A stretch of 64,000 nucleotides of DNA from Pseudomonas brassicacearum. Lineage in GTDB: Bacteria; Pseudomonadota; Gammaproteobacteria; Pseudomonadales; Pseudomonadaceae. The position numbers and the translations under genes were made by a program. Shown piece after piece: positions 1-64,000 of this stretch; within the stretch, counting starts at the first letter, position 1; the number at the start of each line of letters is the position of its first letter. The notes below the pieces were generated by a model. That model was not told the origin of the DNA. It saw only the letters and a program-made list of their open reading frames with translations, and made no database searches. Location of the stretch: the NCBI RefSeq assembly GCF_000585995.1, contig NZ_CP007410.1:310001-374000 (forward strand). The letters are read 5' to 3'.

Positions 1-140
1 AACGCCACTTCCTCGGCCAGCGCGGTGCTGTCCGATTGAGAGTGGTCCAGATTGCAGTAGCGATAGCTCTGGCTGGCGGCCGGCGCGGATGTTTCCATCG
101 CTGGCGCTGGACTGACCGGAGGCTTGTCGTTCATAGGCAT
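1..140 (-). CDS. fdhD: N-terminus of a probable FdhD formate dehydrogenase accessory protein (partial)
   Basis: An open reading frame enters from the left edge on the minus strand and has its start here, either ATG at 140 or the nearer ATG at 134. About 46 residues are visible: a low-complexity Pro/Ala head, then SYRYCNLDHS and ALAEEVA. FdhD passes sulfur from IscS to the molybdenum cofactor of formate dehydrogenase, but its CxxC motif lies outside the window. The call rests on the resemblance of this head to Pseudomonas FdhD proteins and on the position next to a LysR gene and the BON-LysM gene, as I recall around PA5178-PA5180. The fragment alone cannot prove it. Confidence 0.5.
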   Translation of the reverse strand, partial: MPMNDKPPVSPAPAMETSAPAASQSYRYCNLDHSQSDSTALAEEVA

Positions 141-227
141 CACTGAAAGTAGGAATAGTGTTAAGACTAAATGCGGCAATCTGCCACGTCTAATCGCTAT
201 TACTGATCTCTCAATAGATGACGTCGA

Positions 228-1115
228 TCAAGATACTGCTGGTGATTTCTGGTAGAGGGCAAAACAAGCTTCTGCCAAGGCCGAGCGCGGGGCACCGCGT
301 CGCATGATCAACCCCAGCGGGACCAGCGTTTGCGCGCCTTCGATGGGCTGGATGCGCAAGTCTTCGGTCAACACGTCCAGGCCATTGTCCAGAGGCATCA
401 CCGCGCAACACAGCCCGCCGTGCACAGCTTGTAACAATTGATGCACCGCGTCGGTTTGCAGCAGCGGTCGAGGCGTGAGCCCGCGGCTGTGGAAGTGATG
501 GTCGATGGACTGGCGAAAATGCATGCCGCTGGTGAGCATGCCCAGGGGCAATTCGATCAGCGCTTCCCAGCTCAGCGGTTGTTCACCGAAAAAGAAAAAA
601 CGTTGGTCGTAAAGCAAGCCCATGCGGGTTTGGCTCAAGGGCAGGGCATCGAAGCGTTCGTTGTCCAGGCGTTCCAGATAGGAAATGCCCAGGTCGATAC
701 GGTTGTTTGCCAACTGTTCGAGGACATGTTCGGAGCTCAAGGACGACAATTCAAAACGCAGGTTGGGGTGCTCGGCATGCAAGCGCTGCATCATCGCCAG
801 CGGGTCGAAGTCCGACAACGGCACCACGCCCAGGCGCAACGTACCCACCAGGTTGCCGCGACAGGCCGCGGCTTCGGCCTGCAGCCCGTCATAGGCCGCC
901 AATACCGTGCGCGCCCACGCCAGCACCCGTTCACCCGGCGCGGTAAAGCCTTCAAAGCGCTGGCCGCGGTTGACCAACGGCAGGTCGAGTTCCTCTTCAA
1001 GGCTGCGCAGGCGCATCGACAGGGTTGGCTGGGTGATGTGGCAACGTGCGGCGGCTTGGCCGAAGTGGCGGGTTTCGTCGAGCGCGATGAGAAATTTCAG
1101 CTGCTTGATGTCCAT
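228..1115 (-). CDS. LysR-family transcriptional regulator
   Basis: The product is 295 aa when started at MDIKQLKFLI. A longer frame exists upstream, but its extra 27 residues are Pro/Arg-rich and unlike the family. The N-terminal winged helix-turn-helix is typical of LysR, with FGQAAARCHITQPTLSMR as the recognition region at about residues 17-34, followed by an effector domain of about 200 residues. It reads in the same direction as the probable fdhD gene upstream and probably controls it or another neighbour. The effector is unknown. The family call is secure and the target is inference. Confidence 0.9.
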   Translation of the reverse strand: MDIKQLKFLIALDETRHFGQAAARCHITQPTLSMRLRSLEEELDLPLVNRGQRFEGFTAPGERVLAWARTVLAAYDGLQAEAAACRGNLVGTLRLGVVPLSDFDPLAMMQRLHAEHPNLRFELSSLSSEHVLEQLANNRIDLGISYLERLDNERFDALPLSQTRMGLLYDQRFFFFGEQPLSWEALIELPLGMLTSGMHFRQSIDHHFHSRGLTPRPLLQTDAVHQLLQAVHGGLCCAVMPLDNGLDVLTEDLRIQPIEGAQTLVPLGLIMRRGAPRSALAEACFALYQKSPAVS

Positions 1116-1249
1116 CTTCGCTCCAGGGCGCGGGAAGATTCGGATTCTAGCGCTTGCGCGTGGCGGGGTCATTGGTCGGCTGGGAACCGGCCTCATCTGG
1201 CCTGGTCTAGTCTTTTGCGTCAGGACACATAACCCAAGGAGCGCGCACC

Positions 1250-1690
1250 ATGAGTCTTTTTAGCTTTGTGAAGGAAGCAGGCGAAAAACTGATCGATCTG
1301 CTTACCCCCGGCAACGCAAATGCCAGCGAGCAGTTGAAAGAACACATCAGCAAGGTTGGCCTGGGTAATCCGAATGTTCAAGCGACCATCGAGGGCGATA
1401 AAGTCATCGTCACCGGTGAAGTAGGGAGTCAGGAAGAGAAGGAAAAAATCCTGCTAGCCGTGGGCAATATCGCAGGTGTAGGCAGTGTTGACGATCAGAT
1501 TACGGTGACCGGTCCGGTGGCAAAAGCCGCACGTTTCGTGACCGTGAAAAAAGGCGACACCCTCAGCGCCATCTCCAAGGCCGAGTACGGTGACGCGAAC
1601 AAGTACAACAAGATCTTCGAGGCCAACAAACCGATGCTGTCGCACCCGGACAAGATTTATCCGGGGCAGGTGCTACGGATTCCCGAGTAA
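1250..1690 (+). CDS. BON and LysM domain protein, Kbp/YgaU-like
   Basis: The product has 146 aa and no signal peptide. Residues about 25-90 form a BON domain ([19 protein letters not shown] region) and residues about 95-145 a LysM domain ([17 protein letters not shown], then [10 protein letters not shown] at the end). This two-domain order and length match E. coli Kbp (YgaU), a soluble cytoplasmic potassium-binding protein, whereas most LysM proteins bind cell wall. The start has a good purine-rich ribosome site (AAGGAG) about ten bases upstream. The gene stands alone, divergent from the LysR gene, with a REP pair behind it. The potassium role is transferred from E. coli. Confidence 0.9.
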
Positions 1691-1711
1691 GTTTCAGGAC
1701 CGCGTCGCTTT

Positions 1712-1786
1712 CATCGCGAGCAAGCTCGCTCCCACACTGATCTGTGGCGAACCAAGATCCCTTGTGGGAGCGAGCTTGCTCGCGAT
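1712..1786. repeat. REP doublet in opposite orientation (REPIN)
   Basis: Two copies of the fluorescens-group REP core, CATCGCGAGCAAGCTCGCTCCCACA at 1712 and its inverse TGTGGGAGCGAGCTTGCTCGCGAT at 1763, face each other across about 26 bases. Each copy is itself palindromic. The pair fills the gap between two convergent genes, where it may also act as a bidirectional transcription block. Confidence 0.9.
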
Positions 1787-1801
1787 TGAAGACGACGCAG
1801 T

Positions 1802-2464
1802 TCAAAGCCCCTCAATCAAGTCCCGGTAATCCCTCAACGCTTCAAACTCCCCCGTGTCCTTCGGCCCCTTGCGGCTGTCCGGTTCGCTGACGGCCAGCAG
1901 GTGCGCGACGCCGAAATCCCGGGCGCTGCGCAACACCGGCAAGGTGTCGTCGATAAACAGGCTGCGGGCCGGGTCGAAGTTCAGTTCCGCTTGCAGGGCG
2001 TCCCAGAACTGCTGGTTTTCCTTGGGAAAGCCGTAGTCGTGGGAACTGATCAAACGCTCGAAGTAGGGCGCCAGTTCGATGCGCTCCAGCTTCAAAGACA
2101 ACGAGTCGCGGTGGGCGTTGGTGATCATCACCACCCGTTTGCCGGCCTGCTGGATCGCCGCGAGGAAGGTATCGGCGTCCGGGCGCAAGGCGATCAGGTG
2201 CGCAGTTTCCAGTTTCAGTTCGCGCACCGGCAGTTTCAGCTCGGTGCTCCAGAAATCCAGGCAATACCATTGCAATTGGCCGGCGTTGCGTTCGAACAGC
2301 GGTTGCAGCTCCATCTCGGCCATCGCTCGGCTCACACCGTGCAGTTCGGCGTAGCGCTGGGGCAGGTGTTCCATCCAGAAATGGTTGTCGTAATGCAGGT
2401 CCAGCAAGGTGCCGTCCATGTCCAGCAGAACCGTATCGATCTCATGCCAGGGCAGCAAGGCCAT
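1802..2464 (-). CDS. yrfG: HAD-family GMP/IMP nucleotidase YrfG
   Basis: The product is 220 aa from MALLPWHEID. A 64-residue upstream extension of the frame runs across the promoter region and into nudE and is rejected. HAD motif I is LLDMDGTLLDL (nucleophile and acid/base Asp), motif II is the MITNAH stretch, and motif IV is SLFIDDTLPVL. An alpha-helical cap lies between motifs I and II. E. coli YrfG removes phosphate from GMP and IMP. The gene is divergent from nudE with only 88 bases between the starts, as in other Pseudomonas, so the two nucleotide-housekeeping genes share a promoter region. Confidence 0.9.
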   Translation of the reverse strand: MALLPWHEIDTVLLDMDGTLLDLHYDNHFWMEHLPQRYAELHGVSRAMAEMELQPLFERNAGQLQWYCLDFWSTELKLPVRELKLETAHLIALRPDADTFLAAIQQAGKRVVMITNAHRDSLSLKLERIELAPYFERLISSHDYGFPKENQQFWDALQAELNFDPARSLFIDDTLPVLRSARDFGVAHLLAVSEPDSRKGPKDTGEFEALRDYRDLIEGL

Positions 2465-2552
2465 AAAACTTCTCCAGCGGTAATCGGATATCCGACACAA
2501 ACAATCAGAATAGGCCGGGTATAGTAGCCCGCTATCGCCCAGGGAGCCGTTT

Positions 2553-3119
2553 ATGCGCCAGAAACCCACCATACTCGATCGCCGGATCGTCGCCACCAGT
2601 CGCTTGTTTTGCGTGGAAGAACTGAAATTGCGTTTTTCCAACGGTGTGGAGCGCACCTATGAGCGTTTGGCGGGCAAGGGCGCAGGCTATGGCGCGGTGA
2701 TGATCGTGGCGATGCTCGATGCCGACCACGCGGTGTTGGTGGAGGAGTATTGCGGTGGTACCGACGCCTATGAACTGTCCTTGCCCAAGGGGCTGATCGA
2801 GCCGGGTGAAGACGTGCTGGCGGCGGCCGAGCGGGAGCTCAAGGAGGAGGCCGGTTTTGGCGCGCGTCAATTGGAGCACCTGACCGAGCTGTCGCTGTCC
2901 CCCGGCTACATGAGCCAGAAGATCCAGGTGGTGCTGGCAACCGATCTGTATGAAGAACAGCTGGAGGGCGACGAGCCGGAGCCGATGCGCGTGGACAAGG
3001 TCAATCTGCGCGAATTGTCTGCCCTGGCGCAAAACCCTCAGTTCACGGAGGGGCGTGCCTTGGCGGCGTTGTACCTGGCCCGTGACCTGCTGACCCAGCG
3101 CGGAGCGTTCCTGTCATGA
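2553..3119 (+). CDS. nudE: ADP compounds hydrolase NudE (Nudix)
   Basis: The product has 188 aa. The Nudix box is complete: GLIEPGEDVLAAAE followed directly by RELKEEAGFG, which fits GX5EX7REUXEEXGU. NudE splits ADP-ribose, NADH and diadenosine polyphosphates and releases AMP. The final bases ATGA overlap the start of cysQ, so the two are translationally coupled. The pairing makes sense because both act on adenine nucleotide by-products: NudE on ADP-sugars and CysQ on pAp/PAPS. The start follows GGGAGCC about eight bases upstream. Confidence 0.93.
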   Translation: MRQKPTILDRRIVATSRLFCVEELKLRFSNGVERTYERLAGKGAGYGAVMIVAMLDADHAVLVEEYCGGTDAYELSLPKGLIEPGEDVLAAAERELKEEAGFGARQLEHLTELSLSPGYMSQKIQVVLATDLYEEQLEGDEPEPMRVDKVNLRELSALAQNPQFTEGRALAALYLARDLLTQRGAFLS

Positions 3120-3943
3120 ACTTTCCCCATCCCCTGATGGCCCCTGTGATTGAACTGGCGCTCAAGGCCGGCGAGGCGATCCTGCCGTTCTGGCGCGCCA
3201 ATGTGCAGGTCAACCACAAGGCCGACGAGTCGCCGGTGACTGCTGCGGACATGGCGGCTCACGATGTGATCGTGGCCGGGCTGACGGCACTGGCGCCGGA
3301 TATTCCGATCCTCTCCGAAGAGGACGCCAATATCGCCCAAGACGTGCGGGCCCGCTGGCAACGTTGGTGGCTGGTGGATCCGCTGGACGGAACCAAGGAG
3401 TTCATTTCCGGCAGTGAGGAGTTCACCGTCAACATTGCACTGGTCGAGCAGGGCCGGGTGGTGTTTGGCGTGGTGTCGATGCCCACCAATGGCCGCTTCT
3501 ACGTCGGTGGCGCGGGGTTGGGCGCCTGGCGTGCCGACCAGGGTGACAAACCCTTGCCTATCGCGGTGCGTAACGTATTGGCTCCGCACGAAACCTTCAC
3601 CGTCGTCGCCAGCCGCCGGCATACCAGCCCCGAGCAGGAACGCCTGTTGGGCGGCTTGAGTGAGAGCCTGGGTGAGTTGCAGTTGACCAGCATTGGCAGT
3701 TCGTTGAAGTTTTGCCTGGTGGCCGAAGGCGCGGCGGATTGCTACCCACGGCTGGCGCCGACGTCCCAGTGGGACACCGCCGCTGCCCAAGGCGTGCTGG
3801 AAGGGGCGGGTGGCGAGGTGTTGGATTTGAGCGGCGAGCCGTTCTGTTATCCGCCGCGTGAATCGCTGCTGAATGCGTCGTTCCTGGCGTTGCCGGCGAA
3901 AGCGCCGTGGCGGGGCAAGCTATTGGAGCTCGCCCGTTCCTGA
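3116..3943 (+). CDS. cysQ: 3'(2'),5'-bisphosphate nucleotidase CysQ
   Basis: The product is 275 aa, the usual length for CysQ. It carries the metal-binding signatures of the inositol monophosphatase fold: ILSEED in the first third, DPLDGTKEFI at about residues 91-100, and WDTAAAQGVLEGAGG near the C-terminus. CysQ converts pAp to AMP and recycles the waste of sulfate assimilation. It overlaps nudE by four bases. A REP pair follows the stop codon. Overlapping minus-strand frames are shadows of its high-GC coding. Confidence 0.94.
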   Translation: MNFPHPLMAPVIELALKAGEAILPFWRANVQVNHKADESPVTAADMAAHDVIVAGLTALAPDIPILSEEDANIAQDVRARWQRWWLVDPLDGTKEFISGSEEFTVNIALVEQGRVVFGVVSMPTNGRFYVGGAGLGAWRADQGDKPLPIAVRNVLAPHETFTVVASRRHTSPEQERLLGGLSESLGELQLTSIGSSLKFCLVAEGAADCYPRLAPTSQWDTAAAQGVLEGAGGEVLDLSGEPFCYPPRESLLNASFLALPAKAPWRGKLLELARS

Positions 3944-3956
3944 ACCGTACCTGCTT

Positions 3957-4053
3957 TTGTGGCGAGGGAGCTTGCTCCCGCTGGGCTGCGCAGCGGCCCC
4001 AAAAACTTGCGGTCGCTGCGCAACCGAGCGGGAGCAAGCTCCCTCGCCACAGG
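3957..4053. repeat. REP doublet, GTGGCGAGGGAGCTTGCTCCCGC family
   Basis: TTGTGGCGAGGGAGCTTGCT at 3957 faces its inverse GGGAGCAAGCTCCCTCGCC at 4031. The region between holds smaller inverted GCTGCGCAGC-type repeats, so the whole block can fold into one long cruciform. It lies between the convergent cysQ and thioesterase genes. Confidence 0.88.
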
Positions 4054-4065
4054 GGCCGCGTTGCT

Positions 4066-4521
4066 TTAGCGGTGCAACACGTACTGCCCCTCAAACTGCA
4101 CCGCCGCTTCCTCGCTTCCGGCATTCATCACCCGCGTCTGCAACGCCAGCCGCGCCCGGCCGTAGCGCCGATAGGTGGCCAGGAAGCGTTTCCAGACCTT
4201 GTCCTCAGGCGCATCGCAGACGACAGCCGCGTCGTGTGTCACCGGCAGTGGATAGCTGATCTGCCCTTCCTGAATCACGATATGCCCGTCTTCGATGCCT
4301 TCTTCGCGCAAGGCCAGGTGCAGCCAGCCCCAACCGCCGAGCACCGCGCCGCAGTACAGGCTGCCGCCGAACATGGTGCTCTTGTGATTGACGTTGGCCG
4401 CAAGCGGCAAGAACAGGCGCAGTTGCCGGGCCTGCCAATCGAGCACCTTGAGGCCCATGTCCCGTGTCAGTGGGATGTCGTGGTGCAGGATCGATTCCAG
4501 GTAACGACTGTCGCGGTTCAT
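4066..4521 (-). CDS. Hotdog-fold thioesterase-like protein (YiiD C-terminal type)
   Basis: The product is 151 aa from MNRDSRYLES. The longer frame adds 21 residues reaching back into the dctD end region and is less likely. HKSTMFGGSLYCGAVLGG is the hotdog helix region typical of the putative thioesterase domain found at the C-terminus of E. coli YiiD. Such proteins are thought to cleave acyl-CoA or acyl-ACP, but the substrate is unknown. It follows dctD in the same direction with a gap of 37 bases and may be co-transcribed, although nothing links it to dicarboxylate sensing. Confidence 0.75.
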   Translation of the reverse strand: MNRDSRYLESILHHDIPLTRDMGLKVLDWQARQLRLFLPLAANVNHKSTMFGGSLYCGAVLGGWGWLHLALREEGIEDGHIVIQEGQISYPLPVTHDAAVVCDAPEDKVWKRFLATYRRYGRARLALQTRVMNAGSEEAAVQFEGQYVLHR

Positions 4522-4558
4522 CGCGGGGCCTCTTGCTTGAAAGGAAGGTGACAGTAAC

Positions 4559-5950
4559 TCAATCGGAATCATCGGCTGGGCCATGATGGCTGTCGCCGAA
4601 GTTCAGCCCATGCTTGCGCAACTTGTCGTGCAAGGTCTTGCGCGGAATGCCCAGGGCTTCGGCGAGGCTGCGTACCGAGCTGTGAGGACGGGCCAGTTCG
4701 GCGGCGATCAGGGTCTTCTCGAAGTTCTCCACCTGCTCGCTCAAGCCGCCACTGACCAGTTCCACCGGTGCCGCGGGGCTGCCGTCCGGGGCGCTGTTGT
4801 CCAGGGCCAGTTCCAGGCCCAGGGCGAAGCGTTCGGCGGCGTTCTGCAACTCGCGCACGTTGCCCGGCCAGGTATGGCGCAGCAGCAGCGCCCGTTGCGC
4901 CGGCTGCAGTTCGTGGGGCGGCAGGCCGTGGCGGGCGCTGGCTTCGTCGGCGAAATGCTGGAATAACATCAGCGCATCTTCACCCCGTTCGCGCAAGGGC
5001 GGGATGCGCAGCGGCGCAACGTTCAGGCGGTAGTACAGGTCGGCGCGAAAACGCCCTTGATCGGCGGCCTGGCGCAGGTCTTCCTTGGTGGCGGCGATGA
5101 CGCGAATGTCCAGCGGGATCTGTTGATTGCCCCCCAGCCGCTCCACCATGCGCTCTTGCAGCAGACGCAGCAACTTGACCTGGACATCCAGGCTCATGCT
5201 TTCGATTTCATCGAGAAACAGCGTGCCGCCATTGGCGAACTCGAACTTGCCGATGCGACGCTTTTGCGCACCGGTGAACGCGCCGGGCTCGTGTCCGAAC
5301 AGTTCGCTCTCCACCACCGATTCGGCCAGGGCCCCGGCGTTGATGGCCACGAACGGCCCGTTACGTCGGCTCGAAAGGTCGTGCAGCGCCCGGGCGACCA
5401 CTTCCTTGCCGGCGCCGGTTTCACCGAGGATCAACACGTCGGCCCGAGTGGCCGCCAGTGCGCCGATCTGCTCGCGCAGGCGCAGCATCGGCGTTGACTG
5501 GCCGACCAGGCGGGCACTGAGTTCATGGCGGTCACTGAGGGCCAGGCGCAGACTGCGGTTGTCCAGCACCAACCGGCGCAAGGCCAGCGCCCGGCGCACG
5601 CTGTCGAGCAGATGATCGCTGGCGAAGGGTTTTTCCAGAAAGTCATAGGCCCCGGCGCGCATCGCTTGCACCGCCAGCGGCACGTCGCCATGGCCGGTGA
5701 TCAGCAGCACGGGCAGCTCCGAGTCTTGGGCGTGGAGCTCGTTCAACAACTCGAGGCCGTCCATGCCGGGCATGCGGATGTCGCTGACCACCACCCCCGG
5801 CCAATCCCGGGGCAGTTGCCCGGCCAGGCCCATGGCCTCGGCCAGGGGCAGGATTTTCAGGCCGGCCAGGTCGAGGGTCTGGCTCAAGGCCTGACGCAAG
5901 TGGGGGTCGTCATCGATCAGCACCACCTCAATCCGGTTATCGATGGTCAT
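4559..5950 (-). CDS. dctD: C4-dicarboxylate response regulator DctD (sigma-54 activator)
   Basis: The product has 463 aa with three parts in order. The receiver domain spans about residues 8-120, with phospho-acceptor Asp in VVSDIRMPGMDG. The AAA+ domain spans about 145-380, with Walker A GETGAGKE and the sigma-54 contact motif GAFTGAQ. A Fis-type helix-turn-helix closes the protein (SVRSLAEALGIPRKTLHDKL). It activates sigma-54 promoters for C4-dicarboxylate transport. It overlaps dctB by four bases, so sensor and regulator are made together. The transporter genes are not in this window. DctD is chosen over other NtrC-type regulators because of the DctB partner. Confidence 0.92.
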   Translation of the reverse strand: MTIDNRIEVVLIDDDPHLRQALSQTLDLAGLKILPLAEAMGLAGQLPRDWPGVVVSDIRMPGMDGLELLNELHAQDSELPVLLITGHGDVPLAVQAMRAGAYDFLEKPFASDHLLDSVRRALALRRLVLDNRSLRLALSDRHELSARLVGQSTPMLRLREQIGALAATRADVLILGETGAGKEVVARALHDLSSRRNGPFVAINAGALAESVVESELFGHEPGAFTGAQKRRIGKFEFANGGTLFLDEIESMSLDVQVKLLRLLQERMVERLGGNQQIPLDIRVIAATKEDLRQAADQGRFRADLYYRLNVAPLRIPPLRERGEDALMLFQHFADEASARHGLPPHELQPAQRALLLRHTWPGNVRELQNAAERFALGLELALDNSAPDGSPAAPVELVSGGLSEQVENFEKTLIAAELARPHSSVRSLAEALGIPRKTLHDKLRKHGLNFGDSHHGPADDSD

Positions 5951-7761
5951 ACGCTACGGTCCTCGGACGGTTGCAGGCTCACTCCGGGGGCGCCGGCGCG
6001 CAGCTTCAGAGTGATCAGGGCGCCGCCTTCCTTGTGGTTGGCGAACGACAATTCGCCGCCGAAGGCGCGCATCAGGGTGTCGCAGATCGCCAGTCCCAGG
6101 CCAAGGCCCTGGGTGCGGGTCTTGGTGGTGTAGAAGGGCTCACCGGCGCGGCCGAGGGCCTCCATGCAAAACCCCGGGCCGTTATCGCGGATGTACAGGT
6201 TGACGCCGGTTTCGGTGGCCTGGGCACTGAGCCAGAGTTTGCGCGGTGGGCCTTTTTCGGTCAGGGCGTCGAGGGCGTTGGCCAACAGGTTGCCGAGCAC
6301 TTGGCGCAACCGGGTTTCCCCGGCCTCGACCCACAACGTGGCGGCCGGCAGGTCGCGGATCAGTTCCACTTCCATGCCGCGCCGGCGCTTGGCGAGCAGC
6401 GCCAGGGCATCGTCCAGCGCCGGTTGCAGGGCAACGCTTTCCGGGGCATGCCGGTCGCGGCGGGCGAAGGCTCGCAGGTGGGCGATGATCGACGCCATGC
6501 GTCCGGTCAGTTCGCTGATCAGCTTGAGATTGCCCCGGGCGTCCTCGGTGCGTTGATGGTCGAGTAAAATCTCGGCGTTTTCCGCGTAACTTCGGATCGC
6601 CGCCAGCGGCTGGTTGAGTTCGTGGCTGATGCTGGCCGACATGGTGCCCAGGGCCGACAGTTTACCGGCCTGCACCAAGTCATCCTGGGCGCGGACCAGT
6701 TCCTGCTGGGCCTGCTCGCGCTCCAATACTTCCTGCCTCAAGCGCCGGTTAAGCCCTTCCAAGTCGCTGGTGCGTTCGGCCACCCGGCCTTCCAACTCTT
6801 GGCGAGCCTTGCCTTCGAAAGCGATCCGATCCAGGTAATGGCGCCGGCGCTGCATCATCAACCCGAGCAGCAGCATCAAGACCAGCAACGCCGCGCCGCC
6901 GATGGCGACCACGGTGCGCACCGGTCGGTCGATCAGCGTGCGTGGGGCAAGAATGCTGACGCTCCAGCCAGTCTCTTCGATGGACTGTGTCTGGGTTAGC
7001 CAGGCATTGGTGTCCAGGTTCAACGGCTTGGGATCGCGGGTCGGGTAAGGTTGCACGGCGCTGATGGCCTTGCGTTCTTCGTCACTTAAGGGGCGGGTCG
7101 CGCGGAATCGCCACTCCTGCCGTGACGTGAGAATGACCACGCCATTGTGATCGGTCACCAGCAATTGTTCGGGGGTTTTGCCCCACAGGCTTTCGGTGTG
7201 GTCCAGGTCGACCTTGACCACCAGTACGCCAATGACTTTCTCGCGGTCGCGCACGGCGGCGGCGAAGAAATAGCCCCGCTTGGCCGAGGTGGTACCCAAG
7301 CCGAAGAAACGTCCCAGGCGCCCGGCCATGGCTTCGATGTAGTAAGGCCGGAAGGCGAAATTGCGCCCGACGAAACTGTCGTGTTTGTCCCAATTCGACG
7401 CGGCCAGGGTCTTGCCGGTGGCGTCCATCAGGTACATGACTTCGGCGCCGGTCTGGGCGCTGATATTTTTCAGCAGCCGGTTGGCGTTGCCTTGGATGAT
7501 GCCGTCGTCCGGAGTCAACAGTGCGGCGCGCAGGGCTGGTAGCTCACCAAGAATCTGCGGCAGTACTTCATAGCGGTGCAAAGTGCCCAGCAGGTTGGCG
7601 ACGTAGAGATCGAGGGTCTGGCGGTTCTGTCCGGCCAGCTCGCTGCGGTAATAACGCTCGGCCAAATGCTCCAGCGGCCACAACAACGGCGCCAGGCACA
7701 GCGCAAGCAACGCCAGGCTGCGCCAACGGGGTCTGCGGGGAAGGGTGGAGTTCATAAGCAT
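5947..7761 (-). CDS. dctB: C4-dicarboxylate sensor histidine kinase DctB
   Basis: The product has 604 aa; an ATG two codons later is also possible. A first membrane segment at about residues 12-34 and a second at about 280-305 enclose a periplasmic PDC/dCache sensor of about 250 residues. A coiled coil follows, then HisKA with the phosphorylated His in ASISHELNQPLAAI, and the ATPase domain with N box NLLANALDAL, G1 DNGPGF and G2 GLGLGLAIC. DctB binds succinate, malate or fumarate outside and phosphorylates DctD. A perfect 7-bp hairpin (GCGCCTG...CAGGCGC, 7765-7784) lies just upstream of the start and could limit translation. Confidence 0.92.
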   Translation of the reverse strand: MLMNSTLPRRPRWRSLALLALCLAPLLWPLEHLAERYYRSELAGQNRQTLDLYVANLLGTLHRYEVLPQILGELPALRAALLTPDDGIIQGNANRLLKNISAQTGAEVMYLMDATGKTLAASNWDKHDSFVGRNFAFRPYYIEAMAGRLGRFFGLGTTSAKRGYFFAAAVRDREKVIGVLVVKVDLDHTESLWGKTPEQLLVTDHNGVVILTSRQEWRFRATRPLSDEERKAISAVQPYPTRDPKPLNLDTNAWLTQTQSIEETGWSVSILAPRTLIDRPVRTVVAIGGAALLVLMLLLGLMMQRRRHYLDRIAFEGKARQELEGRVAERTSDLEGLNRRLRQEVLEREQAQQELVRAQDDLVQAGKLSALGTMSASISHELNQPLAAIRSYAENAEILLDHQRTEDARGNLKLISELTGRMASIIAHLRAFARRDRHAPESVALQPALDDALALLAKRRRGMEVELIRDLPAATLWVEAGETRLRQVLGNLLANALDALTEKGPPRKLWLSAQATETGVNLYIRDNGPGFCMEALGRAGEPFYTTKTRTQGLGLGLAICDTLMRAFGGELSFANHKEGGALITLKLRAGAPGVSLQPSEDRSV

Positions 7762-7791
7762 CAGGCGCCTGTGGGAACAGGCGCATTATGC

Positions 7792-7836
7792 CTAGTGTCC
7801 CGCCTCACCAATACTATTTGTGAGGCAGGACACTAG
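7792..7836. repeat. Long near-perfect hairpin across the rmlD stop codon
   Basis: CTAGTGTCC-C-GCCTCAC at 7792-7808 pairs with GTGAGGC-A-GGACACTAG at 7820-7836, giving 16 base pairs with one mismatch and an 11-base loop. The rmlD stop codon at 7814 is inside the loop. There is no T-run on either side, so it is not a standard intrinsic terminator. It separates the rml operon from dctBD and could act as an mRNA 3' stabiliser or be a small repeat element. Confidence 0.75.
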
Positions 7837-8713
7837 CTTGCCTGGCAAGACACTGCTGCAACGCGTTTTTCCAGTCTGGCTGGCTCACGCCCCATTCCTG
7901 GAGCAGATGTGTGCAATCAAGGCGCGAATTCAGCGGGCGTGGGGCCGGCGTCGGGTAGGCGCTGGACGGGATGGGCTCGATCTCGGCACAAGGCTTGTGC
8001 TGCTCGATCAGGTGTTCGCCGATGGCCTGGGCAAAACCGAACCAGGAGGTCTCGCCCCGGGCCGTCAGGTGATAAGTGCCCCAGGCGCCGCACTGGCCGG
8101 CCTGCCAACGCTCGATGAGCCTCGCGGTGCTGTCGGCGATCGTGCCCGCCCAGGTCGGTGCGCCGATCTGATCGGCCACCACGCGCAGCTGCGGTTTTTC
8201 CTGGAGAAGACGTTGCATGGTCAGCAGGAAATTGCGGCCTTCGGTGGAGTACACCCAACTGGTGCGCAGAATCAGGTGCTGGCCTGCGGCTTGGCGGATG
8301 GCGTTTTCACCGGCCAGTTTGCTGCGTCCGTAGACGCTCAGTGGGTTAGGGGTGTCGTCTTCGGTGTACGGCTCGGGTTTGTGGCCGTCGAAGACGTAGT
8401 CGGTGGAGTAGTGAACCAGCGGGACGCCCAGTTCAGCCGCCGTTTGAGCCAGGATGCCCGGCGCAGTGGCATTGATGGCGAACGCCAGCTCCGGTTCGTG
8501 CTCGGCCTGGTCGACGGCGGTGTGGGCGGCGGCGTTGATGATCAGGTCGGGCCGTAGAGCGTCGATGGGCGAACGGATGAGCTCCGGGCGCGCCAGGTCG
8601 AGCTGGTCACTGCCGCGCACGATCAACTCGCCCATGCCGGCCAGGCGGGACTGGAGTGCCCGGGAAACCTGACCGTTCTGGCCGATGATCAGGATGCGTA
8701 AGGAGGCGCTCAT
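7814..8713 (-). CDS. rmlD: dTDP-4-dehydrorhamnose reductase RmlD
   Basis: The product has 299 aa and is the last gene of rmlBACD. The N-terminus has the extended-SDR nucleotide loop, here GQNGQVSRAL, a usual RmlD variant. The catalytic Tyr and Lys are in VYGRSKLAGE, and HYSTDYVFDG and AINATAPG are further family signatures. It reduces dTDP-4-dehydro-L-rhamnose to dTDP-L-rhamnose with NAD(P)H. The rhamnose goes to the lipopolysaccharide core and O-antigen. It overlaps rmlC by four bases. Confidence 0.95.
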   Translation of the reverse strand: MSASLRILIIGQNGQVSRALQSRLAGMGELIVRGSDQLDLARPELIRSPIDALRPDLIINAAAHTAVDQAEHEPELAFAINATAPGILAQTAAELGVPLVHYSTDYVFDGHKPEPYTEDDTPNPLSVYGRSKLAGENAIRQAAGQHLILRTSWVYSTEGRNFLLTMQRLLQEKPQLRVVADQIGAPTWAGTIADSTARLIERWQAGQCGAWGTYHLTARGETSWFGFAQAIGEHLIEQHKPCAEIEPIPSSAYPTPAPRPLNSRLDCTHLLQEWGVSQPDWKNALQQCLARQASVLPHK

Positions 8714-9255
8714 GGGAACAGGTCAGCCTCGCTCAGGGCCTTGCCGGCCTGGTCCTTGGGCGACAGGATTGGCGCGCCTTGCAGCTCCCAATCGATGGCC
8801 AATTGCGGGTCGTTCCAGCGAATGCAGCGCTCGGCCGAGGGGGCGTAGTAATCCGTGGTCTTGTAGAGGAAATCCGCGGATTCGCTCAACACCACGAACC
8901 CGTGGGCAAACCCCGGCGGAACCCACATTTGCCGGTGGTTCTGCGCCGACAGGCGCACGCCGACCCATTGGCCGAACGTGGCCGAACTACGGCGAATATC
9001 CACCGCCACGTCCAGGACCTCGCCTGCGGTGACACGCACGAGTTTGCCCTGGGCTTGTTCGATCTGATAGTGCAGGCCGCGCAGGACACCCTTGGCCGAG
9101 CGCGAATGGTTGTCCTGGACGAACTGCAGCGCGCAGCCCGTGGCTTCGGTAAACGCCCGGGCATTGAAGCTTTCGTAGAAAAAACCGCGATCGTCACCGA
9201 AGACCTTCGGCTCGATGATCAGGACTTCCGGCAAGCGGGTGGCGATGACGTTCAA
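8710..9255 (-). CDS. rmlC: dTDP-4-dehydrorhamnose 3,5-epimerase RmlC
   Basis: The product is 181 aa, the usual RmlC length. The cupin fold carries the catalytic His in VLRGLHYQ and the family's [28 protein letters not shown] and [10 protein letters not shown] blocks. It epimerises C3 and C5 of dTDP-4-dehydro-6-deoxyglucose before RmlD reduces it. It is coupled to both neighbours by four-base overlaps. Confidence 0.96.
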
Positions 9256-10127
9256 TGGGTTTCTCCTGCGATCTTGAACAGGTACTGGCCGTAACCGGTC
9301 TTGCCGAAGTATTTGGCACGCTCAAGGACATGCTCGCGGCTGACCCAGCCCTGTTGGTAGGCAATTTCTTCCAGGCAGGCGACTTTCAGGCCTTGGCGGT
9401 GCTCAATGGTTTGCACGTATTGCGAGGCTTCAAGCAGGCTGTCGTGAGTGCCGGTGTCGAGCCAGGCGAAACCACGGCCAAACCGCTCGACGTGCAGGTC
9501 GCCGCGTTGCAGGTAGGCGTTGTTGACGTCGGTGATTTCCAGTTCGCCCCGAGGGGATGGCTTGATGGTCTTGGCGATCTGGATCACGTCGTTATCGTAG
9601 AAATACAGGCCGGTCACCGCATAACTGGATTTGGGCGCACTGGGTTTTTCTTCGATGGAAATGGCTCGCCCTTCTGGATCGAAGTCAATCACGCCAAAGC
9701 GTTCGGGATCCTTGACCCAGTAACCAAACACCGTTGCACCGCTCTGTCGGTTGACGGCGGTCTGCAATTGCTCGCCGAAATGCTGGCCGTGGAAAATATT
9801 GTCACCCAGGATCAGGCATACCGGATCGCTGCCAATAAATTGCTCGCCGATCAGGAACGCCTGGGCCAGGCCATCGGGTGAGGGTTGTTCGGCGTAGCTG
9901 AACTGCACGCCGAACTGGCTGCCGTCGCCCAACAGGCTGCGGTATTGCGGCAAGTCCTGCGGGGTGGAGATCACCAGGATGTCCCGGATGCCGGCCAGCA
10001 TCAGTACCGAGATCGGGTAATAGATCATCGGTTTGTCGTAAATCGGCAATAACTGCTTGGAAACCCCAAGGGTGATGGGGTGTAGACGTGTGCCGGAACC
10101 GCCGGCCAGAACAATACCTTTCATCAT
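9252..10127 (-). CDS. rmlA: Glucose-1-phosphate thymidylyltransferase RmlA
   Basis: The product has 291 aa. The nucleotidyltransferase signature [16 protein letters not shown] opens the protein, and [20 protein letters not shown] and [18 protein letters not shown] follow in the usual order. It couples dTTP to glucose-1-phosphate, the first committed and feedback-regulated step to dTDP-rhamnose. Its start codon overlaps the rmlB stop, and a second ATG directly follows the first. Confidence 0.96.
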
Positions 10128-11206
10128 GCAATCGCATCCTTGTTGTCGAGCGAGCCCAGGCGCTCGCCCTGGTAGCTACCGTCCTGGACACGCCGGCACC
10201 ACAGCAGGTTCTCGAGGTACCACTGCACGGTTTTGCGCAGACCTGTCTCGAAGGTTTCCTGGGGCGTCCAGCCCAGTTCCCGCTCAATCTTGCCGGCATC
10301 GATGGCGTAGCGCAGGTCGTGGCCGGGGCGATCCTTGACGAAGGTGATCAGGTCGGCATAACCCTCGACCCCTTCGGGCTTGCGTGGCGCCAGTTCTTCG
10401 AGCAGCGCGCAAATGCTGCGCACCACCTCGATGTTTGTTTGTTCATTGTGGCCACCGATGTTGTAGGTCTCGCCGACCACGCCTTCGGTAACGACCTTGA
10501 ACAGCGCCCGGGCATGGTCTTCGACGTACAGCCAGTCACGCACTTGCTGGCCATCGCCGTACACCGGCAGCGGTTTACCGGCCAGTGCGTTGAGGATCAC
10601 CAGCGGAATCAGCTTCTCGGGGAAGTGGAACGGCCCGTAGTTGTTCGAGCAATTGGTCAACAGCACGGGCAAGCCGTAAGTGCGCTGCCAGGCGCGGACC
10701 AGGTGGTCGGACGCCGCCTTGCTGGCCGAGTAAGGGGAGCTTGGGGCATAGGCGGTGGTTTCGGTGAACAGGTCGTCCACACCGTGCAGGTCGCCATACA
10801 CTTCGTCGGTGGAAATGTGATGGAAGCGAAACGCGCGTTTTTGCGCCTCGGGCAGGGTCTGCCAATAGGCGCGGGTGGCTTCCAGCAGGCTGTAGGTGCC
10901 GACGATGTTGGTCTGGATGAAGTCTGCTGGACCGTCAATGGAGCGATCTACGTGGGACTCCGCGGCCAGATGCATGATGGCGTCGGGTTTGAACCGCGCG
11001 AGTATCGCGCTGACTGCTGGTTGATCGACGATATCGGCCTGCACGAATTCGTAGCGGCTGTCGTGATCGATGCTGCTCAGCGATTCGAGATTGCCGGCGT
11101 ACGTCAGCTTGTCGAGGTTCAGGACCTGGTGTTCGGTGTCCAGGATCAAGTGCCGTATGAGTGCCGAGCCGATGAAGCCGGCACCGCCAGTGATAAGAAT
11201 GCGCAT
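10124..11206 (-). CDS. rmlB: dTDP-glucose 4,6-dehydratase RmlB
   Basis: The product is 360 aa when started at [10 protein letters not shown]. The upstream 31-residue extension has no family match and crosses the promoter region. [10 protein letters not shown] is the NAD-binding loop, STDEVYGDL carries the catalytic Asp and Glu, and [10 protein letters not shown] the Tyr and Lys. It oxidises, dehydrates and re-reduces dTDP-glucose to the 4-keto-6-deoxy sugar. It is the first gene of the rml operon. The promoter should lie in the 208-base divergent gap to the fusion gene at 11415. Confidence 0.95.
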
Positions 11207-11414
11207 CCGGTTAAGCCTTTTTCCGTGAGAACCCAAAGCGTAGGCGCATAGCTTGTCGGCATGTCGGAGGCGGTGCAAGCGAATATCCCCTGGACACACC
11301 CTTCCCGTACAGCGTCTCAGGAGGGCTGTGCATATTTTTGAACAGAGGGGTTGCTTATCCTCCGACTCAGTGGCGAGATAGTCATCCGAACAAAACCACC
11401 TCAGGGGTCCTTGT

Positions 11415-14327
11415 ATGCCACTCGCTACGTTGGTTCACCGTGCCAGTTTGCCAAGCCCACAGATCAGCGCCGAGCAAGCGCTGGTGCTGCTGCGCTCGAA
11501 TTATGGACTGAGCGGCGACCTGCGACCCCTTGGCAGCAACCAGGACCTCAACTACCGCGTCGACAGCGAGCGCGGCCGCTTTGTGTTGAAAATTTGCCAC
11601 GGCGACTACGCTGTCCCGGAAATACAGGCCCAACACGCTGCCCTCAAACAGTTGGCCGGACACGACGCGGTAAAAGTGCCGCGGGTCATCGCGGCCAGCA
11701 ATGGCCAGGACCTGCTGACATTGGACGTCGACGGCCAAGCGGTTCATATGCGCCTGCTGGAGTACATCGACGGCCAGTCCCTCACGCAGCTCAAGCACCT
11801 GACGCCCGAGCTTGTCACTGGCCTGGGCCGCCTGTGCGCGGAAATGGACCTGGCCCTGGCGACATTCGATCACCCGGGCCTGGAGCGCACCCTGCAGTGG
11901 GATGCGCGCCACGCCCCGGCCCTGGTCGATTACCTGTTGCCTGTCATCGAGGATGAACAACGGCGCCATCTGGTCGCCGAGGTCGCGCAACAGGCCGAGC
12001 GGCGCTTGCAGCCACTCAAGGCCAACCTGCCGGTACAGGCGATTCACATGGACATCACCGATGACAACGCGGTCTGGCAACGCGATGCCCAGCGCCAGTG
12101 GCAATTGCAGGGGGTCATTGATTTCGGCGACCTGGTCCGCACCTGGCGCATCACTGATCTGTCGGTGACCTGCGCGGCCCTGCTGCACCATGCTAACGGG
12201 GATCCGTTCTTTATATTGCCGGCGATCAAGGCCTATCACGGGGTCAATCCGTTGCAGCGCGACGAATTGCTGGCGCTTTGGCCAATGATCGTCGCGCGCG
12301 CCGCCGTACTGGTGCTCAGCGGTGAACAGCAGGTTGCCATCGACCCGCAGAACCAATACAGCCGTGACAATCTGGAACATGAGTGGGAAATTTTCCGTGT
12401 CGCCCACTCGGTGCCTTTCGAGCTGATGGAAGCGGCGATCCTCACCGCCGTCGGCCACAGCCTGCCAGCCATTGCCAGCGAAGGCTTCGCGCCGTTGTTG
12501 CCGACCCTGGTGGGCCGAGAGTTCGCCCTGATCGACCTGGGGGTGCTGAGCGCGCATTTCGAAGCCGGTAACTGGGAGCAGCCGGAGATCGACCAGCGCC
12601 TGCTGAGTGAAGCGGCTGGCGTCCATGGCCTGGCGGCCAGCCGTTACGGGCAGTACCGATTGTCCCGTACCCGGCCGGACAGTGCTGTTGAACCGGATAC
12701 TTATCCGTTGCACGTGGAGCTGAGCGTACCTCAGGGCTCTCCCCTCGAATCACCCTTCGCCGGTGTGGTGCACAAGGGCGCCGATGGCCTGCTGCAACTG
12801 GACAGCGCTCAACTGAGTGTGCGGTTGTGGGGCGTGTCCTCGCCGCTGCACTCGGGGGCCGCCTTGGTCAAGGGGCAGGTCCTGGGCGAAGTCTCGGGGC
12901 TGCTGCGCGTGCAGCTGTGCCGGGGGGCACAAGTCAATCCACCACTGTTCTGCACGCCTTCGAGGGCTGCGGCCTGGCAGGCATTGTGCCCTTCGCCGGC
13001 GGTGCTGCTGGGGCTGGCGTGCGATGCTGAGCCGGAGATCGATCCCGAGGCGCTGCTGGCCCGTCGCGATGCGAGCTTCGCCCGGTCCCAGAAGCACTAC
13101 TACGTCGACCCTCCTCGCATCGAGCGCGGCTGGCGCAACCATCTGATCGACATGCAGGGGCGCTCCTACCTCGACATGCTCAACAATGTCGCGGTGCTGG
13201 GGCATGGGCATCCGCGCATGGCCGCGGTGGCCGCTCGGCAATGGTCGCTGCTCAATACCAATTCACGTTTCCACTATGCGGCGGTTGCCGAGTTTTCCGA
13301 GCGTCTGCTGTCGCTGGCTCCGTCCAACATGGACCGGGTGTTCCTGGTCAACAGCGGCACCGAGGCCAACGACCTGGCGATCCGCCTGGCCTGGGCCTAC
13401 AGCGGCGGGCGAGACATGCTCAGTGTGCTGGAGGCGTACCATGGCTGGTCGGTGGCCGCCGATGCGGTGTCGACGTCCATCGCCGACAACCCCCAGGCCC
13501 TGAGCAGTCGCCCGGACTGGGTGCATCCGGTGACCGCCCCCAATACCTATCGTGGCGAATTTCGTGGGCCCGACAGTGCGCCGGATTATGTGCGTAGCGT
13601 CGAACACAACCTGGCGAAAATCGCCGAAAGCAAACGCCAACTTGCCGGTTTCATCTGCGAACCGGTGTACGGCAATGCCGGCGGGATCGCGCTGCCGCCC
13701 GGGTATCTGAAGCAGGTCTACGCCATGGTGCGCGAACGCGGCGGGGTTTGCATCGCCGACGAAGTGCAGGTCGGTTACGGGCGCATGGGTAAGTTTTTCT
13801 GGGGCTTTGAAGAGCAAGGCGTGGTGCCGGACATCATCACCATGGCCAAGGGCATGGGCAACGGCCAGCCACTGGGAGCGGTCATCACCCGCCGGGAAAT
13901 CGCCGAGGCCTTGGAAGCCGAGGGCTATTTCTTCTCGTCGGCCGGTGGCAGCCCGGTCAGTTGCCGGATTGGCATGGCGGTCCTGGACGTCATGGAGGAA
14001 GAAAAACTCTGGGAAAATGCCCAAGTGGTAGGCGGGCATTTCAAGGCGCGGCTTGAGGCCTTGATCGACCAATATCCATTGGTCGGTGCGGTGCATGGTT
14101 CCGGGTTCTACCTGGGCGTGGAGCTGATCCGTAATCGCGAGACCCTGGAACCGGCTACCGAAGAAACCATGGCGTTGTGCAATCGTCTTCGGGAGTTGGG
14201 GATCTTCATGCAACCGACTGGCGATTATCTGAACATCCTCAAGATCAAGCCGCCGATGGTGACCACGCGTCAGAGTGTGGATTTCTTTGTCGATATGCTG
14301 GCGAAGGTATTGGACGAGGAGCTGTAA
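11415..14327 (+). CDS. Fusion protein: hydroxylysine-kinase-like APH kinase, M23-like domain and class III aminotransferase-fold phospho-lyase-like enzyme
   Basis: The product has 970 aa. Residues about 35-275 are an aminoglycoside-phosphotransferase-type kinase with the catalytic [11 protein letters not shown] and metal-binding [12 protein letters not shown]. Residues about 430-510 resemble an M23 domain but lack its His ligands. Residues about 560-965 form a class III PLP enzyme: [27 protein letters not shown], and the PLP lysine at residue 812 in MAKGMGNG. The kinase half resembles 5-hydroxylysine kinase and the C-terminal half resembles ethanolamine-phosphate and phosphohydroxylysine phospho-lyases. 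Phosphorylation of an amino alcohol followed by elimination is therefore plausible. The real substrate is unknown. It is divergent from rmlB and upstream of aguA. Databases usually name it only class III aminotransferase. Confidence 0.85.
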
Positions 14328-14354
14328 TCGATCTGGAACGCCAAGCTGTTCCTC

Positions 14355-14443
14355 TGTGGGAGCGAGCTTGCTCGCGATGACGGTGTCCAAGCCAATATTA
14401 ATGTGGCTGAACAACCGCTATCGCGAGCAAGCTCGCTCCCACA
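14355..14443. repeat. REP doublet (REPIN)
   Basis: TGTGGGAGCGAGCTTGCTCG at 14355 and its inverse CGAGCAAGCTCGCTCCCACA at 14424 face each other across about 40 bases, in the same arrangement as at 1712. They follow the fusion gene and precede an AT-rich stretch that probably carries the aguA promoter. Confidence 0.9.
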
Positions 14444-14580
14444 GGGTTTGGCGTTACTTTTTAAATCGATTTTTGTCGGTGTTTTTCGCTTTTTTTTGAT
14501 GGTGTTTAGTTTTTGTGACTTTATTAGCCGATATTTATCGTTTATAAAGTTGCCACTGCCCATCGCCCAGGAGATGACCC

Positions 14581-15687
14581 ATGACAACGTTGCACAGCAC
14601 TCCCCGCGCGGATGGTTTCCACATGCCTGCCGAGTGGGCGACCCAGACCCAGGTCTGGATGATCTGGCCCGAGCGTCCGGATAACTGGCGCTTGGGCGGC
14701 AAGCCCGCGCAGGCCGCCCACGTGGCGCTAGCCAAGGCCATCGCCCGGTTCGAGCCGGTGACTGTTGCGGTGTCTGCGGCCCAGTACGAAAACGCCCGGG
14801 CGCGCCTCGACGTACCGAATATCCGCGTGGTGGAGATGTCCAGCGACGACGCCTGGATCCGCGACACGGGCCCGACGTTCGTGATCAATGACAACGGTGA
14901 AGTGCGCGGTGTCGACTGGGATTTCAACGCCTGGGGCGGTTTCGACGGTGGCCTGTATGCGCCCTGGAACCGGGATTCGCAAGTGGCCAGCAAGGTCCTC
15001 GAGATCGAGCGCAGCCCGCGTTATCGCACCGAAGGTTTTGTGCTCGAGGGCGGTTCGATCCATGTCGATGGCGAAGGCACCCTGATCACCACCGAAGAAT
15101 GCCTGCTCAACCGCAATCGCAACCCGCACCTGAGCCGCGAAGACATTGAGGCGGTGCTCAGCGCGCAGTTGGCGGTGGATAAGATCATCTGGCTGCCAAA
15201 TGGTCTGTTCAATGACGAAACCGACGGCCATGTGGATAACTTCTGCTGCTACGTGCGTCCAGGTGAAGTATTGCTGGCCTGGACCGACGACCCGCAGGAC
15301 CCGAACTACAGCCGTTGCCACGCGGCGATGGAAGTGCTGCAAAACAGCACCGACGCCAAGGGGCGCCCGTTCGTAGTGCATAAGATGCCGATTCCGGGAC
15401 CGTTGTACGCCACCGAAGAAGAATGTTCGGGCGTGGATGCGGTGGAAGGTTCCCAGGAGCGCAATCCGACCGTGCGGCTGGCCGGTTCCTACGTGAACTT
15501 CCTGATCGTCAACGGCGGCATCATCGCGCCAAGTTTTGACGATCCGCTGGATGGCCCGGCCAGGGAGCTGCTGCAAAGCCTGTTCCCGCAGCATGAAGTG
15601 GTCATGGTGCCGGGGCGCGAACTGTTACTGGGGGGCGGGAATATTCATTGCCTTACCCAACAGCAACCTGCGCCGCGGGCAAAATGA
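14581..15687 (+). CDS. aguA: Agmatine deiminase AguA
   Basis: The product has 368 aa, the family length. The guanidine-modifying fold is shown by [20 protein letters not shown] at the start, the [14 protein letters not shown] block, [10 protein letters not shown], and the catalytic Cys in [13 protein letters not shown] near the C-terminus. It hydrolyses agmatine to N-carbamoylputrescine and ammonia, on the arginine decarboxylase route to putrescine. The ribosome site CAGGAGATGACCC precedes the ATG. The partner aguB is not adjacent. Two hairpin terminators follow. Its neighbour is the amine-acting fusion protein at 11415. Confidence 0.96.
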
Positions 15688-15721
15688 GTGGTGATGTAAC
15701 AGCCGGGTGATATCGACTGCA

Positions 15722-15791
15722 CCGGCTCTACGCCGGCGTTTTTGGATCCATCCTGGCAAGCCCGCGGCCCGATTGGCGCGCGGGCTTTTTT
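15722..15791 (+). terminator. Tandem intrinsic terminators after aguA
   Basis: CCGGC-TCTAC-GCCGG followed by CGTTTTT lies at 15722-15745. AGCCCGCG...CGCGGGCT followed by TTTTTT lies at 15759-15791. The second is the stronger hairpin. Confidence 0.8.
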
Positions 15792-15929
15792 GTGCCTGTT
15801 TATTGGCGCCGCGGATACATTGGCATAGCTCTTGTATCTGGATTTCAGCAGTTCTGGGGAGAGAACTGAGTTGTTTTGTCATAAACCTTGGATAAATTGG
15901 CCGCTCATCAACCAGGAGAGGGCGCTGGA

Positions 15930-16130
15930 ATGAATATGATTAGCGAGCGCACATGCCATCCCTTGGCCGTTAATGGTGAGTCGCTTCAAGCCCTGGCGCA
16001 GTGGTTGAAGTCCAACGGAACGCGTCAGATCAGAGAACCTGATCCGCGGCGGATAATCGTTGAACGCTACCCTGCTGGCCTGTTCAGCGAGGCGGAGCTG
16101 GAAGCGTTGTGGGATGTGATGCAAGGATAG
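15930..16130 (+). CDS. Small conserved hypothetical protein
   Basis: The product is 66 aa starting at MNMISERTCH. A start 42 bases upstream is possible, but GGAGAGGGCGCTGGA in front of the chosen ATG is the better ribosome site. It has no signal peptide or membrane segment. The composition is that of a soluble protein, with a helical middle (LQALAQWLKSNG) and a C-terminal FSEAELEALWDVMQG. It has its own terminator. I recall similar short proteins in other Pseudomonas but no function. Confidence 0.7.
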   Translation: MNMISERTCHPLAVNGESLQALAQWLKSNGTRQIREPDPRRIIVERYPAGLFSEAELEALWDVMQG

Positions 16131-16145
16131 AATTCGACGGATTGA

Positions 16146-16180
16146 TAAAAAGCGCTGGCCGGGATGGCAGCGCTTTTTTT
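16146..16180 (+). terminator. Intrinsic terminator after the 66-aa gene
   Basis: AAAAAGCGCTG and CAGCGCTTTTTTT enclose a ten-base loop. The perfect stem with A- and T-runs can work in both directions. Confidence 0.88.
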
Positions 16181-16268
16181 GTGCCCGCTGGATTTCAAGT
16201 TCACATCAATGCTTGTGGGAGCGAAACTTCTTAGACGTTTTTCGCTTGATCACAGACGATTCATGAAA

Positions 16269-16298
16269 TTGACACGCTGTTGAGGGCGCGACTAGGAT
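16269..16298 (+). promoter_or_regulatory. Sigma-70-like promoter upstream of the oprD leader
   Basis: TTGACA at 16269-16274 and TAGGAT at 16293-16298 are 18 bases apart. The expected start of transcription is about 16305. A terminator hairpin lies only about 40 bases further on, so the transcript would either end there or read through into the porin gene. Confidence 0.5.
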
Positions 16299-16340
16299 TC
16301 GTCCACGCCTGTGGCTAACAGCCATGACTCTTAAATAATA

Positions 16341-16377
16341 AAAAGGCCCGACACGATCGCTCGTGGGCGGGCCTTTT
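16341..16377 (+). terminator. Hairpin with T-run in the oprD leader
   Basis: AAAAGGCCCG at 16341 pairs with CGGGCCTTTT at 16368. The inner part CACGA-TCGC-TCGTG can extend the stem. It stands between a good promoter and the porin start at 16472, so it may be an attenuator or the end of a small RNA of about 75 bases. Confidence 0.7.
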
Positions 16378-16471
16378 CATTATTTCAGGAGCAAGAGTCC
16401 GAAAAAGAGCGCAAAAGCGCCATTTCGGCTGCCAGTCGCAGTGCGTATCAACCCGTACAAGGAAAATAAAC

Positions 16472-17758
16472 ATGTTGAACAAGCGCATTGGTTTGATCGC
16501 ACTGGGGATTTTGAGCACGACACACGCCATGGCCAACGACCAGGCCGAGTCCAAGGGGTTCGTTGACGACAGCAGCCTGAAAGTGCTGTTGCGCAACGCC
16601 TACATGAACCGCGACTACAAAGATGGCAACCAAGACAAAGCCGAATGGGGCCAGGCGGCCATTGGGACGTTCTCGTCCGGTTTCACCCAGGGCACCGTGG
16701 GTGTGGGCGTGGATGCTTTCGGCCTGTACGCGCTGCGTCTGGACGGCGGCAAGGGTCGCTCGGGGGCACAAGGCATCGACTTCTTCAAGCAAGGCGACAG
16801 CGGCAACGCGGCCGATGACCTGTCCAAGTTTGGTGCAGCGGTCAAGTTCCGTGTCTCTAATACGGTGCTGGCCTACGGTGACCAGATGCCGGCCCTGCCG
16901 GTGCTGAGCTATGACAATTCGCGCCTGCTGCCGGAAAGCTACACCGGCACGCTGATCACTTCCAAAGAGATCAAGGGCCTGGAATTGAACGCTGGTCGTT
17001 TCACTGCCGAATCGCGCAAGAGCGCCGAAGGTCGTGACAGCGGTGGCTTGAAGTCGATCAACGTATTGGGCGGCAGCTATCAGTTCACCGAGCAGTTCAA
17101 GGCTTCGCTCTACGCCTCGGATGTCGAGGACGTATTGAAGAAGCAATACGTAAACGCCAACTATGTGTTTCCACTGGCCAAGGATCAGTCCCTGACCCTG
17201 GACTTCAACGGTTATCGCACCAAGCTGGACAACGGCTACGTTCGCGAAAACAACGTCACCGGCGACGACAACAAGATCTGGAGCCTGGCTGCCACCTTCG
17301 CCACAGGTCCGCACAGCTTCACGCTGGCTCACCAGCGCAGCACCGGCGACAGCAACCTGGGCTACGCCTACGGCGGTTATCAGCGCGGACAGAATCGTGT
17401 GGGTGACGGTGGTAACACGATCTACCTGGCCAACTCCTACTGGTCCGACTTCAATGCTGAAGACGAACGCAGCTGGCAGCTGGGCTACGGCCTGGATTTC
17501 ACCACCTTCGGTGTACCGGGCCTGACCTATAACGTCGCTTACGTGCGTGGCGATAACATCACCACGTCCACCAGCGAAGGCGGCACCGAGCGCGAGATCT
17601 TCAACCAGTTCAAGTACGTGGTCCAGGGCGGTCCGGCCAAGGACTTGAGCGTAAGGTTGCGCAGCTCGATCCTGCGTGTGTCGCAGAAATCCAGCGAGTA
17701 CAACGTCAGTGGCAACGAAGTGCGGGTGTTCGTGGATTACCCGATCAGCGTCTTCTGA
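16472..17758 (+). CDS. OprD-family outer-membrane porin
   Basis: The product has 428 aa with a signal peptide (MLNKRIGLIALGILSTTHAM, cleaved after AMA). The mature part opens with a glycine/aspartate-rich strand region containing KVLLRNAYMNRDYK and continues with the alternating aromatic strands of an 18-strand OprD barrel. The C-terminus is VFVDYPISVF, with the final Phe needed for barrel insertion. OprD/Occ porins admit basic amino acids (OccD) or aromatic and other carboxylates (OccK). I cannot fix the substrate. The ribosome site ACAAGGAAA precedes the ATG, and a long leader with a terminator-like hairpin lies upstream. Confidence 0.93.
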   Translation: MLNKRIGLIALGILSTTHAMANDQAESKGFVDDSSLKVLLRNAYMNRDYKDGNQDKAEWGQAAIGTFSSGFTQGTVGVGVDAFGLYALRLDGGKGRSGAQGIDFFKQGDSGNAADDLSKFGAAVKFRVSNTVLAYGDQMPALPVLSYDNSRLLPESYTGTLITSKEIKGLELNAGRFTAESRKSAEGRDSGGLKSINVLGGSYQFTEQFKASLYASDVEDVLKKQYVNANYVFPLAKDQSLTLDFNGYRTKLDNGYVRENNVTGDDNKIWSLAATFATGPHSFTLAHQRSTGDSNLGYAYGGYQRGQNRVGDGGNTIYLANSYWSDFNAEDERSWQLGYGLDFTTFGVPGLTYNVAYVRGDNITTSTSEGGTEREIFNQFKYVVQGGPAKDLSVRLRSSILRVSQKSSEYNVSGNEVRVFVDYPISVF

Positions 17759-17786
17759 TACTTGATCGCGTGATAAGCGCCTGATG

Positions 17787-17816
17787 AAACCCCCGACCGC
17801 AAGCTCGGGGGTTTTT
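17787..17816 (+). terminator. Intrinsic terminator after oprD
   Basis: AAACCCCCGA and TCGGGGGTTTTT form a 10-bp stem with an eight-base loop, 28 bases after the porin stop. Confidence 0.92.
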
Positions 17817-17992
17817 GGCTTTCAAGGTCAAAAATATCGCTGAAACCGGCTCTTTTCTCGAAAAAAAGTCGTACTAATTGCGCTTCATCCACCGTTTCAA
17901 GCATGGCTTGAAATGCCTCAAATTCTTTCTCATGGACGTAAATCCTGAACCCACTAGATTAGGCCGCTCAACGCAGTGGAGACCTATAAAAA

Positions 17993-18739
17993 ATGATCGT
18001 TCTGAACAAGGAAGTGGGCGAAGCGCTACGACGTGACAAGTTCGTCAACGTCCGCGGTGGGGACTTCAACCTCTACGGTCATTTCGGCGACTTTGTCCGG
18101 CTGACCAAAAGCTGGGAAAACATGGAGCCCGACAGTTACTACGGCCAGGCCGAGTCAGGCATGCGTTTTCGCCGCTACAGCGACTTCGAGTACAACCCCA
18201 CGACCCGTGAGCTCAAGCAGCTCGAGCACCGGGCCTACGTTCAGTCCAAGGCCAACAACAGTTATGTTGGCGGACTGGAGCGGCACTTCCAGGACTTCTC
18301 CAACGAAGTGATCAACTCGCCCGTGATGCGTAGCCTGATCGACACGGACTTCGAGGTTTACAAGAACGTCCTGCCGCAGGAGTTACACGATGAAATCTGG
18401 CAGTGCCAGATCCATCAGATCCGGATCGAGATCAAACCGGGCAAGCAGCTGGAAATCACCCCGGAAGGCATTCATTGCGACGGCTATCCGTTCAGCGGCG
18501 TGCACTTCTGGGGCCGCCATAATGTGGCGGGTGCCGAAAGCCGTTTGTACACCGCCCAGGAAGAACAGCTGGCGGCGACGACCTACGAGGATATCCTCGA
18601 CACCACGTTCTTCCTTGATCGTGACATGCGCCATTACGTGACGACGGCGCGCAATGTTCACGCCCATGAAATGGCGTTCAGGCAAATCCTGGCCATTTCC
18701 TTCTCGCGGCCCGGGACCGCTTTCGACATTGTTCGCTGA
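17993..18739 (+). CDS. 2-oxoglutarate/Fe(II) dioxygenase (PF10014, amino-acid hydroxylase type)
   Basis: The product has 248 aa. The iron triad is visible: His161 and Asp163 in EGIHCDGYPFSG and a distal His at 223 or 225 in NVHAHEMAFRQ, followed by the oxoglutarate-binding Arg239 in AISFSRP. This is the BsmA/L-isoleucine dioxygenase family, whose characterised members hydroxylate free L-amino acids such as Ile, Leu and Met. It is the first gene of a likely operon with a GNAT and an AzlC/AzlD exporter, which suggests a hydroxylated amino acid is made, perhaps acetylated, and exported. The substrate is unknown. GTGGAGACC about 17-9 bases before the ATG is a weak ribosome site. Confidence 0.85.
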   Translation: MIVLNKEVGEALRRDKFVNVRGGDFNLYGHFGDFVRLTKSWENMEPDSYYGQAESGMRFRRYSDFEYNPTTRELKQLEHRAYVQSKANNSYVGGLERHFQDFSNEVINSPVMRSLIDTDFEVYKNVLPQELHDEIWQCQIHQIRIEIKPGKQLEITPEGIHCDGYPFSGVHFWGRHNVAGAESRLYTAQEEQLAATTYEDILDTTFFLDRDMRHYVTTARNVHAHEMAFRQILAISFSRPGTAFDIVR

Positions 18740-18752
18740 ACGGATCGAACCC

Positions 18753-19190
18753 ATGGAGGACTCGGTGCAGCAGGTTCTGTTGCGCCGGGCCCTGGTCAAG
18801 GATGCCGAACGACTGGAGCAGTTTTTTCGCGGATTCAACGAAGTGTCGTTCTGCGAATGGCAGGATGCCCGATTCTTGCGGGGTGTATTGTTGCAGGACA
18901 CCACCACTGCATACCTGGCGATCGATGCCTGCGGTGAAGTGGTCGGCGCGGTCATCGGTGGCGTGCTTGGCACCCGCGGTACGATCAATCACCTGGCCGT
19001 CAGCCCGGCGCATCGCACCCGCGGCCTGGGCCAACGCTTGGTGGAAGCGGCTTCGGCCGACATGAAACGGGTGGGCGTGCTGCGCATGTTCCTGTTCGTC
19101 GACGATGCTAATCTGGCCGGCAAGCGCTTCTGGGCTGCCCAGGGGTTCTGTGAGCCCCAGGGTGAAATCACTTTCGAGAGGGATTTATGA
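18753..19190 (+). CDS. GNAT-family N-acetyltransferase
   Basis: The product is 145 aa from MEDSVQQVLL. The longer frame from 18654 overlaps the dioxygenase and is rejected. The acetyl-CoA loop is HRTRGLGQRLVEAA (Q/RxxGxG/A type), preceded by the strand INHLAVSP. MFLFVDDANLAGKRFWAAQGF is the usual GNAT end. It sits 13 bases after the dioxygenase and overlaps azlC by four bases, so it belongs to the same unit. It may acetylate the hydroxylated product, as detoxification or before export. The substrate cannot be told. Confidence 0.88.
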   Translation: MEDSVQQVLLRRALVKDAERLEQFFRGFNEVSFCEWQDARFLRGVLLQDTTTAYLAIDACGEVVGAVIGGVLGTRGTINHLAVSPAHRTRGLGQRLVEAASADMKRVGVLRMFLFVDDANLAGKRFWAAQGFCEPQGEITFERDL

Positions 19191-19900
19191 ACAAGACTTC
19201 CAGCCAGCCGCTGGCGGTCGAACCACAAGCCTCGCGTACCTTTGCTGAAGCCAGTCCGGTGGTAGCGGGTTATTTCACGGTTTCGTTTGTGTTCGGTCTG
19301 ATGGCGGTCAACGCCGGGCTGCCCTTGTGGTTGCCCGTGGCGATGTGCCTGTTCGTCTATGCGGGCGCTTCGCAATTCGCGGCGTTGGCGTTGATCTCCA
19401 GTGGCGCTTCGCTGACCACCATCGTGCTCACCACGTTCTTGATCAATGCGCGGCACATGCTGATGTCGGTCTATATGGCCAAGGCTTTGCGGGCGCTGGG
19501 GCTCAGTCGTTTCGAGCGCTGGTGCTACGCGGCGGGGCTCACGGATGAGTCGTTTGCCTTTCACAGCGTCAAGCTCGGCAGCGGGGCGCCGGTGAGTGTG
19601 CGTTACCTGATCGGCTTCAACCTGTTTTGCCACACTTCATGGGTACTCGGCGGTTTGCTGGGCGCCGTGTGCGCGCAATACGCGGCGCACCTGATCAAGT
19701 ACCAGCTCGATTATGCCCTGACGGCAATGATGCTCTACGTGCTGGTTTCGTTGTGCAACACCCGTAACAAGTTGATCGCGGCCCTGGCGGCTGTCGTCTG
19801 CATGGGCGCGCTGAGCCTGCTGGGCAGTTCGCCGTTCAATGTGTTCATTGCCACATTCGTTGGCTGCGGGGTGGGCGTATGCCTGACCAAACGTTCCTGA
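19187..19900 (+). CDS. azlC: AzlC-family branched-chain amino-acid exporter, large subunit
   Basis: The product has 237 aa with about seven to eight hydrophobic segments and the family signature region FVYAGASQFAALALISSGAS, then NARHMLMSVYMAKAL and GLTDESFAF. AzlC works with the small partner AzlD to export branched-chain amino acids or analogues (YgaZH in E. coli). It overlaps the GNAT gene by four bases and azlD by 22. Confidence 0.94.
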   Translation: MNKTSSQPLAVEPQASRTFAEASPVVAGYFTVSFVFGLMAVNAGLPLWLPVAMCLFVYAGASQFAALALISSGASLTTIVLTTFLINARHMLMSVYMAKALRALGLSRFERWCYAAGLTDESFAFHSVKLGSGAPVSVRYLIGFNLFCHTSWVLGGLLGAVCAQYAAHLIKYQLDYALTAMMLYVLVSLCNTRNKLIAALAAVVCMGALSLLGSSPFNVFIATFVGCGVGVCLTKRS

Positions 19901-20196
19901 TCCTGGTCGTCGTGCTGATGATGGCCGTGACGTTCCTGCCTCGCGCCCTGCCGTTGCAGGTCAACACCGAAAACTGGCCGCCTTTCGTCGCTCGAGCCTT
20001 GGAGTACCTGCCGGTGGCGATCGTGGCTGCCATCAGCCTCACCCCACTGTTGATCAAGGATCAGCAGATACAACTCGATCGCCCGGAATTTTATGCCGCG
20101 ATTCCGACGCTGTTATGTGCGTATTTCAGCCGCAACCTGTTTCTCAGTGTGGCGGTGGGCACGGCGGCGTACATCGCGCTCGGTTCGTTCCTGTAG
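19879..20196 (+). CDS. azlD: AzlD-family small exporter subunit
   Basis: The product has 105 aa and four hydrophobic segments. It starts MPDQTFLILVVVLMMAVTFL and contains the AzlD-typical LPRALPL and FVARALEYLPVAIVAAIS. It completes the AzlCD exporter. Its last 84 bases are overlapped by the 3' end of the convergent LysR gene, so both strands code here. Confidence 0.92.
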   Translation: MPDQTFLILVVVLMMAVTFLPRALPLQVNTENWPPFVARALEYLPVAIVAAISLTPLLIKDQQIQLDRPEFYAAIPTLLCAYFSRNLFLSVAVGTAAYIALGSFL

Positions 20197-21039
20197 CGTC
20201 AGGTCTACTACATCGTGCAACGCCTGGCCGGACAGCTCCGAATTGTTCACCGCCAGGCGGACTTCGAGGAAGTCCTCGAAGTCAGGGAAAATCGCCAGAC
20301 CGTTGCGCAGCGCCGCTTCCCGGGACACCAGCCCCAGGCCATCGAGCTGGGTGATCAACGACAGCGTCAGCGTTTCACTGCAGGAATACACCATCCGTTG
20401 GCTCGAGCCGTATTCGCCCAGGCCAGCGTCGAGAAAACGAAGGAAGCTGTGGGAATAGGGACATTCTTCTGCCGGACGCACCTGAAACTTGTCGCCGAGC
20501 AAACCGAGGGAATCGTCCTCATCGCCACAATGGGCACCGACGACCCGCACCTGCACGTCTGGCATGGTGATACTGGAAAAACCGCTCTGCTGTGCCCCGA
20601 TCAGGATCGCCAGGTCAAAATCTTCGTTCTTGAGCTTGCTCAAGTTTTCCATCGACTCGGCGTAACTGAACTCCAGCTGATACTGGGGGAACACCGCGAT
20701 CAACCGATCGATCATCCGCCGGTTGAACTCCGCCGGCAGGGTGGTATTGAGCGCCGCTTTCAGCGTGCGCTGCCGGGGCGTCTTGAGTGCCGCGACTTTC
20801 TCTTCCAGCTGTCGCGTGGCCACCAGCACCTGATCCATAAAAGGGGTCAGTTCCGAGCCCTGGCTCGTCAACGTCAGGCCCTTGTTCGAGCGTCGGAACA
20901 ATCGGAAACCGAACTGTTCCTCGACCTTGTTCAACTGCGCCGCCAATGCCTGCACCGTGAGGCACGAATGCTCGGCAGCCGCCGACAACGAGCCGGTCTG
21001 CACGATGCGCATGAGGTTGCGTAGAATTCTGCTATCCAT
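20113..21039 (-). CDS. LysR-family regulator convergent to the dioxygenase/AzlCD cassette
   Basis: The product has 308 aa. The helix-turn-helix is in TGSLSAAAEHSCLTVQALAA (residues about 16-35); the LysR effector domain follows. The C-terminal 28 residues are unusually basic and polar and are encoded opposite the azlD end, which suggests a recent 3' extension into that gene. Convergent placement next to the cassette makes it a likely regulator, perhaps sensing the amino acid exported by AzlCD. This is inference from position. Confidence 0.9.
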   Translation of the reverse strand: MDSRILRNLMRIVQTGSLSAAAEHSCLTVQALAAQLNKVEEQFGFRLFRRSNKGLTLTSQGSELTPFMDQVLVATRQLEEKVAALKTPRQRTLKAALNTTLPAEFNRRMIDRLIAVFPQYQLEFSYAESMENLSKLKNEDFDLAILIGAQQSGFSSITMPDVQVRVVGAHCGDEDDSLGLLGDKFQVRPAEECPYSHSFLRFLDAGLGEYGSSQRMVYSCSETLTLSLITQLDGLGLVSREAALRNGLAIFPDFEDFLEVRLAVNNSELSGQALHDVVDLTLQERTERDVRRRAHRHTEKQVAAEIRT

Positions 21040-21388
21040 GGGGTAATGCCCTCTGCATAAGTGGGCTCGCTATTGTTGTGCCTGGTCGGGTCAGACAGTG
21101 CACGCTGGCTATCATCATGCACCTTGCCACGGTTGTCGCGAATTTGTGCTGAAAAGCGCCGGCTGGCGATGGTTGGAGCTTATGCGGGATTTGGGGGTTT
21201 TGCCCAGTCGATGCTGACTGGGACCAGCGAGTAGCATCGTATTCGGCAAAACAAGCCGAACTTCAAGTGAGGGTGTAGGGGGATTGAAATATCAGCTCTA
21301 TTAGTTCGCTTGCGAATTAAATATTAAAAAATATCCGTATCTGTACTATTCTCTACGCATCACCCCGCTACAAAGGAGCCCAAACCCC

Positions 21389-21799
21389 ATGGCTACTTCA
21401 TCGATCAACCTCAACGCACAGCAACAATTGGACTCCCCGGACGCGGGTCGAGTCGCGTTGAAGTTTTTCTTCAACCTCATGGAGCTCTGGGGTTGCAGCG
21501 TCGAGCAGCAGCGCATACTGCTGGGCAAGGTGGGAAACACGACCTTCTACAAATACAAACAGCTGCCGGAAAACGTCAGGTTGCCTCGCGATACGCTGGA
21601 GCGGATTTCCTACCTCATGGGCATCCACAAGGCGCTGAGCATCATCTTCAGCAACAGCCGGGACCGTGCGTACCAGTGGGTCAGCAGCCCCAACACTGCG
21701 GCACCCTTCAATGGCCAATCGGCACTGTCCTACATGCTGGCCGGTCGAGTGGTGGACATCGCCGACGTGCGCCGCTACCTCGACGGAGTGCGCGGTTGA
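21389..21799 (+). CDS. Xre/MbcA/ParS-type antitoxin of a RES toxin
   Basis: The product has 136 aa. The N-terminal two thirds form an Xre-like helical region (RVALKFFFNLMELWGCSVEQ) and the C-terminal DUF2384 toxin-binding domain contains LGKVGNTTFYKYK and AYQWVSSPNTAAPFNGQSAL. The C-terminal tail of this family inserts into the active site of the RES toxin. CAAAGGAGCC precedes the ATG. The upstream region is AT-rich and holds ATATTAAAAAATAT, a possible operator. Its stop overlaps the toxin start (ATGA). Confidence 0.92.
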   Translation: MATSSINLNAQQQLDSPDAGRVALKFFFNLMELWGCSVEQQRILLGKVGNTTFYKYKQLPENVRLPRDTLERISYLMGIHKALSIIFSNSRDRAYQWVSSPNTAAPFNGQSALSYMLAGRVVDIADVRRYLDGVRG

Positions 21800-22476
21800 T
21801 GATGCCCCCCTTGGCTGACCCGCAATGGAAGCGGGCCTATCGGATCGTCAACAGCAGCTTTCCGCCGATCTCGCTGTTCGAAGACGTACTCGATCCTGAG
21901 GATTTGCCCACGGCCTATGCCTTGGAAGCGCTGACCAATGATCGATTGATGGAAGAGGCTGGCGTGCTGTCCCGGGTTCGCCCCGAGGACCGTATTTCCG
22001 GGCCCGGCTCCTCACCCGTGATGGCGGCGTTTACCCACATTGGCAAAAGCAGCCGCTTCAGCGACGGCACCTTCGGCGTCTACTACGCGGCCAGCAGCCA
22101 GGAAGCCGCCATCGCCGAGACCTGTTACCACCAGGCCCGATTTCTCGGGGCGACCAACGAGCCGGACCTGGAATTGACCATGCGTACCTACGTCAACAAA
22201 GTCGTCAAACCCTTGCACGACGTCCGCCACGACTACCCGCACCTCCACAACCCGGACCCCACCGCCTACGGCCCGTCCCAGGTGTTCGCCCGGCAGCTGC
22301 GGGAAACCTTGTCCTGGGGGCTGCTGTACAACAGCGTCCGCCTGCCCGGCCACGAATGCGTAGCCGCGTTTCGCCCGCCAGCGGTGTCGGTGCCGGTGCA
22401 GGGCAAACATATCCGGTATGTCTGGAACGCCCAGAAGCGGGAGATTTCGTTTGTGTTTGAGGTGAGCGAGGTTTGA
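21799..22476 (+). CDS. RES-domain toxin (NAD+-consuming)
   Basis: The product has 225 aa from the ATG overlapping the antitoxin stop; a second ATG follows at once. The RES domain shows the name-giving Arg in RAYRIVNSSFPP, the Glu in AIAETCYHQAR, and a downstream Ser (in SWGLLYNSVRLPG). Known members degrade NAD+ (MbcT, NatT) or ADP-ribosylate PRPP synthetase (ParT). Together with the antitoxin this is a complete type II module that stops growth when freed. Its mobility and stress role here are unknown. Frames reading out of the antitoxin gene in phase with it are shadows. Confidence 0.93.
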   Translation: MMPPLADPQWKRAYRIVNSSFPPISLFEDVLDPEDLPTAYALEALTNDRLMEEAGVLSRVRPEDRISGPGSSPVMAAFTHIGKSSRFSDGTFGVYYAASSQEAAIAETCYHQARFLGATNEPDLELTMRTYVNKVVKPLHDVRHDYPHLHNPDPTAYGPSQVFARQLRETLSWGLLYNSVRLPGHECVAAFRPPAVSVPVQGKHIRYVWNAQKREISFVFEVSEV

Positions 22477-22478
22477 AA

Positions 22479-22522
22479 AGGGCTGCTACGCAGCCCAGCG
22501 GGAGCAAGCTCCCTCGCTACAT
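22479..22522. repeat. Single REP element
   Basis: GGGCTGCTACGCAGCCC, a perfect hairpin, is followed by GCGGGAGCAAGCTCCCTCGC. This is one arm of the GTGGCGAGGGAGCTTGCTCC family between the convergent toxin and chemoreceptor genes. Confidence 0.85.
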
Positions 22523-22544
22523 AAGTGAATGCAGGTCGGATTGA

Positions 22545-24152
22545 TCAAATCTTGAACTGCTGCACCGAAGCCTGCATTGAGCCCGCTGCGTCGTTCAGTT
22601 GATCCGCCGTTTGCGTCAGGTTGTGAATCGAGCGAGTGTTTTCCCGGGATTGCTCGGCAATCGACTCTACCCGCTTAGCCATCTCATCACTGGCCTTCGA
22701 TTGCTCGGCAATGGTCTGGGAAATTTCCTCTACCACTTCGGCGGCATGCCGGGCGCCGGTGCGGATTTCGCTGATGGACACCCCGGCCTGTTGGGCCAGG
22801 TTCACGCCTTCGTCCACCCGGCTGACGCAAGCCTGCATATTCGCCACCGCATCCCGTGCGCTGGACTGGATGCGCTCGATCATCGCGGTGATTTCCTGGG
22901 TCGACTGGGTGGTACGCGCCGCCAGGTTGCGCACTTCGTCCGCCACCACCGCAAAGCCACGGCCCGCCTCGCCAGCACGAGCGGCTTCGATGGCAGCGTT
23001 GAGGGCCAGCAGGTTGGTCTGTTCGGCGATGCTCTTGATCACCTGGATGATGGAATGAATGTCTTCCGAAGAGGCGTCCAGCGCGGTGATCTTGCCGGAG
23101 GACTGGTTGACCACCTCGGCGATCCGATTCATGCCTTCCACCACCCCGAGAATCACCTGGCCACCGCTGCTCGCCAGTTGTTCGGACTGCGCCGATATCG
23201 TCCGTGCGCTGTCGGCGTGCTGATGGATCTGGCTGATGTTCGCGATCATCTGCTCCATGCTCGCCGCCATGCTGGTCGCGCTATGCGCCTGATGGTCGGC
23301 GCTGGAGACAATGTGCCGTGCCGTATCGCCCAAGGTCCGGGACGTGCCATGCAACTCATCGCTCTGGCTGCGGATTGTGGCGATCATCTGCCGCAAATTG
23401 CCCTGCATCTGCTCGATCACGCTCTGCAATTGACCCAATTCGTCCTTGCCATGCGCGCCCATCGACCGCTGCAAATCCCCTTGGGAAATCGCCTGGGTAT
23501 TGAGGATGATTTTATTCAGCGGCGTGAGGACCGCCTTGAGCAAGCTCCACGATAACAAGGCCAGCGCCACGCAGGTGGCCAACAACGTAACGATCAGCCA
23601 GGTTTGCGAGGTCTGAATGCTATTGTCCTGATACTCGCGAGAAGACTGTGCCTGGTTTTCGATCAGCTCACTGACCGCTTCGTTACGCTCTTCCAGCGCC
23701 GAAAACGCCGTGTCGAACTCTGCCCGCAACGCCCGGCCATCCTGAGCCCCGCTCAGGGCCTTGGCGATCACCTGCTTCGCCTTATCAATGTAGGTATCGG
23801 CTTGTGGCTTCAACTCGGCAATCGCCTGGGCGACCTCCTTCGGCAACTTTGCCTCGGCGTTCTCGGCGATGACCTTGCGCATCCGCTGCGTATGCTCGTC
23901 GAACGCCTCCGTCACCTCCTTGGCTGCCTGAGTATCCCCCGGTGCCACCAGCAACGCAGCCAACACATCGGCACGAATGGCGTCATGCATCATGTCCGCC
24001 TCCATGTGCTTGCGCATGGCCGAAATACTGGTCTCGTTCTGCACCAGGGCCTCGGTCATGGAGTGATAACCCCACAGGCCAATGCCTCCGAGCAAAAGGG
24101 CAAAGAAAAGGCTGACAAACCCCGAGCCTATGATCTTGGTGCGGATCTTCAT
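22545..24152 (-). CDS. Methyl-accepting chemotaxis protein
   Basis: The product has 535 aa. A first membrane helix spans residues about 10-30, then a periplasmic helical-bundle sensor of about 155 residues, a second membrane helix at about 188-208 ([18 protein letters not shown]), HAMP, and the signalling domain with the conserved hairpin [20 protein letters not shown]. The sensor is of the four-helix type, and I cannot name its ligand. Pfam-type methylation helices flank the hairpin. The gene stands alone; the cheA/cheW system must be elsewhere. Confidence 0.95.
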
Positions 24153-24282
24153 CGCTTACTGCTCCTGGAGCGGGGATGTCTGGGCAAGTGTAGTCGAGTG
24201 ACAGCAGTGCCTTGGACGGGCAGTGCTCTTACCTGAGGCTATCGGCGGGGAAAACGATTAGCTGAATATTCCACAAAACCCC

Positions 24283-24325
24283 GTGGCGAGGGAGCTTGCT
24301 CCCGCTGGGTTGCGAAGCAGCCCTT
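24283..24325. repeat. Single REP element
   Basis: GTGGCGAGGGAGCTTGCTCC followed by CGCTGGGTTGCGAAGCAGCCC, one unpaired copy of the second REP family. It lies between the chemoreceptor promoter and the frameshifted gene. Confidence 0.85.
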
Positions 24326-24404
24326 CTTTTACCTGCGTCCGGATTTTTAGGTTCAGACCCAATGCCGCCCCGCTCAAGTGGACAGCATTGGGCTATGAGA
24401 AACC

Positions 24405-24682
24405 CTAAACGCAATGGCTCCCCGGCGCCTCCAGCACTTTAACCACGTCATCGATAACGGCCTTGCTCATGTCCTGCAAATAACACGAGGCCCAGGCATA
24501 ACGATCCGTGTTGCGAATCATCGCCGCGTCTTCGGCCAAGAGCTTGGCGACGTGGAGCAGGTCGGAGCGTGGGACAGGGCTTCGCCGAGTGGAACGCCGG
24601 CGTTGACGCGGAAGAGTGGACGGTCGGAATGGTAGGAGAAGGGGGTTAGGCCTATGGTTTTGAGGTCTTGCGGGTTTGGCAT
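24405..24682 (-). pseudogene. DUF3077-type small protein broken by a one-base frameshift
   Basis: Frame 1 from 24682 reads MPNPQDLKTIGLTPFSYHSD and on to GEALSHA, then goes out of phase and stops early. Shifting the frame by one base at about 24564-24569 restores DLLHVAKLLAEDAAMIRNTD and continues through WASCYLQDMSKAVIDDVVKV to a TAG at 24405. The joined product would be about 92 aa, the size of the DUF3077 family common in Pseudomonas. A missing base inside the GCTCCGAC stretch explains it. The family function is unknown. The intact reading of both halves suggests a recent lesion or a sequencing error. Confidence 0.75.
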
Positions 24683-24689
24683 TGTCTGG

Positions 24690-24925
24690 CTCCTTGACTG
24701 TGAGAGCCGCAACCGTCCTTTCCTACGGGATTGGGTGGCGGCCATGCACGGGGTAGGAAAACCGGGAATCAAGGCACCCGGCACACCCGAAGGTGTCCCG
24801 CGCACAGCCGCCATAACGCATTATCGCAGACACAAAAAAAGCGCCTGCAATAGTAAGCGGGGCGCTGCTGTCGCGCCTTGATTACTTCGGGTTTCCTACG
24901 CCCGGTCGCTGAATTTGCAGCGACA
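24690..24925 (-). ncRNA. Structured 5' leader upstream of the DUF3077-type gene
   Basis: Read on the minus strand, this stretch holds a GTCGCTG...CAGCGAC hairpin (about 24906-24925), then an AGCGCC...GGCGCT stem with a seven-T run (about 24834-24870), then further GC-rich inverted repeats and two TAGGAAA motifs, ending at the gene start. I recall similar leaders in front of related Pseudomonas genes. The stem with T-run in the middle suggests a small RNA or an attenuated leader. Confidence 0.4.
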
Positions 24926-25061
24926 GATGGAGAGTAGCGGGCGGATGTGAAGGCCGCAATCGTGGCGCGATGCTGGCGGAGGGTGGTTTAGGTATTTTTA
25001 TGGGTGAGCAATAATTTCGTGCTTCCGGTCATGCATCGACATACCCCGCAAGGAGACCCTG

Positions 25062-25598
25062 ATGGCCACTGCCCATGTTTTCATAGCCACCAGCCTAGAT
25101 GGTTTCATCGCCCGGCCTGATGGTGATATCGACTGGCTTTTGCAGCGCGACGATCCAACCGAGGACCATGGCTACTCAGACTTCATCGCCGATAAAGACG
25201 TGATTGTGATGGGGCGAGGAAGCTACGAGAAGGTACTGACCTTTGATACTTGGTTCTATGAACGACCCGTGGTGGTGTTGTCGGAACGGCTGGCGGATTC
25301 GCCGGTGCCCGAGGCACTGAAGGGCAAGGTGCGTTTCTCCAACCTCTCACCCAGGGATGTGATGGAGGAACTGACGAGGCAAGGTGTGCATCGTGTCTAT
25401 GTCGACGGCGGGCAGGTGGTGCAATCATTCCTGCGCGATGGATTAGTCGCCGATATGGTGATTACCACTGTTCCTGTGCTGATCGGGGCGGGCAGGTCGC
25501 TGTTCGGGGCCCTTCAGCAGGACGTTGAATTGAAGCTGGTATCCAGTCGGTGCTTTCCCTCGGGGTTGGTGCAGTCCGCTTATCGACTGGGTTCATAA
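25062..25598 (+). CDS. Dihydrofolate-reductase-like (RibD C-terminal domain) protein
   Basis: The product has 178 aa. It opens AHVFIATSLDGFIARPDGDI, typical of the RibD-C/YwjB branch of the DHFR fold, and continues with KDVIVMGRGSYEKVL, RVYVDGGQVVQSFL and TTVPVLIGAGRSLFG. Such proteins bind NADPH, but their substrates are mostly unknown; this one is not the folate enzyme FolA. CAAGGAGACC precedes the ATG. It is the last core-type gene before the island. Confidence 0.9.
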   Translation: MATAHVFIATSLDGFIARPDGDIDWLLQRDDPTEDHGYSDFIADKDVIVMGRGSYEKVLTFDTWFYERPVVVLSERLADSPVPEALKGKVRFSNLSPRDVMEELTRQGVHRVYVDGGQVVQSFLRDGLVADMVITTVPVLIGAGRSLFGALQQDVELKLVSSRCFPSGLVQSAYRLGS

Positions 25599-25857
25599 AC
25601 CCGCTGCGTAGAGCGAAAAGGGAGAAGCTGATTTGCCATCGATCAGCCAGTTCAGGGCGCGGAAATATGCTGCTCACGCAATTACGTCTTTTTATGGGTA
25701 CGCCATAATTATTGCCAATCCATAATTTGGCATAAAGATGGGGCTGTGAGCCTTTGGTGCGAGTCGGTGCTTCGAGGCGTGTCGAAAGATGGTGGGCGAC
25801 GATTAGGCGACTGGTGGGGGATAGGAGCCGCCCACATATCAATACCCCAGAAACAAC
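25599..25857. other. Gene-free stretch before the island
   Basis: No frame here has coding character. The GC content falls from left to right, and AT-rich short repeats (CCATAATT and CCATAATTTGG) occur near 25705-25730. It represents the original DNA downstream of the tRNA-Thr gene before the island entered. Confidence 0.5.
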
Positions 25858-25890
25858 AAAGCCCCCGCATTTCTGCGAGGGCTTCGTTTT
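25858..25890 (-). terminator. Former tRNA-Thr terminator, now at the left island border
   Basis: On the minus strand AAGCCCTCGCA and TGCGGGGGCTT form a hairpin followed by TGTTGTTT. It directly follows the tRNA-end-like repeat, as a tRNA terminator would, and marks DNA that lay behind tRNA-Thr before the insertion. Confidence 0.7.
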
Positions 25891-25891
25891 G

Positions 25892-25916
25892 TATGGTGCG
25901 GCACCAGGAGTCGAAT
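25892..25916. mobile_element. Left attachment site (attL) of the island
   Basis: TATGGTGCGGCACCAGGAGT and the following CGAA repeat the 3' end of the tRNA-Thr gene at 36325-36349, with a single base missing (GTGCGGC against GTGCCGGC). The two copies bracket about 10.4 kb carrying a P4-type integrase whose gene lies next to the tRNA copy. This is the classical layout of a tRNA-targeted island. Confidence 0.8.
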
Positions 25917-26052
25917 CTGAAAAAATATGTCGGAAAAATCATGGAGTTAAAAAATATTGACCTTGCTCTCTATCTCTAAAAGTATCCTGAAGCATTGTTC
26001 CTAAATTGAATTCATAGGCTCAGGCTAAGCGTGGAGCAATGTGAAATATTAA

Positions 26053-26994
26053 CTAAAACTCGATGGTGTAAGTCCATAAGCGCTTCAATCCACTGCTAGT
26101 TTCCCTGCTGTAAGTTATGCACTCGGGCAACAGCAACGTCACACCCTGACGAGACCTCCCTTCATAAAGCCAATAAAGGGAAAATCCTAGAGTTTGGATT
26201 TTTGTTGAGAGAGGTGATAAGTATATGTTCGCTTCTGTAACATTGCTGTCAATGCCATTTACGATTTTTGAAATGATACCGGCCGTTGTGAACGGATCAT
26301 TTGCGGGGGCGAAATGACGATTGTTTATCCAAGCACTATCGAGCGCTGAACCACCGCCATCCGATGCTCTCAGTGCACTTTGTTGATACATATCCGGGCT
26401 AAGAGACGGAAATGAAAAAATCGGATAAATTACCGCCCCTTCTTTGTTGTCGGCAACTTCACCAATTAATTTGTGATCATACCCTACGTTAATTATTAAG
26501 TGATCTTGACCACTTTTGTTTCCATACATTCCTCTAACCGGACGGGGCACTCCAGTGGTGGCCGTGCTAAAAGATGTGTCCTCCTGCTTGGTATAGTACA
26601 TAGGCTCGGAGTATAGGGCTGTGAATTCTTTCACACCCATAAAGGCCAGTTTTGCAGTTAAAAATATTAATACATGCCGCATGAACCCCGTAGTATCGAT
26701 ACAAATCTGCTTATCCGTGACGTCACCAATTTCCTCTAGAATAGCATTTACTTGAGCGATTTCATTATGATCATCAGGGCACACCTTTGGATTTTCGTCT
26801 GGATATTCCAACGGTAGGTACTGATACTCTGGATGTATCAGCCAGATTTTTTTCTCTGACCGCACTTCAGCGAAGACCTTTCCAACTCGATAGCTCGAAT
26901 TGTATGCAGAAACAAATATGTCGAACTTTTGAAGTTCTTCCGGGATTCTATCGGTACGAATCGGGCGCCTGTAAAATAGTGAATAGTCAATCAT
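26053..26994 (-). CDS. Unknown alpha/beta protein, last gene of the island operon
   Basis: The product has 313 aa and no signal peptide or membrane helix. I do not recognise a named family. The N-terminus looks like the start of a Rossmann-like fold (FDIFVSAYNSSYRVGKVF), and a second strand-helix unit is ICIDTTGFMRHVLIFLTAKL. LIINVGYDHKLIGEVADN starts the C-terminal half. YLSPLSTKIQTLGFSLYWLY lies near the end and recalls ends I associate with conflict-system proteins. Its ATG follows the ATPase stop codon with no gap (TAAATG), so the two are made together. A sensor or adaptor for the ATPase is a guess. The DNA is AT-rich. Confidence 0.7.
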   Translation of the reverse strand: MIDYSLFYRRPIRTDRIPEELQKFDIFVSAYNSSYRVGKVFAEVRSEKKIWLIHPEYQYLPLEYPDENPKVCPDDHNEIAQVNAILEEIGDVTDKQICIDTTGFMRHVLIFLTAKLAFMGVKEFTALYSEPMYYTKQEDTSFSTATTGVPRPVRGMYGNKSGQDHLIINVGYDHKLIGEVADNKEGAVIYPIFSFPSLSPDMYQQSALRASDGGGSALDSAWINNRHFAPANDPFTTAGIISKIVNGIDSNVTEANIYLSPLSTKIQTLGFSLYWLYEGRSRQGVTLLLPECITYSRETSSGLKRLWTYTIEF

Positions 26995-29025
26995 TTAGAA
27001 TAAAGCTCCCTGAGGAGTGTCATCCACGGCTGCTTTGGAAATAGTATTCCATTTTTGCTCTAGGCGTTTTAAGAGTATGTCAAAGTCCTCAGAGCCTTGG
27101 GCATCAAAAACCGCCGAAAGAAGTTCTTTATTTAGGCTTATATCTCCTCTTCTCGAAATGGGGAGCGACCATTTAGGAGATAGGAGAGGATTAAGCTGAA
27201 TTTTTCGATTAAGCTTCTGGCTGTTTCTATCTGGACGCCCATCCGTCATCTCAAAAACAAGCGAGTAGTTCAACGCATTTTGCAGTACTTTTTTTGCTCT
27301 AGCTGTTAAGTCATCGTCTGAGAAGCTAAAAGCAAGAGGAGAAACTTCAGGTATATTTATCGAAAAACGTGCGGTTCGAAGAATAGAAGCTAAGCGACTA
27401 ATTGCCGCTAAAGCTATATCTGAGTCCTGACCAAAATTGGTATCTGACTCATACATGAAACGGGCGGCATCGGACGCAGCCTCGGTTTGCAGTTCCAAAG
27501 ATAGTTTCTGGCCGGATACAAAGTCCACGCCCCGGAATGTAGCTATGTCATACGCTTTGCCTAGAATAATTAGCAGATTTCTAGGATTGCCTGAAGCCAT
27601 TTTTACGAAGTTTTCAAATCCCGCGTACAACACTCCTCTACCAGAGGGCGCCTCTTTACAGATTTGAGCAAATAGATCGGAAGCGTAATGGCCGTATGCA
27701 TTCGAGTAATAATTTTTTGTCCGGGTTTCAGGGTTTATATATGAGCGAGCGTCAACTTGAATACTTTCAGCTAAAGCTAGCGGCTGGGCACCTTTCTTAC
27801 ATTTCTTCATAAATAACAATACATTTAGCTTTTGTATTATTAAGGGGAAGTCTTGAGTCAGTAACTCAGCTATTTGTTCGGCGCTTCGTTGAGCCCCTGG
27901 CTTGTCGCTGGTAGCGTTGTAGAGTGCAGAAACGAATGCGTGTACGAATGAACGCTCTGGTGAGGGGCATTTTAGCTTTTCGATGACCTCCGCATAAAAA
28001 TTGCTATTCGGAATATCCTCGAAACAAAGCGCTGGATTAAATACCTGTCCAGTTGTAGTGGGCGAATTTGGTTTCATCGCAATGTTGGCAGATTGTAGTC
28101 TCTTGATTACAAATCTTTTTGCGAAGTCCTGAAATTTTATATCTTCACTTAACAGAATATCGTCAAGAAAGGTCGTCTTGAACTCAGCGCCTTCGCGATT
28201 TTCCTCGCCATCGGCCAGAGTCTTTAACGTCTTGACTGCGTATCGCCGGCCTGTTACTCGAAAGGTTGCTAGAGATTCACCATACCGAATGAGTGAGTTT
28301 ACTACTTGTTGTTGGTGAAGTGAAAAATTCTCTATTTCATCTATCAAATATAATAAAGGTATTTCCGCAAGCTGGGGGTGCCATTTGTGCATTGCCTTAC
28401 TTATAGGAAGGCAGAGAGAGCCGATAGAAAAGGGCGCCTTCAGTTCAAGATTTCCACTAAACGCCGCATTATTTACCGCTTCGTCAATATTTCGGCGCTG
28501 CAATATTACCCAGTTACGAAACTCGTGAATTGTTCGGCATTCGTCAAGTCCGGTTCCGAATAGAGTTGACTTTATTTCATTGAGAAATAAATCGTCATTG
28601 AACTCTGACGCTGTGGATGTCAGCTTTATATCGCACAAAGCTTCTAGAACACCCTCTGCGAGTCTTAGTTCTAAATATACGCCGAAGAGTTGCTGCCAGT
28701 TTATAGAGATGCCAGAGCTAGCTTCAAATCTGGTAGCATCAACACCTGTTGCTCTTAAGAATACTGCAAGAAATTTTTGTCTTTTTAATATCGATATTCC
28801 GCTCTCATTCGGTGAGCGCAATCGAATCACGGGGTAGGAATAGTATCTTAAAAGATGAGTTTTTCCCGTGCCTTTCCCACCGAGTATGAACTTGGAAACT
28901 CTAGACTTGGGCTCGATAATGGTATTAATTATCTCAGGTGTGCCCAACTCCGTCCAAAGGGAATTGATCTGCTTGTCAGTGAAGTCTGACGCACGAGCCA
29001 GAGTAAAAGGATTTTCTGTGGCCAT
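26995..29025 (-). CDS. Large AAA/ORC-CDC6-like ATPase of a putative defence system
   Basis: The product has 676 aa. Walker A is GGKGTGKT at residues 49-56 and Walker B is LLYLIDEIENF at 224-234. The start NPFTLARASDFTDKQINSLW and the block after Walker B (QQQVVNSLIRYGESLATFRV, then GRRYAVKT) fit the ORC-CDC6-like ATPases that I recall from surveys of bacterial conflict systems. The remaining 400 residues are helical with no motif I can name. Such ATPases may load or sense DNA. It lies 18 bases after the phosphoribosyltransferase-like gene and abuts the next gene. Family naming is from memory; the P-loop ATPase call itself is safe. Confidence 0.85.
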   Translation of the reverse strand: MATENPFTLARASDFTDKQINSLWTELGTPEIINTIIEPKSRVSKFILGGKGTGKTHLLRYYSYPVIRLRSPNESGISILKRQKFLAVFLRATGVDATRFEASSGISINWQQLFGVYLELRLAEGVLEALCDIKLTSTASEFNDDLFLNEIKSTLFGTGLDECRTIHEFRNWVILQRRNIDEAVNNAAFSGNLELKAPFSIGSLCLPISKAMHKWHPQLAEIPLLYLIDEIENFSLHQQQVVNSLIRYGESLATFRVTGRRYAVKTLKTLADGEENREGAEFKTTFLDDILLSEDIKFQDFAKRFVIKRLQSANIAMKPNSPTTTGQVFNPALCFEDIPNSNFYAEVIEKLKCPSPERSFVHAFVSALYNATSDKPGAQRSAEQIAELLTQDFPLIIQKLNVLLFMKKCKKGAQPLALAESIQVDARSYINPETRTKNYYSNAYGHYASDLFAQICKEAPSGRGVLYAGFENFVKMASGNPRNLLIILGKAYDIATFRGVDFVSGQKLSLELQTEAASDAARFMYESDTNFGQDSDIALAAISRLASILRTARFSINIPEVSPLAFSFSDDDLTARAKKVLQNALNYSLVFEMTDGRPDRNSQKLNRKIQLNPLLSPKWSLPISRRGDISLNKELLSAVFDAQGSEDFDILLKRLEQKWNTISKAAVDDTPQGALF

Positions 29026-29043
29026 TTGAGTCCGCCCTTAACG

Positions 29044-29994
29044 TTACTGTTTATGGTAGCGCACGAATGCAGGTGCCCATGGTATTTGTCCACTTACTGC
29101 CCAGAATATCGGTGGAACGTTATCAGGTGTATTGTGTGAGAAACTTATTAATAACTGCCCATTCTTATAACCGAACGGATGATTCGGCCACAGTTTTTTT
29201 CCATAATCTTCAGTAAGATCGAACATTTTTTGTCTATCAAACCAGGGAGGACTTGTCGAAAAATAGCGCGAGTCGGCGTCGAAAGCCTTAAACGAGTTGT
29301 CGAGCTCGAAAAGACACATCGCTTTTCCATCAAATAGCTTCGACTCGTTTAACTTGGATAAACCTGCAGAAGTAGCGAACAGCGACATAAATCGTATGTC
29401 GATCGATGGGTTAGTGGCTTTTATACCACTGAGATACGGCGTTAGATATTCGCTAGCTTGTGTCCCAGACCCAACGATGTCATCAAAAAAGACGAGGCGA
29501 GTTATTTTCTTTTCGCGTATATCATAGAGAATCTCGCTTCTGTCTCGGCTCACTTGATAGGTTAAAGCGGCAGCAAGATCTACAAATAAGTCTCTGGATA
29601 AGTAATTGACTTGTCTGAAGTAATAAAGCAAATGGGCGCCGCTCTCTGACGGATTGCCTACACCGATGAATCGAGTGCTATTCAACTCGAGTGTGTAAGC
29701 ATTATCAATAATCCGGTGATCATGCGTGCCGTTAAAATTTCGGCGAATTCTTTGCCGCATAGGAGAGTAGAAGTGGTCTCGGTAAAGAGACTTTAACATT
29801 TCCCTCACTAGCCGTTTTCCAAAGTACATATATCTGGAGATTGCAAAGATCGCGTAAAGCTGTTCCTCTGATTTTTCGAGAAAGCTTCCATCAAAATTAT
29901 TGAGCCAAGCTTCGATTTCAGCCCAGGTCACCTCGCTATCCCAAGCGTGATTGATTAAGGTGCGAATTTTTGACTCTAGTAAAATCTTTTCCAT
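29044..29994 (-). CDS. Phosphoribosyltransferase-like protein (PRTase-CE type)
   Basis: The product is 316 aa from MEKILLESKI. The frame can be extended by 12 residues into the methyltransferase end, but GAGAG before the shorter start favours 29994. The PRPP-loop motif is clear: VFFDDIVGSGTQ at residues about 168-179, preceded by GVGNPSESGAHLLYYFRQVN. The C-terminus has FSHNTPDNVPPIFW and WAPAFVRYHK, which I recall from the PRTase-CE conflict-system family. It is not a purine or pyrimidine salvage enzyme. A nucleotide- or NAD-directed effector role is possible but unproven. Confidence 0.82.
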   Translation of the reverse strand: MEKILLESKIRTLINHAWDSEVTWAEIEAWLNNFDGSFLEKSEEQLYAIFAISRYMYFGKRLVREMLKSLYRDHFYSPMRQRIRRNFNGTHDHRIIDNAYTLELNSTRFIGVGNPSESGAHLLYYFRQVNYLSRDLFVDLAAALTYQVSRDRSEILYDIREKKITRLVFFDDIVGSGTQASEYLTPYLSGIKATNPSIDIRFMSLFATSAGLSKLNESKLFDGKAMCLFELDNSFKAFDADSRYFSTSPPWFDRQKMFDLTEDYGKKLWPNHPFGYKNGQLLISFSHNTPDNVPPIFWAVSGQIPWAPAFVRYHKQ

Positions 29995-30007
29995 GATTGA
30001 AAGGCTC

Positions 30008-31462
30008 TCACTTTGAGAAGACCAGAACACTTTCTCTTGAGATGACAGATGCGGTTTTATTTCGCTTTGTCATCAATCCCCGAGATTTTATATGATCGAT
30101 TAAGCTTAGCTCTAATTTTAATCCCAAGGAAGATAGGGTTTGGATGGTGAACTCATCATTCCTCAAGACCTCTTCACATACCTGGTTGTTTCCAGTTACT
30201 AGGACGATATGGCCACCTTTTTGGGTGACTCTTGCCATCTCTGTCAGAGCCTGCTTCATTTCGAAAAGATATTGCCGAGTAATAAATGAACGTAGTTCAT
30301 TTCGAGCGTTGATCTTTATCAAAAGATCCTCGAATGTGTCCGGGAGCTCACCCTCGTACAACTTTTTTCTGATTGCAGGTGCGTGCTCTCGACCGATGGA
30401 TTTATCTTCCAATGTAGTAAGCTTTGCTGGCTCGACAAAACCAAGCCAATTCAATGAAATACTTGACGCGCGGATATATTTTTGCGCGCTACCATAGGGG
30501 GGCGATGTGACTATAAGCGGGACTTGGGAACTGCTGTCCTGCAGGAAATCACTGCTAGAGAGATTTCTCGCGTCGTTACTTATTATCTGTGCAGATTGTC
30601 GACTTGGAAGCGCAAAATTTGCCGCGGTTACACGGTCAATATTTGAAAGCGATACTTTTACAAATTCTCCCAGAGGCGATGCTTCTTCTATCCAAGTAAG
30701 TCGAGAGTTTATTCTAGCGTTCGTCACATCGCTAAATGTTGGCCTAGTTTTCAAACGTACAGGTACCGAAATGGCTGGATCAGCATTACTAAAGCGTCTA
30801 GCAGTTACCGAGAAGCAAACTCTAAAAAAGTCTCTAATTTCGACTTCTTCGATATCCATTACGGCCCGTAGTATTAACTCTAGCGCTTTCTTTCTCTCTG
30901 AAGAATACCAGAGATGGCTATTTACTATGGCGATTTCAGGTGCGGACTTATATCGTTTGCACTTGCGCGCGATTTGCTGCAAGACGTCTGTCAAATATGC
31001 GCTGTCGTAGTTTTTGGTTTTGACTTTTGTGATGAGCAATGCAAGTGGGTTTGCATCTGCTACATAAGGTAAACATCCTGCTAGCGAAGCCTCCAATGCA
31101 ACGGTTCCAGAACCGCAGAAAGGATCTAATACCACTTTTTCTTGCTGAAAAAAAACAGACGACCGAATAAAAAAGTTAGCGATATGCGGGATTAGCTTCG
31201 CTGGGTATGGATGAATTTGATGTGTAAACTGATCGCCGAGCTTTACCCAATCGACGAGAGACCTAAAATCTACTTCGAGAGGAGTCCCGGTTAGTTGGAA
31301 ATCGTCCTTTAGGGACATATAGATCGCTGAAGAGTCTAGCGGCGCTTCCCCGGACGTAGATATTGAAGAATTTAGACTCTCCTCTATGGCCAAGACTGAA
31401 TGTAATGTGCCCAATGTATTGCCTCTGAGTTCTAAAAACGCAACCTTGCGGGGATTATACAT
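30008..31462 (-). CDS. SAM-dependent DNA methyltransferase (N4/N6 type)
   Basis: The product has 484 aa. Motif I is VLDPFCGSGTVALEA at residues about 111-125, and the catalytic motif IV is VTSPPYGSAQKYI at about 318-330. With I before IV and about 200 residues between, the target-recognition part probably lies in the middle. TSPPY is typical of N4-cytosine enzymes and also occurs in N6-adenine enzymes. QFTHQIHPYPAKLIPHIANF is a further block of this class. No restriction enzyme gene follows. Instead the phosphoribosyltransferase and ATPase genes do, 13 bases downstream, so it likely marks self DNA for that system. No strong ribosome site is visible at the start. Confidence 0.88.
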   Translation of the reverse strand: MYNPRKVAFLELRGNTLGTLHSVLAIEESLNSSISTSGEAPLDSSAIYMSLKDDFQLTGTPLEVDFRSLVDWVKLGDQFTHQIHPYPAKLIPHIANFFIRSSVFFQQEKVVLDPFCGSGTVALEASLAGCLPYVADANPLALLITKVKTKNYDSAYLTDVLQQIARKCKRYKSAPEIAIVNSHLWYSSERKKALELILRAVMDIEEVEIRDFFRVCFSVTARRFSNADPAISVPVRLKTRPTFSDVTNARINSRLTWIEEASPLGEFVKVSLSNIDRVTAANFALPSRQSAQIISNDARNLSSSDFLQDSSSQVPLIVTSPPYGSAQKYIRASSISLNWLGFVEPAKLTTLEDKSIGREHAPAIRKKLYEGELPDTFEDLLIKINARNELRSFITRQYLFEMKQALTEMARVTQKGGHIVLVTGNNQVCEEVLRNDEFTIQTLSSLGLKLELSLIDHIKSRGLMTKRNKTASVISRESVLVFSK

Positions 31463-31553
31463 TTTGTTGGCATTGCAGACAATTGTAATTTTTGCTTTGT
31501 TGTTTGATCAAAAGTATTGCATGCATTTGAAGTTTTTGAAGCTATCGATTGGA

Positions 31554-31886
31554 TTATCTTGTGTTTCGAATTCTGTCCTGGCTTGAATATTTGGAGGTGT
31601 GTTGTTCTTTCTTCCGGGCTGGAGTCGAGGGTTGTTTGCGTCTTTGAATAATTAAGTTTATTGTTAATTGGTAATAGTAAGCTGTTGAGGTCGCTTTGCT
31701 TTTTAGTTGTGTGTCAATAAACCAATCCAGATGTTTTAGCTTCCATGTCCAAGGGTTGTTTTTATGCCAGCGTTTGGATATTGCGATTTGAATTATTTTT
31801 GCTTGGTTTATTTGCCGTTTGCGTGTGGCTTGTGACCCCTTTAGAACCCCGGCGAGGAATATTTCTATACTATATGGGGCGTTCAT
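31554..31886 (-). CDS. Small basic protein resembling a tyrosine-recombinase core-binding domain
   Basis: The product has 110 aa and is very basic. The middle (WTWKLKHLDWFIDTQLKSKA, then STAYYYQLTINLIIQRR) looks like the helical SAM-like DNA-binding domain of tyrosine recombinases without any catalytic domain. Its ATG overlaps the stop of the larger integrase gene by four bases (31883-31886), so the two are coupled and may form a split recombinase. It could also be an excision factor. The function is inferred from place and character. Confidence 0.65.
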   Translation of the reverse strand: MNAPYSIEIFLAGVLKGSQATRKRQINQAKIIQIAISKRWHKNNPWTWKLKHLDWFIDTQLKSKATSTAYYYQLTINLIIQRRKQPSTPARKKEQHTSKYSSQDRIRNTR

Positions 31887-32863
31887 GCTACGCCTCCAAT
31901 ATATGACGAAACTACATCCGTACGTCTGTGGCCAAGTTCGTAACTGATTATTTTTCGAGCTTCACGATCTTGGTTTTTTTCCAGGTGAAAGTTATTTTCG
32001 GAATTAATTGGGGCTGGACGAAGCGTGATTTGCTTGTAGCGTTCGCATGCATAAGCCGCGCGTAATTCGTGGAAGCCTTTCAAACCATGATATTTAAGAA
32101 ATTTTCGGGCGGGGCGAACGCAACCCTGCAGAAAGTCTCGGTAGTTTTCATCGGGAGATAAAAGGTTCTTGCTGCCTTGAGGCGAAACACTTTGGGCAAA
32201 GGTGAGTGCGTTGAGGATGGAATCATCTACCGCGACCCAGCGAGGGGCCGATGCACCTGAGCGCCCACCTTTTGTTCCGTCCTGGATGTTGATTCTACCA
32301 ATATGTCTAGCTTCACGTGTCAGGCGTGGTATGTCCGCCAAAATCGCCTCACGCAACCGCATACCGGTAGCTCTAGCCAGCTTGGTTATCGCTGCCGCGC
32401 GTAGCTGTCCTGCTTTGCAAAGAACGCTCACGATTTGCTTCACCTGATCGCGGTCTTGGCCTTGAGGTATTTTGGTGCGAACACTGGTGCGCCGTTCGCC
32501 TAGCGCTTTGCTTGGACTCGGAACCCTCACACCCTGATCACCGCGAAGCGCTTCTAGTGTTCGGTTGACGCTAGACAATCGGTTTTGCGCGGTCGCGATG
32601 GCGAGCGCGCCAAGCTCAACTTGGTTTCGGAGATGGCTGGCGTAGTTCATTAGCGTCTGCCGATCTATCTGTCGAGCATCGTTGAATCCAGGTCCATCGT
32701 CTGATCGGCACCATCGCACAAACGCCTGCCAGCGATCACTGTGTGCTTTGACCGTGCCGTAATGCCCGTCGCCAAATAGATCTCGCAATGCCTGCGGCCC
32801 GGCATAACTTAGCTGCCGTCCATAGCCAAAATTCCGCCCATCCCGTCTACCGACCAACGCCAT
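31883..32863 (-). CDS. Tyrosine-type integrase of ICE type (Integrase_1-like)
   Basis: The product is 326 aa from MALVGRRDGR, preceded by GAGAGGAG seven bases upstream. A TTG six bases earlier gives a slightly longer frame. Residues about 40-115 form the helical DNA-binding part. The catalytic set is visible: Arg in ATGMRLREAIL, His and Arg in GFHELRAAYACERY, and His with Tyr in LGHRRTDVVSSYIGG. This type is usual in Pseudomonas integrative conjugative elements, away from the end integrase, so its presence suggests this island descends from a larger ICE. The target site is unknown. Confidence 0.85.
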   Translation of the reverse strand: MALVGRRDGRNFGYGRQLSYAGPQALRDLFGDGHYGTVKAHSDRWQAFVRWCRSDDGPGFNDARQIDRQTLMNYASHLRNQVELGALAIATAQNRLSSVNRTLEALRGDQGVRVPSPSKALGERRTSVRTKIPQGQDRDQVKQIVSVLCKAGQLRAAAITKLARATGMRLREAILADIPRLTREARHIGRINIQDGTKGGRSGASAPRWVAVDDSILNALTFAQSVSPQGSKNLLSPDENYRDFLQGCVRPARKFLKYHGLKGFHELRAAYACERYKQITLRPAPINSENNFHLEKNQDREARKIISYELGHRRTDVVSSYIGGVA

Positions 32864-33770
32864 GATCAAACTCCTCTCGAAGCCAAACGTTTGAAGTCTT
32901 TCCCCACGTCATCCCGCCAAGAATGTTGAGTGTTATCAGGGATCGAGGCCCCTGCGACCTGTGAGGGTTGTCCACTAACGCAGGACTGGCGGCTCCTTAC
33001 GGCCGGGAGCTTGGGCATCTCATGATCTGGCCTCCTGAACACTTCCGAAGAAGTGGGCGGGTAGAGGCTGCATTGGCTGACGAGACTAATGCCGCGAGAT
33101 CCTGATTCGGGTGAAGGCAGTGAAGCGATGACCGGGGCATGCCTGACTGTCAGTCAGGTGCAGTCCATTCCCTGGGCTGCGGCACCATCATCGGCATCGC
33201 TGTTGCTGGTGACTTCGGTGTTTGTCACGCCGATTGTCACGAGGGGAAATGCCGCAATGCCTTGTACGAGTTGGGCTGCAGCAGCGGTAGGAGCGCCCGT
33301 CTCTTTCCGGGAGAAAGAGACGGGCGCAGGTTGGCGCAGTGAAATGGCCAAGCGGAAAGGTTGCTGCAGGGCAGCTGGGTAGGGGGATGTATTTGCCGCA
33401 ATGGCAACGATCTGAAGTAGGCATCCATCACTCGGTGAGTGACCGTGCGAGCCGCCGGACGCTAATCGCACTTTGGGAGAACCACCACGGTGTGGCGTAG
33501 CCTTAAAGGTTCTGGCTACCTGGGTTGCTGTCAACGACAGCGCTTTGCCCGATCCTTTCTACGCCTGTGGATAATTTGGGTCAAGGCTCGAATTTTCAGG
33601 AGTTCTGCGGCGGTGGATGAAATGATCCACCGGTGGAAATCTGTGGTTTTCCACAGACAGTTGCGTGGGTTTTAGATTTTTTAAGTGAGGTCCATCCAAA
33701 CAGGGCGGCTTTGCAGCCCTGTTTGGATGGACCCGCGTGGACAAGCGGATCACTGAGATATAAAGACCGA
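32864..33770. other. Hairpin-rich gene-free region of the island
   Basis: No frame is convincing over about 900 bases. The stretch instead holds perfect hairpins: CACTTC-CGAA-GAAGTG (33040-33055), CCTGACT-GTC-AGTCAGG (33142-33158), a 15-bp stem with loop CGGGA (33293-33327), CGGTGGAT...ATCCACCG (33611-33632), CTGTGG-TTTT-CCACAG (33641-33656) and an 18-bp stem (33689-33706 with 33716-33733). TGTGGATAA at 33566-33574 is a perfect DnaA box. A transfer or replication origin or a structured RNA is possible. Confidence 0.55.
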
Positions 33771-34010
33771 GCGCTTACTCGGTTGCGCCACGTTTTGCTT
33801 TTAGGCGAGTGACGTTCGCGCCGGTCTGGTTCGCGAATTCGTGTGGAGTGACGCGTTTCTGTTGGTTGGCCGAGCTCCACCAGTTCTGTGTACGTTTGCG
33901 CTCGTTGTGGATTTGCCGTTCAATCACCTATTCTGATCGCGCGTCTATGCGTCGCAACGAGTTGTTAATGATGGTTTCAGGGGCGGGCTTCAGGAAGTGG
34001 AATCGCTTAT
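33771..34010 (-). pseudogene. Broken remnant of a P4-type integrase 3' end
   Basis: GCTTACTCGGTTGCGCCACG and the following 90 bases repeat, with scattered changes, the 3' end of the intact integrase gene at 34829-34930. Further blocks (CCACCAGTTC, CGTTGTGGAT-like text, and AACGAGTTGTTAATGATGGT to about 34005) match positions near 34945, 35017-35045 and 35150-35195 of that gene. The long stretches between them are deleted. It is thus an eroded second copy, left by an older tandem insertion or by recombination between related islands. Confidence 0.75.
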
Positions 34011-34117
34011 GAAGAGAAATTGAGTTTACGCCGACCCCGTCGTTCTAGCAGCTTCTGATCTTGGGCTATCATCGCTTCTGTTGGGACCACTGACAGCATC
34101 CGGACTTGAGAAATAAT

Positions 34118-34756
34118 ATGGATTTAGAACAAGCATTTCACGAGGCAGCTCATGCGGCCGAAGCAGCGGTTACTGCAGCAATGGGGAAATACAAGTCTGG
34201 AAATGTTACCGATGAAGATGATCTTACCGGAGTCTTGATCGGCAGGTTAGATTCTGCGTTTGACCAAAGCTATGGCGGTATTAATTGGTCATCATCTATC
34301 CTGCGTCATCGCAAAGGAATTGCAGCACAGGAGCGCAGGGTTGGAGCTGATATGCTTATTCATGTCTCTCTGAACACACCCGGCCTTACATACTCAAAAG
34401 GAGTTTTGATCCAAGCTAAGCGTGTTGAGCCCAATTCCTTAATGAGTGTAGCTGAGCATAACGAGTTGACGGCTCAATGCGGAAAAATGCTTGCAGTCTC
34501 TCCTGCGTCTTTTGTTTTTGACTACGCGAAAACCGGAATGCGGTGCGCTTCAGCAAATAGGATCTTTGGGTCTAATACGCGCGAGTTGCACTCCGCTTGC
34601 AATCTGACCCCATATCGGTTCTTTCTAGAACTCTTTAGATGTACGATTGGTGACCAAAAAATAGATTCAGCAATAGTTGATAAATTGAATGTACCTGAGG
34701 GAATACATCTAACTGGTACGGTCGAATCACCTCGTCAGCGGAGAAGGATGCAATAG
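34118..34756 (+). CDS. Hypothetical island protein with PD-(D/E)XK nuclease-like motif
   Basis: The product is 212 aa from the ATG at 34118; a TTG four codons upstream is possible. VGADMLIHV followed by KGVLIQAKRVEP resembles the D...(E/Q)xK core of PD-(D/E)XK nucleases such as Mrr. LRHRKGIAAQERRVGADM and FVFDYAKTGMRCASAN are further conserved-looking blocks. I recall similar proteins on Pseudomonas ICEs without a function. It is the only plus-strand gene of the island and lies between the broken and the intact integrase copies. It could be a restriction-like defence nuclease. Confidence 0.6.
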   Translation: MDLEQAFHEAAHAAEAAVTAAMGKYKSGNVTDEDDLTGVLIGRLDSAFDQSYGGINWSSSILRHRKGIAAQERRVGADMLIHVSLNTPGLTYSKGVLIQAKRVEPNSLMSVAEHNELTAQCGKMLAVSPASFVFDYAKTGMRCASANRIFGSNTRELHSACNLTPYRFFLELFRCTIGDQKIDSAIVDKLNVPEGIHLTGTVESPRQRRRMQ

Positions 34757-34831
34757 CATTCTGAGTAGCTGGAAGCGACGCAGTCAGTACCCTTGCGCGC
34801 AGGATGTGGTGTATAGCGGAAGGGTCTGTGC

Positions 34832-36154
34832 TTACTCAGTTGCGCCACGTTTTGCTTTGTAGGCGAGTGACGTTCGCTCCGCTCTGGTTCGCGAATTCGT
34901 GTGGAGTGACATGCTCTGTCGGTTGGCCTCCAGGTACCGGCTCCACCAGTTCATGATCAGCCTGCGCTCCTCTATGAACTCGGCCTTGTGGATGTAAGCG
35001 GCACGGACGTTGTTGCGTTCCTTGTGGCTCATCTGCCTTTCAATGGCGGTCTCGGACCACAGTCCTGACTCGATCAGTGCGCTGCAGGCCATCGAACGAA
35101 ACCCATGCCCGCAGATATCGGTTTTGGTGTCGTATCCCATCGTCCGAAGCGCGTTGTTCACGGTATTTTCGGACATGGGCTTCCAGGGTTTGGCATCGCC
35201 TGCAAACACCAGGTCGAATTTGCCGGTGAGGGCGTGGATCTGTTCAAGCAGGGTCACGGCTTGCGGCGATAAGGGTACAAGATGGATATCCCCTGCCATC
35301 TTCGTACCCCTTGTGGAAAAGGGTACTCCCTCCAGCGCTGGCCGAGTGTCTGGGATTTCCCAGGTGCCGCGCTTGAGGTCGAACTCGCTCCAGCGTGCGA
35401 AACGCAGCTCGCTGGATCGTACAAACACATGCAGCGACAGCATGACCGTCAGCCGTGTAAGTGTCCGGCCTTTGTAAGTGTCGATCCGTTCCTGTAGTTC
35501 AGGCAGTCGCGATAAGGGTAGAGCGGGACGATGTACCACCCGCGGGGCTTTGATCAAGCCTTCGAGGTCGTAAGCAGGGTTTGCAGTGATAAGCCGGAGG
35601 CGCTTTGCCTCGCGCATAATGCTCTGTAGGTAGTTTTGTACCCTTAAAGCAACGTCTATCGTTCCGCGCTTCTTGATTGCTTCCAAGGGCTGCATCAGGT
35701 CATGGGTGTCTAAGTCGACAATGGCGCTTGCGCCGATCAGCGGGAATACGTGGGTTTTGAGGCGGCTCATCACTGTCTTGGAATGGCCTGGTGCCCACTT
35801 GGCCGACATTTCCGTATGCCAGTCGAGCGCAACGCTTTCAAAGGTTCTGCCTTTGATTACGGCTACCGCCTTGGCTTGGTGCTTGGTCTCTATAGGATCA
35901 ACGCCATCCGCCAGCATTCGCTTGACTTCCAAGCGCTTGCGGCGCGCATCGGCGAGGCCAATGACGGGGTAGTTGCCGAACGAGGTCAGTCCTTCCCGTC
36001 CGTCAGGTTTGACGTAACGGAGTCGCCAGCCTTTGCGGCCATTGGGTTGGACTAGGAGGTAGAGGCCATCGCCGTCGAAAAGCTTGTAGGCGCGGTCTGT
36101 AGGTTTTGCCAAGCGGCAAGCTGCGTCGGAGAGCGGAGCTGTGGTGCGCGACAT
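34832..36154 (-). CDS. P4-type tyrosine integrase of the island
   Basis: The product has 440 aa. The N-terminal arm-binding domain (DUF4102 type) is seen in LSDAACRLAKPTDRAYKLFD and GLYLLVQPNGRKGWRLRY. The catalytic residues are Arg in VRSSELRFARWSEF, His and Arg in CGHGFRSMACSALIE, and His and Tyr in QMSHKERNNVRAAYIH. It lies about 170 bases inside tRNA-Thr and points away from it, as usual for tRNA-targeted islands. It very probably drove the insertion at 36327. A decayed copy of its 3' end lies about 1 kb downstream. Confidence 0.93.
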   Translation of the reverse strand: MSRTTAPLSDAACRLAKPTDRAYKLFDGDGLYLLVQPNGRKGWRLRYVKPDGREGLTSFGNYPVIGLADARRKRLEVKRMLADGVDPIETKHQAKAVAVIKGRTFESVALDWHTEMSAKWAPGHSKTVMSRLKTHVFPLIGASAIVDLDTHDLMQPLEAIKKRGTIDVALRVQNYLQSIMREAKRLRLITANPAYDLEGLIKAPRVVHRPALPLSRLPELQERIDTYKGRTLTRLTVMLSLHVFVRSSELRFARWSEFDLKRGTWEIPDTRPALEGVPFSTRGTKMAGDIHLVPLSPQAVTLLEQIHALTGKFDLVFAGDAKPWKPMSENTVNNALRTMGYDTKTDICGHGFRSMACSALIESGLWSETAIERQMSHKERNNVRAAYIHKAEFIEERRLIMNWWSRYLEANRQSMSLHTNSRTRAERTSLAYKAKRGATE

Positions 36155-36256
36155 AAGGGTACTCCCTTTTATCGAAGTGACCTGTATCCCAAACTCTACC
36201 CTTAAAACGGTTGGAATCCACCAGTTTCTGACGGAAACCGATGGAACGCTAAAACG

Positions 36257-36283
36257 AAAAAACCCGCCAGAAGGCGGGTTTTT
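36257..36283. terminator. Bidirectional terminator between integrase and tRNA-Thr
   Basis: AAAAAACCCGCC and GGCGGGTTTTT form a hairpin with loop AGAA. It would stop transcripts leaving tRNA-Thr from entering the integrase gene. Confidence 0.85.
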
Positions 36284-36326
36284 CGGGGGTTCTAGAGATT
36301 TTGAAAGCCTTCTCTGGAATCTTATA

Positions 36327-36402
<76 letters not shown>

Positions 36403-36888
36403 GTGTGGGCGACGATTATAGCGATTGGGCCAGTTCTGTAAACCCCTGAATTCTGACTATTTTTGCACGGGGTTTGGCTTGGGCACGGTGCGGCGGAGAA
36501 GTCGTTTGTTCAGGGCTCGTCAGGTGCGGTTGTTTTTGCAAGGCGTGGCGTTGGACTTTGGCCTGTCGGCGCGTTCACGAACGGTGGTGTTATCCAGGAA
36601 CAACAGCGGGTGAAGTTTGTGTCGCGCTGTACACAATTGCTCGCCCATCACCGCCTTGAATTCGTTGGTTATGTCGTTTCGCTCAGGCGCTTATGCACAA
36701 TGGGAAGGACGAGGCGGTCGGCATCTTGCGATTTTGTGACAGCTTTCTCGTTTGCTCGCAAATGCCTGTTTTCATGGTTTTTTATGCATGTGAACAAAAA
36801 ATGACCACCCTTCGTTCGGTCAGGAAATCGCGGGTTGCTTGGCGCCGCGTAGATTCCATCAACAGAGTTATCCACAGGCTGTTTCGCT
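36403..36888. other. Gene-free stretch upstream of tRNA-Thr
   Basis: Several overlapping frames of 60-110 codons cross this area, but none has a start with ribosome site or a recognisable product. It should hold the tRNA-Thr promoter on the minus strand. A DnaA-box-like TTATCCACAG lies near 36867. I see nothing else. Confidence 0.5.
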
Positions 36889-38121
36889 TCAATAACGCTC
36901 TGCAAGCACCATCAGGTTTCGTGGGGTCAGGAGCGATTCGCAGAAAGTGCCAAGACGAACGTTGTAGCCTTTTTGCATGAGGAAAAGTGCTCGATCCAGG
37001 ACCAGCCACAGCTCCAATGGCCGTCGGAAAAGGCCTCGCACCAATTCCAGGTTGCGCACTTCGGCCAGGCGTTGATGGCCGGCCTGTTCTAATGCAGTCC
37101 AATCAGGCGAACCGACTGTGGATAAGTCCTTCAAGGCTGCCAGATCGATGCAGTATTGGGCGAAGGATTTTTCCAGCCAGGCGCTTGGTAGCGAAGGGGT
37201 AGGCAGGTACTCATCGCATCCTCTGATTTGCCGCTGCAGCAGGTCGAAGCCCAGGCGCCAGGCCATGGAGTGGTCTCGTTGCCGTCGGATGCGAGCACCC
37301 GCAGTGACGGTTTCTGTCAGGGGTAGAGCGAGGTCGTCGAGCGATAGCTGTAGGGCGGAGTCTTTGGCGGCGTCGGACAGTGGTTGATAACACTCAGTGC
37401 TGATGCGGTTGTAGCAGCACGGTGCGACAGCCAGTTGTGCGCAGCCGGTGGCGCTCGCCAATTGCATCAGCCGCACATGCAGGTCGCCGCAGGCGTGCAA
37501 GGCCACCGGTGTGTGTTCGGGGGAGATCGCCAGGGCCGCGCTCGCGGCCAGTACATCCTGTTGCAGATGTGTGGCGGGTAGGTGGTGGCGCTGGCTCAGT
37601 TGCTGGCCGCTGGCGACCAGGGCTGGGTCGTATTCCAGGCTCGTCAGTTTTTGCGCATCCTGCAGCAAGCGTCGACCGAGGTGGCCTTTGCCAGCGCACC
37701 AGTCCAGCCAGTGGCTGGGTTCGGTGGCGAAGCGCAGGCGGCTGGCGAAGGCTTCGATCTGTTGCCATTTGCGGCCGGGCACGTCGACGTTGAGACGATG
37801 ACCGGGTGCTCTCAGCTCGGCGGCTGGCAACTCTGCGATTGCACTCAGTTCGCGGGAAATGGTCGCCAGTTCCGGGAAGGGCGCTGGCGCGTCTTCTATG
37901 AGCCACGGCTGATGATGGTCGTTTTCCGCCTCCTCCAGTGAACGCTGGCGTAGCCAGTGGGCCAATGCTGGGTAGGCGGTTTCCCAGGGCAGGTGCAGGT
38001 GGGTGAAGGGGCGCGGTTTCCACAGCGCCTGGTGCGCCGTGAGGAAAGTATCCAGCGCCGTGAAACGGGCGAGCAACGCTTCGCCCGTCAGCACGTCGCC
38101 GTCAGCGTCCTTGGCAGGCAT
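36889..38121 (-). CDS. SAM-dependent methyltransferase (Methyltransf_32/GSTCD-like)
   Basis: The product has 410 aa. The SAM-binding loop is WLDWCAGKGHLGRRLL at about residues 158-173. LHACGDLHVRLMQLA and AVAPCCYNRIS are typical of the class related to human GSTCD and PF13679. The substrate is unknown, with RNA as the usual guess. Its start lies inside the 3' end of the permease gene (20-base overlap), so it ends the transport operon. Small antisense frames here are shadows. Confidence 0.85.
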   Translation of the reverse strand: MPAKDADGDVLTGEALLARFTALDTFLTAHQALWKPRPFTHLHLPWETAYPALAHWLRQRSLEEAENDHHQPWLIEDAPAPFPELATISRELSAIAELPAAELRAPGHRLNVDVPGRKWQQIEAFASRLRFATEPSHWLDWCAGKGHLGRRLLQDAQKLTSLEYDPALVASGQQLSQRHHLPATHLQQDVLAASAALAISPEHTPVALHACGDLHVRLMQLASATGCAQLAVAPCCYNRISTECYQPLSDAAKDSALQLSLDDLALPLTETVTAGARIRRQRDHSMAWRLGFDLLQRQIRGCDEYLPTPSLPSAWLEKSFAQYCIDLAALKDLSTVGSPDWTALEQAGHQRLAEVRNLELVRGLFRRPLELWLVLDRALFLMQKGYNVRLGTFCESLLTPRNLMVLAERY

Positions 38122-38791
38122 CGACGCGCAACCAGCGCTCCAGCTGTTTGAAGCCTTGCACCAGCAGGAACGCCATCAACAGGTAGAACATGCCGGCCGC
38201 GAAGAAGATCTCCACCGGCAGGTAGGTCCGGGCAATGATGGTGCGGGCCATGCCGGTGAGTTCCAGCAGGGTCACGGTACTCGCCAGGGCACTGGCCTTG
38301 AGCATCAGGATCACTTCGTTGCTGTAGGCCGGCAGGCCGATGCGCGCGGCGCGGGGCAGCATGATGTAGAACAATGCCTTGGGCCGCGACATGCCCAGGG
38401 CCCGTGCGGCTTCGATCTCGCCCTTTGGGATGGCCTGGATCGCGCCGCGCAGGATCTCGGCGATGTAGGCGGCGGTGTGCAGGGTCATGGTGACCGTGGC
38501 GCACCAGAACGGATCGCGCAAATACGGCCACAACGCGCTGCTGCGCACGGCATCGAATTGCGCCAGGCCGTAATAGACCAGGAACAGCTGAACCAATAAC
38601 GGCGTGCCACGGAAAAAGAAGATGTAGGCGTAGGGCAAAGCCCGCACGTACCACAGTCGCGAAGAGCGGGCGATGCCCAGTGGAATCGCCAGCAGCAGGC
38701 CAGCAATCACCGCGATGGCCACCAGCTCCAGGGTCAGCGTGGCGCCTTGGGCCAGCTTCGGCAGCCACTTGATGATGACGTCCCAGTTCAT
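38102..38791 (-). CDS. Amino-acid ABC transporter permease (HisM-like)
   Basis: The product is 229 aa from MNWDVIIKWL; the longer frame runs back into the neighbouring permease gene and is rejected. It has five hydrophobic segments and the EAA-loop region EIEAARALGMSRPKALFYIM that contacts the ATPase. It belongs to the His/Glu/Gln permease family and pairs with the HisQ-like subunit. The two permease genes overlap by four bases. I recall the same group at PA5152-PA5155. Confidence 0.94.
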   Translation of the reverse strand: MNWDVIIKWLPKLAQGATLTLELVAIAVIAGLLLAIPLGIARSSRLWYVRALPYAYIFFFRGTPLLVQLFLVYYGLAQFDAVRSSALWPYLRDPFWCATVTMTLHTAAYIAEILRGAIQAIPKGEIEAARALGMSRPKALFYIMLPRAARIGLPAYSNEVILMLKASALASTVTLLELTGMARTIIARTYLPVEIFFAAGMFYLLMAFLLVQGFKQLERWLRVDACQGR

Positions 38792-39483
38792 TGGGTGCTC
38801 CTGGTAAAGCCTCGGGCGGCGCGCTGTTCCAGCAGGTGCATGCCGATCATGGCTAGCACCGTGAGGCCCAGGTACATGAACGCTGCCACCATGTAGAAGA
38901 GGAACGGTTGCTTGGACACGGTCACGCCGATTTCCGCGTGGCGCATGATCTCTTCCAGGCCGAGCACCGAGACCAGCGCGGTGTCCTTCATCAGAATCAT
39001 GAACAGGTTGCCCAGGCCGGGCAGGGCGATGCGCCACATCTGCGGCATGATCAATCGGGTGAAGATCCGCCACTTTGATAGGCCAAGGGCGACGCCCGCC
39101 TCACGGTGGCCCTTGGGAATCGCCAGGATCGCGCCGCGAAACACTTCCGTGGCGTAGGCGCCAAAGCACAGGCCCAGGGCAATGACGCCCGCGGCGAAGG
39201 CGTCGAGGGTAAGATCGGGGTTGCCGAAATACTCGCCCAGGGCACGCAGCAAGTTGACCGTACCGAAGTAGATCAAAAGCACCCAGAGCAATTCCGGGAT
39301 GCCGCGAACCAACGTCGAATAGGTGCCGCCCAGCCATTGCAGCGGTTTGTACGGCGAGGTCTTGGCCAAGGCGCCGAGCAGGCCGAGCACCAGCCCCAGG
39401 CAGAGGGCCGTCAGCGCCAGTTTGACGGTCATCAGCGCGCCGGCGGCGAGCGCCGGGCCGAATCCGTAGAGATCGATCATCAT
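38788..39483 (-). CDS. Amino-acid ABC transporter permease (HisQ-like)
   Basis: The product has 231 aa (a second ATG follows the first). It has five membrane segments and the EAA loop GHREAGVALGLSKWRIFTRL. Together with the HisM-like subunit it forms the membrane channel for a basic amino acid or related compound. There are 78 bases between it and the binding-protein gene, where mRNA processing may separate the highly expressed periplasmic protein from the permeases. Confidence 0.94.
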   Translation of the reverse strand: MMIDLYGFGPALAAGALMTVKLALTALCLGLVLGLLGALAKTSPYKPLQWLGGTYSTLVRGIPELLWVLLIYFGTVNLLRALGEYFGNPDLTLDAFAAGVIALGLCFGAYATEVFRGAILAIPKGHREAGVALGLSKWRIFTRLIMPQMWRIALPGLGNLFMILMKDTALVSVLGLEEIMRHAEIGVTVSKQPFLFYMVAAFMYLGLTVLAMIGMHLLEQRAARGFTRSTQ

Positions 39484-39561
39484 GGGTAAGAATTCATATC
39501 GCGGCAGGCTTTGCTAGGGGCCGGCGCTGCCAGGGTGCATCGCCGGCCAGGCACGTCAGCA

Positions 39562-40317
39562 TCAATAGATGCTGAACGGGAAGTACTTGTCGTTGATCTT
39601 TTTATAGGTGCCGTCAGCAATGATTTCCTTGAGGGCGGTGTTCAGCTTGGTGCGCAGTTCATCGTTACCCTTGAGCACCGCGATGCCGATCTTGTCGCCT
39701 TCTACCACCGGGTCCCCCTTGAATTCATAACCACGGCCGGCCTCGGTTTTCAGCCAGTCGTAGTTCGCGTATTTGTCCGCCAGGATCGCGTCGACGCGGC
39801 CGGAGGTCAGGTCCAGATAGGCATTTTCCTGGGTGTCGTAGAGCTTGGCGGTGATATCGCTGCCCAGTTCGTCTTCCAGCCAGGTACCTGCGAGGGTAGA
39901 ACGCTGTGCCCCGATGACCTTGCCCTTGAGAGACTCTTTATCGGTTTTGAACTCGACGTTTTTCGGCGCGATGAATTGCAGTTTGTTGGAGTAGTACGGG
40001 TCGGTGAAGTCCACCGCTTGCTTGCGTTCTTCGTTGATCGACAGCGAAGAAATCAGGAAGTCGAACTTCTTGGCCATCAGGGCGGGGATGATGCCGTCCC
40101 AGTTGGAGGTCACCACTTCGCACTCGACTTTCATCTTGGCGCACAGGGCGTCGCCGATGTCTTTGTCAAAGCCCACGACCTGGCCGCTGGCGTCCTTGTT
40201 GTTGAACGGCGGGTAGGCCGCTTCGATGCCCATCTTCAGTTTATCGGCCGCCATGGCGTTGGCCGAGAACACCAGGCTGACGGCTGCGGCCAGCAGGAAT
40301 TTTTTGTAGATATGCAT
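39562..40317 (-). CDS. Periplasmic amino-acid binding protein (ArgT/HisJ-like)
   Basis: The product has 251 aa with a signal peptide cleaved after ANAMA. The mature part begins DKLKMGIEAAYPPFNNKDAS, and VVGFDKDIGDALCAKMKVEC with SLSINEERKQAVDFTDPYY are signatures of the lysine/arginine/ornithine- and histidine-binding proteins. STLAGTWLEDELG includes the ligand-binding Ser/Thr patch. It collects the ligand for the HisQM-P transporter around it. The exact ligand (Arg, Lys, Orn or His) is not decided by sequence alone. Confidence 0.94.
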   Translation of the reverse strand: MHIYKKFLLAAAVSLVFSANAMAADKLKMGIEAAYPPFNNKDASGQVVGFDKDIGDALCAKMKVECEVVTSNWDGIIPALMAKKFDFLISSLSINEERKQAVDFTDPYYSNKLQFIAPKNVEFKTDKESLKGKVIGAQRSTLAGTWLEDELGSDITAKLYDTQENAYLDLTSGRVDAILADKYANYDWLKTEAGRGYEFKGDPVVEGDKIGIAVLKGNDELRTKLNTALKEIIADGTYKKINDKYFPFSIY

Positions 40318-40330
40318 GTGTACTGCTCCG

Positions 40331-41104
40331 TTAGCGGTTGCTGGACATGAATTGTTTGCAGCGCGCCGAAAGCGGGTTTTCGAAGACCTGCTGTGGCGAT
40401 CCTTGCTCCTCGACCAGGCCTTGATGGAGAAACACCACTTCGCTGGAAACCTGACGGGCGAACCCCATTTCGTGGGTCACCAGCAGCATGGTACGACCTT
40501 CTTCGGCCAGGGCGCGGATCACACTAAGTACTTCCTGGACCATTTCCGGGTCAAGGGCGGAAGTGGGCTCGTCGAACAGAATCACCTTGGGCTGCATCGC
40601 CAGGGTACGGGCGATGGCCGCGCGCTGTTGCTGGCCACCGGACAGCTCGGCCGGGTAGGCGTGGCGCTTGTCGGCGATGCCGACCTTGGCCAGCAGGGCC
40701 TCGGCCACCTCGACGGCTTCGGCCTTGCTTTGGCCGAGCACCCGGCGTGGCGCTTCGATGATGTTGTCGAGCACGCTCATGTGTGGCCAGAGATTAAAGT
40801 TTTGAAACACAAAACCGATCTCGCTGCGCAGGCGGTTGATCTGTTTGCCGTCGGCGGCCACCAGTTCACCGTTTTTCGCCGCCTTGAGCTTGAGTTCCTC
40901 GCCGGCCACCAGAATCTGCCCCTGGTTGGGGTTTTCCAGCAGGTTGATGCAGCGCAGGAACGTGGATTTGCCGGAACCGGAGGAGCCCAGGATCGAGATC
41001 ACATCGCCGTCGCGGGCGGTCAGCGAGACGCCTTTGAGCACCTCCAGCTGGCCGTAGCGTTTGTGCAGGTTGCGGATTTCAAGCGCGGGCGTGGCCTGGG
41101 CCAT
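40331..41104 (-). CDS. Amino-acid ABC transporter ATP-binding protein (HisP-like)
   Basis: The product has 257 aa and is the first gene of the operon. Walker A is [12 protein letters not shown], the signature [16 protein letters not shown], and Walker [15 protein letters not shown], with the switch His in [10 protein letters not shown]. It powers the permease pair. Starting with the ATPase before the binding protein is the order I recall for PA5152 onward. The promoter should lie between 41105 and 41499. Confidence 0.95.
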
Positions 41105-41499
41105 ATGCGGTCCTCATGGTGTGTGCTCCCTTGCTGTTGGCGGCCTTCCTTGGCGAGGCGGCCAAGCTAGCATGCGTCCGAATGGCCGCCAACAGTGCTG
41201 CGGGTGGTAAACCGGGGATGTGCGGCAGGTTGTCGCATGGGCGCAGCAGTCTGTCGCGCCTTCAACAACCCAACGGCCGTCTGAATCCTGCTTACCGGTG
41301 AAAACCCGGGGAGTCGCGTAAAAAAAGGCGCGATGGTGCCAGCTTTGGACGGGGGTTGGAAGGGTTAATCGGATGAGCGTGTTGCTGTGCTTTGAGGGGG
41401 TTCTCGGTTTCCGTTCATCGCCAATAGATCTAAACCTTGGCGTGTAACCACAATCAAAAGAGAACTCATGAGCTGTTTCCAGTACCTGGAGTCCTCGCC
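41105..41499. promoter_or_regulatory. Divergent gap between the ABC operon and the 149-aa gene
   Basis: About 395 bases without a convincing gene. It must hold both divergent promoters. I see no clear operator. A TGTTGGCGGCC/GGCCGCCAACA inverted repeat (41135-41145 with 41182-41192) is the only notable structure. Confidence 0.45.
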
Positions 41500-41949
41500 A
41501 TGAAGCATAACCATTACTTTTTGCTGCCCTTCCTTCTGCTCGGCGCGCTGTTGTTACCTATCATGCTCAACGCCACGAGCCTGGCCCCGGTAGACAGCGC
41601 CGGCGTGCAGGTCCAGCCGCAACAACAGAACGGCATCAGCTACTTGTCCGGCGGCATTGGCGAGGATGAAGCCCGGGCCATCGGGCAGGCCCAGGGCTAC
41701 AACCTGCACATGACGTTCGCGATTGGCCCGGAAAACAAATACATCCCGGATGTGCATGTCGTCGTCCAGAACGCAGCGGGGCAAGCGCTGCTGACGCTGG
41801 ACGAGGCGGGACCGCTGGTTTACGTGCAGTTGCCGCCGGGCAAGTACACCGTAGTGGCGACCCGCAACGGCGAGGCGCGGCGCGACACCGCCGACGTTGG
41901 TAGCGGCGCCGCACGCAAGCTGGTGTTCCATTGGAACGGTGACGAATAG
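41500..41949 (+). CDS. Exported protein with carboxypeptidase-regulatory-like fold
   Basis: The product is 149 aa from MKHNHYFLLPFLLLGALLLP, a signal peptide. The frame upstream of it is rejected because it lacks secretion features and a ribosome site. The C-terminal half (DVHVVVQNAAGQALLTLDEA, VQLPPGKYTVVATRNGEARR) is an immunoglobulin-like beta sandwich as in carboxypeptidase regulatory domains. The function is unknown. The stop is nine bases from that of the convergent gene. Confidence 0.75.
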   Translation: MKHNHYFLLPFLLLGALLLPIMLNATSLAPVDSAGVQVQPQQQNGISYLSGGIGEDEARAIGQAQGYNLHMTFAIGPENKYIPDVHVVVQNAAGQALLTLDEAGPLVYVQLPPGKYTVVATRNGEARRDTADVGSGAARKLVFHWNGDE

Positions 41950-41958
41950 CCGGTCGGC

Positions 41959-42405
41959 TTATTCGCTGATCGGTTCTTCCATCGACTGGCGATAACGGTC
42001 CAGCGCCTCGCTGAAGTCCTTGATGAACTCCGGAGTGCTGAGCCAGCGCTGCGCCGTCTCGCGGTCCATCTCGTCGACCCACATGCGGTAATCCACCAGC
42101 ATGTCGGCCGCCAGGTTGGTGGCTGCCATGCTTTCGTTTTCAGCGTTCTTCAGATCCAGCAAGCCTGGGCGTTCGCTGATCATCACGCTCAGGGACGCGA
42201 GCAGCGTGTCGAGCATTTCGCTACGGCTGATGGCCTCGGCTTCGCGCAGTTTGGCAAACAACTCCAACACATAGACCGGTGGTTGTGCGGTGGCGTGGGC
42301 CGGGTCGCCGTACATCGGGATGGATTTACGTCCACTCATGCGGATCTGCTTGGCTTTATCTTTGGCGCGCTTGGCACGTTTTTGCTGCTTGTTCGGTGAG
42401 GCCAT
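41959..42405 (-). CDS. Hypothetical protein, paralogue of the gene at 46630
   Basis: The product has 148 aa. The N-terminus is strongly basic (MASPNKQQKRAKRAKDKAKQ) and the rest acidic and helical (AEAISRSEMLDTLLASLSVM, YRMWVDEMDRETAQRWLSTP). The same layout is in the product at 46630-47037. I know similar Pseudomonas proteins without a function. It lies 43 bases downstream of bphP in the same direction. Confidence 0.72.
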   Translation of the reverse strand: MASPNKQQKRAKRAKDKAKQIRMSGRKSIPMYGDPAHATAQPPVYVLELFAKLREAEAISRSEMLDTLLASLSVMISERPGLLDLKNAENESMAATNLAADMLVDYRMWVDEMDRETAQRWLSTPEFIKDFSEALDRYRQSMEEPISE

Positions 42406-42448
42406 TGGGCTTCGGTTTCCAATTCGTTAGGGGAGGAGCGTGCCCGGC

Positions 42449-44683
42449 TCAGTCGATTCTCGGCACGGTAAAGCAGAATTCGCTGCCCTGGCCTGGCTGG
42501 CTTTCGGCGTACAGTTTACCGCCATGGGCCTGGACAATCCCCTTGGAAATATACAATCCAAGACCGGTGCCATTCGGGTTGCCCTCCTTGGTCGTCCAGT
42601 AGCGCTCGAAAACATGAGGCAGCTGCTCTGGCGCAATCCCTTCACCGGTGTCGCGGACGCTGAATACGATCTCGTTACCAACGGACATCGCACTGATGCC
42701 CACGGAGCCTTCCTGAGGTGTGAACTTGATGGCATTGCCAATCAAGTTGGACAACACCTGGAACAACCGCTCGGGATCGGCATTGATCTTCAGGTTGGGT
42801 TCGGCATGGAAGGACATGTCGATGGCCTTGGCGCTGGCCAGCGGCGTCAGCAGCGAGCATGCGTCTTCGAATATCTGGCTGACGTCCATCGGCTGGGGGG
42901 TGATGGTGTAGCGCCCAGCGTCGATGCGCGACGTATCGAGCAGGTCTTCCAACAGTGCGTTCATGCGGCTGGCGGCCTGTTGCATGGTATCGATGGCTGA
43001 GGCAATGCGTTTTGAGCTGTGGGAACCGTCAGAGCTGAAAGCCTTTTGCATCATGCCGCAGAGCATGGAAATGACCGTCATGGGGTTGCGCAGGTCATGG
43101 GAGACCACGGCCACCAATTCATCGCGAGCCTGCACGGCCTGGCGCTCCTTGAGCACCTGCCGGGCCAGGTCGTTTTCCAGGGCTGAGCGCCGCAGGTCAT
43201 TGGCCGCGAACAGGTCGCCGTGGGTCCATTTCGTGCTGATGCCGGCCATCTCGACTTTCCAGATCTCGAAGGACGTCCGGGGGCGCAGGCGCAGGCCGGT
43301 CTCGCTGTTTTCCAGGTCCAGCGGTTTTTGCGGATCGCCGCTCCATTGGATGGTTTGCTTGACCTCGGGGCGAAACCACAGCACGCCGTTTTCCACAGGC
43401 TTGGGCAGGTGGATCGCCAGCACGCCGCTCGCCACGTCTTGATAAGCCTGGGCCGCAGGGAAAACGCTGCTTAGATTGTGATGAGAGAACACCGGCTCGC
43501 CGGTCTCCAGAATCCATTTGTGCAGCTCGCGGATCTGCTCCGGTTCCGGGCATTGGCCGTGGCGGTGCAGTTTGTTGTCCTCGAAGATCGCGACGCCGGT
43601 GGCGCCGGTCAGGTCCATCAGCCGTTGTGGATCATGGGATAAACCATCAAAGACATTGTCGCTGGACGCTGCCATGACGGTGGCGAGGACCTTGAGGTCT
43701 TCAAGCTTGGCGTCACGTTGGCGAGTCAGTTCCAGGGCTTCCATGGCGCTGATCTGCAGCGACAGCACCTGGCCGATGGTCTGGCAGGCCATGCGCATTT
43801 CATGGGGGACAAGCAGCGGCTGGCGGTTGCCACAACTGATCAGTCCCCACAAGCGCTCGCCTTCCATCAGTGAGATGCTCATGGACGAGAGCACGCCCAT
43901 GTTTTTCATGTATTGGCGGTGGATCGGCGAGACGCTGCGCAGGGTGGAAAAACTCAGGTCCAGTGGTGCCTGGGTGTCAGGCCGCAACGGCGGCACCAGG
44001 GGCACGGGGGTGTAGTCGGCATTGGGGATGATGCGCAGCCAGTTGGTGCGGTACAGCTCGCGGGCCTGTTCCGGAATGTCCGACGCCGGGAAAAACAGAC
44101 CTTTATAGAGCTCCATCGAGGGCGCACTGGCCTCGGCGATCACTTGCCCGTGGCCTTCCTCTTCGAAGCGATAGATCAGCACGCGGTCGTAGCCAGTCAT
44201 GGCTTGGATTTCCCGAACGCTGATTTCGTACAGGGCCTGGAGCGTTTTTGCACTTTGCAGGCGTTGCAGCATGCGGCCCATGTTGGCCTCGCCACTGACG
44301 CCTTCGGGGCGGTAGTCGCTCAGGTGCTGCTCCAGTTCGACGATCAGGGCGCCCTGGTAACGATGAATCAACGCGTCAAAGCGCTGCTGGTTCGCGACGA
44401 TCGCGACGGGCAGGTTGTCGCTTCCCACATCGGCGCGACAGGCGACCAGAATCGCTTCGGCCTGTTCCGGGCCGAACAGTGCATCAAGCGTCTGGCCCAG
44501 TAGCCGGTGGGGGTCGTGCCCCATCAACTGCAACACGTTAGCGCTGACCTGGCGGACCACGAAGTCGGGCTCGGACAACATCAACAGCACGCCGTGAGGC
44601 TGGATGGCCCCGGGGAAGCGGATCGGTTCGTCTGCGCAGTTGGCCAGCAGTTCTTCGAAGGCTTCCTGGTTTTCCGGGTTCAT
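42449..44683 (-). CDS. bphP: Bacteriophytochrome histidine kinase BphP
   Basis: The product has 744 aa. Cys16 in CADEPIRFPGAIQPHG is the biliverdin-attachment residue of bacterial phytochromes. PAS, GAF (PASDIPEQARELYRTNWLRI) and PHY domains follow. The PHY tongue motifs are present as WSGDP and PRTSF. HisKA has the phosphorylated His in AVVSHDLRNPMTVIS, and the ATPase domain ends with DTGEGIAPEQLP and GTGLGLYISKGIVQAHGG. It senses red/far-red light. It overlaps the heme oxygenase gene by four bases. No response regulator gene is adjacent. Confidence 0.95.
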   Translation of the reverse strand: MNPENQEAFEELLANCADEPIRFPGAIQPHGVLLMLSEPDFVVRQVSANVLQLMGHDPHRLLGQTLDALFGPEQAEAILVACRADVGSDNLPVAIVANQQRFDALIHRYQGALIVELEQHLSDYRPEGVSGEANMGRMLQRLQSAKTLQALYEISVREIQAMTGYDRVLIYRFEEEGHGQVIAEASAPSMELYKGLFFPASDIPEQARELYRTNWLRIIPNADYTPVPLVPPLRPDTQAPLDLSFSTLRSVSPIHRQYMKNMGVLSSMSISLMEGERLWGLISCGNRQPLLVPHEMRMACQTIGQVLSLQISAMEALELTRQRDAKLEDLKVLATVMAASSDNVFDGLSHDPQRLMDLTGATGVAIFEDNKLHRHGQCPEPEQIRELHKWILETGEPVFSHHNLSSVFPAAQAYQDVASGVLAIHLPKPVENGVLWFRPEVKQTIQWSGDPQKPLDLENSETGLRLRPRTSFEIWKVEMAGISTKWTHGDLFAANDLRRSALENDLARQVLKERQAVQARDELVAVVSHDLRNPMTVISMLCGMMQKAFSSDGSHSSKRIASAIDTMQQAASRMNALLEDLLDTSRIDAGRYTITPQPMDVSQIFEDACSLLTPLASAKAIDMSFHAEPNLKINADPERLFQVLSNLIGNAIKFTPQEGSVGISAMSVGNEIVFSVRDTGEGIAPEQLPHVFERYWTTKEGNPNGTGLGLYISKGIVQAHGGKLYAESQPGQGSEFCFTVPRID

Positions 44684-45285
44684 AACAGTACCTTTTGGCT
44701 GTCCAGCCAGCGTTCAAAATGAGTAAACGTCGCTTTGGCGGCGCGTGTGACTTCGAGCGTCTGGGCGTCGCCAAGGTTCCTGTCGTCCAGGTACTGGAGG
44801 AAATCTTTCCAGCGTCGGCCGGTGAGCTCGCCATACACATTGAGGAAGGCTGCTCCGCTAGAGGCGTCAAGCCCCAGCTTCTCGGCCACCCTACGCCGCA
44901 GGATCTGCCCCCCGAGCGTTGCGCCTTCCAGCACATAGGACACGCCGAGTGCGGCGGCACGGGAGTCGATCAGCGGCAACGCCTGACAGGTGGGCAGCGC
45001 TTCGATAGCGGCTTCTTCCAGACCCAGTGCCGTGAGATCCGCCCGCAGCACCGGAAGTTTGATCCGTAGGGATTGGTCCAGCCCGGTCGGCGTCAGTGCA
45101 AGTACATGAAGACGTTGTTCCAACGGTTGATAGAAACCGTAGTAGGCCGCCATCAGGCGCCGATACAGATCGAGGTCCAGTTGTTCGGAGAAAAACGGCA
45201 GGCGTTTTTCCAAGGCGATGTGCAGTTCAGCGGTTTCGGTCCGCAATGCCTGGATCAGAGAGGGATGTGGTGCGGCTGATGACAT
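44680..45285 (-). CDS. bphO: Biliverdin-producing heme oxygenase BphO
   Basis: The product is 201 aa from MSSAAPHPSL; the upstream 26-residue extension is Arg/Gln-rich and lies in the promoter region. The proximal heme ligand is the His in ETAELHIALEKRLPF, and VSYVLEGATLGGQIL is the distal helix with the flexible Gly pair. It opens heme to biliverdin IX-alpha (or a related isomer), the chromophore of BphP. The order bphO-bphP with a four-base overlap is common in Pseudomonas. Confidence 0.94.
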   Translation of the reverse strand: MSSAAPHPSLIQALRTETAELHIALEKRLPFFSEQLDLDLYRRLMAAYYGFYQPLEQRLHVLALTPTGLDQSLRIKLPVLRADLTALGLEEAAIEALPTCQALPLIDSRAAALGVSYVLEGATLGGQILRRRVAEKLGLDASSGAAFLNVYGELTGRRWKDFLQYLDDRNLGDAQTLEVTRAAKATFTHFERWLDSQKVLL

Positions 45286-45359
45286 GCAGGACAGGGTTCT
45301 TTGACTGGAGCGTTGCTGAAAAAAACGCATAAATCTTACATGGGTTTTTGGGTATGCAG

Positions 45360-46406
45360 TCATCGGGTGTCGGGCCTCATTTCCTCAAGTCGCGCCCGTT
45401 CGCGTTCCAGCTCATTACACAGCTCTTCTTCCGAGGGGAGTACCAACTTGTATTGACTGGCGAACAATTGCTCATTGCCCTGCAATACGGAGTAACGCAC
45501 CACCGATTCATCTTTCTGGGCACACAGAATGATGCCGACGGTGGGTTTGTCATCGGGGCCGCGCTTGAGGTCGTCGTAGAGGCGCACATACATGTCCATC
45601 TGCCCGATGTCCTGATGGCTCAGTTCGCCACGCTTGAGGTCGACGATCACAAAACACTTGAGCAGATAGTTGTAAAAGACCAGATCGAGGTAGAAGTCTT
45701 TGCTTTCGGTACTGATACGTTGCTGGCGGGCGATGAAGGCGAAGCCCTTGCCCAACTCAAGCAAGAAACCCTGTAGCTGGTCAATCAGGGCTTGCTCCAG
45801 CTCCGTTTCCAGAACGGTGCCGGCATTGGGCAGGCCGAGGAACTCCAGCACCACCGGATCCCTGACGATATCCCTGGGACCGAGGTTCAGTTCCTTGAGA
45901 TTGACGAGGGCCTCCTGCTCCACCGCGGGCCTGTCGCGGCTGGCCAGCAGGCGTTCGTAATAGAAGGTGCCGATCTGGCGTTCGAGGGCGCGGGTGGACC
46001 AGTTTTGCGCTGCAGCCTCGTTCATATACCAACGGCGTGCATTTTCATTTTCGACACGGAGTAGCAGGCGATAGTGGGTCCAACTTAATTCGTGACGCAG
46101 TGCGTCACACATTGGAAATGCCTGATAAAAAAGTCGCATATAGCGCAGATTAGAAGCATCAAACCCCTTCCCAAACCGCGCCGTCAGCACCTTCGCCAGC
46201 GACGGCAGCAGACGTTTTCCATAAGCCGCCCGTTCGGCGCCTCCTTGTTCGAACTCAATGATATGTCGCCCGATCTGCCAGCATGTTTGCACCTGGAGCG
46301 TATCGACGGCGCGCAAGACCTTCTGGCGTGCCTGCTGGATCAGTTGGCCGAGTTCACTGATCAGTGGCGCGAGGTGCGGGTCGTCTTGAGGTGAAATTGA
46401 AGTCAT
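45360..46406 (-). CDS. DUF1016 PD-(D/E)XK nuclease-fold protein (YhcG-like)
   Basis: The product has 348 aa. The N-terminal DUF1016 helical part has QKVLRAVDTLQVQTCWQIGR and ARFGKGFDASNLRYMRLFYQ. The C-terminal nuclease core has KDFYLDLVFYN (Asp) and CFVIVDLKRGELSHQDIGQM (D-L-K). E. coli YhcG is the model. A role in DNA processing or defence is suspected but not shown. It is a lone gene, with no restriction-modification partners near it. Confidence 0.88.
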   Translation of the reverse strand: MTSISPQDDPHLAPLISELGQLIQQARQKVLRAVDTLQVQTCWQIGRHIIEFEQGGAERAAYGKRLLPSLAKVLTARFGKGFDASNLRYMRLFYQAFPMCDALRHELSWTHYRLLLRVENENARRWYMNEAAAQNWSTRALERQIGTFYYERLLASRDRPAVEQEALVNLKELNLGPRDIVRDPVVLEFLGLPNAGTVLETELEQALIDQLQGFLLELGKGFAFIARQQRISTESKDFYLDLVFYNYLLKCFVIVDLKRGELSHQDIGQMDMYVRLYDDLKRGPDDKPTVGIILCAQKDESVVRYSVLQGNEQLFASQYKLVLPSEEELCNELERERARLEEMRPDTR

Positions 46407-46629
46407 CGATGTGTCCAGCCATTGAGAGGGGGCGGACCCAAAGCATGCTCCAGGGGAAGTTTTGATGATGCAGGACGGGGCTGATTGGCCTGGAGGAAAA
46501 AAAGCTGATTCATGCAGGACGGATTTGACGCCGCCCTATGTCGATTGACCCTGGCTTGTAGGAGCTATCCCAGGAGGTTGTCGTCCAGCGCAAGCGCCTT
46601 CACCACAAAAGCGCTTGACGGGATGACGG

Positions 46630-47037
46630 TCAGATCGAGCCTTGGGCCAGTGCCTGGGACGCGGCCACATAATCCGCCTGGAATTGCTTGCTCTCGACCC
46701 AGTCCAGCGCGGTCTGCTCATCGACGCCGGTGGTCATGCGCCGATATTCGATCAGGGCGGTAATGATGAAGTCAGTGGCTTCCTCCTCACCTTCCTGTTC
46801 CAACACCAGCGACAGCAGTGGATGTGCCAGGAAGGTTACGCACATGGCTTGCTGGCTGATCTTTTCAGCAGCCTGCATGGCTTGAAACAATTCCGACAAA
46901 TCTACTGTCTCCAAATCGATGCGCTCATCGTTCGGATCGAGGAAATCGTTCGGCGCAGCGGCGCGTTGAATCCGGTTCTTCTTGGCTTTCGCCTTGGCGC
47001 GCTGGTTGCGCTTCTGCTGTTTTTCTGCCGATGACAT
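46630..47037 (-). CDS. Hypothetical protein, paralogue of the gene at 41959
   Basis: The product has 135 aa: a basic N-terminus (MSSAEKQQKRNQRAKAKAKK) and an acidic helical remainder (LEQEGEEEATDFIITALIEY, TTGVDEQTALDWVESKQFQA). The layout and the KQQKR...AKAK head match the 148-aa protein about 4.7 kb away. No function is known. 220 bases to its 3' side are without genes. Confidence 0.72.
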   Translation of the reverse strand: MSSAEKQQKRNQRAKAKAKKNRIQRAAAPNDFLDPNDERIDLETVDLSELFQAMQAAEKISQQAMCVTFLAHPLLSLVLEQEGEEEATDFIITALIEYRRMTTGVDEQTALDWVESKQFQADYVAASQALAQGSI

Positions 47038-47103
47038 GGTCAGATTCCTGACATGAAAAATAAGGCCACCTATCCTACAGCTTCATGGCGAGCGCTTCGA
47101 ATC

Positions 47104-47433
47104 TCAATCCACCACGAACAAGGTTGCGCCCAGCGAAGTTGATGAGCGATGAGGCTCGGCCTGGTCGGCCACCTGATAGCTCATGCCAGGCTTGAGCACG
47201 AACTGTCGCCCGTCCTCCAGCTCAGTGTTCAACTCACCCTTCAGGCAAAACAGAATGTGCCCCTTGATGCACCAGTGATCGGCCAGATACCCCGCCGTGT
47301 ATTCAACCATCCGTACCCGAATGTTCCCGAACTGCCGGGTGCGCCAATAGGCGGTTCCGGTGACGCCTTTGTGTTCGGTGGGTTCGATGGTTGACCAATC
47401 GGTGGTGCCAAAGGGGATGCCGGTGATGTCCAT
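47104..47433 (-). CDS. Small cupin-fold protein (DHCW-motif cupin type)
   Basis: The product has 109 aa. The cupin strands are seen in YLADHWCIKGHILFCLKGEL and DGRQFVLKPGMSYQVADQAE, with the conserved DHWC-x-KGH block that names the family. The His and Cys could hold a metal. The substrate is unknown. The gene is monocistronic, on the minus strand. Confidence 0.82.
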   Translation of the reverse strand: MDITGIPFGTTDWSTIEPTEHKGVTGTAYWRTRQFGNIRVRMVEYTAGYLADHWCIKGHILFCLKGELNTELEDGRQFVLKPGMSYQVADQAEPHRSSTSLGATLFVVD

Positions 47434-47611
47434 GTCGACTCGTCTGTTGGGGGAGTGGCGATGGACGAATGTAGCCGAGTCGGTGGGGCGGGGGGAAGAA
47501 ATCGCCGAAAACAGGTGTTTTGACGGTTGTCTTTCTGGTCCTGTATGACGTTCTAAATCCTGTCCTGGAAGTTGGCCTGATGAGCTATCCAGTCATGGAT
47601 ATAGCTCAACA

Positions 47612-48499
47612 CTAGCTGGGCCCCTTCTCGGTTTCTACCAACTCAATAGGACGTTGGCCATCCAAGTAGATGTTCGGTTGTTCCATCCACTTGAATGCCT
47701 TGCCGCGATCTCCGCGGATTGGGATAACCAGTTCGAGGACCTGCTGTAGTAAGTCGGGGCGTGCATACCAGGACTCTGGTTTCACCGTTGCTTTTCGTCC
47801 GGGGATCACTCGAGGTAGCTGACAGGTGGCAAGTTCTGCGTGGGTGATGTGAGTTCGTACCCAATGAGCCAGTTCGGCTAGCTCGGTATTGGGAATTCGC
47901 TCGTGGCTTGTCGTGGGAATAACTAAGCCCACCCGGACGGATGTGTATTGACGAATCATCTGGAGGGCCGGGGCGATATCGGTGTCGTTTGTGACGAAGA
48001 CAGCGTGATCAATCGCCCCGGCGATCGCGTCGTGATAGGCCTGTAGCGACAGATTCACGTCGCTCTGTTTTTCCTCGACCTTCCAGGCCTGGATTTCTTC
48101 GCATTCACGAGGGGCACGATTCGGATGGCTGGCATCGACAACCCTTACCTTCATCCTGTTGACCGCGTAATAGCCCTCCACCAAGTCAATGCGGTCGCCG
48201 TATAGCTTGCGTAGGGCAGTATGATAGCGGGCTTGAGATGAAACGGAGTCCGGTGCTCGCGCCACGGTTTCAATGATTTTGGCGGTAAAGAATTTTATCG
48301 AGGGGCGATCAAGCAGGGTTGATTGCCTGATGACGTTGTTACTGTCCTTGACCAGCACTGACGGTAAGAGATGCTTTTCAAAAAGTGATAGCAGGTCGAG
48401 CCATTTGTAGGCGGTTCCTTTCAGGCAACCGTAGTAGAAGTTGTAGCCGTCGATGTAGATACGGGTGCGCAGAGGTTTGAGCTCGGGCGGTCCCTGCAT
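47612..48499 (-). CDS. NYN-domain (PIN-like) protein
   Basis: The product has 295 aa. The PIN-like acidic residues are in RIYIDGYNFYYGCL, EEKQSDVNLSLQAYHDA and AVFVTNDTDIAPAL, the typical NYN set, so metal-dependent RNA cleavage is plausible. A C-terminal region of about 80 residues is added. The base composition is lower in GC than neighbouring core genes, and tRNA-Phe is close by, so it may be acquired. A good ribosome site is not evident. No partner gene is adjacent. Confidence 0.85.
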   Translation of the reverse strand: MQGPPELKPLRTRIYIDGYNFYYGCLKGTAYKWLDLLSLFEKHLLPSVLVKDSNNVIRQSTLLDRPSIKFFTAKIIETVARAPDSVSSQARYHTALRKLYGDRIDLVEGYYAVNRMKVRVVDASHPNRAPRECEEIQAWKVEEKQSDVNLSLQAYHDAIAGAIDHAVFVTNDTDIAPALQMIRQYTSVRVGLVIPTTSHERIPNTELAELAHWVRTHITHAELATCQLPRVIPGRKATVKPESWYARPDLLQQVLELVIPIRGDRGKAFKWMEQPNIYLDGQRPIELVETEKGPS

Positions 48500-48518
48500 A
48501 TCTCATGCTCCAGAAACG

Positions 48519-48545
48519 AAAAAACCGGCTTGCGCCGGCTTTTTC
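48519..48545. terminator. Bidirectional terminator upstream of the NYN gene
   Basis: GAAAAAACCGGC and GCCGGCTTTTT form a short perfect stem with loop TTGC, 20 bases before the NYN gene start on the minus strand. It would isolate that gene from read-through. Confidence 0.8.
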
Positions 48546-48804
48546 CCCCTCCAACCAGATGGTCAGGCCACACCGGTCACGAGGGTTAGTTGTTGGGCGC
48601 AGTATTACGCAGATTTTGCGTTAAACGCAAATTTGATCACGGTATGGGGGGCCGTTCGGACCAGCGTTGAGGCAGAGCTTAATCGCTCGTCACGCCGCGA
48701 TCAAAGCAGGAAACGAGCCGCAACACTTATTCCGGGTTGGGCTTTGGGTGGGCTGTCATAGGCGCCAAACAGGGCAAGCAGATAGAGCAACAAATCCCAC
48801 GCAA
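48546..48804. other. Gene-free stretch between two terminators
   Basis: No coding frame is convincing. The piece GCAGATTTTGCGTTAAACGC holds TTTGCGTTAAACGCAAA, an inverted repeat of TTTGCGTT and AACGCAAA, which could be an operator (about 48615-48632). Nothing else is recognised. Confidence 0.4.
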
Positions 48805-48839
48805 TAAAAAACCCCGATCAATTTCTTGATCGGGGTTTT
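48805..48839 (-). terminator. Terminator of tRNA-Phe
   Basis: AAAACCCCGATCAA and TTGATCGGGGTTTT form a 14-bp stem with a TTTC loop, directly behind the tRNA-Phe gene on the minus strand. Confidence 0.9.
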
Positions 48840-48847
48840 CGGTATTT

Positions 48848-48923
48848 TGGTGCCCAGAGACGGAATCGAACCGCCGACACGGGGATTTTCAATCCCCTGC
48901 TCTACCGACTGAGCTATCTGGGC
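48848..48923 (-). tRNA. tRNA-Phe (anticodon GAA)
   Basis: The 76-base gene folds as a cloverleaf: 5' GCCCAGATAGCTCAGTCGGT, anticodon stem GGGGA/TCCCC around TTGAAAA, T-arm GCGGTTCGATTCCGT and an encoded CCA end. Confidence 0.96.
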
Positions 48924-49025
48924 AACGGGGCGCATTAAACGGGTTTTTCAGGGGGTCGTCAAGCACGTTATCAAAAAATATTTAATTATTACCGTCGCTT
49001 ACGATCCGCCCCGGTGCTGAGCGGC

Positions 49026-49298
49026 TTATTCGGAGGGCGGCACGTAACCTTCGGCCTTGGCGTATTCTTCGCCGGAAAAGAACTTGTCCATCTCGCCTTG
49101 AAGGTATTTGCGGTCTTCGGCGTTCATCATGTTCAGGCGTTTTTCGTTGATCAGCAGGGTCTGGTGTTTTTGCCAGTCGGCCCAGGCCTTGGCCGAGACG
49201 TTGTCGTAGATATCCTGGCCTTTGGCGCCCGGGAATGGTGCGCGCTCCAGGCCTTCGAGTGGTTCTTTGTACTTGCGGCACATGATGGTGCGGGTCAT
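49026..49298 (-). CDS. yggX: Probable Fe(2+)-trafficking protein YggX
   Basis: The product has 90 aa. It shows the family start [20 protein letters not shown] with the redox-active Cys7, and [20 protein letters not shown]. YggX protects iron-sulfur clusters from oxidative damage and may deliver iron. It overlaps mutY by four bases, a conserved pairing that makes sense because MutY carries a [4Fe-4S] cluster. Confidence 0.96.
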
Positions 49299-50362
49299 GA
49301 CGACTCTCCTGCGTTCAATACGGCGGCCGCGCGTTCGAGCAAGGTTTTGACCGGGGCGGCAAGGCCCAGGCGCGGCGGGGTGGCGAGGTTATACCAGAGC
49401 CAGTCGGCCTCGGCCACGTGATGGCCGGTTTCCCGGACCCGGACCAGCCAGGGTTCGATCGCCAACTGGAAGTGGCTGAAGGTGTGCACCAGGCTTGGCA
49501 TTTCCTGTTGCTTGCCCAATTCCAGCGAGTGCTGCAACGCCAGATGCTGCAAGTCGTCGAGGTCGTCGAGTTCCGGCAGGCTCCACAGGCCGCCCCACAG
49601 GCCGGTGGAGGGGCGACGGTAAAGCAGGATCGCGCCTTCGCGGTTGGCCAGTATCGGCATCAGGGTGCGTTTTTTCGGCACTTCCTTGCGTGGCTTGGGA
49701 ATCGGGTAACGTGTTTCCAGGCCCAGCATGTGGGCTTCGCAGCCCTTTTTCAGCGGGCAAAGCAGGCAGCTGGGTTTGCTGCGGGTGCAGAGCGTGGCAC
49801 CCAGGTCCATCATCGCCTGGGTGTAAGCGTTGACCCGGTCCTGGGGTGTGAAGCGCTCGGCAGTGGCCCATAACTGTTTCGCCACCTTGGGCTCACCTGG
49901 ATAGCCTTCCTGGGCGGTGAAGCGCGCCAGTACGCGCTTGACGTTGCCATCGAGGATCGGCGCCCGCAGGCCCATGCTGATGCTGGCGATGGCGCCAGCG
50001 GTGGACAGGCCGATTCCCGGCAGTTCGGTGAGCTTTTCCACGTCGCGGGGGAACTGGCCGTCGTGCTGCTCGACGACGATTTTCGCGGTTTTCTGCAGAT
50101 TGCGGGCGCGGGTGTAGTAACCCAGCCCGGTCCATAGGTGCAGTACTTCGTCCTCTGGCGCAGCGGCCAAGGCTTCGACCGTAGGCAGCGAGGCCATGAA
50201 CCGGTCGAAGTAATTGAGCACGGTGCTGACCTGGGTCTGCTGCAACATGATTTCCGAGACCCACACCCGATACGGGGTGATGTCATGTTGCCAGGGCAAG
50301 TCGTGGCGCCCGTGGCGGTCGAACCAGTCCAGTACGGCGGTGGAAAACTGCTCGGCTGTCAT
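49295..50362 (-). CDS. mutY: Adenine DNA glycosylase MutY
   Basis: The product has 355 aa. The helix-hairpin-helix is [17 protein letters not shown], and the catalytic Asp is in [14 protein letters not shown]. The iron-sulfur cluster ligands are [17 protein letters not shown] (C-x6-C-x2-C-x5-C). The C-terminal Nudix-like part recognises 8-oxoguanine. MutY removes adenine mispaired with 8-oxoG. It overlaps yggX downstream and asmA upstream by four bases each. Confidence 0.97.
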
Positions 50363-52584
50363 CGCTTGAACAGTCCCTTGAGCGCGTTTTTCAGTTCGGG
50401 ACTGACCTTGTCGCCCAGCTTCTCATCGATCTTGTCACCGAGGCGGTCGCCAGCCAGCTTCGCCGCGACCTTGCCCAGCCCCTCGTTGTCCAGTCGGCAG
50501 GCCTTGGCGCCCAGCTCCAGGGGGCCGCGGCAGCGCAACGGCCATTCGACGTCGACGTAGCGTTCGTTGACCTGACAGGCCGGGTCAGGCATGTCGCTCT
50601 TGTCGCCTTCAACGATGATGCCGACGCGGTAATCCATGCCCAGCACCCGCAGGTCGATATCGCCGTTGCCGTTGACGATCATGCCGGGGATGCGGACTTT
50701 CAGGTCCGGGTTGCTGGCCACGCCGTTATGGAAGGTGAGGTTGCCGTTGAGTTGCTGGAACGGTGTGTCCTTACCCCGCGGTTCGCCACTGAGGGTTTCG
50801 CGATTCAGGGTGGCGATGGCTTTGCACAGTTGCTGTTCGAGGTTGGCATTGAGCAGCATGCCATCGTTGATGACGAACCCGGCGTTGCCGTTGAGGCTAT
50901 CGATCAGGGCCTTCTGGCTGTTGCCGCTGGCGGTCACGGCGCTGTTGAGGGTCACCAGGCCTTTGACCGGCGGATTCTTGCCTTGGCTTTCGATGATTTT
51001 CTCGGCCGGCACCCGGTTGATGCGGGTTTGCAGGCTCAACTGCGGCGTGGGCTGGCGCACGTCCAGCGTGCCTTTGGCTTCGAAGTTGCCGTTGTAGAGG
51101 TCGCCCCGCAGGTTTTCCAGGGTCAGCAGGCCGCCCTGGCCGGTTGCCTTGAGGGCGGCATTCTGGATGGGCAGTTTATCGAGGGTCAGTTGGCCAAAGG
51201 TCAAGTCAGCATCGAGGTCCAGCTTGCTCAGGCGCTCCACCGGAAACAGCCGGTCGTTGCTCCAGGCACCCTGGGTCGGGGAACTTGGCAGCGGTGTGCT
51301 GCCAGCACCGGCCATGGCGCTGGCTTCGGTGTTGCTGACCTCGGCCTCACGAGCCGCCTTGCTACTGTCGGCTTCGGCGGATTTGGGCGGCAGGTAGCGG
51401 TCAACGTTGAACGTGTCGGCTTTGAGCTGCACCCGCAGGGATTGCTTGGCGAAGTCTTCCACGGCGATACGACCGTTAAAGTTGCTGTCGTCGACCTTCA
51501 GGTTGATGTCATTGAATTCGGCATTGGTCGGCGTGGCTGCAATGCGGCTGACCAGTTCAACCTTGCTCAGGCTGCCTTCGGCCATGGCCGGCAGTTTCTG
51601 GCCGACGCTGTCGACAAAGTTGGCCAGGTCGAACTGGGCGATCGATAGGCCGCCACTCAATTGCGGTGTTTTGTCGAGATCGTTGACCTTCAGTTCACCC
51701 AAGGCACGCAGCTGGTTGAGGGACAGTTTGATACCGGTCCATTCGGCGACGTTTGCTGCCTTATCCAGGAACAACTGCCCTTGTGCCGCGAAGTTAAGGC
51801 TCTTGCCCTGCAACGGATCACCCGTGGCTTCGCCGGACAGCTTCAGGTCTTCGAACTTGTAGCGCTGCAAGGCGCGTTCGAAGCGTAGCTCGCCAGTGAC
51901 TTCGGTGCGCACGCGCACGGCCGGCTGGTTGCTGGATAGGAAGGCGGTGAGGGTGACCGGGATGTTGGTGGAGTCGTGGACCGGGCCGGTGCTCAATTGG
52001 ATGCTTTCAGCGGTGAACTGCTTGCCGGTCTGCTCGTCGGTGTATTCGACCCGGGCGTTGTTCACGGTCAGGCTGTCGATGTCCAGGCGGGTCGGCTGGG
52101 CCGGCTTCTCTGCCGGGGTGCTGGCGGGCGGTGCAGGTTGTTCGCCAGGGGCCGGGGCATTCGCCGTCGTCGCAGAGGCGGGCGTCTTGCCGATGTCTTC
52201 CCAATTGCCGTGGCCGTTCTTGTCACGATTGAGCCGCAGGTTCAGGCCTTCGACCCGGACGTCGCTCATCTGCACTTCCCGGCGCAGCAACGGTATTACC
52301 CGCACCGACAGGCCAAGCATCTGCAGGTCGGCGAAAGGTTGTTTCGGATTGGCCAGCGTGGCGACGCTGGCGTCATGTAATTCCAGACCCAACCATGGAA
52401 ACAGGCTCCAGCCTATGTCGCCATTGAGGGTCAGCTCAATGTGGGCTTTGTCGCGGGCTATCTGGCGGATCTCTTCCTTGTAGTCGTTGGGATCGAAGAG
52501 GTGGGTCAGGGCAAAGCCCAGGGCCACAATGATCAGCAACAGCCCGAGAAGTACCAGACCCAGGATTTTGCCGAACGCTTTCAT
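50359..52584 (-). CDS. AsmA-family envelope protein
   Basis: The product is 741 aa from MKAFGKILGLVLLGLLLIIV, an N-terminal membrane anchor; nine residues upstream in the same frame are not needed. The AsmA N-terminal domain begins DPNDYKEEIRQIARDKAHIE. A Pro/Ala-rich linker (about residues 140-165) precedes the repeats of beta strands, and the end is a conserved AsmA C-terminal region with NGDIDLRVLGMDYRVG. The family bridges the periplasm and moves or organises phospholipids at the outer membrane. It is the first gene of the asmA-mutY-yggX unit. Confidence 0.92.
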   Translation of the reverse strand: MKAFGKILGLVLLGLLLIIVALGFALTHLFDPNDYKEEIRQIARDKAHIELTLNGDIGWSLFPWLGLELHDASVATLANPKQPFADLQMLGLSVRVIPLLRREVQMSDVRVEGLNLRLNRDKNGHGNWEDIGKTPASATTANAPAPGEQPAPPASTPAEKPAQPTRLDIDSLTVNNARVEYTDEQTGKQFTAESIQLSTGPVHDSTNIPVTLTAFLSSNQPAVRVRTEVTGELRFERALQRYKFEDLKLSGEATGDPLQGKSLNFAAQGQLFLDKAANVAEWTGIKLSLNQLRALGELKVNDLDKTPQLSGGLSIAQFDLANFVDSVGQKLPAMAEGSLSKVELVSRIAATPTNAEFNDINLKVDDSNFNGRIAVEDFAKQSLRVQLKADTFNVDRYLPPKSAEADSSKAAREAEVSNTEASAMAGAGSTPLPSSPTQGAWSNDRLFPVERLSKLDLDADLTFGQLTLDKLPIQNAALKATGQGGLLTLENLRGDLYNGNFEAKGTLDVRQPTPQLSLQTRINRVPAEKIIESQGKNPPVKGLVTLNSAVTASGNSQKALIDSLNGNAGFVINDGMLLNANLEQQLCKAIATLNRETLSGEPRGKDTPFQQLNGNLTFHNGVASNPDLKVRIPGMIVNGNGDIDLRVLGMDYRVGIIVEGDKSDMPDPACQVNERYVDVEWPLRCRGPLELGAKACRLDNEGLGKVAAKLAGDRLGDKIDEKLGDKVSPELKNALKGLFKR

Positions 52585-52702
52585 GGGCGAGTCCTTGTAG
52601 GTTGAGTTCAAAATTTAGCCTGGGAGTATAACGCCCTGAATTGGTGGCGCGTTGGGTGATCGTTGTTCGCTCCTTCACTGTTCAGCCAGACAGGCGCTGC
52701 CC

Positions 52703-52848
52703 CTGTGGCGAGGGAGCTTGCTCCCGCTGGGCTGCGAAGCAGCCCCAAACCAGGCGAATCAGTGCGCCTGAACACACCGTGGCGTCGGTTTTTTGGGGGG
52801 CTGCGCCCCCAACGGGAGCAAGCTCCCTCGCCACAGGGATTTGTGTTC
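52703..52848. repeat. REP doublet, second family
   Basis: GTGGCGAGGGAGCTTGCTCC at about 52705 and the inverse GGGAGCAAGCTCCCTCGCCA at 52824 face each other. Between them GGGGGGCTGCGCCCCC and similar short inverted repeats add to the fold. Confidence 0.88.
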
Positions 52849-52856
52849 GGCTTTAA

Positions 52857-53255
52857 CTAGCATTCATCCAGTGGCAATTTCAGTTTGGCCGCCAGCGCTT
52901 GGGCTTCCAGATGCCCGGCCGGTGCCAACAGCCGCAGCTCGGCGCCGTTTTCCTCGGCGATTCTGCGCGCCTCACTCACCAGCCGTTCAGCCACACCACG
53001 ACGGCGGGTAATATTTCGTACGCACAGTTGGGACAAGTGCCAGCCGTTCTGGTGCCGTTGCAGGCGTGCGGCACCGAGTAAACGATCATTGAAGCGGGCT
53101 GCGATCAATGAGTCGTCCGCCAGGCAGCCTTGTATCAGTTGTGCTGCATCGCCAAAGGACCCGAACAACCAGGCCGGGGCGTCTCGGTAGATTTTGTGCA
53201 GGTCCTGCTGGTCCTGGCCGGTGGCTGCGTTCAGGCGCTCGACAACAATGGGCAT
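52857..53255 (-). CDS. panZ: PanZ-like acetyl-CoA sensor (GNAT fold)
   Basis: The product has 132 aa. It is a shortened GNAT fold with LSQLCVRNITRRRGVAERLV as acetyl-CoA loop and DAPAWLFGSFGDAAQLIQGC in the N-terminal part, which fits the PanZ (PanM) family. In E. coli PanZ binds aspartate decarboxylase PanD, triggers its maturation and inhibits it when acetyl-CoA is high. In pseudomonads the link to PanD is less certain. The gene stands alone. Confidence 0.78.
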   Translation of the reverse strand: MPIVVERLNAATGQDQQDLHKIYRDAPAWLFGSFGDAAQLIQGCLADDSLIAARFNDRLLGAARLQRHQNGWHLSQLCVRNITRRRGVAERLVSEARRIAEENGAELRLLAPAGHLEAQALAAKLKLPLDEC

Positions 53256-53517
53256 ACAAATTCCTGAAAAATAAACGGTTCACACCCTACAGAAAGTCTG
53301 TAATGGAGCGATAAGACAGATGACACGAAAAAGGTGATATCACTTTGATTCTTCTGTCACGATCAAATGGTAACCTTTGCCTGTTCGTCCGTCCTTTTGC
53401 GGCATAAATGTCGCACCAAATGGAGCTTCACCAAAGAATACAGTCATGCCTGCGTGCAATGAAGGCTGACGGTGATGCGTGACTGGCGAACCATTCTAAT
53501 AACTGGGGGATACACCA

Positions 53518-55179
53518 ATGAGCACGAGCATCACGGCCGGCGGCATCGCCGACCAGCCTGCGTTCCTCTCCAAGGAACGCATCATCGCCAAGCCTGGTTT
53601 CAACCGGTGGCTGGTTCCACCGGCCGCACTGGCCATTCACCTGTGCATCGGCATGGCCTACGGCTTCTCGGTGTTCTGGCTGCCACTGTCCAAGGCCTTG
53701 GGCGTCACCAAGGCTGTGGCCTGCGCACCGGACATGAGCTTCATTTCTCAAGTCTTTTCGTCCCAATGTGACTGGCCGATCTCGATGCTCGGCTGGATCT
53801 ACACCCTGTTCTTCATCTTCCTGGGTTGCTCGGCAGCCATCTGGGGCGGCTGGCTGGAACACGCCGGGCCGCGCAAGGCCGGTGTCGTATCCGCCCTGTG
53901 CTGGTGTGGCGGCCTGCTGATTTCCGCACTGGGTATCTATACCCACCAGATCTGGCTCATGTGGGTCGGTTCCGGCGTCATCGGCGGTATCGGCCTGGGC
54001 TTGGGCTATATCTCCCCGGTGTCGACCCTGATCAAGTGGTTCCCGGACAAGCGTGGCATGGCCACCGGCATGGCGATCATGGGCTTCGGCGGCGGCGCGA
54101 TGGTAGGTGCTCCGTTGGCGGCAGCGCTGATGAGCCACTTCGCTTCGCCGACGGGCGTGGGCGTATGGCAGAGCTTCCTGGTCATGGCCGCGATCTACTT
54201 CGTGTTCATGATCGGTGGCGCCTTGTCGTACCGCGTCCCGCCGACCGGCTGGAAGCCTGAAGGCTGGACCCCGGCACCGAAGAAAGCCGCGAACGCAATG
54301 ATCACCCATCGCCACGTTCACGTGAGCGTTGCCTGGAAAACCCCGCAATTCCGTCTGGTATGGCTGGTGCTGTGCCTGAACGTATCCGCCGGTATCGGCA
54401 TCCTGGGCATGGCTTCGCCACTGTTGCAGGAAGTGTTTGGCGGCAAGTTGCTCGGCAACGACCTGCCCTTCGGTCAACTGGACGCTGCGCAACTGGGCCA
54501 GATCGCTGCCATCGCAGCCGGCTTCACCGGTCTGTTGAGCCTGTTCAACATCGGCGGACGGTTCTTCTGGGCATCCTTCTCGGATTACCTCGGTCGCAAG
54601 AACACCTATTTCGTGTTCTTCGCCCTGGGCGTGGCCTTGTACGCGTTGATTCCGAGCCTCGGTCACCTGGGCAGCGTCGCGCTGTTCGTGGCGGCGTTCT
54701 GCATCATCCTGTCGATGTACGGCGGCGGTTTCGCTACTGTGCCGGCCTACCTGGCGGACCTGTTCGGTACGCAGATGGTCGGCGCGATCCACGGTCGTCT
54801 GTTGACCGCTTGGGCGGCGGCGGGCGTGTTGGGTCCGGTCCTGGTGAACTACCTGCGTGAGTATCAACTGAGCATCGGCGTTGAACGTGCCGCGGCCTAT
54901 GACATCACCTTGTACATCCTGGCGGGCCTGCTGGTACTGGGCTTCCTGTGCAACCTGATGGTTCGCCCGGTCGCCGACAAGTACTTCATGACCGACGCCG
55001 AACTGGCTGCCGAACAGGCGCTGGGCCATGACAAAGGCGCCGACAGCACCACTTCACTGGAGTGGAAAGCTGCGCCGGGCACCAAGCCGTTGGCGATCGC
55101 TGCCTGGCTGGTGGTGGGCATTCCGTTGGCGTGGGGTGTGTGGGTCACCCTGCAGAAGACGGCGGTGTTGTTCCACTAA
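53518..55179 (+). CDS. OFA-family MFS transporter (oxalate/formate antiporter type)
   Basis: The product has 553 aa. About twelve membrane segments are visible, from LVPPAALAIHLCIGMAYGFS on. The family hallmarks are YGFSVFWLPLSKALG, GLGYISPVSTLIKWFPDKRG and GGRFFWASFSDYLGRKNTYF. A Cys-containing loop (ACAPDMSFISQVFSSQCDW) between helices 1 and 2 and a longer C-terminus make it larger than the usual 430 aa. The substrate is a small carboxylate by family, not known here. A ribosome site (GGGGGA) precedes the ATG. Confidence 0.9.
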   Translation: MSTSITAGGIADQPAFLSKERIIAKPGFNRWLVPPAALAIHLCIGMAYGFSVFWLPLSKALGVTKAVACAPDMSFISQVFSSQCDWPISMLGWIYTLFFIFLGCSAAIWGGWLEHAGPRKAGVVSALCWCGGLLISALGIYTHQIWLMWVGSGVIGGIGLGLGYISPVSTLIKWFPDKRGMATGMAIMGFGGGAMVGAPLAAALMSHFASPTGVGVWQSFLVMAAIYFVFMIGGALSYRVPPTGWKPEGWTPAPKKAANAMITHRHVHVSVAWKTPQFRLVWLVLCLNVSAGIGILGMASPLLQEVFGGKLLGNDLPFGQLDAAQLGQIAAIAAGFTGLLSLFNIGGRFFWASFSDYLGRKNTYFVFFALGVALYALIPSLGHLGSVALFVAAFCIILSMYGGGFATVPAYLADLFGTQMVGAIHGRLLTAWAAAGVLGPVLVNYLREYQLSIGVERAAAYDITLYILAGLLVLGFLCNLMVRPVADKYFMTDAELAAEQALGHDKGADSTTSLEWKAAPGTKPLAIAAWLVVGIPLAWGVWVTLQKTAVLFH

Positions 55180-55213
55180 GACTGTTGTCCTGACCCAGTG
55201 GGTCAGGCAACCC

Positions 55214-55303
55214 TTGTGGGAGCGGGCTTGCTCGCGAAGACGGTTGTCAGCTGACGATGATGTCGACTGATACACCGCTTTCGCGGGCAAGCCCGCTCCC
55301 ACA
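55214..55303. repeat. REP doublet, first family with GGGCTTGCTCGCG variant
   Basis: TGTGGGAGCGGGCTTGCTCG at 55215 and the inverse GCGGGCAAGCCCGCTCCCAC at 55283 face each other, in the same geometry as the other pairs. Confidence 0.88.
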
Positions 55304-55472
55304 TTTGTTTTTGGGTGATGGCAAAAATTTGCGCCCATGACTTGTATGGACATGTCTATCGCCGACAGCGTGGGAAACAACCCGTCAGGGATATCACCTC
55401 CCGTGTTTCTGTTTGCCGCTCGCGCCCCTATAATGGCTGCCTTTTTCGCCCAATGATTTTGCGGAGCTGGTG

Positions 55473-56066
55473 ATGGCCGAACGTAAGGCGTCTGTCGAGC
55501 GCGACACTCTGGAAACCCAGATCAAAGCCTCGATCAACCTGGATGGCACCGGAAAGGCCCGGTTTGATATCGGCGTGCCTTTTCTTGAGCACATGCTGGA
55601 CCAGATCGCCCGTCACGGGCTGATCGACCTGGACATCGTCAGCAAGGGCGATTTGCATATCGACGACCACCACACGGTGGAAGACGTCGGTATCACCTTG
55701 GGACAGGCCTTTACCAAAGCCATCGGCGACAAAAAAGGCATCCGTCGCTACGGCCATGCCTACGTGCCGCTCGATGAGGCGCTGTCGCGCGTGGTCATCG
55801 ACTTCTCCGGCCGCCCGGGCCTGCAGATGCATGTGCCGTACACCCGCGCCACGGTCGGCGGCTTCGACGTTGATCTGTTCCAGGAATTCTTCCAGGGCTT
55901 CGTCAACCACGCCAACGTGACCCTGCACATCGACAACCTGCGCGGGCACAACACCCACCACCAGATCGAAACCGTGTTCAAGGCTTTCGGCCGCGCGCTG
56001 CGCATGGCCGTGGAGCTCGATGACCGCATGGCCGGGCAAATGCCTTCCACCAAGGGCGTCCTGTAA
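55473..56066 (+). CDS. hisB: Imidazoleglycerol-phosphate dehydratase HisB
   Basis: The product is 197 aa from [10 protein letters not shown]; a GTG one codon earlier is an alternative. The manganese-binding His repeats are seen in [17 protein letters not shown] text ([16 protein letters not shown]) and [23 protein letters not shown] is also typical. It is the monofunctional dehydratase, without the phosphatase part of the enterobacterial fusion. It starts the hisBH-DUF2164-hisA-hisF run. The stop overlaps hisH by one base. Confidence 0.96.
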
Positions 56067-56704
56067 TGCAGACGGTTGCGGTGATCGATTACGGCATGGG
56101 TAACCTGCACTCGGTGGCCAAGGCCCTCGAGCACGTGGGTGCCGGCAAGGTGCTGATTACCAGCGATGCCGATGTGATTCGCGAAGCCGACCGGGTGGTA
56201 TTCCCCGGCGTCGGCGCGATTCGCGATTGCATGGCCGAGATTCGTCGCCTGGGCTTCGACTCGCTGGTGCATGAAGTCAGTCAGGACCGTCCATTCCTCG
56301 GCATTTGCGTGGGCATGCAAGCCTTGCTCGAGCGCAGCGAAGAGAACGACGGCGTCGATTGCATCTCCCTGTTCCCGGGCCAGGTGAAGTTCTTCGGCAA
56401 GGGCCTGCACGAAGATGGCGAACACCTGAAAGTCCCGCACATGGGCTGGAATGAAGTGAAGCAGACGGTGGATCACCCGTTGTGGCACAACATCCCGGAC
56501 CTGGCGCGCTTCTACTTCGTGCACAGCTACTACATCGCGGCCGGCAATGCGCGGCAGGTGGTGGGCAGCGGTCACTATGGCGTCGATTTCGCCGCGGCCC
56601 TGGCCGACGGTTCGCGGTTCGCCGTGCAATTCCACCCCGAGAAGAGCCACACCCATGGCCTGCAGTTGCTGCAGAACTTCGCGGCGTGGGACGGTCGCTG
56701 GTAA
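56066..56704 (+). CDS. hisH: Imidazole glycerol phosphate synthase glutaminase subunit HisH
   Basis: The product has 212 aa. The class I glutamine amidotransferase triad is complete: Cys in [13 protein letters not shown], and His and Glu in [27 protein letters not shown] is the family start. It supplies ammonia to HisF. Its stop codon TAA shares an A with the next start codon. Confidence 0.97.
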
Positions 56705-56961
56705 TGGCGCGCAAGAAACCGCCGATCCTCACCCTCACGCCTGAGCAGGAGAGTGAAGCGAACCGCAAGATCCAGCGGTTCATGGAGGAGCGTTTCGAGC
56801 TGGACCTGGGTTCGTTCGAAGCGGCGGAAATTCTTGACCTGTTTACCCGCGAAATTGCTCCGCACTATTACAACAGGGCGATTTTCGATGTGCAGACGCA
56901 CCTTAAAGAAAGGTTCGAAAGCATTGAAAGCGACTTGTGGGCTTTAGAAAAGAGCAGCTGA
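56704..56961 (+). CDS. DUF2164-family small protein inside the his operon
   Basis: The product is 85 aa from the ATG overlapping the hisH stop. The family block FMEERFELDLGSFEAAEILD followed by FTREIAPHYYNRAIFDVQTH is clear. It is a helical protein without a signal peptide, with no known function. The coupling to hisH suggests coordinated expression with histidine synthesis, which is also the order I recall in other pseudomonads. Confidence 0.9.
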   Translation: MARKKPPILTLTPEQESEANRKIQRFMEERFELDLGSFEAAEILDLFTREIAPHYYNRAIFDVQTHLKERFESIESDLWALEKSS

Positions 56962-57033
56962 AAGCTTCAAGCGGCAAGCTGCAAGAATGAAACGTGTGCC
57001 TGCTTGCAGCTTTTAGCTTGCAGCTTGCAGCTC
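56955..57033. repeat. AAGCTGCAAGC-type inverted repeat
   Basis: GCTTCAAGCGGCAAGCTGCA at about 56964 pairs with TGCAGCTTGCAGCT-like text near 57013-57033. It is another short palindromic repeat class usual in Pseudomonas gaps. It splits the his run between the DUF2164 gene and hisA. Confidence 0.75.
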
Positions 57034-57050
57034 TTTGACGAAGGAAAAGC

Positions 57051-57788
57051 ATGCTCATTATCCCCGCTATCGATCTCAAGGACGGCGCTTGCGTACGTCT
57101 GCGTCAAGGCCGGATGGAAGATTCCACGGTGTTCTCCGATGACCCGGTGAGCATGGCCGCCAAGTGGGTGGAAGGCGGCTGCCGTCGCCTGCATCTGGTT
57201 GACCTCAATGGCGCCTTCGAAGGGCAACCGGTCAACGGTGAAGTGGTCACGGCCATCGCCAAGCGCTATCCGAACCTGCCGATCCAGATCGGCGGTGGCA
57301 TTCGTTCGCTGGAAACCATCGAGCACTACGTCAAGGCTGGCGTTAGCTACGTGATCATTGGCACCAAGGCCGTCAAGGACCCTGGGTTCGTCGCCGAAGC
57401 CTGCCGCGCCTTCCCGGGCAAGGTCATCGTTGGCCTGGACGCCAAGGACGGTTTCGTCGCCACCGACGGTTGGGCTGAAGTCAGCACCGTGCAGGTGATC
57501 GACCTGGCCAAGCGTTTCGAAGCCGATGGCGTGTCTGCCATCGTCTACACCGACATCGCCAAGGACGGCATGATGCAAGGCTGCAACGTCCCGTTCACCG
57601 CCGCCCTGGCCGCCGCCACGAAGATCCCGGTCATCGCCTCCGGCGGTATCCACAACCTGGGCGACATCAAGGCGCTGCTCGACGCGAAGGCGCCAGGCAT
57701 TATCGGGGCGATCACCGGTCGCGCGATCTACGAAGGCACCCTGGATGTCGCCGAGGCCCAGGCCTTCTGCGACTCCTACAAAGGCTGA
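57051..57788 (+). CDS. hisA: ProFAR isomerase HisA
   Basis: The product has 245 aa. It is a TIM barrel starting [20 protein letters not shown] (Asp8 catalytic), with the second catalytic Asp in [13 protein letters not shown] and phosphate loops [10 protein letters not shown] and [10 protein letters not shown]. It opens the ribose ring of ProFAR by an Amadori rearrangement. Ribosome site GACGAAGGA lies upstream. Confidence 0.97.
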
Positions 57789-57797
57789 GGACTCACC

Positions 57798-58568
57798 ATG
57801 GCGCTGGCCAAACGCATCATCCCTTGCCTGGACGTGGACAACGGCCGGGTGGTCAAGGGCGTGAAGTTCGAGAACATCCGTGACGCCGGCGACCCGGTGG
57901 AAATCGCCCGTCGCTACGACGAGCAGGGCGCGGACGAGATCACCTTCCTCGACATCACGGCCAGCGTCGACGGCCGCGATACCACGTTGCATACCGTCGA
58001 GCGCATGGCCAGCCAGGTGTTCATCCCGCTGACCGTGGGCGGTGGCGTACGCACCGTGCAGGACATCCGCAACCTGCTCAATGCCGGTGCGGACAAGGTG
58101 TCCATCAACACCGCGGCGGTGTTCAACCCGGAATTCGTCGGCGAAGCGGCCCAGCATTTCGGCTCGCAGTGCATTGTCGTCGCCATCGATGCGAAGAAAG
58201 TTTCCGCCCCGGGGGAAACCCCGCGCTGGGAAATCTTCACCCACGGCGGGCGCAAACCCACGGGCCTCGACGCCGTTGAATGGGCGAAGAAAATGGAAGG
58301 CCTGGGGGCCGGTGAAATCCTGCTGACCAGCATGGACCAGGACGGCATGAAAAACGGTTTCGACCTGGGCGTCACCCGCGCCATCAGCGATGCCCTGGGC
58401 ATCCCGGTCATCGCTTCCGGCGGTGTCGGTAATCTGCAGCATCTGGCCGACGGTATTATCGAAGGCCACGCCAGCGCGGTACTGGCGGCGAGCATTTTCC
58501 ACTTCGGTGAGTACACCGTTCCGGAAGCCAAGGCCTACATGGCGCATCGCGGTATCTGCATTCGCTGA
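57798..58568 (+). CDS. hisF: Imidazole glycerol phosphate synthase cyclase subunit HisF
   Basis: The product has 256 aa. The catalytic Asp residues are in [15 protein letters not shown] and [22 protein letters not shown] and [13 protein letters not shown] bind phosphate. It joins with HisH to make imidazole glycerol phosphate and AICAR. It is nine bases from hisA and completes the his cluster here. Confidence 0.97.
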
Positions 58569-58631
58569 TCGCTGGACACCATGGCGGGCCCAAGGCACTC
58601 TTGGGCACACCATGGATTGCGGTAGCCCGAC

Positions 58632-59378
58632 ATGCTCAAACGTCTCGTTCTTGCCTTTGCCGGTGCCACGTTACTACTTGCAGGCGCCGCCCGCGCTGCC
58701 GATACCTCTCTGGTGTTGCTGACGGAAAATTTCCCGCCGTACAACATGGCGAAGAATGGTAAGAATTTCGCTCAGGACGAAAACATCAATGGCATCGCCG
58801 TGGACATCGTTCGTGAGATATTCAAGCGTGCCGATATCTCCTACAGCCTGACGCTGCGTTTCCCTTGGGAGCGAATCTATAAGCTCGCCCTGGAAAATCC
58901 TGGTTACGGTGTGTTCGTCATGGCGCGCCTGCCGGAGCGCGAAAAACTCTTCAAATGGGTCGGCCCTATCGGCCCGGACGACTGGATCATGCTCGCCAAG
59001 ACGGACAGCAAGATCACCCTCGACTCGCTGGAGCAGGCGCGTAAATACCGGATTGGTGCCTACAAGGGCGACGCGATCGCCGAGACGCTGGCTAAGCAGG
59101 GGCTGAACCCGATTGTGGTATTGCGCGATCAGGATAACGCCAAGAAGCTGGTCAACGGCCAGATCGACCTGTGGGCCACCGGCGACCCCGCCGGGCGTTA
59201 CCTGGCGCGTCAGGAAGGGGTGAACGATCTCAAGACCGTATTGCGTTTCAACAGTGCCGAGTTGTACCTGGCGTTGAACAAGGACGTGCCCGACGACGTG
59301 GTCGCCCGGCTTCAAGCGGCCCTGGATGAGCTGCGCAAGGAAGGCGCGGTTGACGCGATCATGGCGCGGTATCTCTGA
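58632..59378 (+). CDS. Periplasmic substrate-binding protein (SBP family 3-like)
   Basis: The product has 248 aa. The signal peptide MLKRLVLAFAGATLLLAGAA is cleaved after ARAA. The mature part has LVLLTENFPPYNMAKNG and GIAVDIVREIFKRADISYSL, then GVFVMARLPEREKLFKWVGP, as in amino-acid-binding proteins. No permease or ATPase gene is adjacent, so it may feed another transporter or act as a sensor. I recall related genes next to hisF in P. aeruginosa (PA5138/PA5139). Confidence 0.85.
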   Translation: MLKRLVLAFAGATLLLAGAARAADTSLVLLTENFPPYNMAKNGKNFAQDENINGIAVDIVREIFKRADISYSLTLRFPWERIYKLALENPGYGVFVMARLPEREKLFKWVGPIGPDDWIMLAKTDSKITLDSLEQARKYRIGAYKGDAIAETLAKQGLNPIVVLRDQDNAKKLVNGQIDLWATGDPAGRYLARQEGVNDLKTVLRFNSAELYLALNKDVPDDVVARLQAALDELRKEGAVDAIMARYL

Positions 59379-59392
59379 CTGCTGGAGCAAAC

Positions 59393-59553
59393 CGGTGGGA
59401 GCGAGCTTGTACGCGAAAGCGGTGGGTCAGCTTGCAGAGAGGTTGAATGTGCCGTCGTCATCGCGAGCAAGCTCGCTCCCACAGTGGTTCTGCATCGGGC
59501 ACAAGATTTTTGTTCACAGCAGATCCCCTGTGGGAGCGAGCTTGCTCGCGATG
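59393..59553. repeat. Three REP elements
   Basis: GGTGGGAGCGAGCTTGTACG at 59395 (with a changed loop, TGTACGCG for TGCTCGCG), the inverse CGCGAGCAAGCTCGCTCCCA at 59462, and a third TGTGGGAGCGAGCTTGCTCG at 59529. The first two form a pair and the third is single. They lie between convergent genes. Confidence 0.88.
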
Positions 59554-59571
59554 GCGGCGACGCGGTTACCG

Positions 59572-60354
59572 CTACCGATAAACCCCATTCTTCCCATGCC
59601 CGACCATCGCCTGATTACTGCGCAGGCTGATCATCGACTTGATGTCGATCCATTCGATGCCCTGGGCCTTGAGCCGGGGTAGCTCGCGTTCGAGCACTGC
59701 CAGGGTCTGTGGATAGGGATGGCCGATCATCACGGCCGAACCCTGCCGGCGGGCCAGGTCGATGGCGGTCTGGAGTTGATGGGCAATGGCGGCTTCGCTG
59801 CGTTCGTCGTCCAGGAACACATCCCGCGACACGCTGGCGAGACCGATTTTCTGCGCTTCGGCGGCGGCGACGGTCTGGGCGCTGGTGCGGCTGTCGACGA
59901 AAAACTTGTGGCGCTGCTGCAAGTTCGCCATCAACCACGCCATGGCCTCGGGTTGGGCGGTCATGCGGCTGCCCATGTGGTTGTTGATCCCGCTGGTGTA
60001 AGGCACGGCGGCGAAGGCGGCGTCGAGGCGTTTCCCCAGTTCTTCGATAGGCAGGTCCGGATGCCAGGCGAATGGCCCGGTGGCCGGGTCCATGGGCATG
60101 TGCAGCATGACCAGCTTGCCGGCGCGATGGGCTTCGCGGGCGAATTCGGCGGCGTGGGGCGTGTCGGGCATGATCGCGGCGGTGACCGGCCCGGGGAGGG
60201 CCAGTACCCGGCGATCCCGGGGCAGGTTTTGCCCCAGGTCGTCGATGATCAGGCTCAGGTAAGCCTTGTGCGGTGAAGGAGGCGGTGTGGCGGGCTCAGC
60301 AAAGGCGGCGCCCGCCAGGCAACACAACAGACCGAGGATGAAGCGCCGGCCCAT
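59572..60354 (-). CDS. Divergent polysaccharide deacetylase family protein
   Basis: The product has 260 aa with a signal peptide (MGRRFILGLLCCLAGAAFAE). The deacetylase-type barrel has LIIDDLGQNLPRDRRVLALP, LVMLHMPMDP and NHMGSRMTAQPEAM, where the Asp pair and His positions match the divergent branch (YibQ). Enzyme activity and substrate are unproven. It abuts ctpA (one base between), forming an envelope unit with ctpA and the EnvC-like gene. Confidence 0.92.
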   Translation of the reverse strand: MGRRFILGLLCCLAGAAFAEPATPPPSPHKAYLSLIIDDLGQNLPRDRRVLALPGPVTAAIMPDTPHAAEFAREAHRAGKLVMLHMPMDPATGPFAWHPDLPIEELGKRLDAAFAAVPYTSGINNHMGSRMTAQPEAMAWLMANLQQRHKFFVDSRTSAQTVAAAEAQKIGLASVSRDVFLDDERSEAAIAHQLQTAIDLARRQGSAVMIGHPYPQTLAVLERELPRLKAQGIEWIDIKSMISLRSNQAMVGHGKNGVYR

Positions 60355-60355
60355 C

Positions 60356-61672
60356 TCAGCGACCGGAGGTGATGTTCAGTCCTTTGAGCAGGCTCAGGGC
60401 CTGGGCCAACTGGTAATCGTCATCCTGCGGCATCGGCTTGGCCTTGGCGCCGGAGCCGGTCGGTTTGTCGGCACCGCCGTTGCCATTGCCCAGGTGACCT
60501 TGCAGGTCGGCTTCCTTGAAGTACTCGCTGTCCTGCTCGTTGGTGATCTTGGCCTTGCGCACCTCGATGTCCGGGACGATGCCCTGGGCCTGGATGGAGC
60601 GACCGTTGGGCGTGTAGTACAGCGCGGTGGTGATCTTCAGGGCGCGGTCGTTGTTCAGCGGCAATACGGTCTGCACCGAGCCCTTGCCGAAACTGGTGGT
60701 GCCCATGACCACGCCGCGCTTCTGATCCTGCAGGGCGCCGGCGACGATTTCCGAGGCCGAAGCGCTGCCGCCGTTGATCAGCACCACCAGGGGCACGGCT
60801 TCGCTCAGGTCGTTGCCGGTGGCCGAGAAGCGCAGTTCGGAGTTGGCGATACGACCCTTGGTGTAGACAATCAGACCCTTGGTGATGAAGTGGTCCACCA
60901 CTTCCACCGCCGATTGCAGTACGCCGCCGGGGTTGTTACGCAAGTCCAGGACCAGGCCGTTGAGCTTCTTGCCGTTGTCCTTGCGCATCTTGGCCAGGGC
61001 CTTGGCGACTTCTTCGCCGGTCTTGACCTGGAACTGGGTGATGCGGATGTAACCGTAGCCCGATTCCAGCAGTTGGCTCTTCACGCTTTTGACCTGGATG
61101 ACCGCACGGGTCAGGGTCACGTCGAACGGCGTGCCACCGTCGCGCACCAGGGTCAGGGTGATCTTCTGGCCGATCTTGCCGCGCATCTTGTCGACCGCTT
61201 CGGTCATGCTCTGGCCGCGCGTCGGCTGGCCATTGATCTTGACGATGAAGTCGCCGGCCTGGATGCCGGCCTTGGAGGCGGGCGTATCGTCGATGGGCGA
61301 GACCACTTTGACGAAACCGTCTTCGCTGCCGACCTCGATGCCCAGGCCGCCGAACTCGCCGCTGGTGCTTTCCTGCAGCTCGGCAAAGTCGTCCGGGCCC
61401 AGGTAGGCCGAATGCGGGTCAAGGTTGCTGAGCATGCCCTTGATGGCGTTCTCCAGCAGCATCTTGTCATCCACCGGTTCCACGTAGGCGGCCTTGATCC
61501 GGTCCATGACTTCGGCAAAGGTGCGCAGCTCGTCCAACGGCAGCGGGGCCTTGGTGGTAGCGGCCGTGGTGGCTGGCGCCGACGGGGCCGGGTCAGCGGC
61601 GAAAACCAGGGGCGCGCCGATCACAAGGGCGATCGTCAGGGCCAGCGAGGTGAGGCGGGACAAATGCAGCAT
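60356..61672 (-). CDS. ctpA: Carboxy-terminal processing protease CtpA (S41)
   Basis: The product is 438 aa from MLHLSRLTSLALTIALVIGA, a signal peptide; an 18-residue frame extension upstream is rejected. A PDZ domain (GLGIEVGSEDGFVKVVSPID) spans about residues 90-175. The catalytic Ser is in NGGSASASEIVAGALQD and the Lys in TSFGKGSVQT. P. aeruginosa CtpA works with the lipoprotein LbcA to degrade peptidoglycan hydrolases. It lies 32 bases after the EnvC-like gene. Confidence 0.94.
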   Translation of the reverse strand: MLHLSRLTSLALTIALVIGAPLVFAADPAPSAPATTAATTKAPLPLDELRTFAEVMDRIKAAYVEPVDDKMLLENAIKGMLSNLDPHSAYLGPDDFAELQESTSGEFGGLGIEVGSEDGFVKVVSPIDDTPASKAGIQAGDFIVKINGQPTRGQSMTEAVDKMRGKIGQKITLTLVRDGGTPFDVTLTRAVIQVKSVKSQLLESGYGYIRITQFQVKTGEEVAKALAKMRKDNGKKLNGLVLDLRNNPGGVLQSAVEVVDHFITKGLIVYTKGRIANSELRFSATGNDLSEAVPLVVLINGGSASASEIVAGALQDQKRGVVMGTTSFGKGSVQTVLPLNNDRALKITTALYYTPNGRSIQAQGIVPDIEVRKAKITNEQDSEYFKEADLQGHLGNGNGGADKPTGSGAKAKPMPQDDDYQLAQALSLLKGLNITSGR

Positions 61673-61704
61673 GTCGAACGAACTCCTTAATTGGATGGGC
61701 GCGC

Positions 61705-62997
61705 TTATCCTTGCGCACGACACCATTGGGCCGGGTCACTGGGGCGACCCTGCTGACGAATAGCGAAATACAGTGCTGGCGTATCCTGCCCGCCACTGTT
61801 ACCGACCGTGGAGATGGACTCGCCGGCCTTGACCACATCCCCCGCCGACTTGAGCAGCGTCTGGTTGTGGCCGTACAGGCTCAAATAACCATTGCCGTGA
61901 TCCAGGATCACCAGCAGGCCGGCGCCGCGCAGCCAGTCGGCGAATACCACGCGCCCACCATGAACGGCATGCACCTGGCTGCCGGCGGAGGCACTGATCA
62001 TCACGCCGTCCCACTTGGTGCGGGTGTCGTCGCCACGGGTTTCACCGAAGCGCGCAAGTAATCGACCATTAACCGGCCATGGAAGTTTGCCCCGGGCCGA
62101 ACCAAAAGCGCCGCCGAAGGTTTCGCCATCACTGGAAACCAGTGCGCCGGGGCTGGATTTCACCGGCTTGCGCGGCGCATCGCCGGAGTCTGCTTCGGCC
62201 TGGGCTTCACGCAAACGCTTTTTTTCGGCTTCCTGCTGGGCGATCAGCGCTTTCTGGCGCGCTTCTTCTGCCTCTCGAGCCTGGCGGGCCAGGGTTTCCT
62301 CAATGGTTTTCAACACGTTTGCCAGCTCAGCCTGATCCTGCTCGCGGGCCTTGAGCTTGCTGTCGCGGGCTTTCACATCGTCGTTCAGCTTGGCCAGGGC
62401 CACCTGGCGCTCCTTGCGAACCTTATCGAGTTCATCGCGCTGGGTGTCGAGGCTGCTTTTCTGCACCAGCAACTGGGCTTGCTGCAATTCGATGTCTTTT
62501 TCGACATTGGCCAGTTGGCGCAGGGTTTCGTTGAAGCTCTTGAGTTGTTCCAGGCGGGCCTGGCTCAGGTAATCGTAATAGGTGAGGGTACGAGCGAATT
62601 TTTCGGGGTTCTGCTGGTTGAGCAGCAGCTTGAGATATTCCTGGCGGCCGTTCTGATAAGCGGCCCGGGCCTGGATGGCGATCAGCTTTTGCTGTTCAGC
62701 GCGCGCGCTCTGGAGTTTTTTTTTCTCTCCATCGAGTCGCTGCAGCTCGGATTCGCTTTTCTTCAGCTCTTTTTGCAGGGCGTCGACCTGTTTCTCCAGC
62801 TTGCCCATCTCGGTCTCGGTGCCGCGCAGGTCTTTCTGTACGCTGGATTTCTCTTCCTGCAACTTGCCCAGCAGTTTTTTCAGCTCGGCAATGTCCTGAC
62901 GCGTGGCGTCCAACTGCTGTTGGGTTTGTGCGCGCTCGTCAGCAAAGGCTGGTTGGAGCAGGCAGGTCAGAGCAAGGGCTATCAGGACGCGAAGCAT
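61705..62997 (-). CDS. envC: EnvC-like murein hydrolase activator (degenerate M23)
   Basis: The product is 430 aa from MLRVLIALALTCLLQPAFAD, a signal peptide; the 35-residue extension upstream is rejected. Residues about 25-260 form a long coiled coil. The C-terminal LytM domain keeps the fold (VHAVHGGRVVFADWLRGAG, LSLYGHNQTL) but lacks zinc ligands: WDGVMIS replaces the first His-containing block and LYFAIR the final HxH. As in E. coli EnvC, it should activate the amidases AmiA/AmiB at the septum and not cut peptidoglycan itself. Confidence 0.92.
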   Translation of the reverse strand: MLRVLIALALTCLLQPAFADERAQTQQQLDATRQDIAELKKLLGKLQEEKSSVQKDLRGTETEMGKLEKQVDALQKELKKSESELQRLDGEKKKLQSARAEQQKLIAIQARAAYQNGRQEYLKLLLNQQNPEKFARTLTYYDYLSQARLEQLKSFNETLRQLANVEKDIELQQAQLLVQKSSLDTQRDELDKVRKERQVALAKLNDDVKARDSKLKAREQDQAELANVLKTIEETLARQAREAEEARQKALIAQQEAEKKRLREAQAEADSGDAPRKPVKSSPGALVSSDGETFGGAFGSARGKLPWPVNGRLLARFGETRGDDTRTKWDGVMISASAGSQVHAVHGGRVVFADWLRGAGLLVILDHGNGYLSLYGHNQTLLKSAGDVVKAGESISTVGNSGGQDTPALYFAIRQQGRPSDPAQWCRAQG

Positions 62998-63109
62998 AGA
63001 GGCGGGCGACACCAGGGAAAGGGACGGCCTAGTATGCCCGCCCCACGCTGCAAAAAAAACGCCCATTTGGGGCTGTGTGATAACTGGCCTGAAAAACACC
63101 AAGAACCAA

Positions 63110-63198
63110 TGTGGGAGCGGGCTTGCTCGCGAATGCGGCGTGCCAGTCGACAGTTATGTGTCTGATGCACCGCATTCGCGAGCAAGCCCGCTCCCACA
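63110..63198. repeat. REP doublet, GGGCTTGCTCGCGAATGCGG variant
   Basis: TGTGGGAGCGGGCTTGCTCG at 63110 and its inverse CGAGCAAGCCCGCTCCCACA at 63179. The arms extend through GCGAATGCGG and CCGCATTCGC, giving longer complementarity than the other pairs. Confidence 0.9.
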
Positions 63199-63212
63199 GG
63201 GGACGTGTTTCG

Positions 63213-64000
63213 TCAGACCAGGATCGAAGTACCGGTCATTTCCGCCGGCTTCTCCATCCCCAGCAACATCAGCATGGTCGGCGCCACGTCAGCCAGTACA
63301 CCGCCGTCGCGGACCTTGAAGTCGCGCTTACCGACATAAATGAACGGCACCGGCTCGGTGGTGTGGGCGGTGTGGGCCTGGCCGGTGGATTCGTCTGACA
63401 TTTGCTCGACGTTGCCATGGTCGGCCGTGATCAACGCTTCGCCGCCGACTTTCTCCAAGGCCTCGACGATGCGGCCCACACAGGTGTCCAGGCATTCCAC
63501 GGCCTTGACCGCCGCGTCGAACACGCCGCTGTGGCCCACCATGTCGCCGTTGGCGTAGTTGACCACGATCACGTCGTAACGCTGGTTCTCAATGGCCTCG
63601 ACGATGCGGTCGGTCACTTCCGGCGCGCTCATCTCTGGTTGCAGGTCGTAGGTGGCGACTTTCGGCGAGGGGATCAGGATGCGTTCTTCGCCCGGGAAGG
63701 GCTCTTCGCGGCCACCGGAGAAAAAGAACGTCACGTGGGCGTACTTTTCGGTTTCAGCGATGCGCAGTTGGGTCTTGCCGTTTTTCGCCAGGTAGTCGCC
63801 CAGCACGTTTTCCAGGCTGCCGGCGGCGAAGGCCGATGGCGCGGGGATGCTGGCCGCGTATTGGGTCAGCATGACGAAGCCGGCCAGTTTTGGCTGGCGG
63901 GCACGCTCGAATTCCTTGAAATCGTCTTCGACGAAAACGCGGGTCAGCTCGCGGGCGCGGTCGGCACGGAAGTTCATGAACACCACGGCGTCGCCGTCTT
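63213..64000 (-). CDS. gpmI: Phosphoglycerate mutase, 2,3-bisphosphoglycerate-independent (C-terminal part)
   Basis: About 262 C-terminal residues are present; the gene continues past the right edge. [20 protein letters not shown] lies at the edge. The metal-site motifs are [13 protein letters not shown] and [12 protein letters not shown], followed by [12 protein letters not shown]. It interconverts 3- and 2-phosphoglycerate in glycolysis with two manganese ions. It precedes the EnvC-like gene in transcription, with a REP pair between. Confidence 0.96.

Follow-up and report, generated by a model that had tools for sequence, protein, structure and literature searches.

The window, by which we mean the whole stretch of 64,000 nucleotides of Pseudomonas brassicacearum DNA that was analysed, contains a cassette of four minus-strand genes encoding a DNA methyltransferase (gene 1), a PRTase-CE protein (gene 2), an ORC-CDC6-like AAA ATPase (gene 3) and a CARF-superfamily protein (gene 4) (Table 1). 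A preliminary description had drawn this layout from the DNA letters; the ORF list returns the same intergenic gaps of 13, 18 and 0 bases between genes 1 and 2, 2 and 3, and 3 and 4, and its coordinates, running from 31462 to 26053, agree. The AT-richness noted there relative to the flanks is likewise confirmed, with a GC content of 0.42–0.43 at 26–32 kb (2-kb steps) against 0.52–0.66 in the steps outside 25–33 kb. The start of gene 2 is placed at the ATG at 29994, where its closest relative also begins in the alignment (MEKILLESK here, MEKKILESK in the relative), whereas the GTG at 30030 given by the ORF program would overlap gene 1.

Table 1. Features of the four-gene cassette and of the surrounding element (positions in the window)
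Feature	Position	Strand	Evidence
Gene 1, DNA methyltransferase, 484 aa	30008..31462	-	ORF and profile matches
Gene 2, PRTase-CE, predicted effector, 316 aa	29044..29994	-	ORF and PF24390 profile
Gene 3, ORC-CDC6-like AAA ATPase, 676 aa	26995..29025	-	ORF and PF24389 profile
Gene 4, CARF-superfamily protein, PADLOC class CARF6, 313 aa	26053..26994	-	ORF and PADLOC profile
tRNA-Thr (TGT), integration site	36327..36402	-	tRNA search
Left att-like site, 17-bp copy of tRNA-Thr 3' part	25899..25915		exact direct repeat
Right att-like site within tRNA-Thr	36333..36349		exact direct repeat
Integrase adjoining tRNA (Arm-DNA-bind_3, Phage_int_M, Phage_integrase)	34832..36154	-	domain profiles
Second tyrosine recombinase	31883..32869	-	PF12835
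110-aa ORF	31554..31886	-	homologues beside second recombinase in G378 and G653

Judged by its features, an integrase element at tRNA-Thr carries the cassette. This 10.4-kb island is bounded by a 17-bp repeat of tRNA-Thr, and the earlier assignment to a tRNA island stands, with tRNA-Thr(TGT), the exact direct repeat and two tyrosine integrases. The second recombinase has homologues in similar elements of genomes G378 (loci L059/L118) and G653 (L073). Between elements the recombinase shares 70% identity and the cassette proteins only 32–41%, which marks the cassette as exchangeable cargo. Plasmid relatives of one divergent ORC protein amount to 149 records (130 from Klebsiella), of which three were examined in detail. 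The unit is mobile, being found on a tRNA-Thr element here and in plasmid records elsewhere.

All motifs read in the preliminary description (DPFCGSG, TSPPY, VFFDDIVGSGT, GGKGTGKT and LIDEIENF) are present in the translations. Gene 1 matches N6_N4_Mtase (3.5e-10), with the Pfam profiles PF01555 and PF01170 above cut-off, and PADLOC MTase_II (2.9e-41). Motif I (DPFCGSGT) precedes motif IV (TSPPY), and D113, P114, F115, G117, G119, T120 and S320–Y323 are invariant in 31 of 31 aligned proteins; by sequence, gene 1 is a DNA methyltransferase, as restriction-modification would require. A hypervariable target domain was considered at residues 241–320, which are less conserved than most of the protein (58 and 55% to L002, 38 and 48% to L003), a reading weakened by low values in the first 40 residues and at 361–400 (60 and 45%).

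The PRTase-CE and ORC-CDC6-like families, named in the preliminary description, were borne out by Pfam profile searches, in which both proteins are full-length members. Gene 2 covers positions 1–253 of 253 of PF24390 (8.9e-64, 216 bits, cut-off 27) and also matches PADLOC PRTase_III-A (4.8e-30); D171, D172 and G177 of its PRPP-loop (FFDDIVGSGT) are invariant (31/31 aligned). Gene 3 covers positions 1–571 of 571 of PF24389 (2.3e-125, 420 bits, cut-off 27) and carries Walker A (GGKGTGKT), Walker B (LIDEIEN) and GNPR motifs, with K55, T56, D229, E232 and R482 invariant in the 31 aligned. Three NCBIfam names were rejected as scoring below cut-off: DS32_1 (1.1e-3, 18 bits, cut-off 250), ATPase_Sll1717 (18 bits, cut-off 75) and bfi2 (E 0.13, 12 bits, cut-off 350). 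A search of viral contigs, sensitive to close relatives only, found no relative of the window's ORC protein. Sequence searches for relatives of solved structure returned none for the methyltransferase at E 0.01, none for the CARF6 protein at E 10, and no credible match for the PRTase (best E 0.16) or the ORC protein (best E 0.78).

The product of gene 4 had been assigned to no family; it proves instead to be a full-length CARF6 protein (PADLOC PDLC01914, 7.8e-139), which also matches five other CARF6 models and belongs to that class. PADLOC models PDLC01910-01925 represent the CARF6 class, which reportedly comes from the Makarova 2020 classification. D100, T102 and G103 of the DxTG motif, a motif type that we take to be a signature of the CARF superfamily, are invariant in all 31 aligned proteins. 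Nine different CARF6 models are matched best by proteins adjoining an ORC-CDC6-like gene and a tenth by a kinase-AAA-CARF fusion, while divergent ORC-linked members also weakly match CARF1, CARF3, CARF8 and Csx1 models (best 9.5e-6). A comparison of the two CARF6 halves by hhalign gave a short match (P 0.014, probability 3%), which at most hints at an internal duplication, as two CARF folds lining a ligand pocket would show. Among 369 genomes of the class, the CARF6 profile is found in the own genome only.

CARF proteins are best known for reading the cyclic oligoadenylates that type III CRISPR produces. Profile searches recognised no additional effector domain in the gene 4 protein and gave no match to a Cas10 or CD-NTase messenger synthase among the four genes. 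A PF22335 search of the own genome showed no Cas10 either; its only match is a 400-aa protein with GGEEF, of GGDEF type, and an E. coli control matches too. CARF domains are predicted binders of nucleotide-like ligands (PMC4012209).

The order methyltransferase, PRTase-CE, ORC-CDC6-like ATPase and CARF6 recurs among relatives of the same subtype. Among 29 chromosomal or MAG loci, from a search that finds only ORC relatives keeping one of two peptide words, the PRTase lies beside the ORC gene in all 29 and the methyltransferase and CARF6 are each present in 28, both single absences falling at sequence ends; all four genes are present in 8/8 plasmid loci. The named hosts comprise Pseudomonadota, Bacteroidota, Verrucomicrobia, Chlorobiota, Nitrospirae, Bryobacterales, Poribacteria and a Heimdallarchaeota MAG, several of these records being short MAG contigs whose assignment may be wrong. 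Co-occurrence had been set as a test beforehand, and the genes do co-occur in fixed order and fall outside housekeeping families. Gene-to-gene distances also agree (Mantel test, r 0.79–0.91, 0/2000 permutations each) across 30 of 38 loci plus the window, the eight loci without four full-length genes (L013, L015, L025, L026, L027, L036, L037 and L038) having been left out; L013, L025 and L036–L038 are broken copies. In a wider set, distances of the ORC protein correlate with those of CARF6 (r 0.950, 66 loci) and of the PRTase (r 0.930, 54 loci), with 0/1000 permutations for each. Of the 66 loci, 56 retain the PRTase, and this retention, together with the tracking of ORC distances, could mean that the enzyme is integral to the system and not a plug-in effector.

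As to sampling, one genome search gave 17 genomes above the cut-off, 16 of which were analysed besides the own genome. A second gave 14, of which eight were analysed besides the own; four weak ones were left out, as was G771, whose identical coordinates and near-equal score make it a probable near-copy of G916. Other record searches were examined at shares of 3/7, 1/2 and 8/17. Weak PF24389 matches within the genus (28–34 bits, L071–L074) are not counted as members, since searches with CARF profiles detect no CARF6 gene beside them. Genes with a defence name (TIR, SIR2, ThiF/multiubiquitin, AbiEii) lie nearby in 5 of 12 annotated plasmid records (L034, L036, L038, L039 and L088), a raw count that includes two pairs of near-copies.

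More distant loci show which parts are exchanged. The ORC and CARF6 pair is constant, sometimes fused, and the slot before ORC is occupied by HD-CE in six loci and by a calcineurin phosphoesterase in three instead of PRTase-CE, with motif residues kept in these versions too. Comparison thereby shows the ORC-CDC6-like ATPase and CARF6 to form a constant core preceded by an exchangeable enzyme, a unit that in the window is completed by a DNA methyltransferase. In three loci the ORC protein bears a kinase domain, at 31.3, 28.2 and 24.6 bits, below the Pfam cut-off of 31.7, although the PADLOC model is nonetheless named for a kinase; in L070 and L097 PDLC01925 (kinase, AAA, CARF) spans nearly the whole chain, which also matches ORC-CDC6-like. 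Methyltransferase classes (alpha-order, N6, C5 and D12) are swapped between loci, each label occurring on few branches of the ORC tree, and the calcineurin group needs two changes on it, these being quick trees without bootstrap in which long branches meet. Four methyltransferase profiles found no methyltransferase in any of 11 loci of another PRTase-ORC-CARF6 branch, which are accompanied by SIS-HAD (11/11), PfkB (9/11) and NADAR (6/11); none was found in L069 and none is adjacent in L094. Because of these loci, methylation cannot be a universal gate.

A defence role is likely on these comparisons. With slightly better than even confidence, we read the cassette as a mobile, modular immune system in which a core of ORC ATPase and CARF protein would do the sensing and gating and PRTase-CE would be a swappable effector. 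The methyltransferase would modify host DNA, probably marking self. The ORC-like ATPase would scan or load on DNA, with an ATP switch upon unmodified or actively replicating foreign DNA, and the CARF protein, as a predicted binder of a nucleotide-like ligand, would set the threshold. The assembled ATPase may then free or activate PRTase-CE, which would use PRPP to act on a nucleotide or on nucleic acid and in this way halt the replication of the phage or the cell itself. The weakest links in this scheme are the marking of self by methylation and the abortive outcome. Part of the earlier interpretation is retained here: the co-occurrence of the genes, the 313-aa protein as signal transducer, which suits its CARF identity, and the PRTase as acting enzyme, which agrees with its replacement by other enzymes at that place in distant loci. 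The methylase as self-mark does not hold as a general rule, given 11 relatives in which four profiles find the PRTase-ORC-CARF6 core without it. The effector reading of the PRTase is also in line with PMC9122126, in which PRTases are the probable effectors both in retrons and in a DprA-PRTase system giving protection from T7 and lambda, and their mode of action is called unknown.

The cassette might alternatively be a messenger system, in which PRTase-CE does not kill but makes or, like the HD and calcineurin enzymes of its slot, consumes a nucleotide-like messenger, the CARF protein reads it and the ORC ATPase executes; we consider this unlikely. HD and calcineurin enzymes are often phosphodiesterases, the four genes include no other messenger enzyme, no Cas10 was seen in the genome, and the partners of the methyltransferase-less branch form a sugar/nucleoside set. 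The nucleotide-like ligands predicted for CARF point the same way (PMC4012209). However, hydrolases are unexpected in a synthase slot, no domain recognised as a killer is present in the ORC protein, and in retrons and DprA-PRTase, where no CARF protein takes part, PRTases are described as probable effectors (PMC9122126).

An unusual form of restriction-modification, in which the slot enzyme attacks unmethylated foreign DNA under ORC guidance and without suicide, is also rather improbable. HD and calcineurin enzymes would then be nucleases, and the PRTase a base- or sugar-modifying restriction enzyme. HD folds include DNases and ATPase-driven restriction is well known; moreover, a DNA methylase of varying class is present in most loci examined and the calcineurin enzyme of L064 matches the PADLOC 'Effector, Endonuclease' model (9.3e-9). 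Yet in profile searches none of the four proteins matches a known restriction-endonuclease family, although one may conceivably be a cognate nuclease of a novel type, the 11 loci of the methyltransferase-less branch speak against it, and restriction-modification logic is not known to include a nucleotide-sensing CARF protein. That the ORC-like ATPase and its partners instead serve replication or maintenance of the element, timed by the methylase, is very improbable: ORC/CDC6 likeness, a faint DnaA match (0.049) and residence on an integrative element and plasmids would suit it, but plasmid cassettes adjoin repC or repB/repC, so that the plasmids have their own replication genes, and the cassette occurs on many chromosomal contigs, is exchanged like cargo and, in the window, has an ORC protein without a match in 50,697 phage records.

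A more speculative and rather doubtful proposal is CARF immunity without a cyclic-oligonucleotide synthase, where a sensor core of the ORC ATPase and a probably tandem CARF protein would read either a messenger or a base or sugar mark, each the product of N-glycosidic and sugar-phosphate chemistry. The makers would be PRTase-CE and, in the branch that lacks the methylase, the SIS-HAD, PfkB and NADAR proteins. If true, a sugar-based mark or signal would replace the methylase in that branch, and self-marking and signalling would share one chemistry.

Whichever reading holds, the parts have computational names. Genes 2 and 3 belong to Pfam families PRTase-CE (PF24390) and ORC-CDC6-like (PF24389), to which HD-CE (PF24391) can be added; since their accessions run consecutively, the three may stem from a single computational survey. 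The family names tell nothing of mechanism, and neither gene 4 nor the unit as a whole falls under them. No earlier description of the four-gene unit was found among the papers listed, which cover part of the journals, and an earlier account may exist.

With MADS, which we take to be a methylation-associated defence system of methylase, ATPase and a set of mad genes, the cassette shares methylase and ATPase: gene 1 weakly matches mad2 (1.5e-6), gene 3 mad8 (0.014), and the kinase-ORC protein of L069 mad6 (9.8e-10). PADLOC sets no cut-off for these matches. The mad2 match is, however, much poorer than the matches of gene 1 to other methylase models, that to mad8 is marginal, and no further mad genes are among the PADLOC matches listed for the four proteins. 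BREX and DUF499-centred BREX-related systems also combine a DNA methylase with a STAND/ORC-Cdc6-type ATPase (PMC12839542), but here PglZ, BrxC-type ATPase, DUF499 and helicase find no match among the four genes and CARF and PRTase stand instead. Retron type III-A and DprA-PRTase have the PRTase effector family of gene 2 in common (PMC12548924 and PMC9122126); no RT or DprA match occurs among the four genes, where the partners are an ATPase and a CARF protein. Fusion proteins that join a kinase, an AAA+ ATPase and CARF in a single chain are also described (PMC4012209), and the PADLOC model of this make-up covers L070 and L097; here, by contrast, the genes are separate, the PRTase replaces the kinase and a DNA methylase is added. 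Gene 4, a full-length member of the CARF6 class with no Cas10 or CD-NTase among its neighbours in the unit, connects this class with an ORC/CDC6-like ATPase, with the interchangeable enzymes of a single slot and, in most loci examined, with DNA methylation, without a cyclase in the unit. The four genes thereby make two questions testable, namely the ligand of non-CRISPR CARF proteins and the action of PRTase effectors.

The four genes of the cassette lie where the preliminary description had placed them, with intergenic gaps of 13, 18 and 0 bases, and its reported AT-richness is borne out by a GC content of 0.42-0.43 against 0.52-0.66 elsewhere in the window. The proposed families of genes 2 and 3 are recovered with Pfam as PRTase-CE (8.9e-64) and ORC-CDC6-like (2.3e-125, hereafter ORC), and gene 1 matches DNA-methylase (MTase) profiles above the Pfam cut-off. 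Gene 4, which has no Pfam or NCBIfam name and had been assigned to no known family, instead belongs over its full length to the CARF superfamily, class CARF6 (PADLOC, 7.8e-139), and is matched by five more CARF6 models (PADLOC, 2.5e-16 to 1.4e-3). From alignments compared with CARF signatures, we take IDxTGFMR to be its CARF motif. At E 0.001, gene 4 has 548 relatives in protein databases and gene 3 has 319, and the own genome (6.65 Mb, single contig) contains one ORC-family and one CARF6-profile match.

A profile of 23 ORC proteins, searched against species-representative genomes, found 29 loci from Pseudomonadota through to a Heimdallarchaeota MAG (short contig). The grouping of the four genes recurs there: with iterated profiles, a PRTase is found beside ORC in 29/29 loci, a methylase in 28/29 and CARF6 in 28/29, in the order MTase-PRTase-ORC-CARF6, both absences (L026, L027) being loci where the available sequence ends. 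The unit is repeated in 8/8 plasmid loci, three with broken genes; in all, a broken gene occurs in five loci (L013, L025, L036-L038). Full-length copies look active, judging by motif residues that are invariant in 31/31 sequences: D113, P114, F115, G117, G119, T120 and S320-Y323 in the MTase; D171, D172 and G177 in the PRTase; K55, T56, D229, E232 and R482 in ORC; and D100, T102 and G103 in CARF6. All six pairwise distance matrices, calculated for the 30 loci of 38 with four full-length genes plus the window, agree (r 0.789-0.912, 0/2000 permutations each), with the highest correlation for ORC-CARF6.

PF24389 (ORC-CDC6-like) is found above cut-off in 17/298 genomes of the genus and 14/398 of the phylum. 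The four weakest genus matches (28-34 bits) are left out of the arrangements below. Among the neighbourhoods examined (16 from the genus, 8 from the phylum, plus plasmid relatives), L059 has the window's own cassette type; the other arrangements are listed in the table. In two of the three kinase-ORC loci, the PADLOC one-chain model CARF6--CARF_STK_AAA spans nearly the whole protein, and a C5-type methylase match lies within a few kb. Motif residues H107-D108 and D191 are among those invariant in the six HD-CE proteins, and D20, H22, D68, N105-H106, H254 and H256 are kept in the three calcineurin phosphoesterases.

Features of the window and of related loci (L, loci with ORC relatives; G, genomes)
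Feature	Position or loci	Remarks
tRNA-Thr(TGT)	36402-36327	ARAGORN
17-base part of tRNA-Thr 3' region	25899-25915	single further copy in window; 137 bases past gene 4 end
Repeats of 29, 54, 30 nt	33773-33903 and 34830-34969	97, 94, 73% identity; order kept
216-aa ORF within island	34106-34756 (+)	no Pfam match at E 0.01
G653 element	L073 6703-10523	at tRNA-Thr; integrase, recombinase and 110-aa ORF as in window's element; cargo: N6 MTase, remote ORC-like ATPase (weak zinc-ribbon match), 294-aa protein without family
HD-CE of L067	L067 9252-10247	weak match to PADLOC Cas10 model (8.5e-4, positions 5-82), presumably due to the HD domain
PRTase-ORC-CARF6 + N6-type methylase	ten loci: L060-L063, L065, L066, L084-L086, L091	methylase before or after core; opposite strand in L065, L066, L086
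PRTase-ORC-CARF6 + C5 methylase	L068	
HD-CE-ORC-CARF6	six loci: L067, L087, L088, L090, L092, L094	C5 methylase adjoins core in L067, L087, L088, L090, L092
Calcineurin phosphoesterase-ORC-CARF6	three loci: L064, L089, L093	two have a Dam-type D12 methylase; no methylase seen in the third
Protein-kinase domain on ORC N-terminus	L069, L070, L097	below Pfam cut-off

Eleven further loci (L095, L096, L098, L119-L126) contain the PRTase-ORC-CARF6 core and no match to four MTase profiles; they form one side of one branch (100*) of a 66-row ORC tree. Their companions are a ~640-aa protein (11/11), a PfkB kinase (9/11) and a NADAR protein (6/11). In the ~640-aa protein, an N-terminal sugar-isomerase (SIS) domain, recognised only weakly in profile comparison with solved structures (3hba, 4e-4; 2aml, 8e-4), is fused to a HAD-IIB phosphatase, which was detected at E 0.01 in 11/11 members, the one displayed completely scoring below the NCBIfam cut-off. 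In L120 and L126, parts of another ORC/CARF or PRTase/ORC set lie next to the core. The most striking lead is that sugar-phosphate and N-glycosidic enzymes here replace the DNA methylase, and this branch is the strongest counter-evidence to methylation as a universal gate.

Both ORC trees were calculated without bootstraps and have long branches that meet, leaving their deep order unsure. Partner labels occupy few branches of the 58-row tree (effector 4 changes, MTase label 5). With a simpler model and merged MTase-less labels, the 66-row tree needs 4 changes of MTase class for 5 states, the minimum possible, and 4 of effector against a minimum of 3. Distances agree for ORC-CARF6 (r 0.950, 66 loci) and ORC-PRTase (0.930, 54 loci).

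Since the 17-base tRNA-Thr stretch recurs beyond gene 4, the element extends from about 25.9 to 36.35 kb. Besides the cassette, it contains a 110-aa ORF, a second recombinase and a tRNA-proximal integrase of the Arm-DNA-bind_3 type. The internal repeats probably mark a remnant of this integrase gene's 3' end within the island, which suggests stacked integrations. Similar elements occupy tRNA-Thr(TGT) in three more genomes of the genus, G378 (L059/L118), G525 (L061) and G653 (L073), with the distal 17-base copy found in G378 and G525. The second recombinase of G378, whose first integrase is a fragment, is 70% identical to that of the window, whereas identity is no more than 41, 39, 32 and 37% for the proteins of the cassette; G525 carries the cassette variant with an N6-type methylase, and the cargo of G653 is possibly another system. 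The cargo of the element is thus exchangeable.

Relatives of the ORC protein from L062 occur in 149 plasmid records, 130 of them Klebsiella; the sole Klebsiella record examined (L084) reads N6 MTase-PRTase-ORC-CARF6. This type is present in 4/5426 E. coli genomes, all plasmid-borne, in strains named as C600 and J53 derivatives. The FAD-dependent thymidylate synthase gene thyX lies near the cassette in 11 loci (L014, L021, L033-L039, L087, L090), which include both PRTase and HD-CE types; its position and strand vary. Close ThyX relatives (E 1e-70) occur in 21 plasmid records, nine of which are records where ORC was found; in one outside these nine, ThyX shares an island with genes for TIR and dGTPase proteins. 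The association may hint at thymidylate pools as a target.

Most likely, ORC and CARF6 would act as sensor or gate and the slot enzyme, encoded before ORC, as effector, given the constant core, the fusion of its parts, the exchange of slot enzymes and the probable PRTase effectors elsewhere. Since ORC-type ATPases oligomerise on DNA, the ORC ATPase would be the DNA sensor. PRTases are described as the probable effectors of retrons and DprA-PRTase (PMC9122126, PMC12548924), and nucleotide-like ligands are the predicted binding partners of CARF domains (PMC4012209). The ligand here is not expected to be a cyclic oligoadenylate of the type III kind, because the four cassette genes include no messenger synthase and a Cas10 search of the own genome returned a GGEEF protein only; a rival explanation gives the PRTase itself a messenger role. 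The sharing of one slot by HD, calcineurin and PRTase enzymes suggests that nucleotides or nucleic acids are the target. Restriction-like attack on DNA would be a further alternative, as would maintenance of the element.

Named parts comprise PF24389-24391 in Pfam and CARF6 and PRTase_III-A in PADLOC, and a kinase-AAA-CARF fusion was reported in 2014 (PMC4012209). Because these parts already have names, and no description of the four-gene unit was seen among the papers listed by full-text searches, we would call it a variant of DNA-modification-linked, CARF-regulated immunity rather than a categorically new system.
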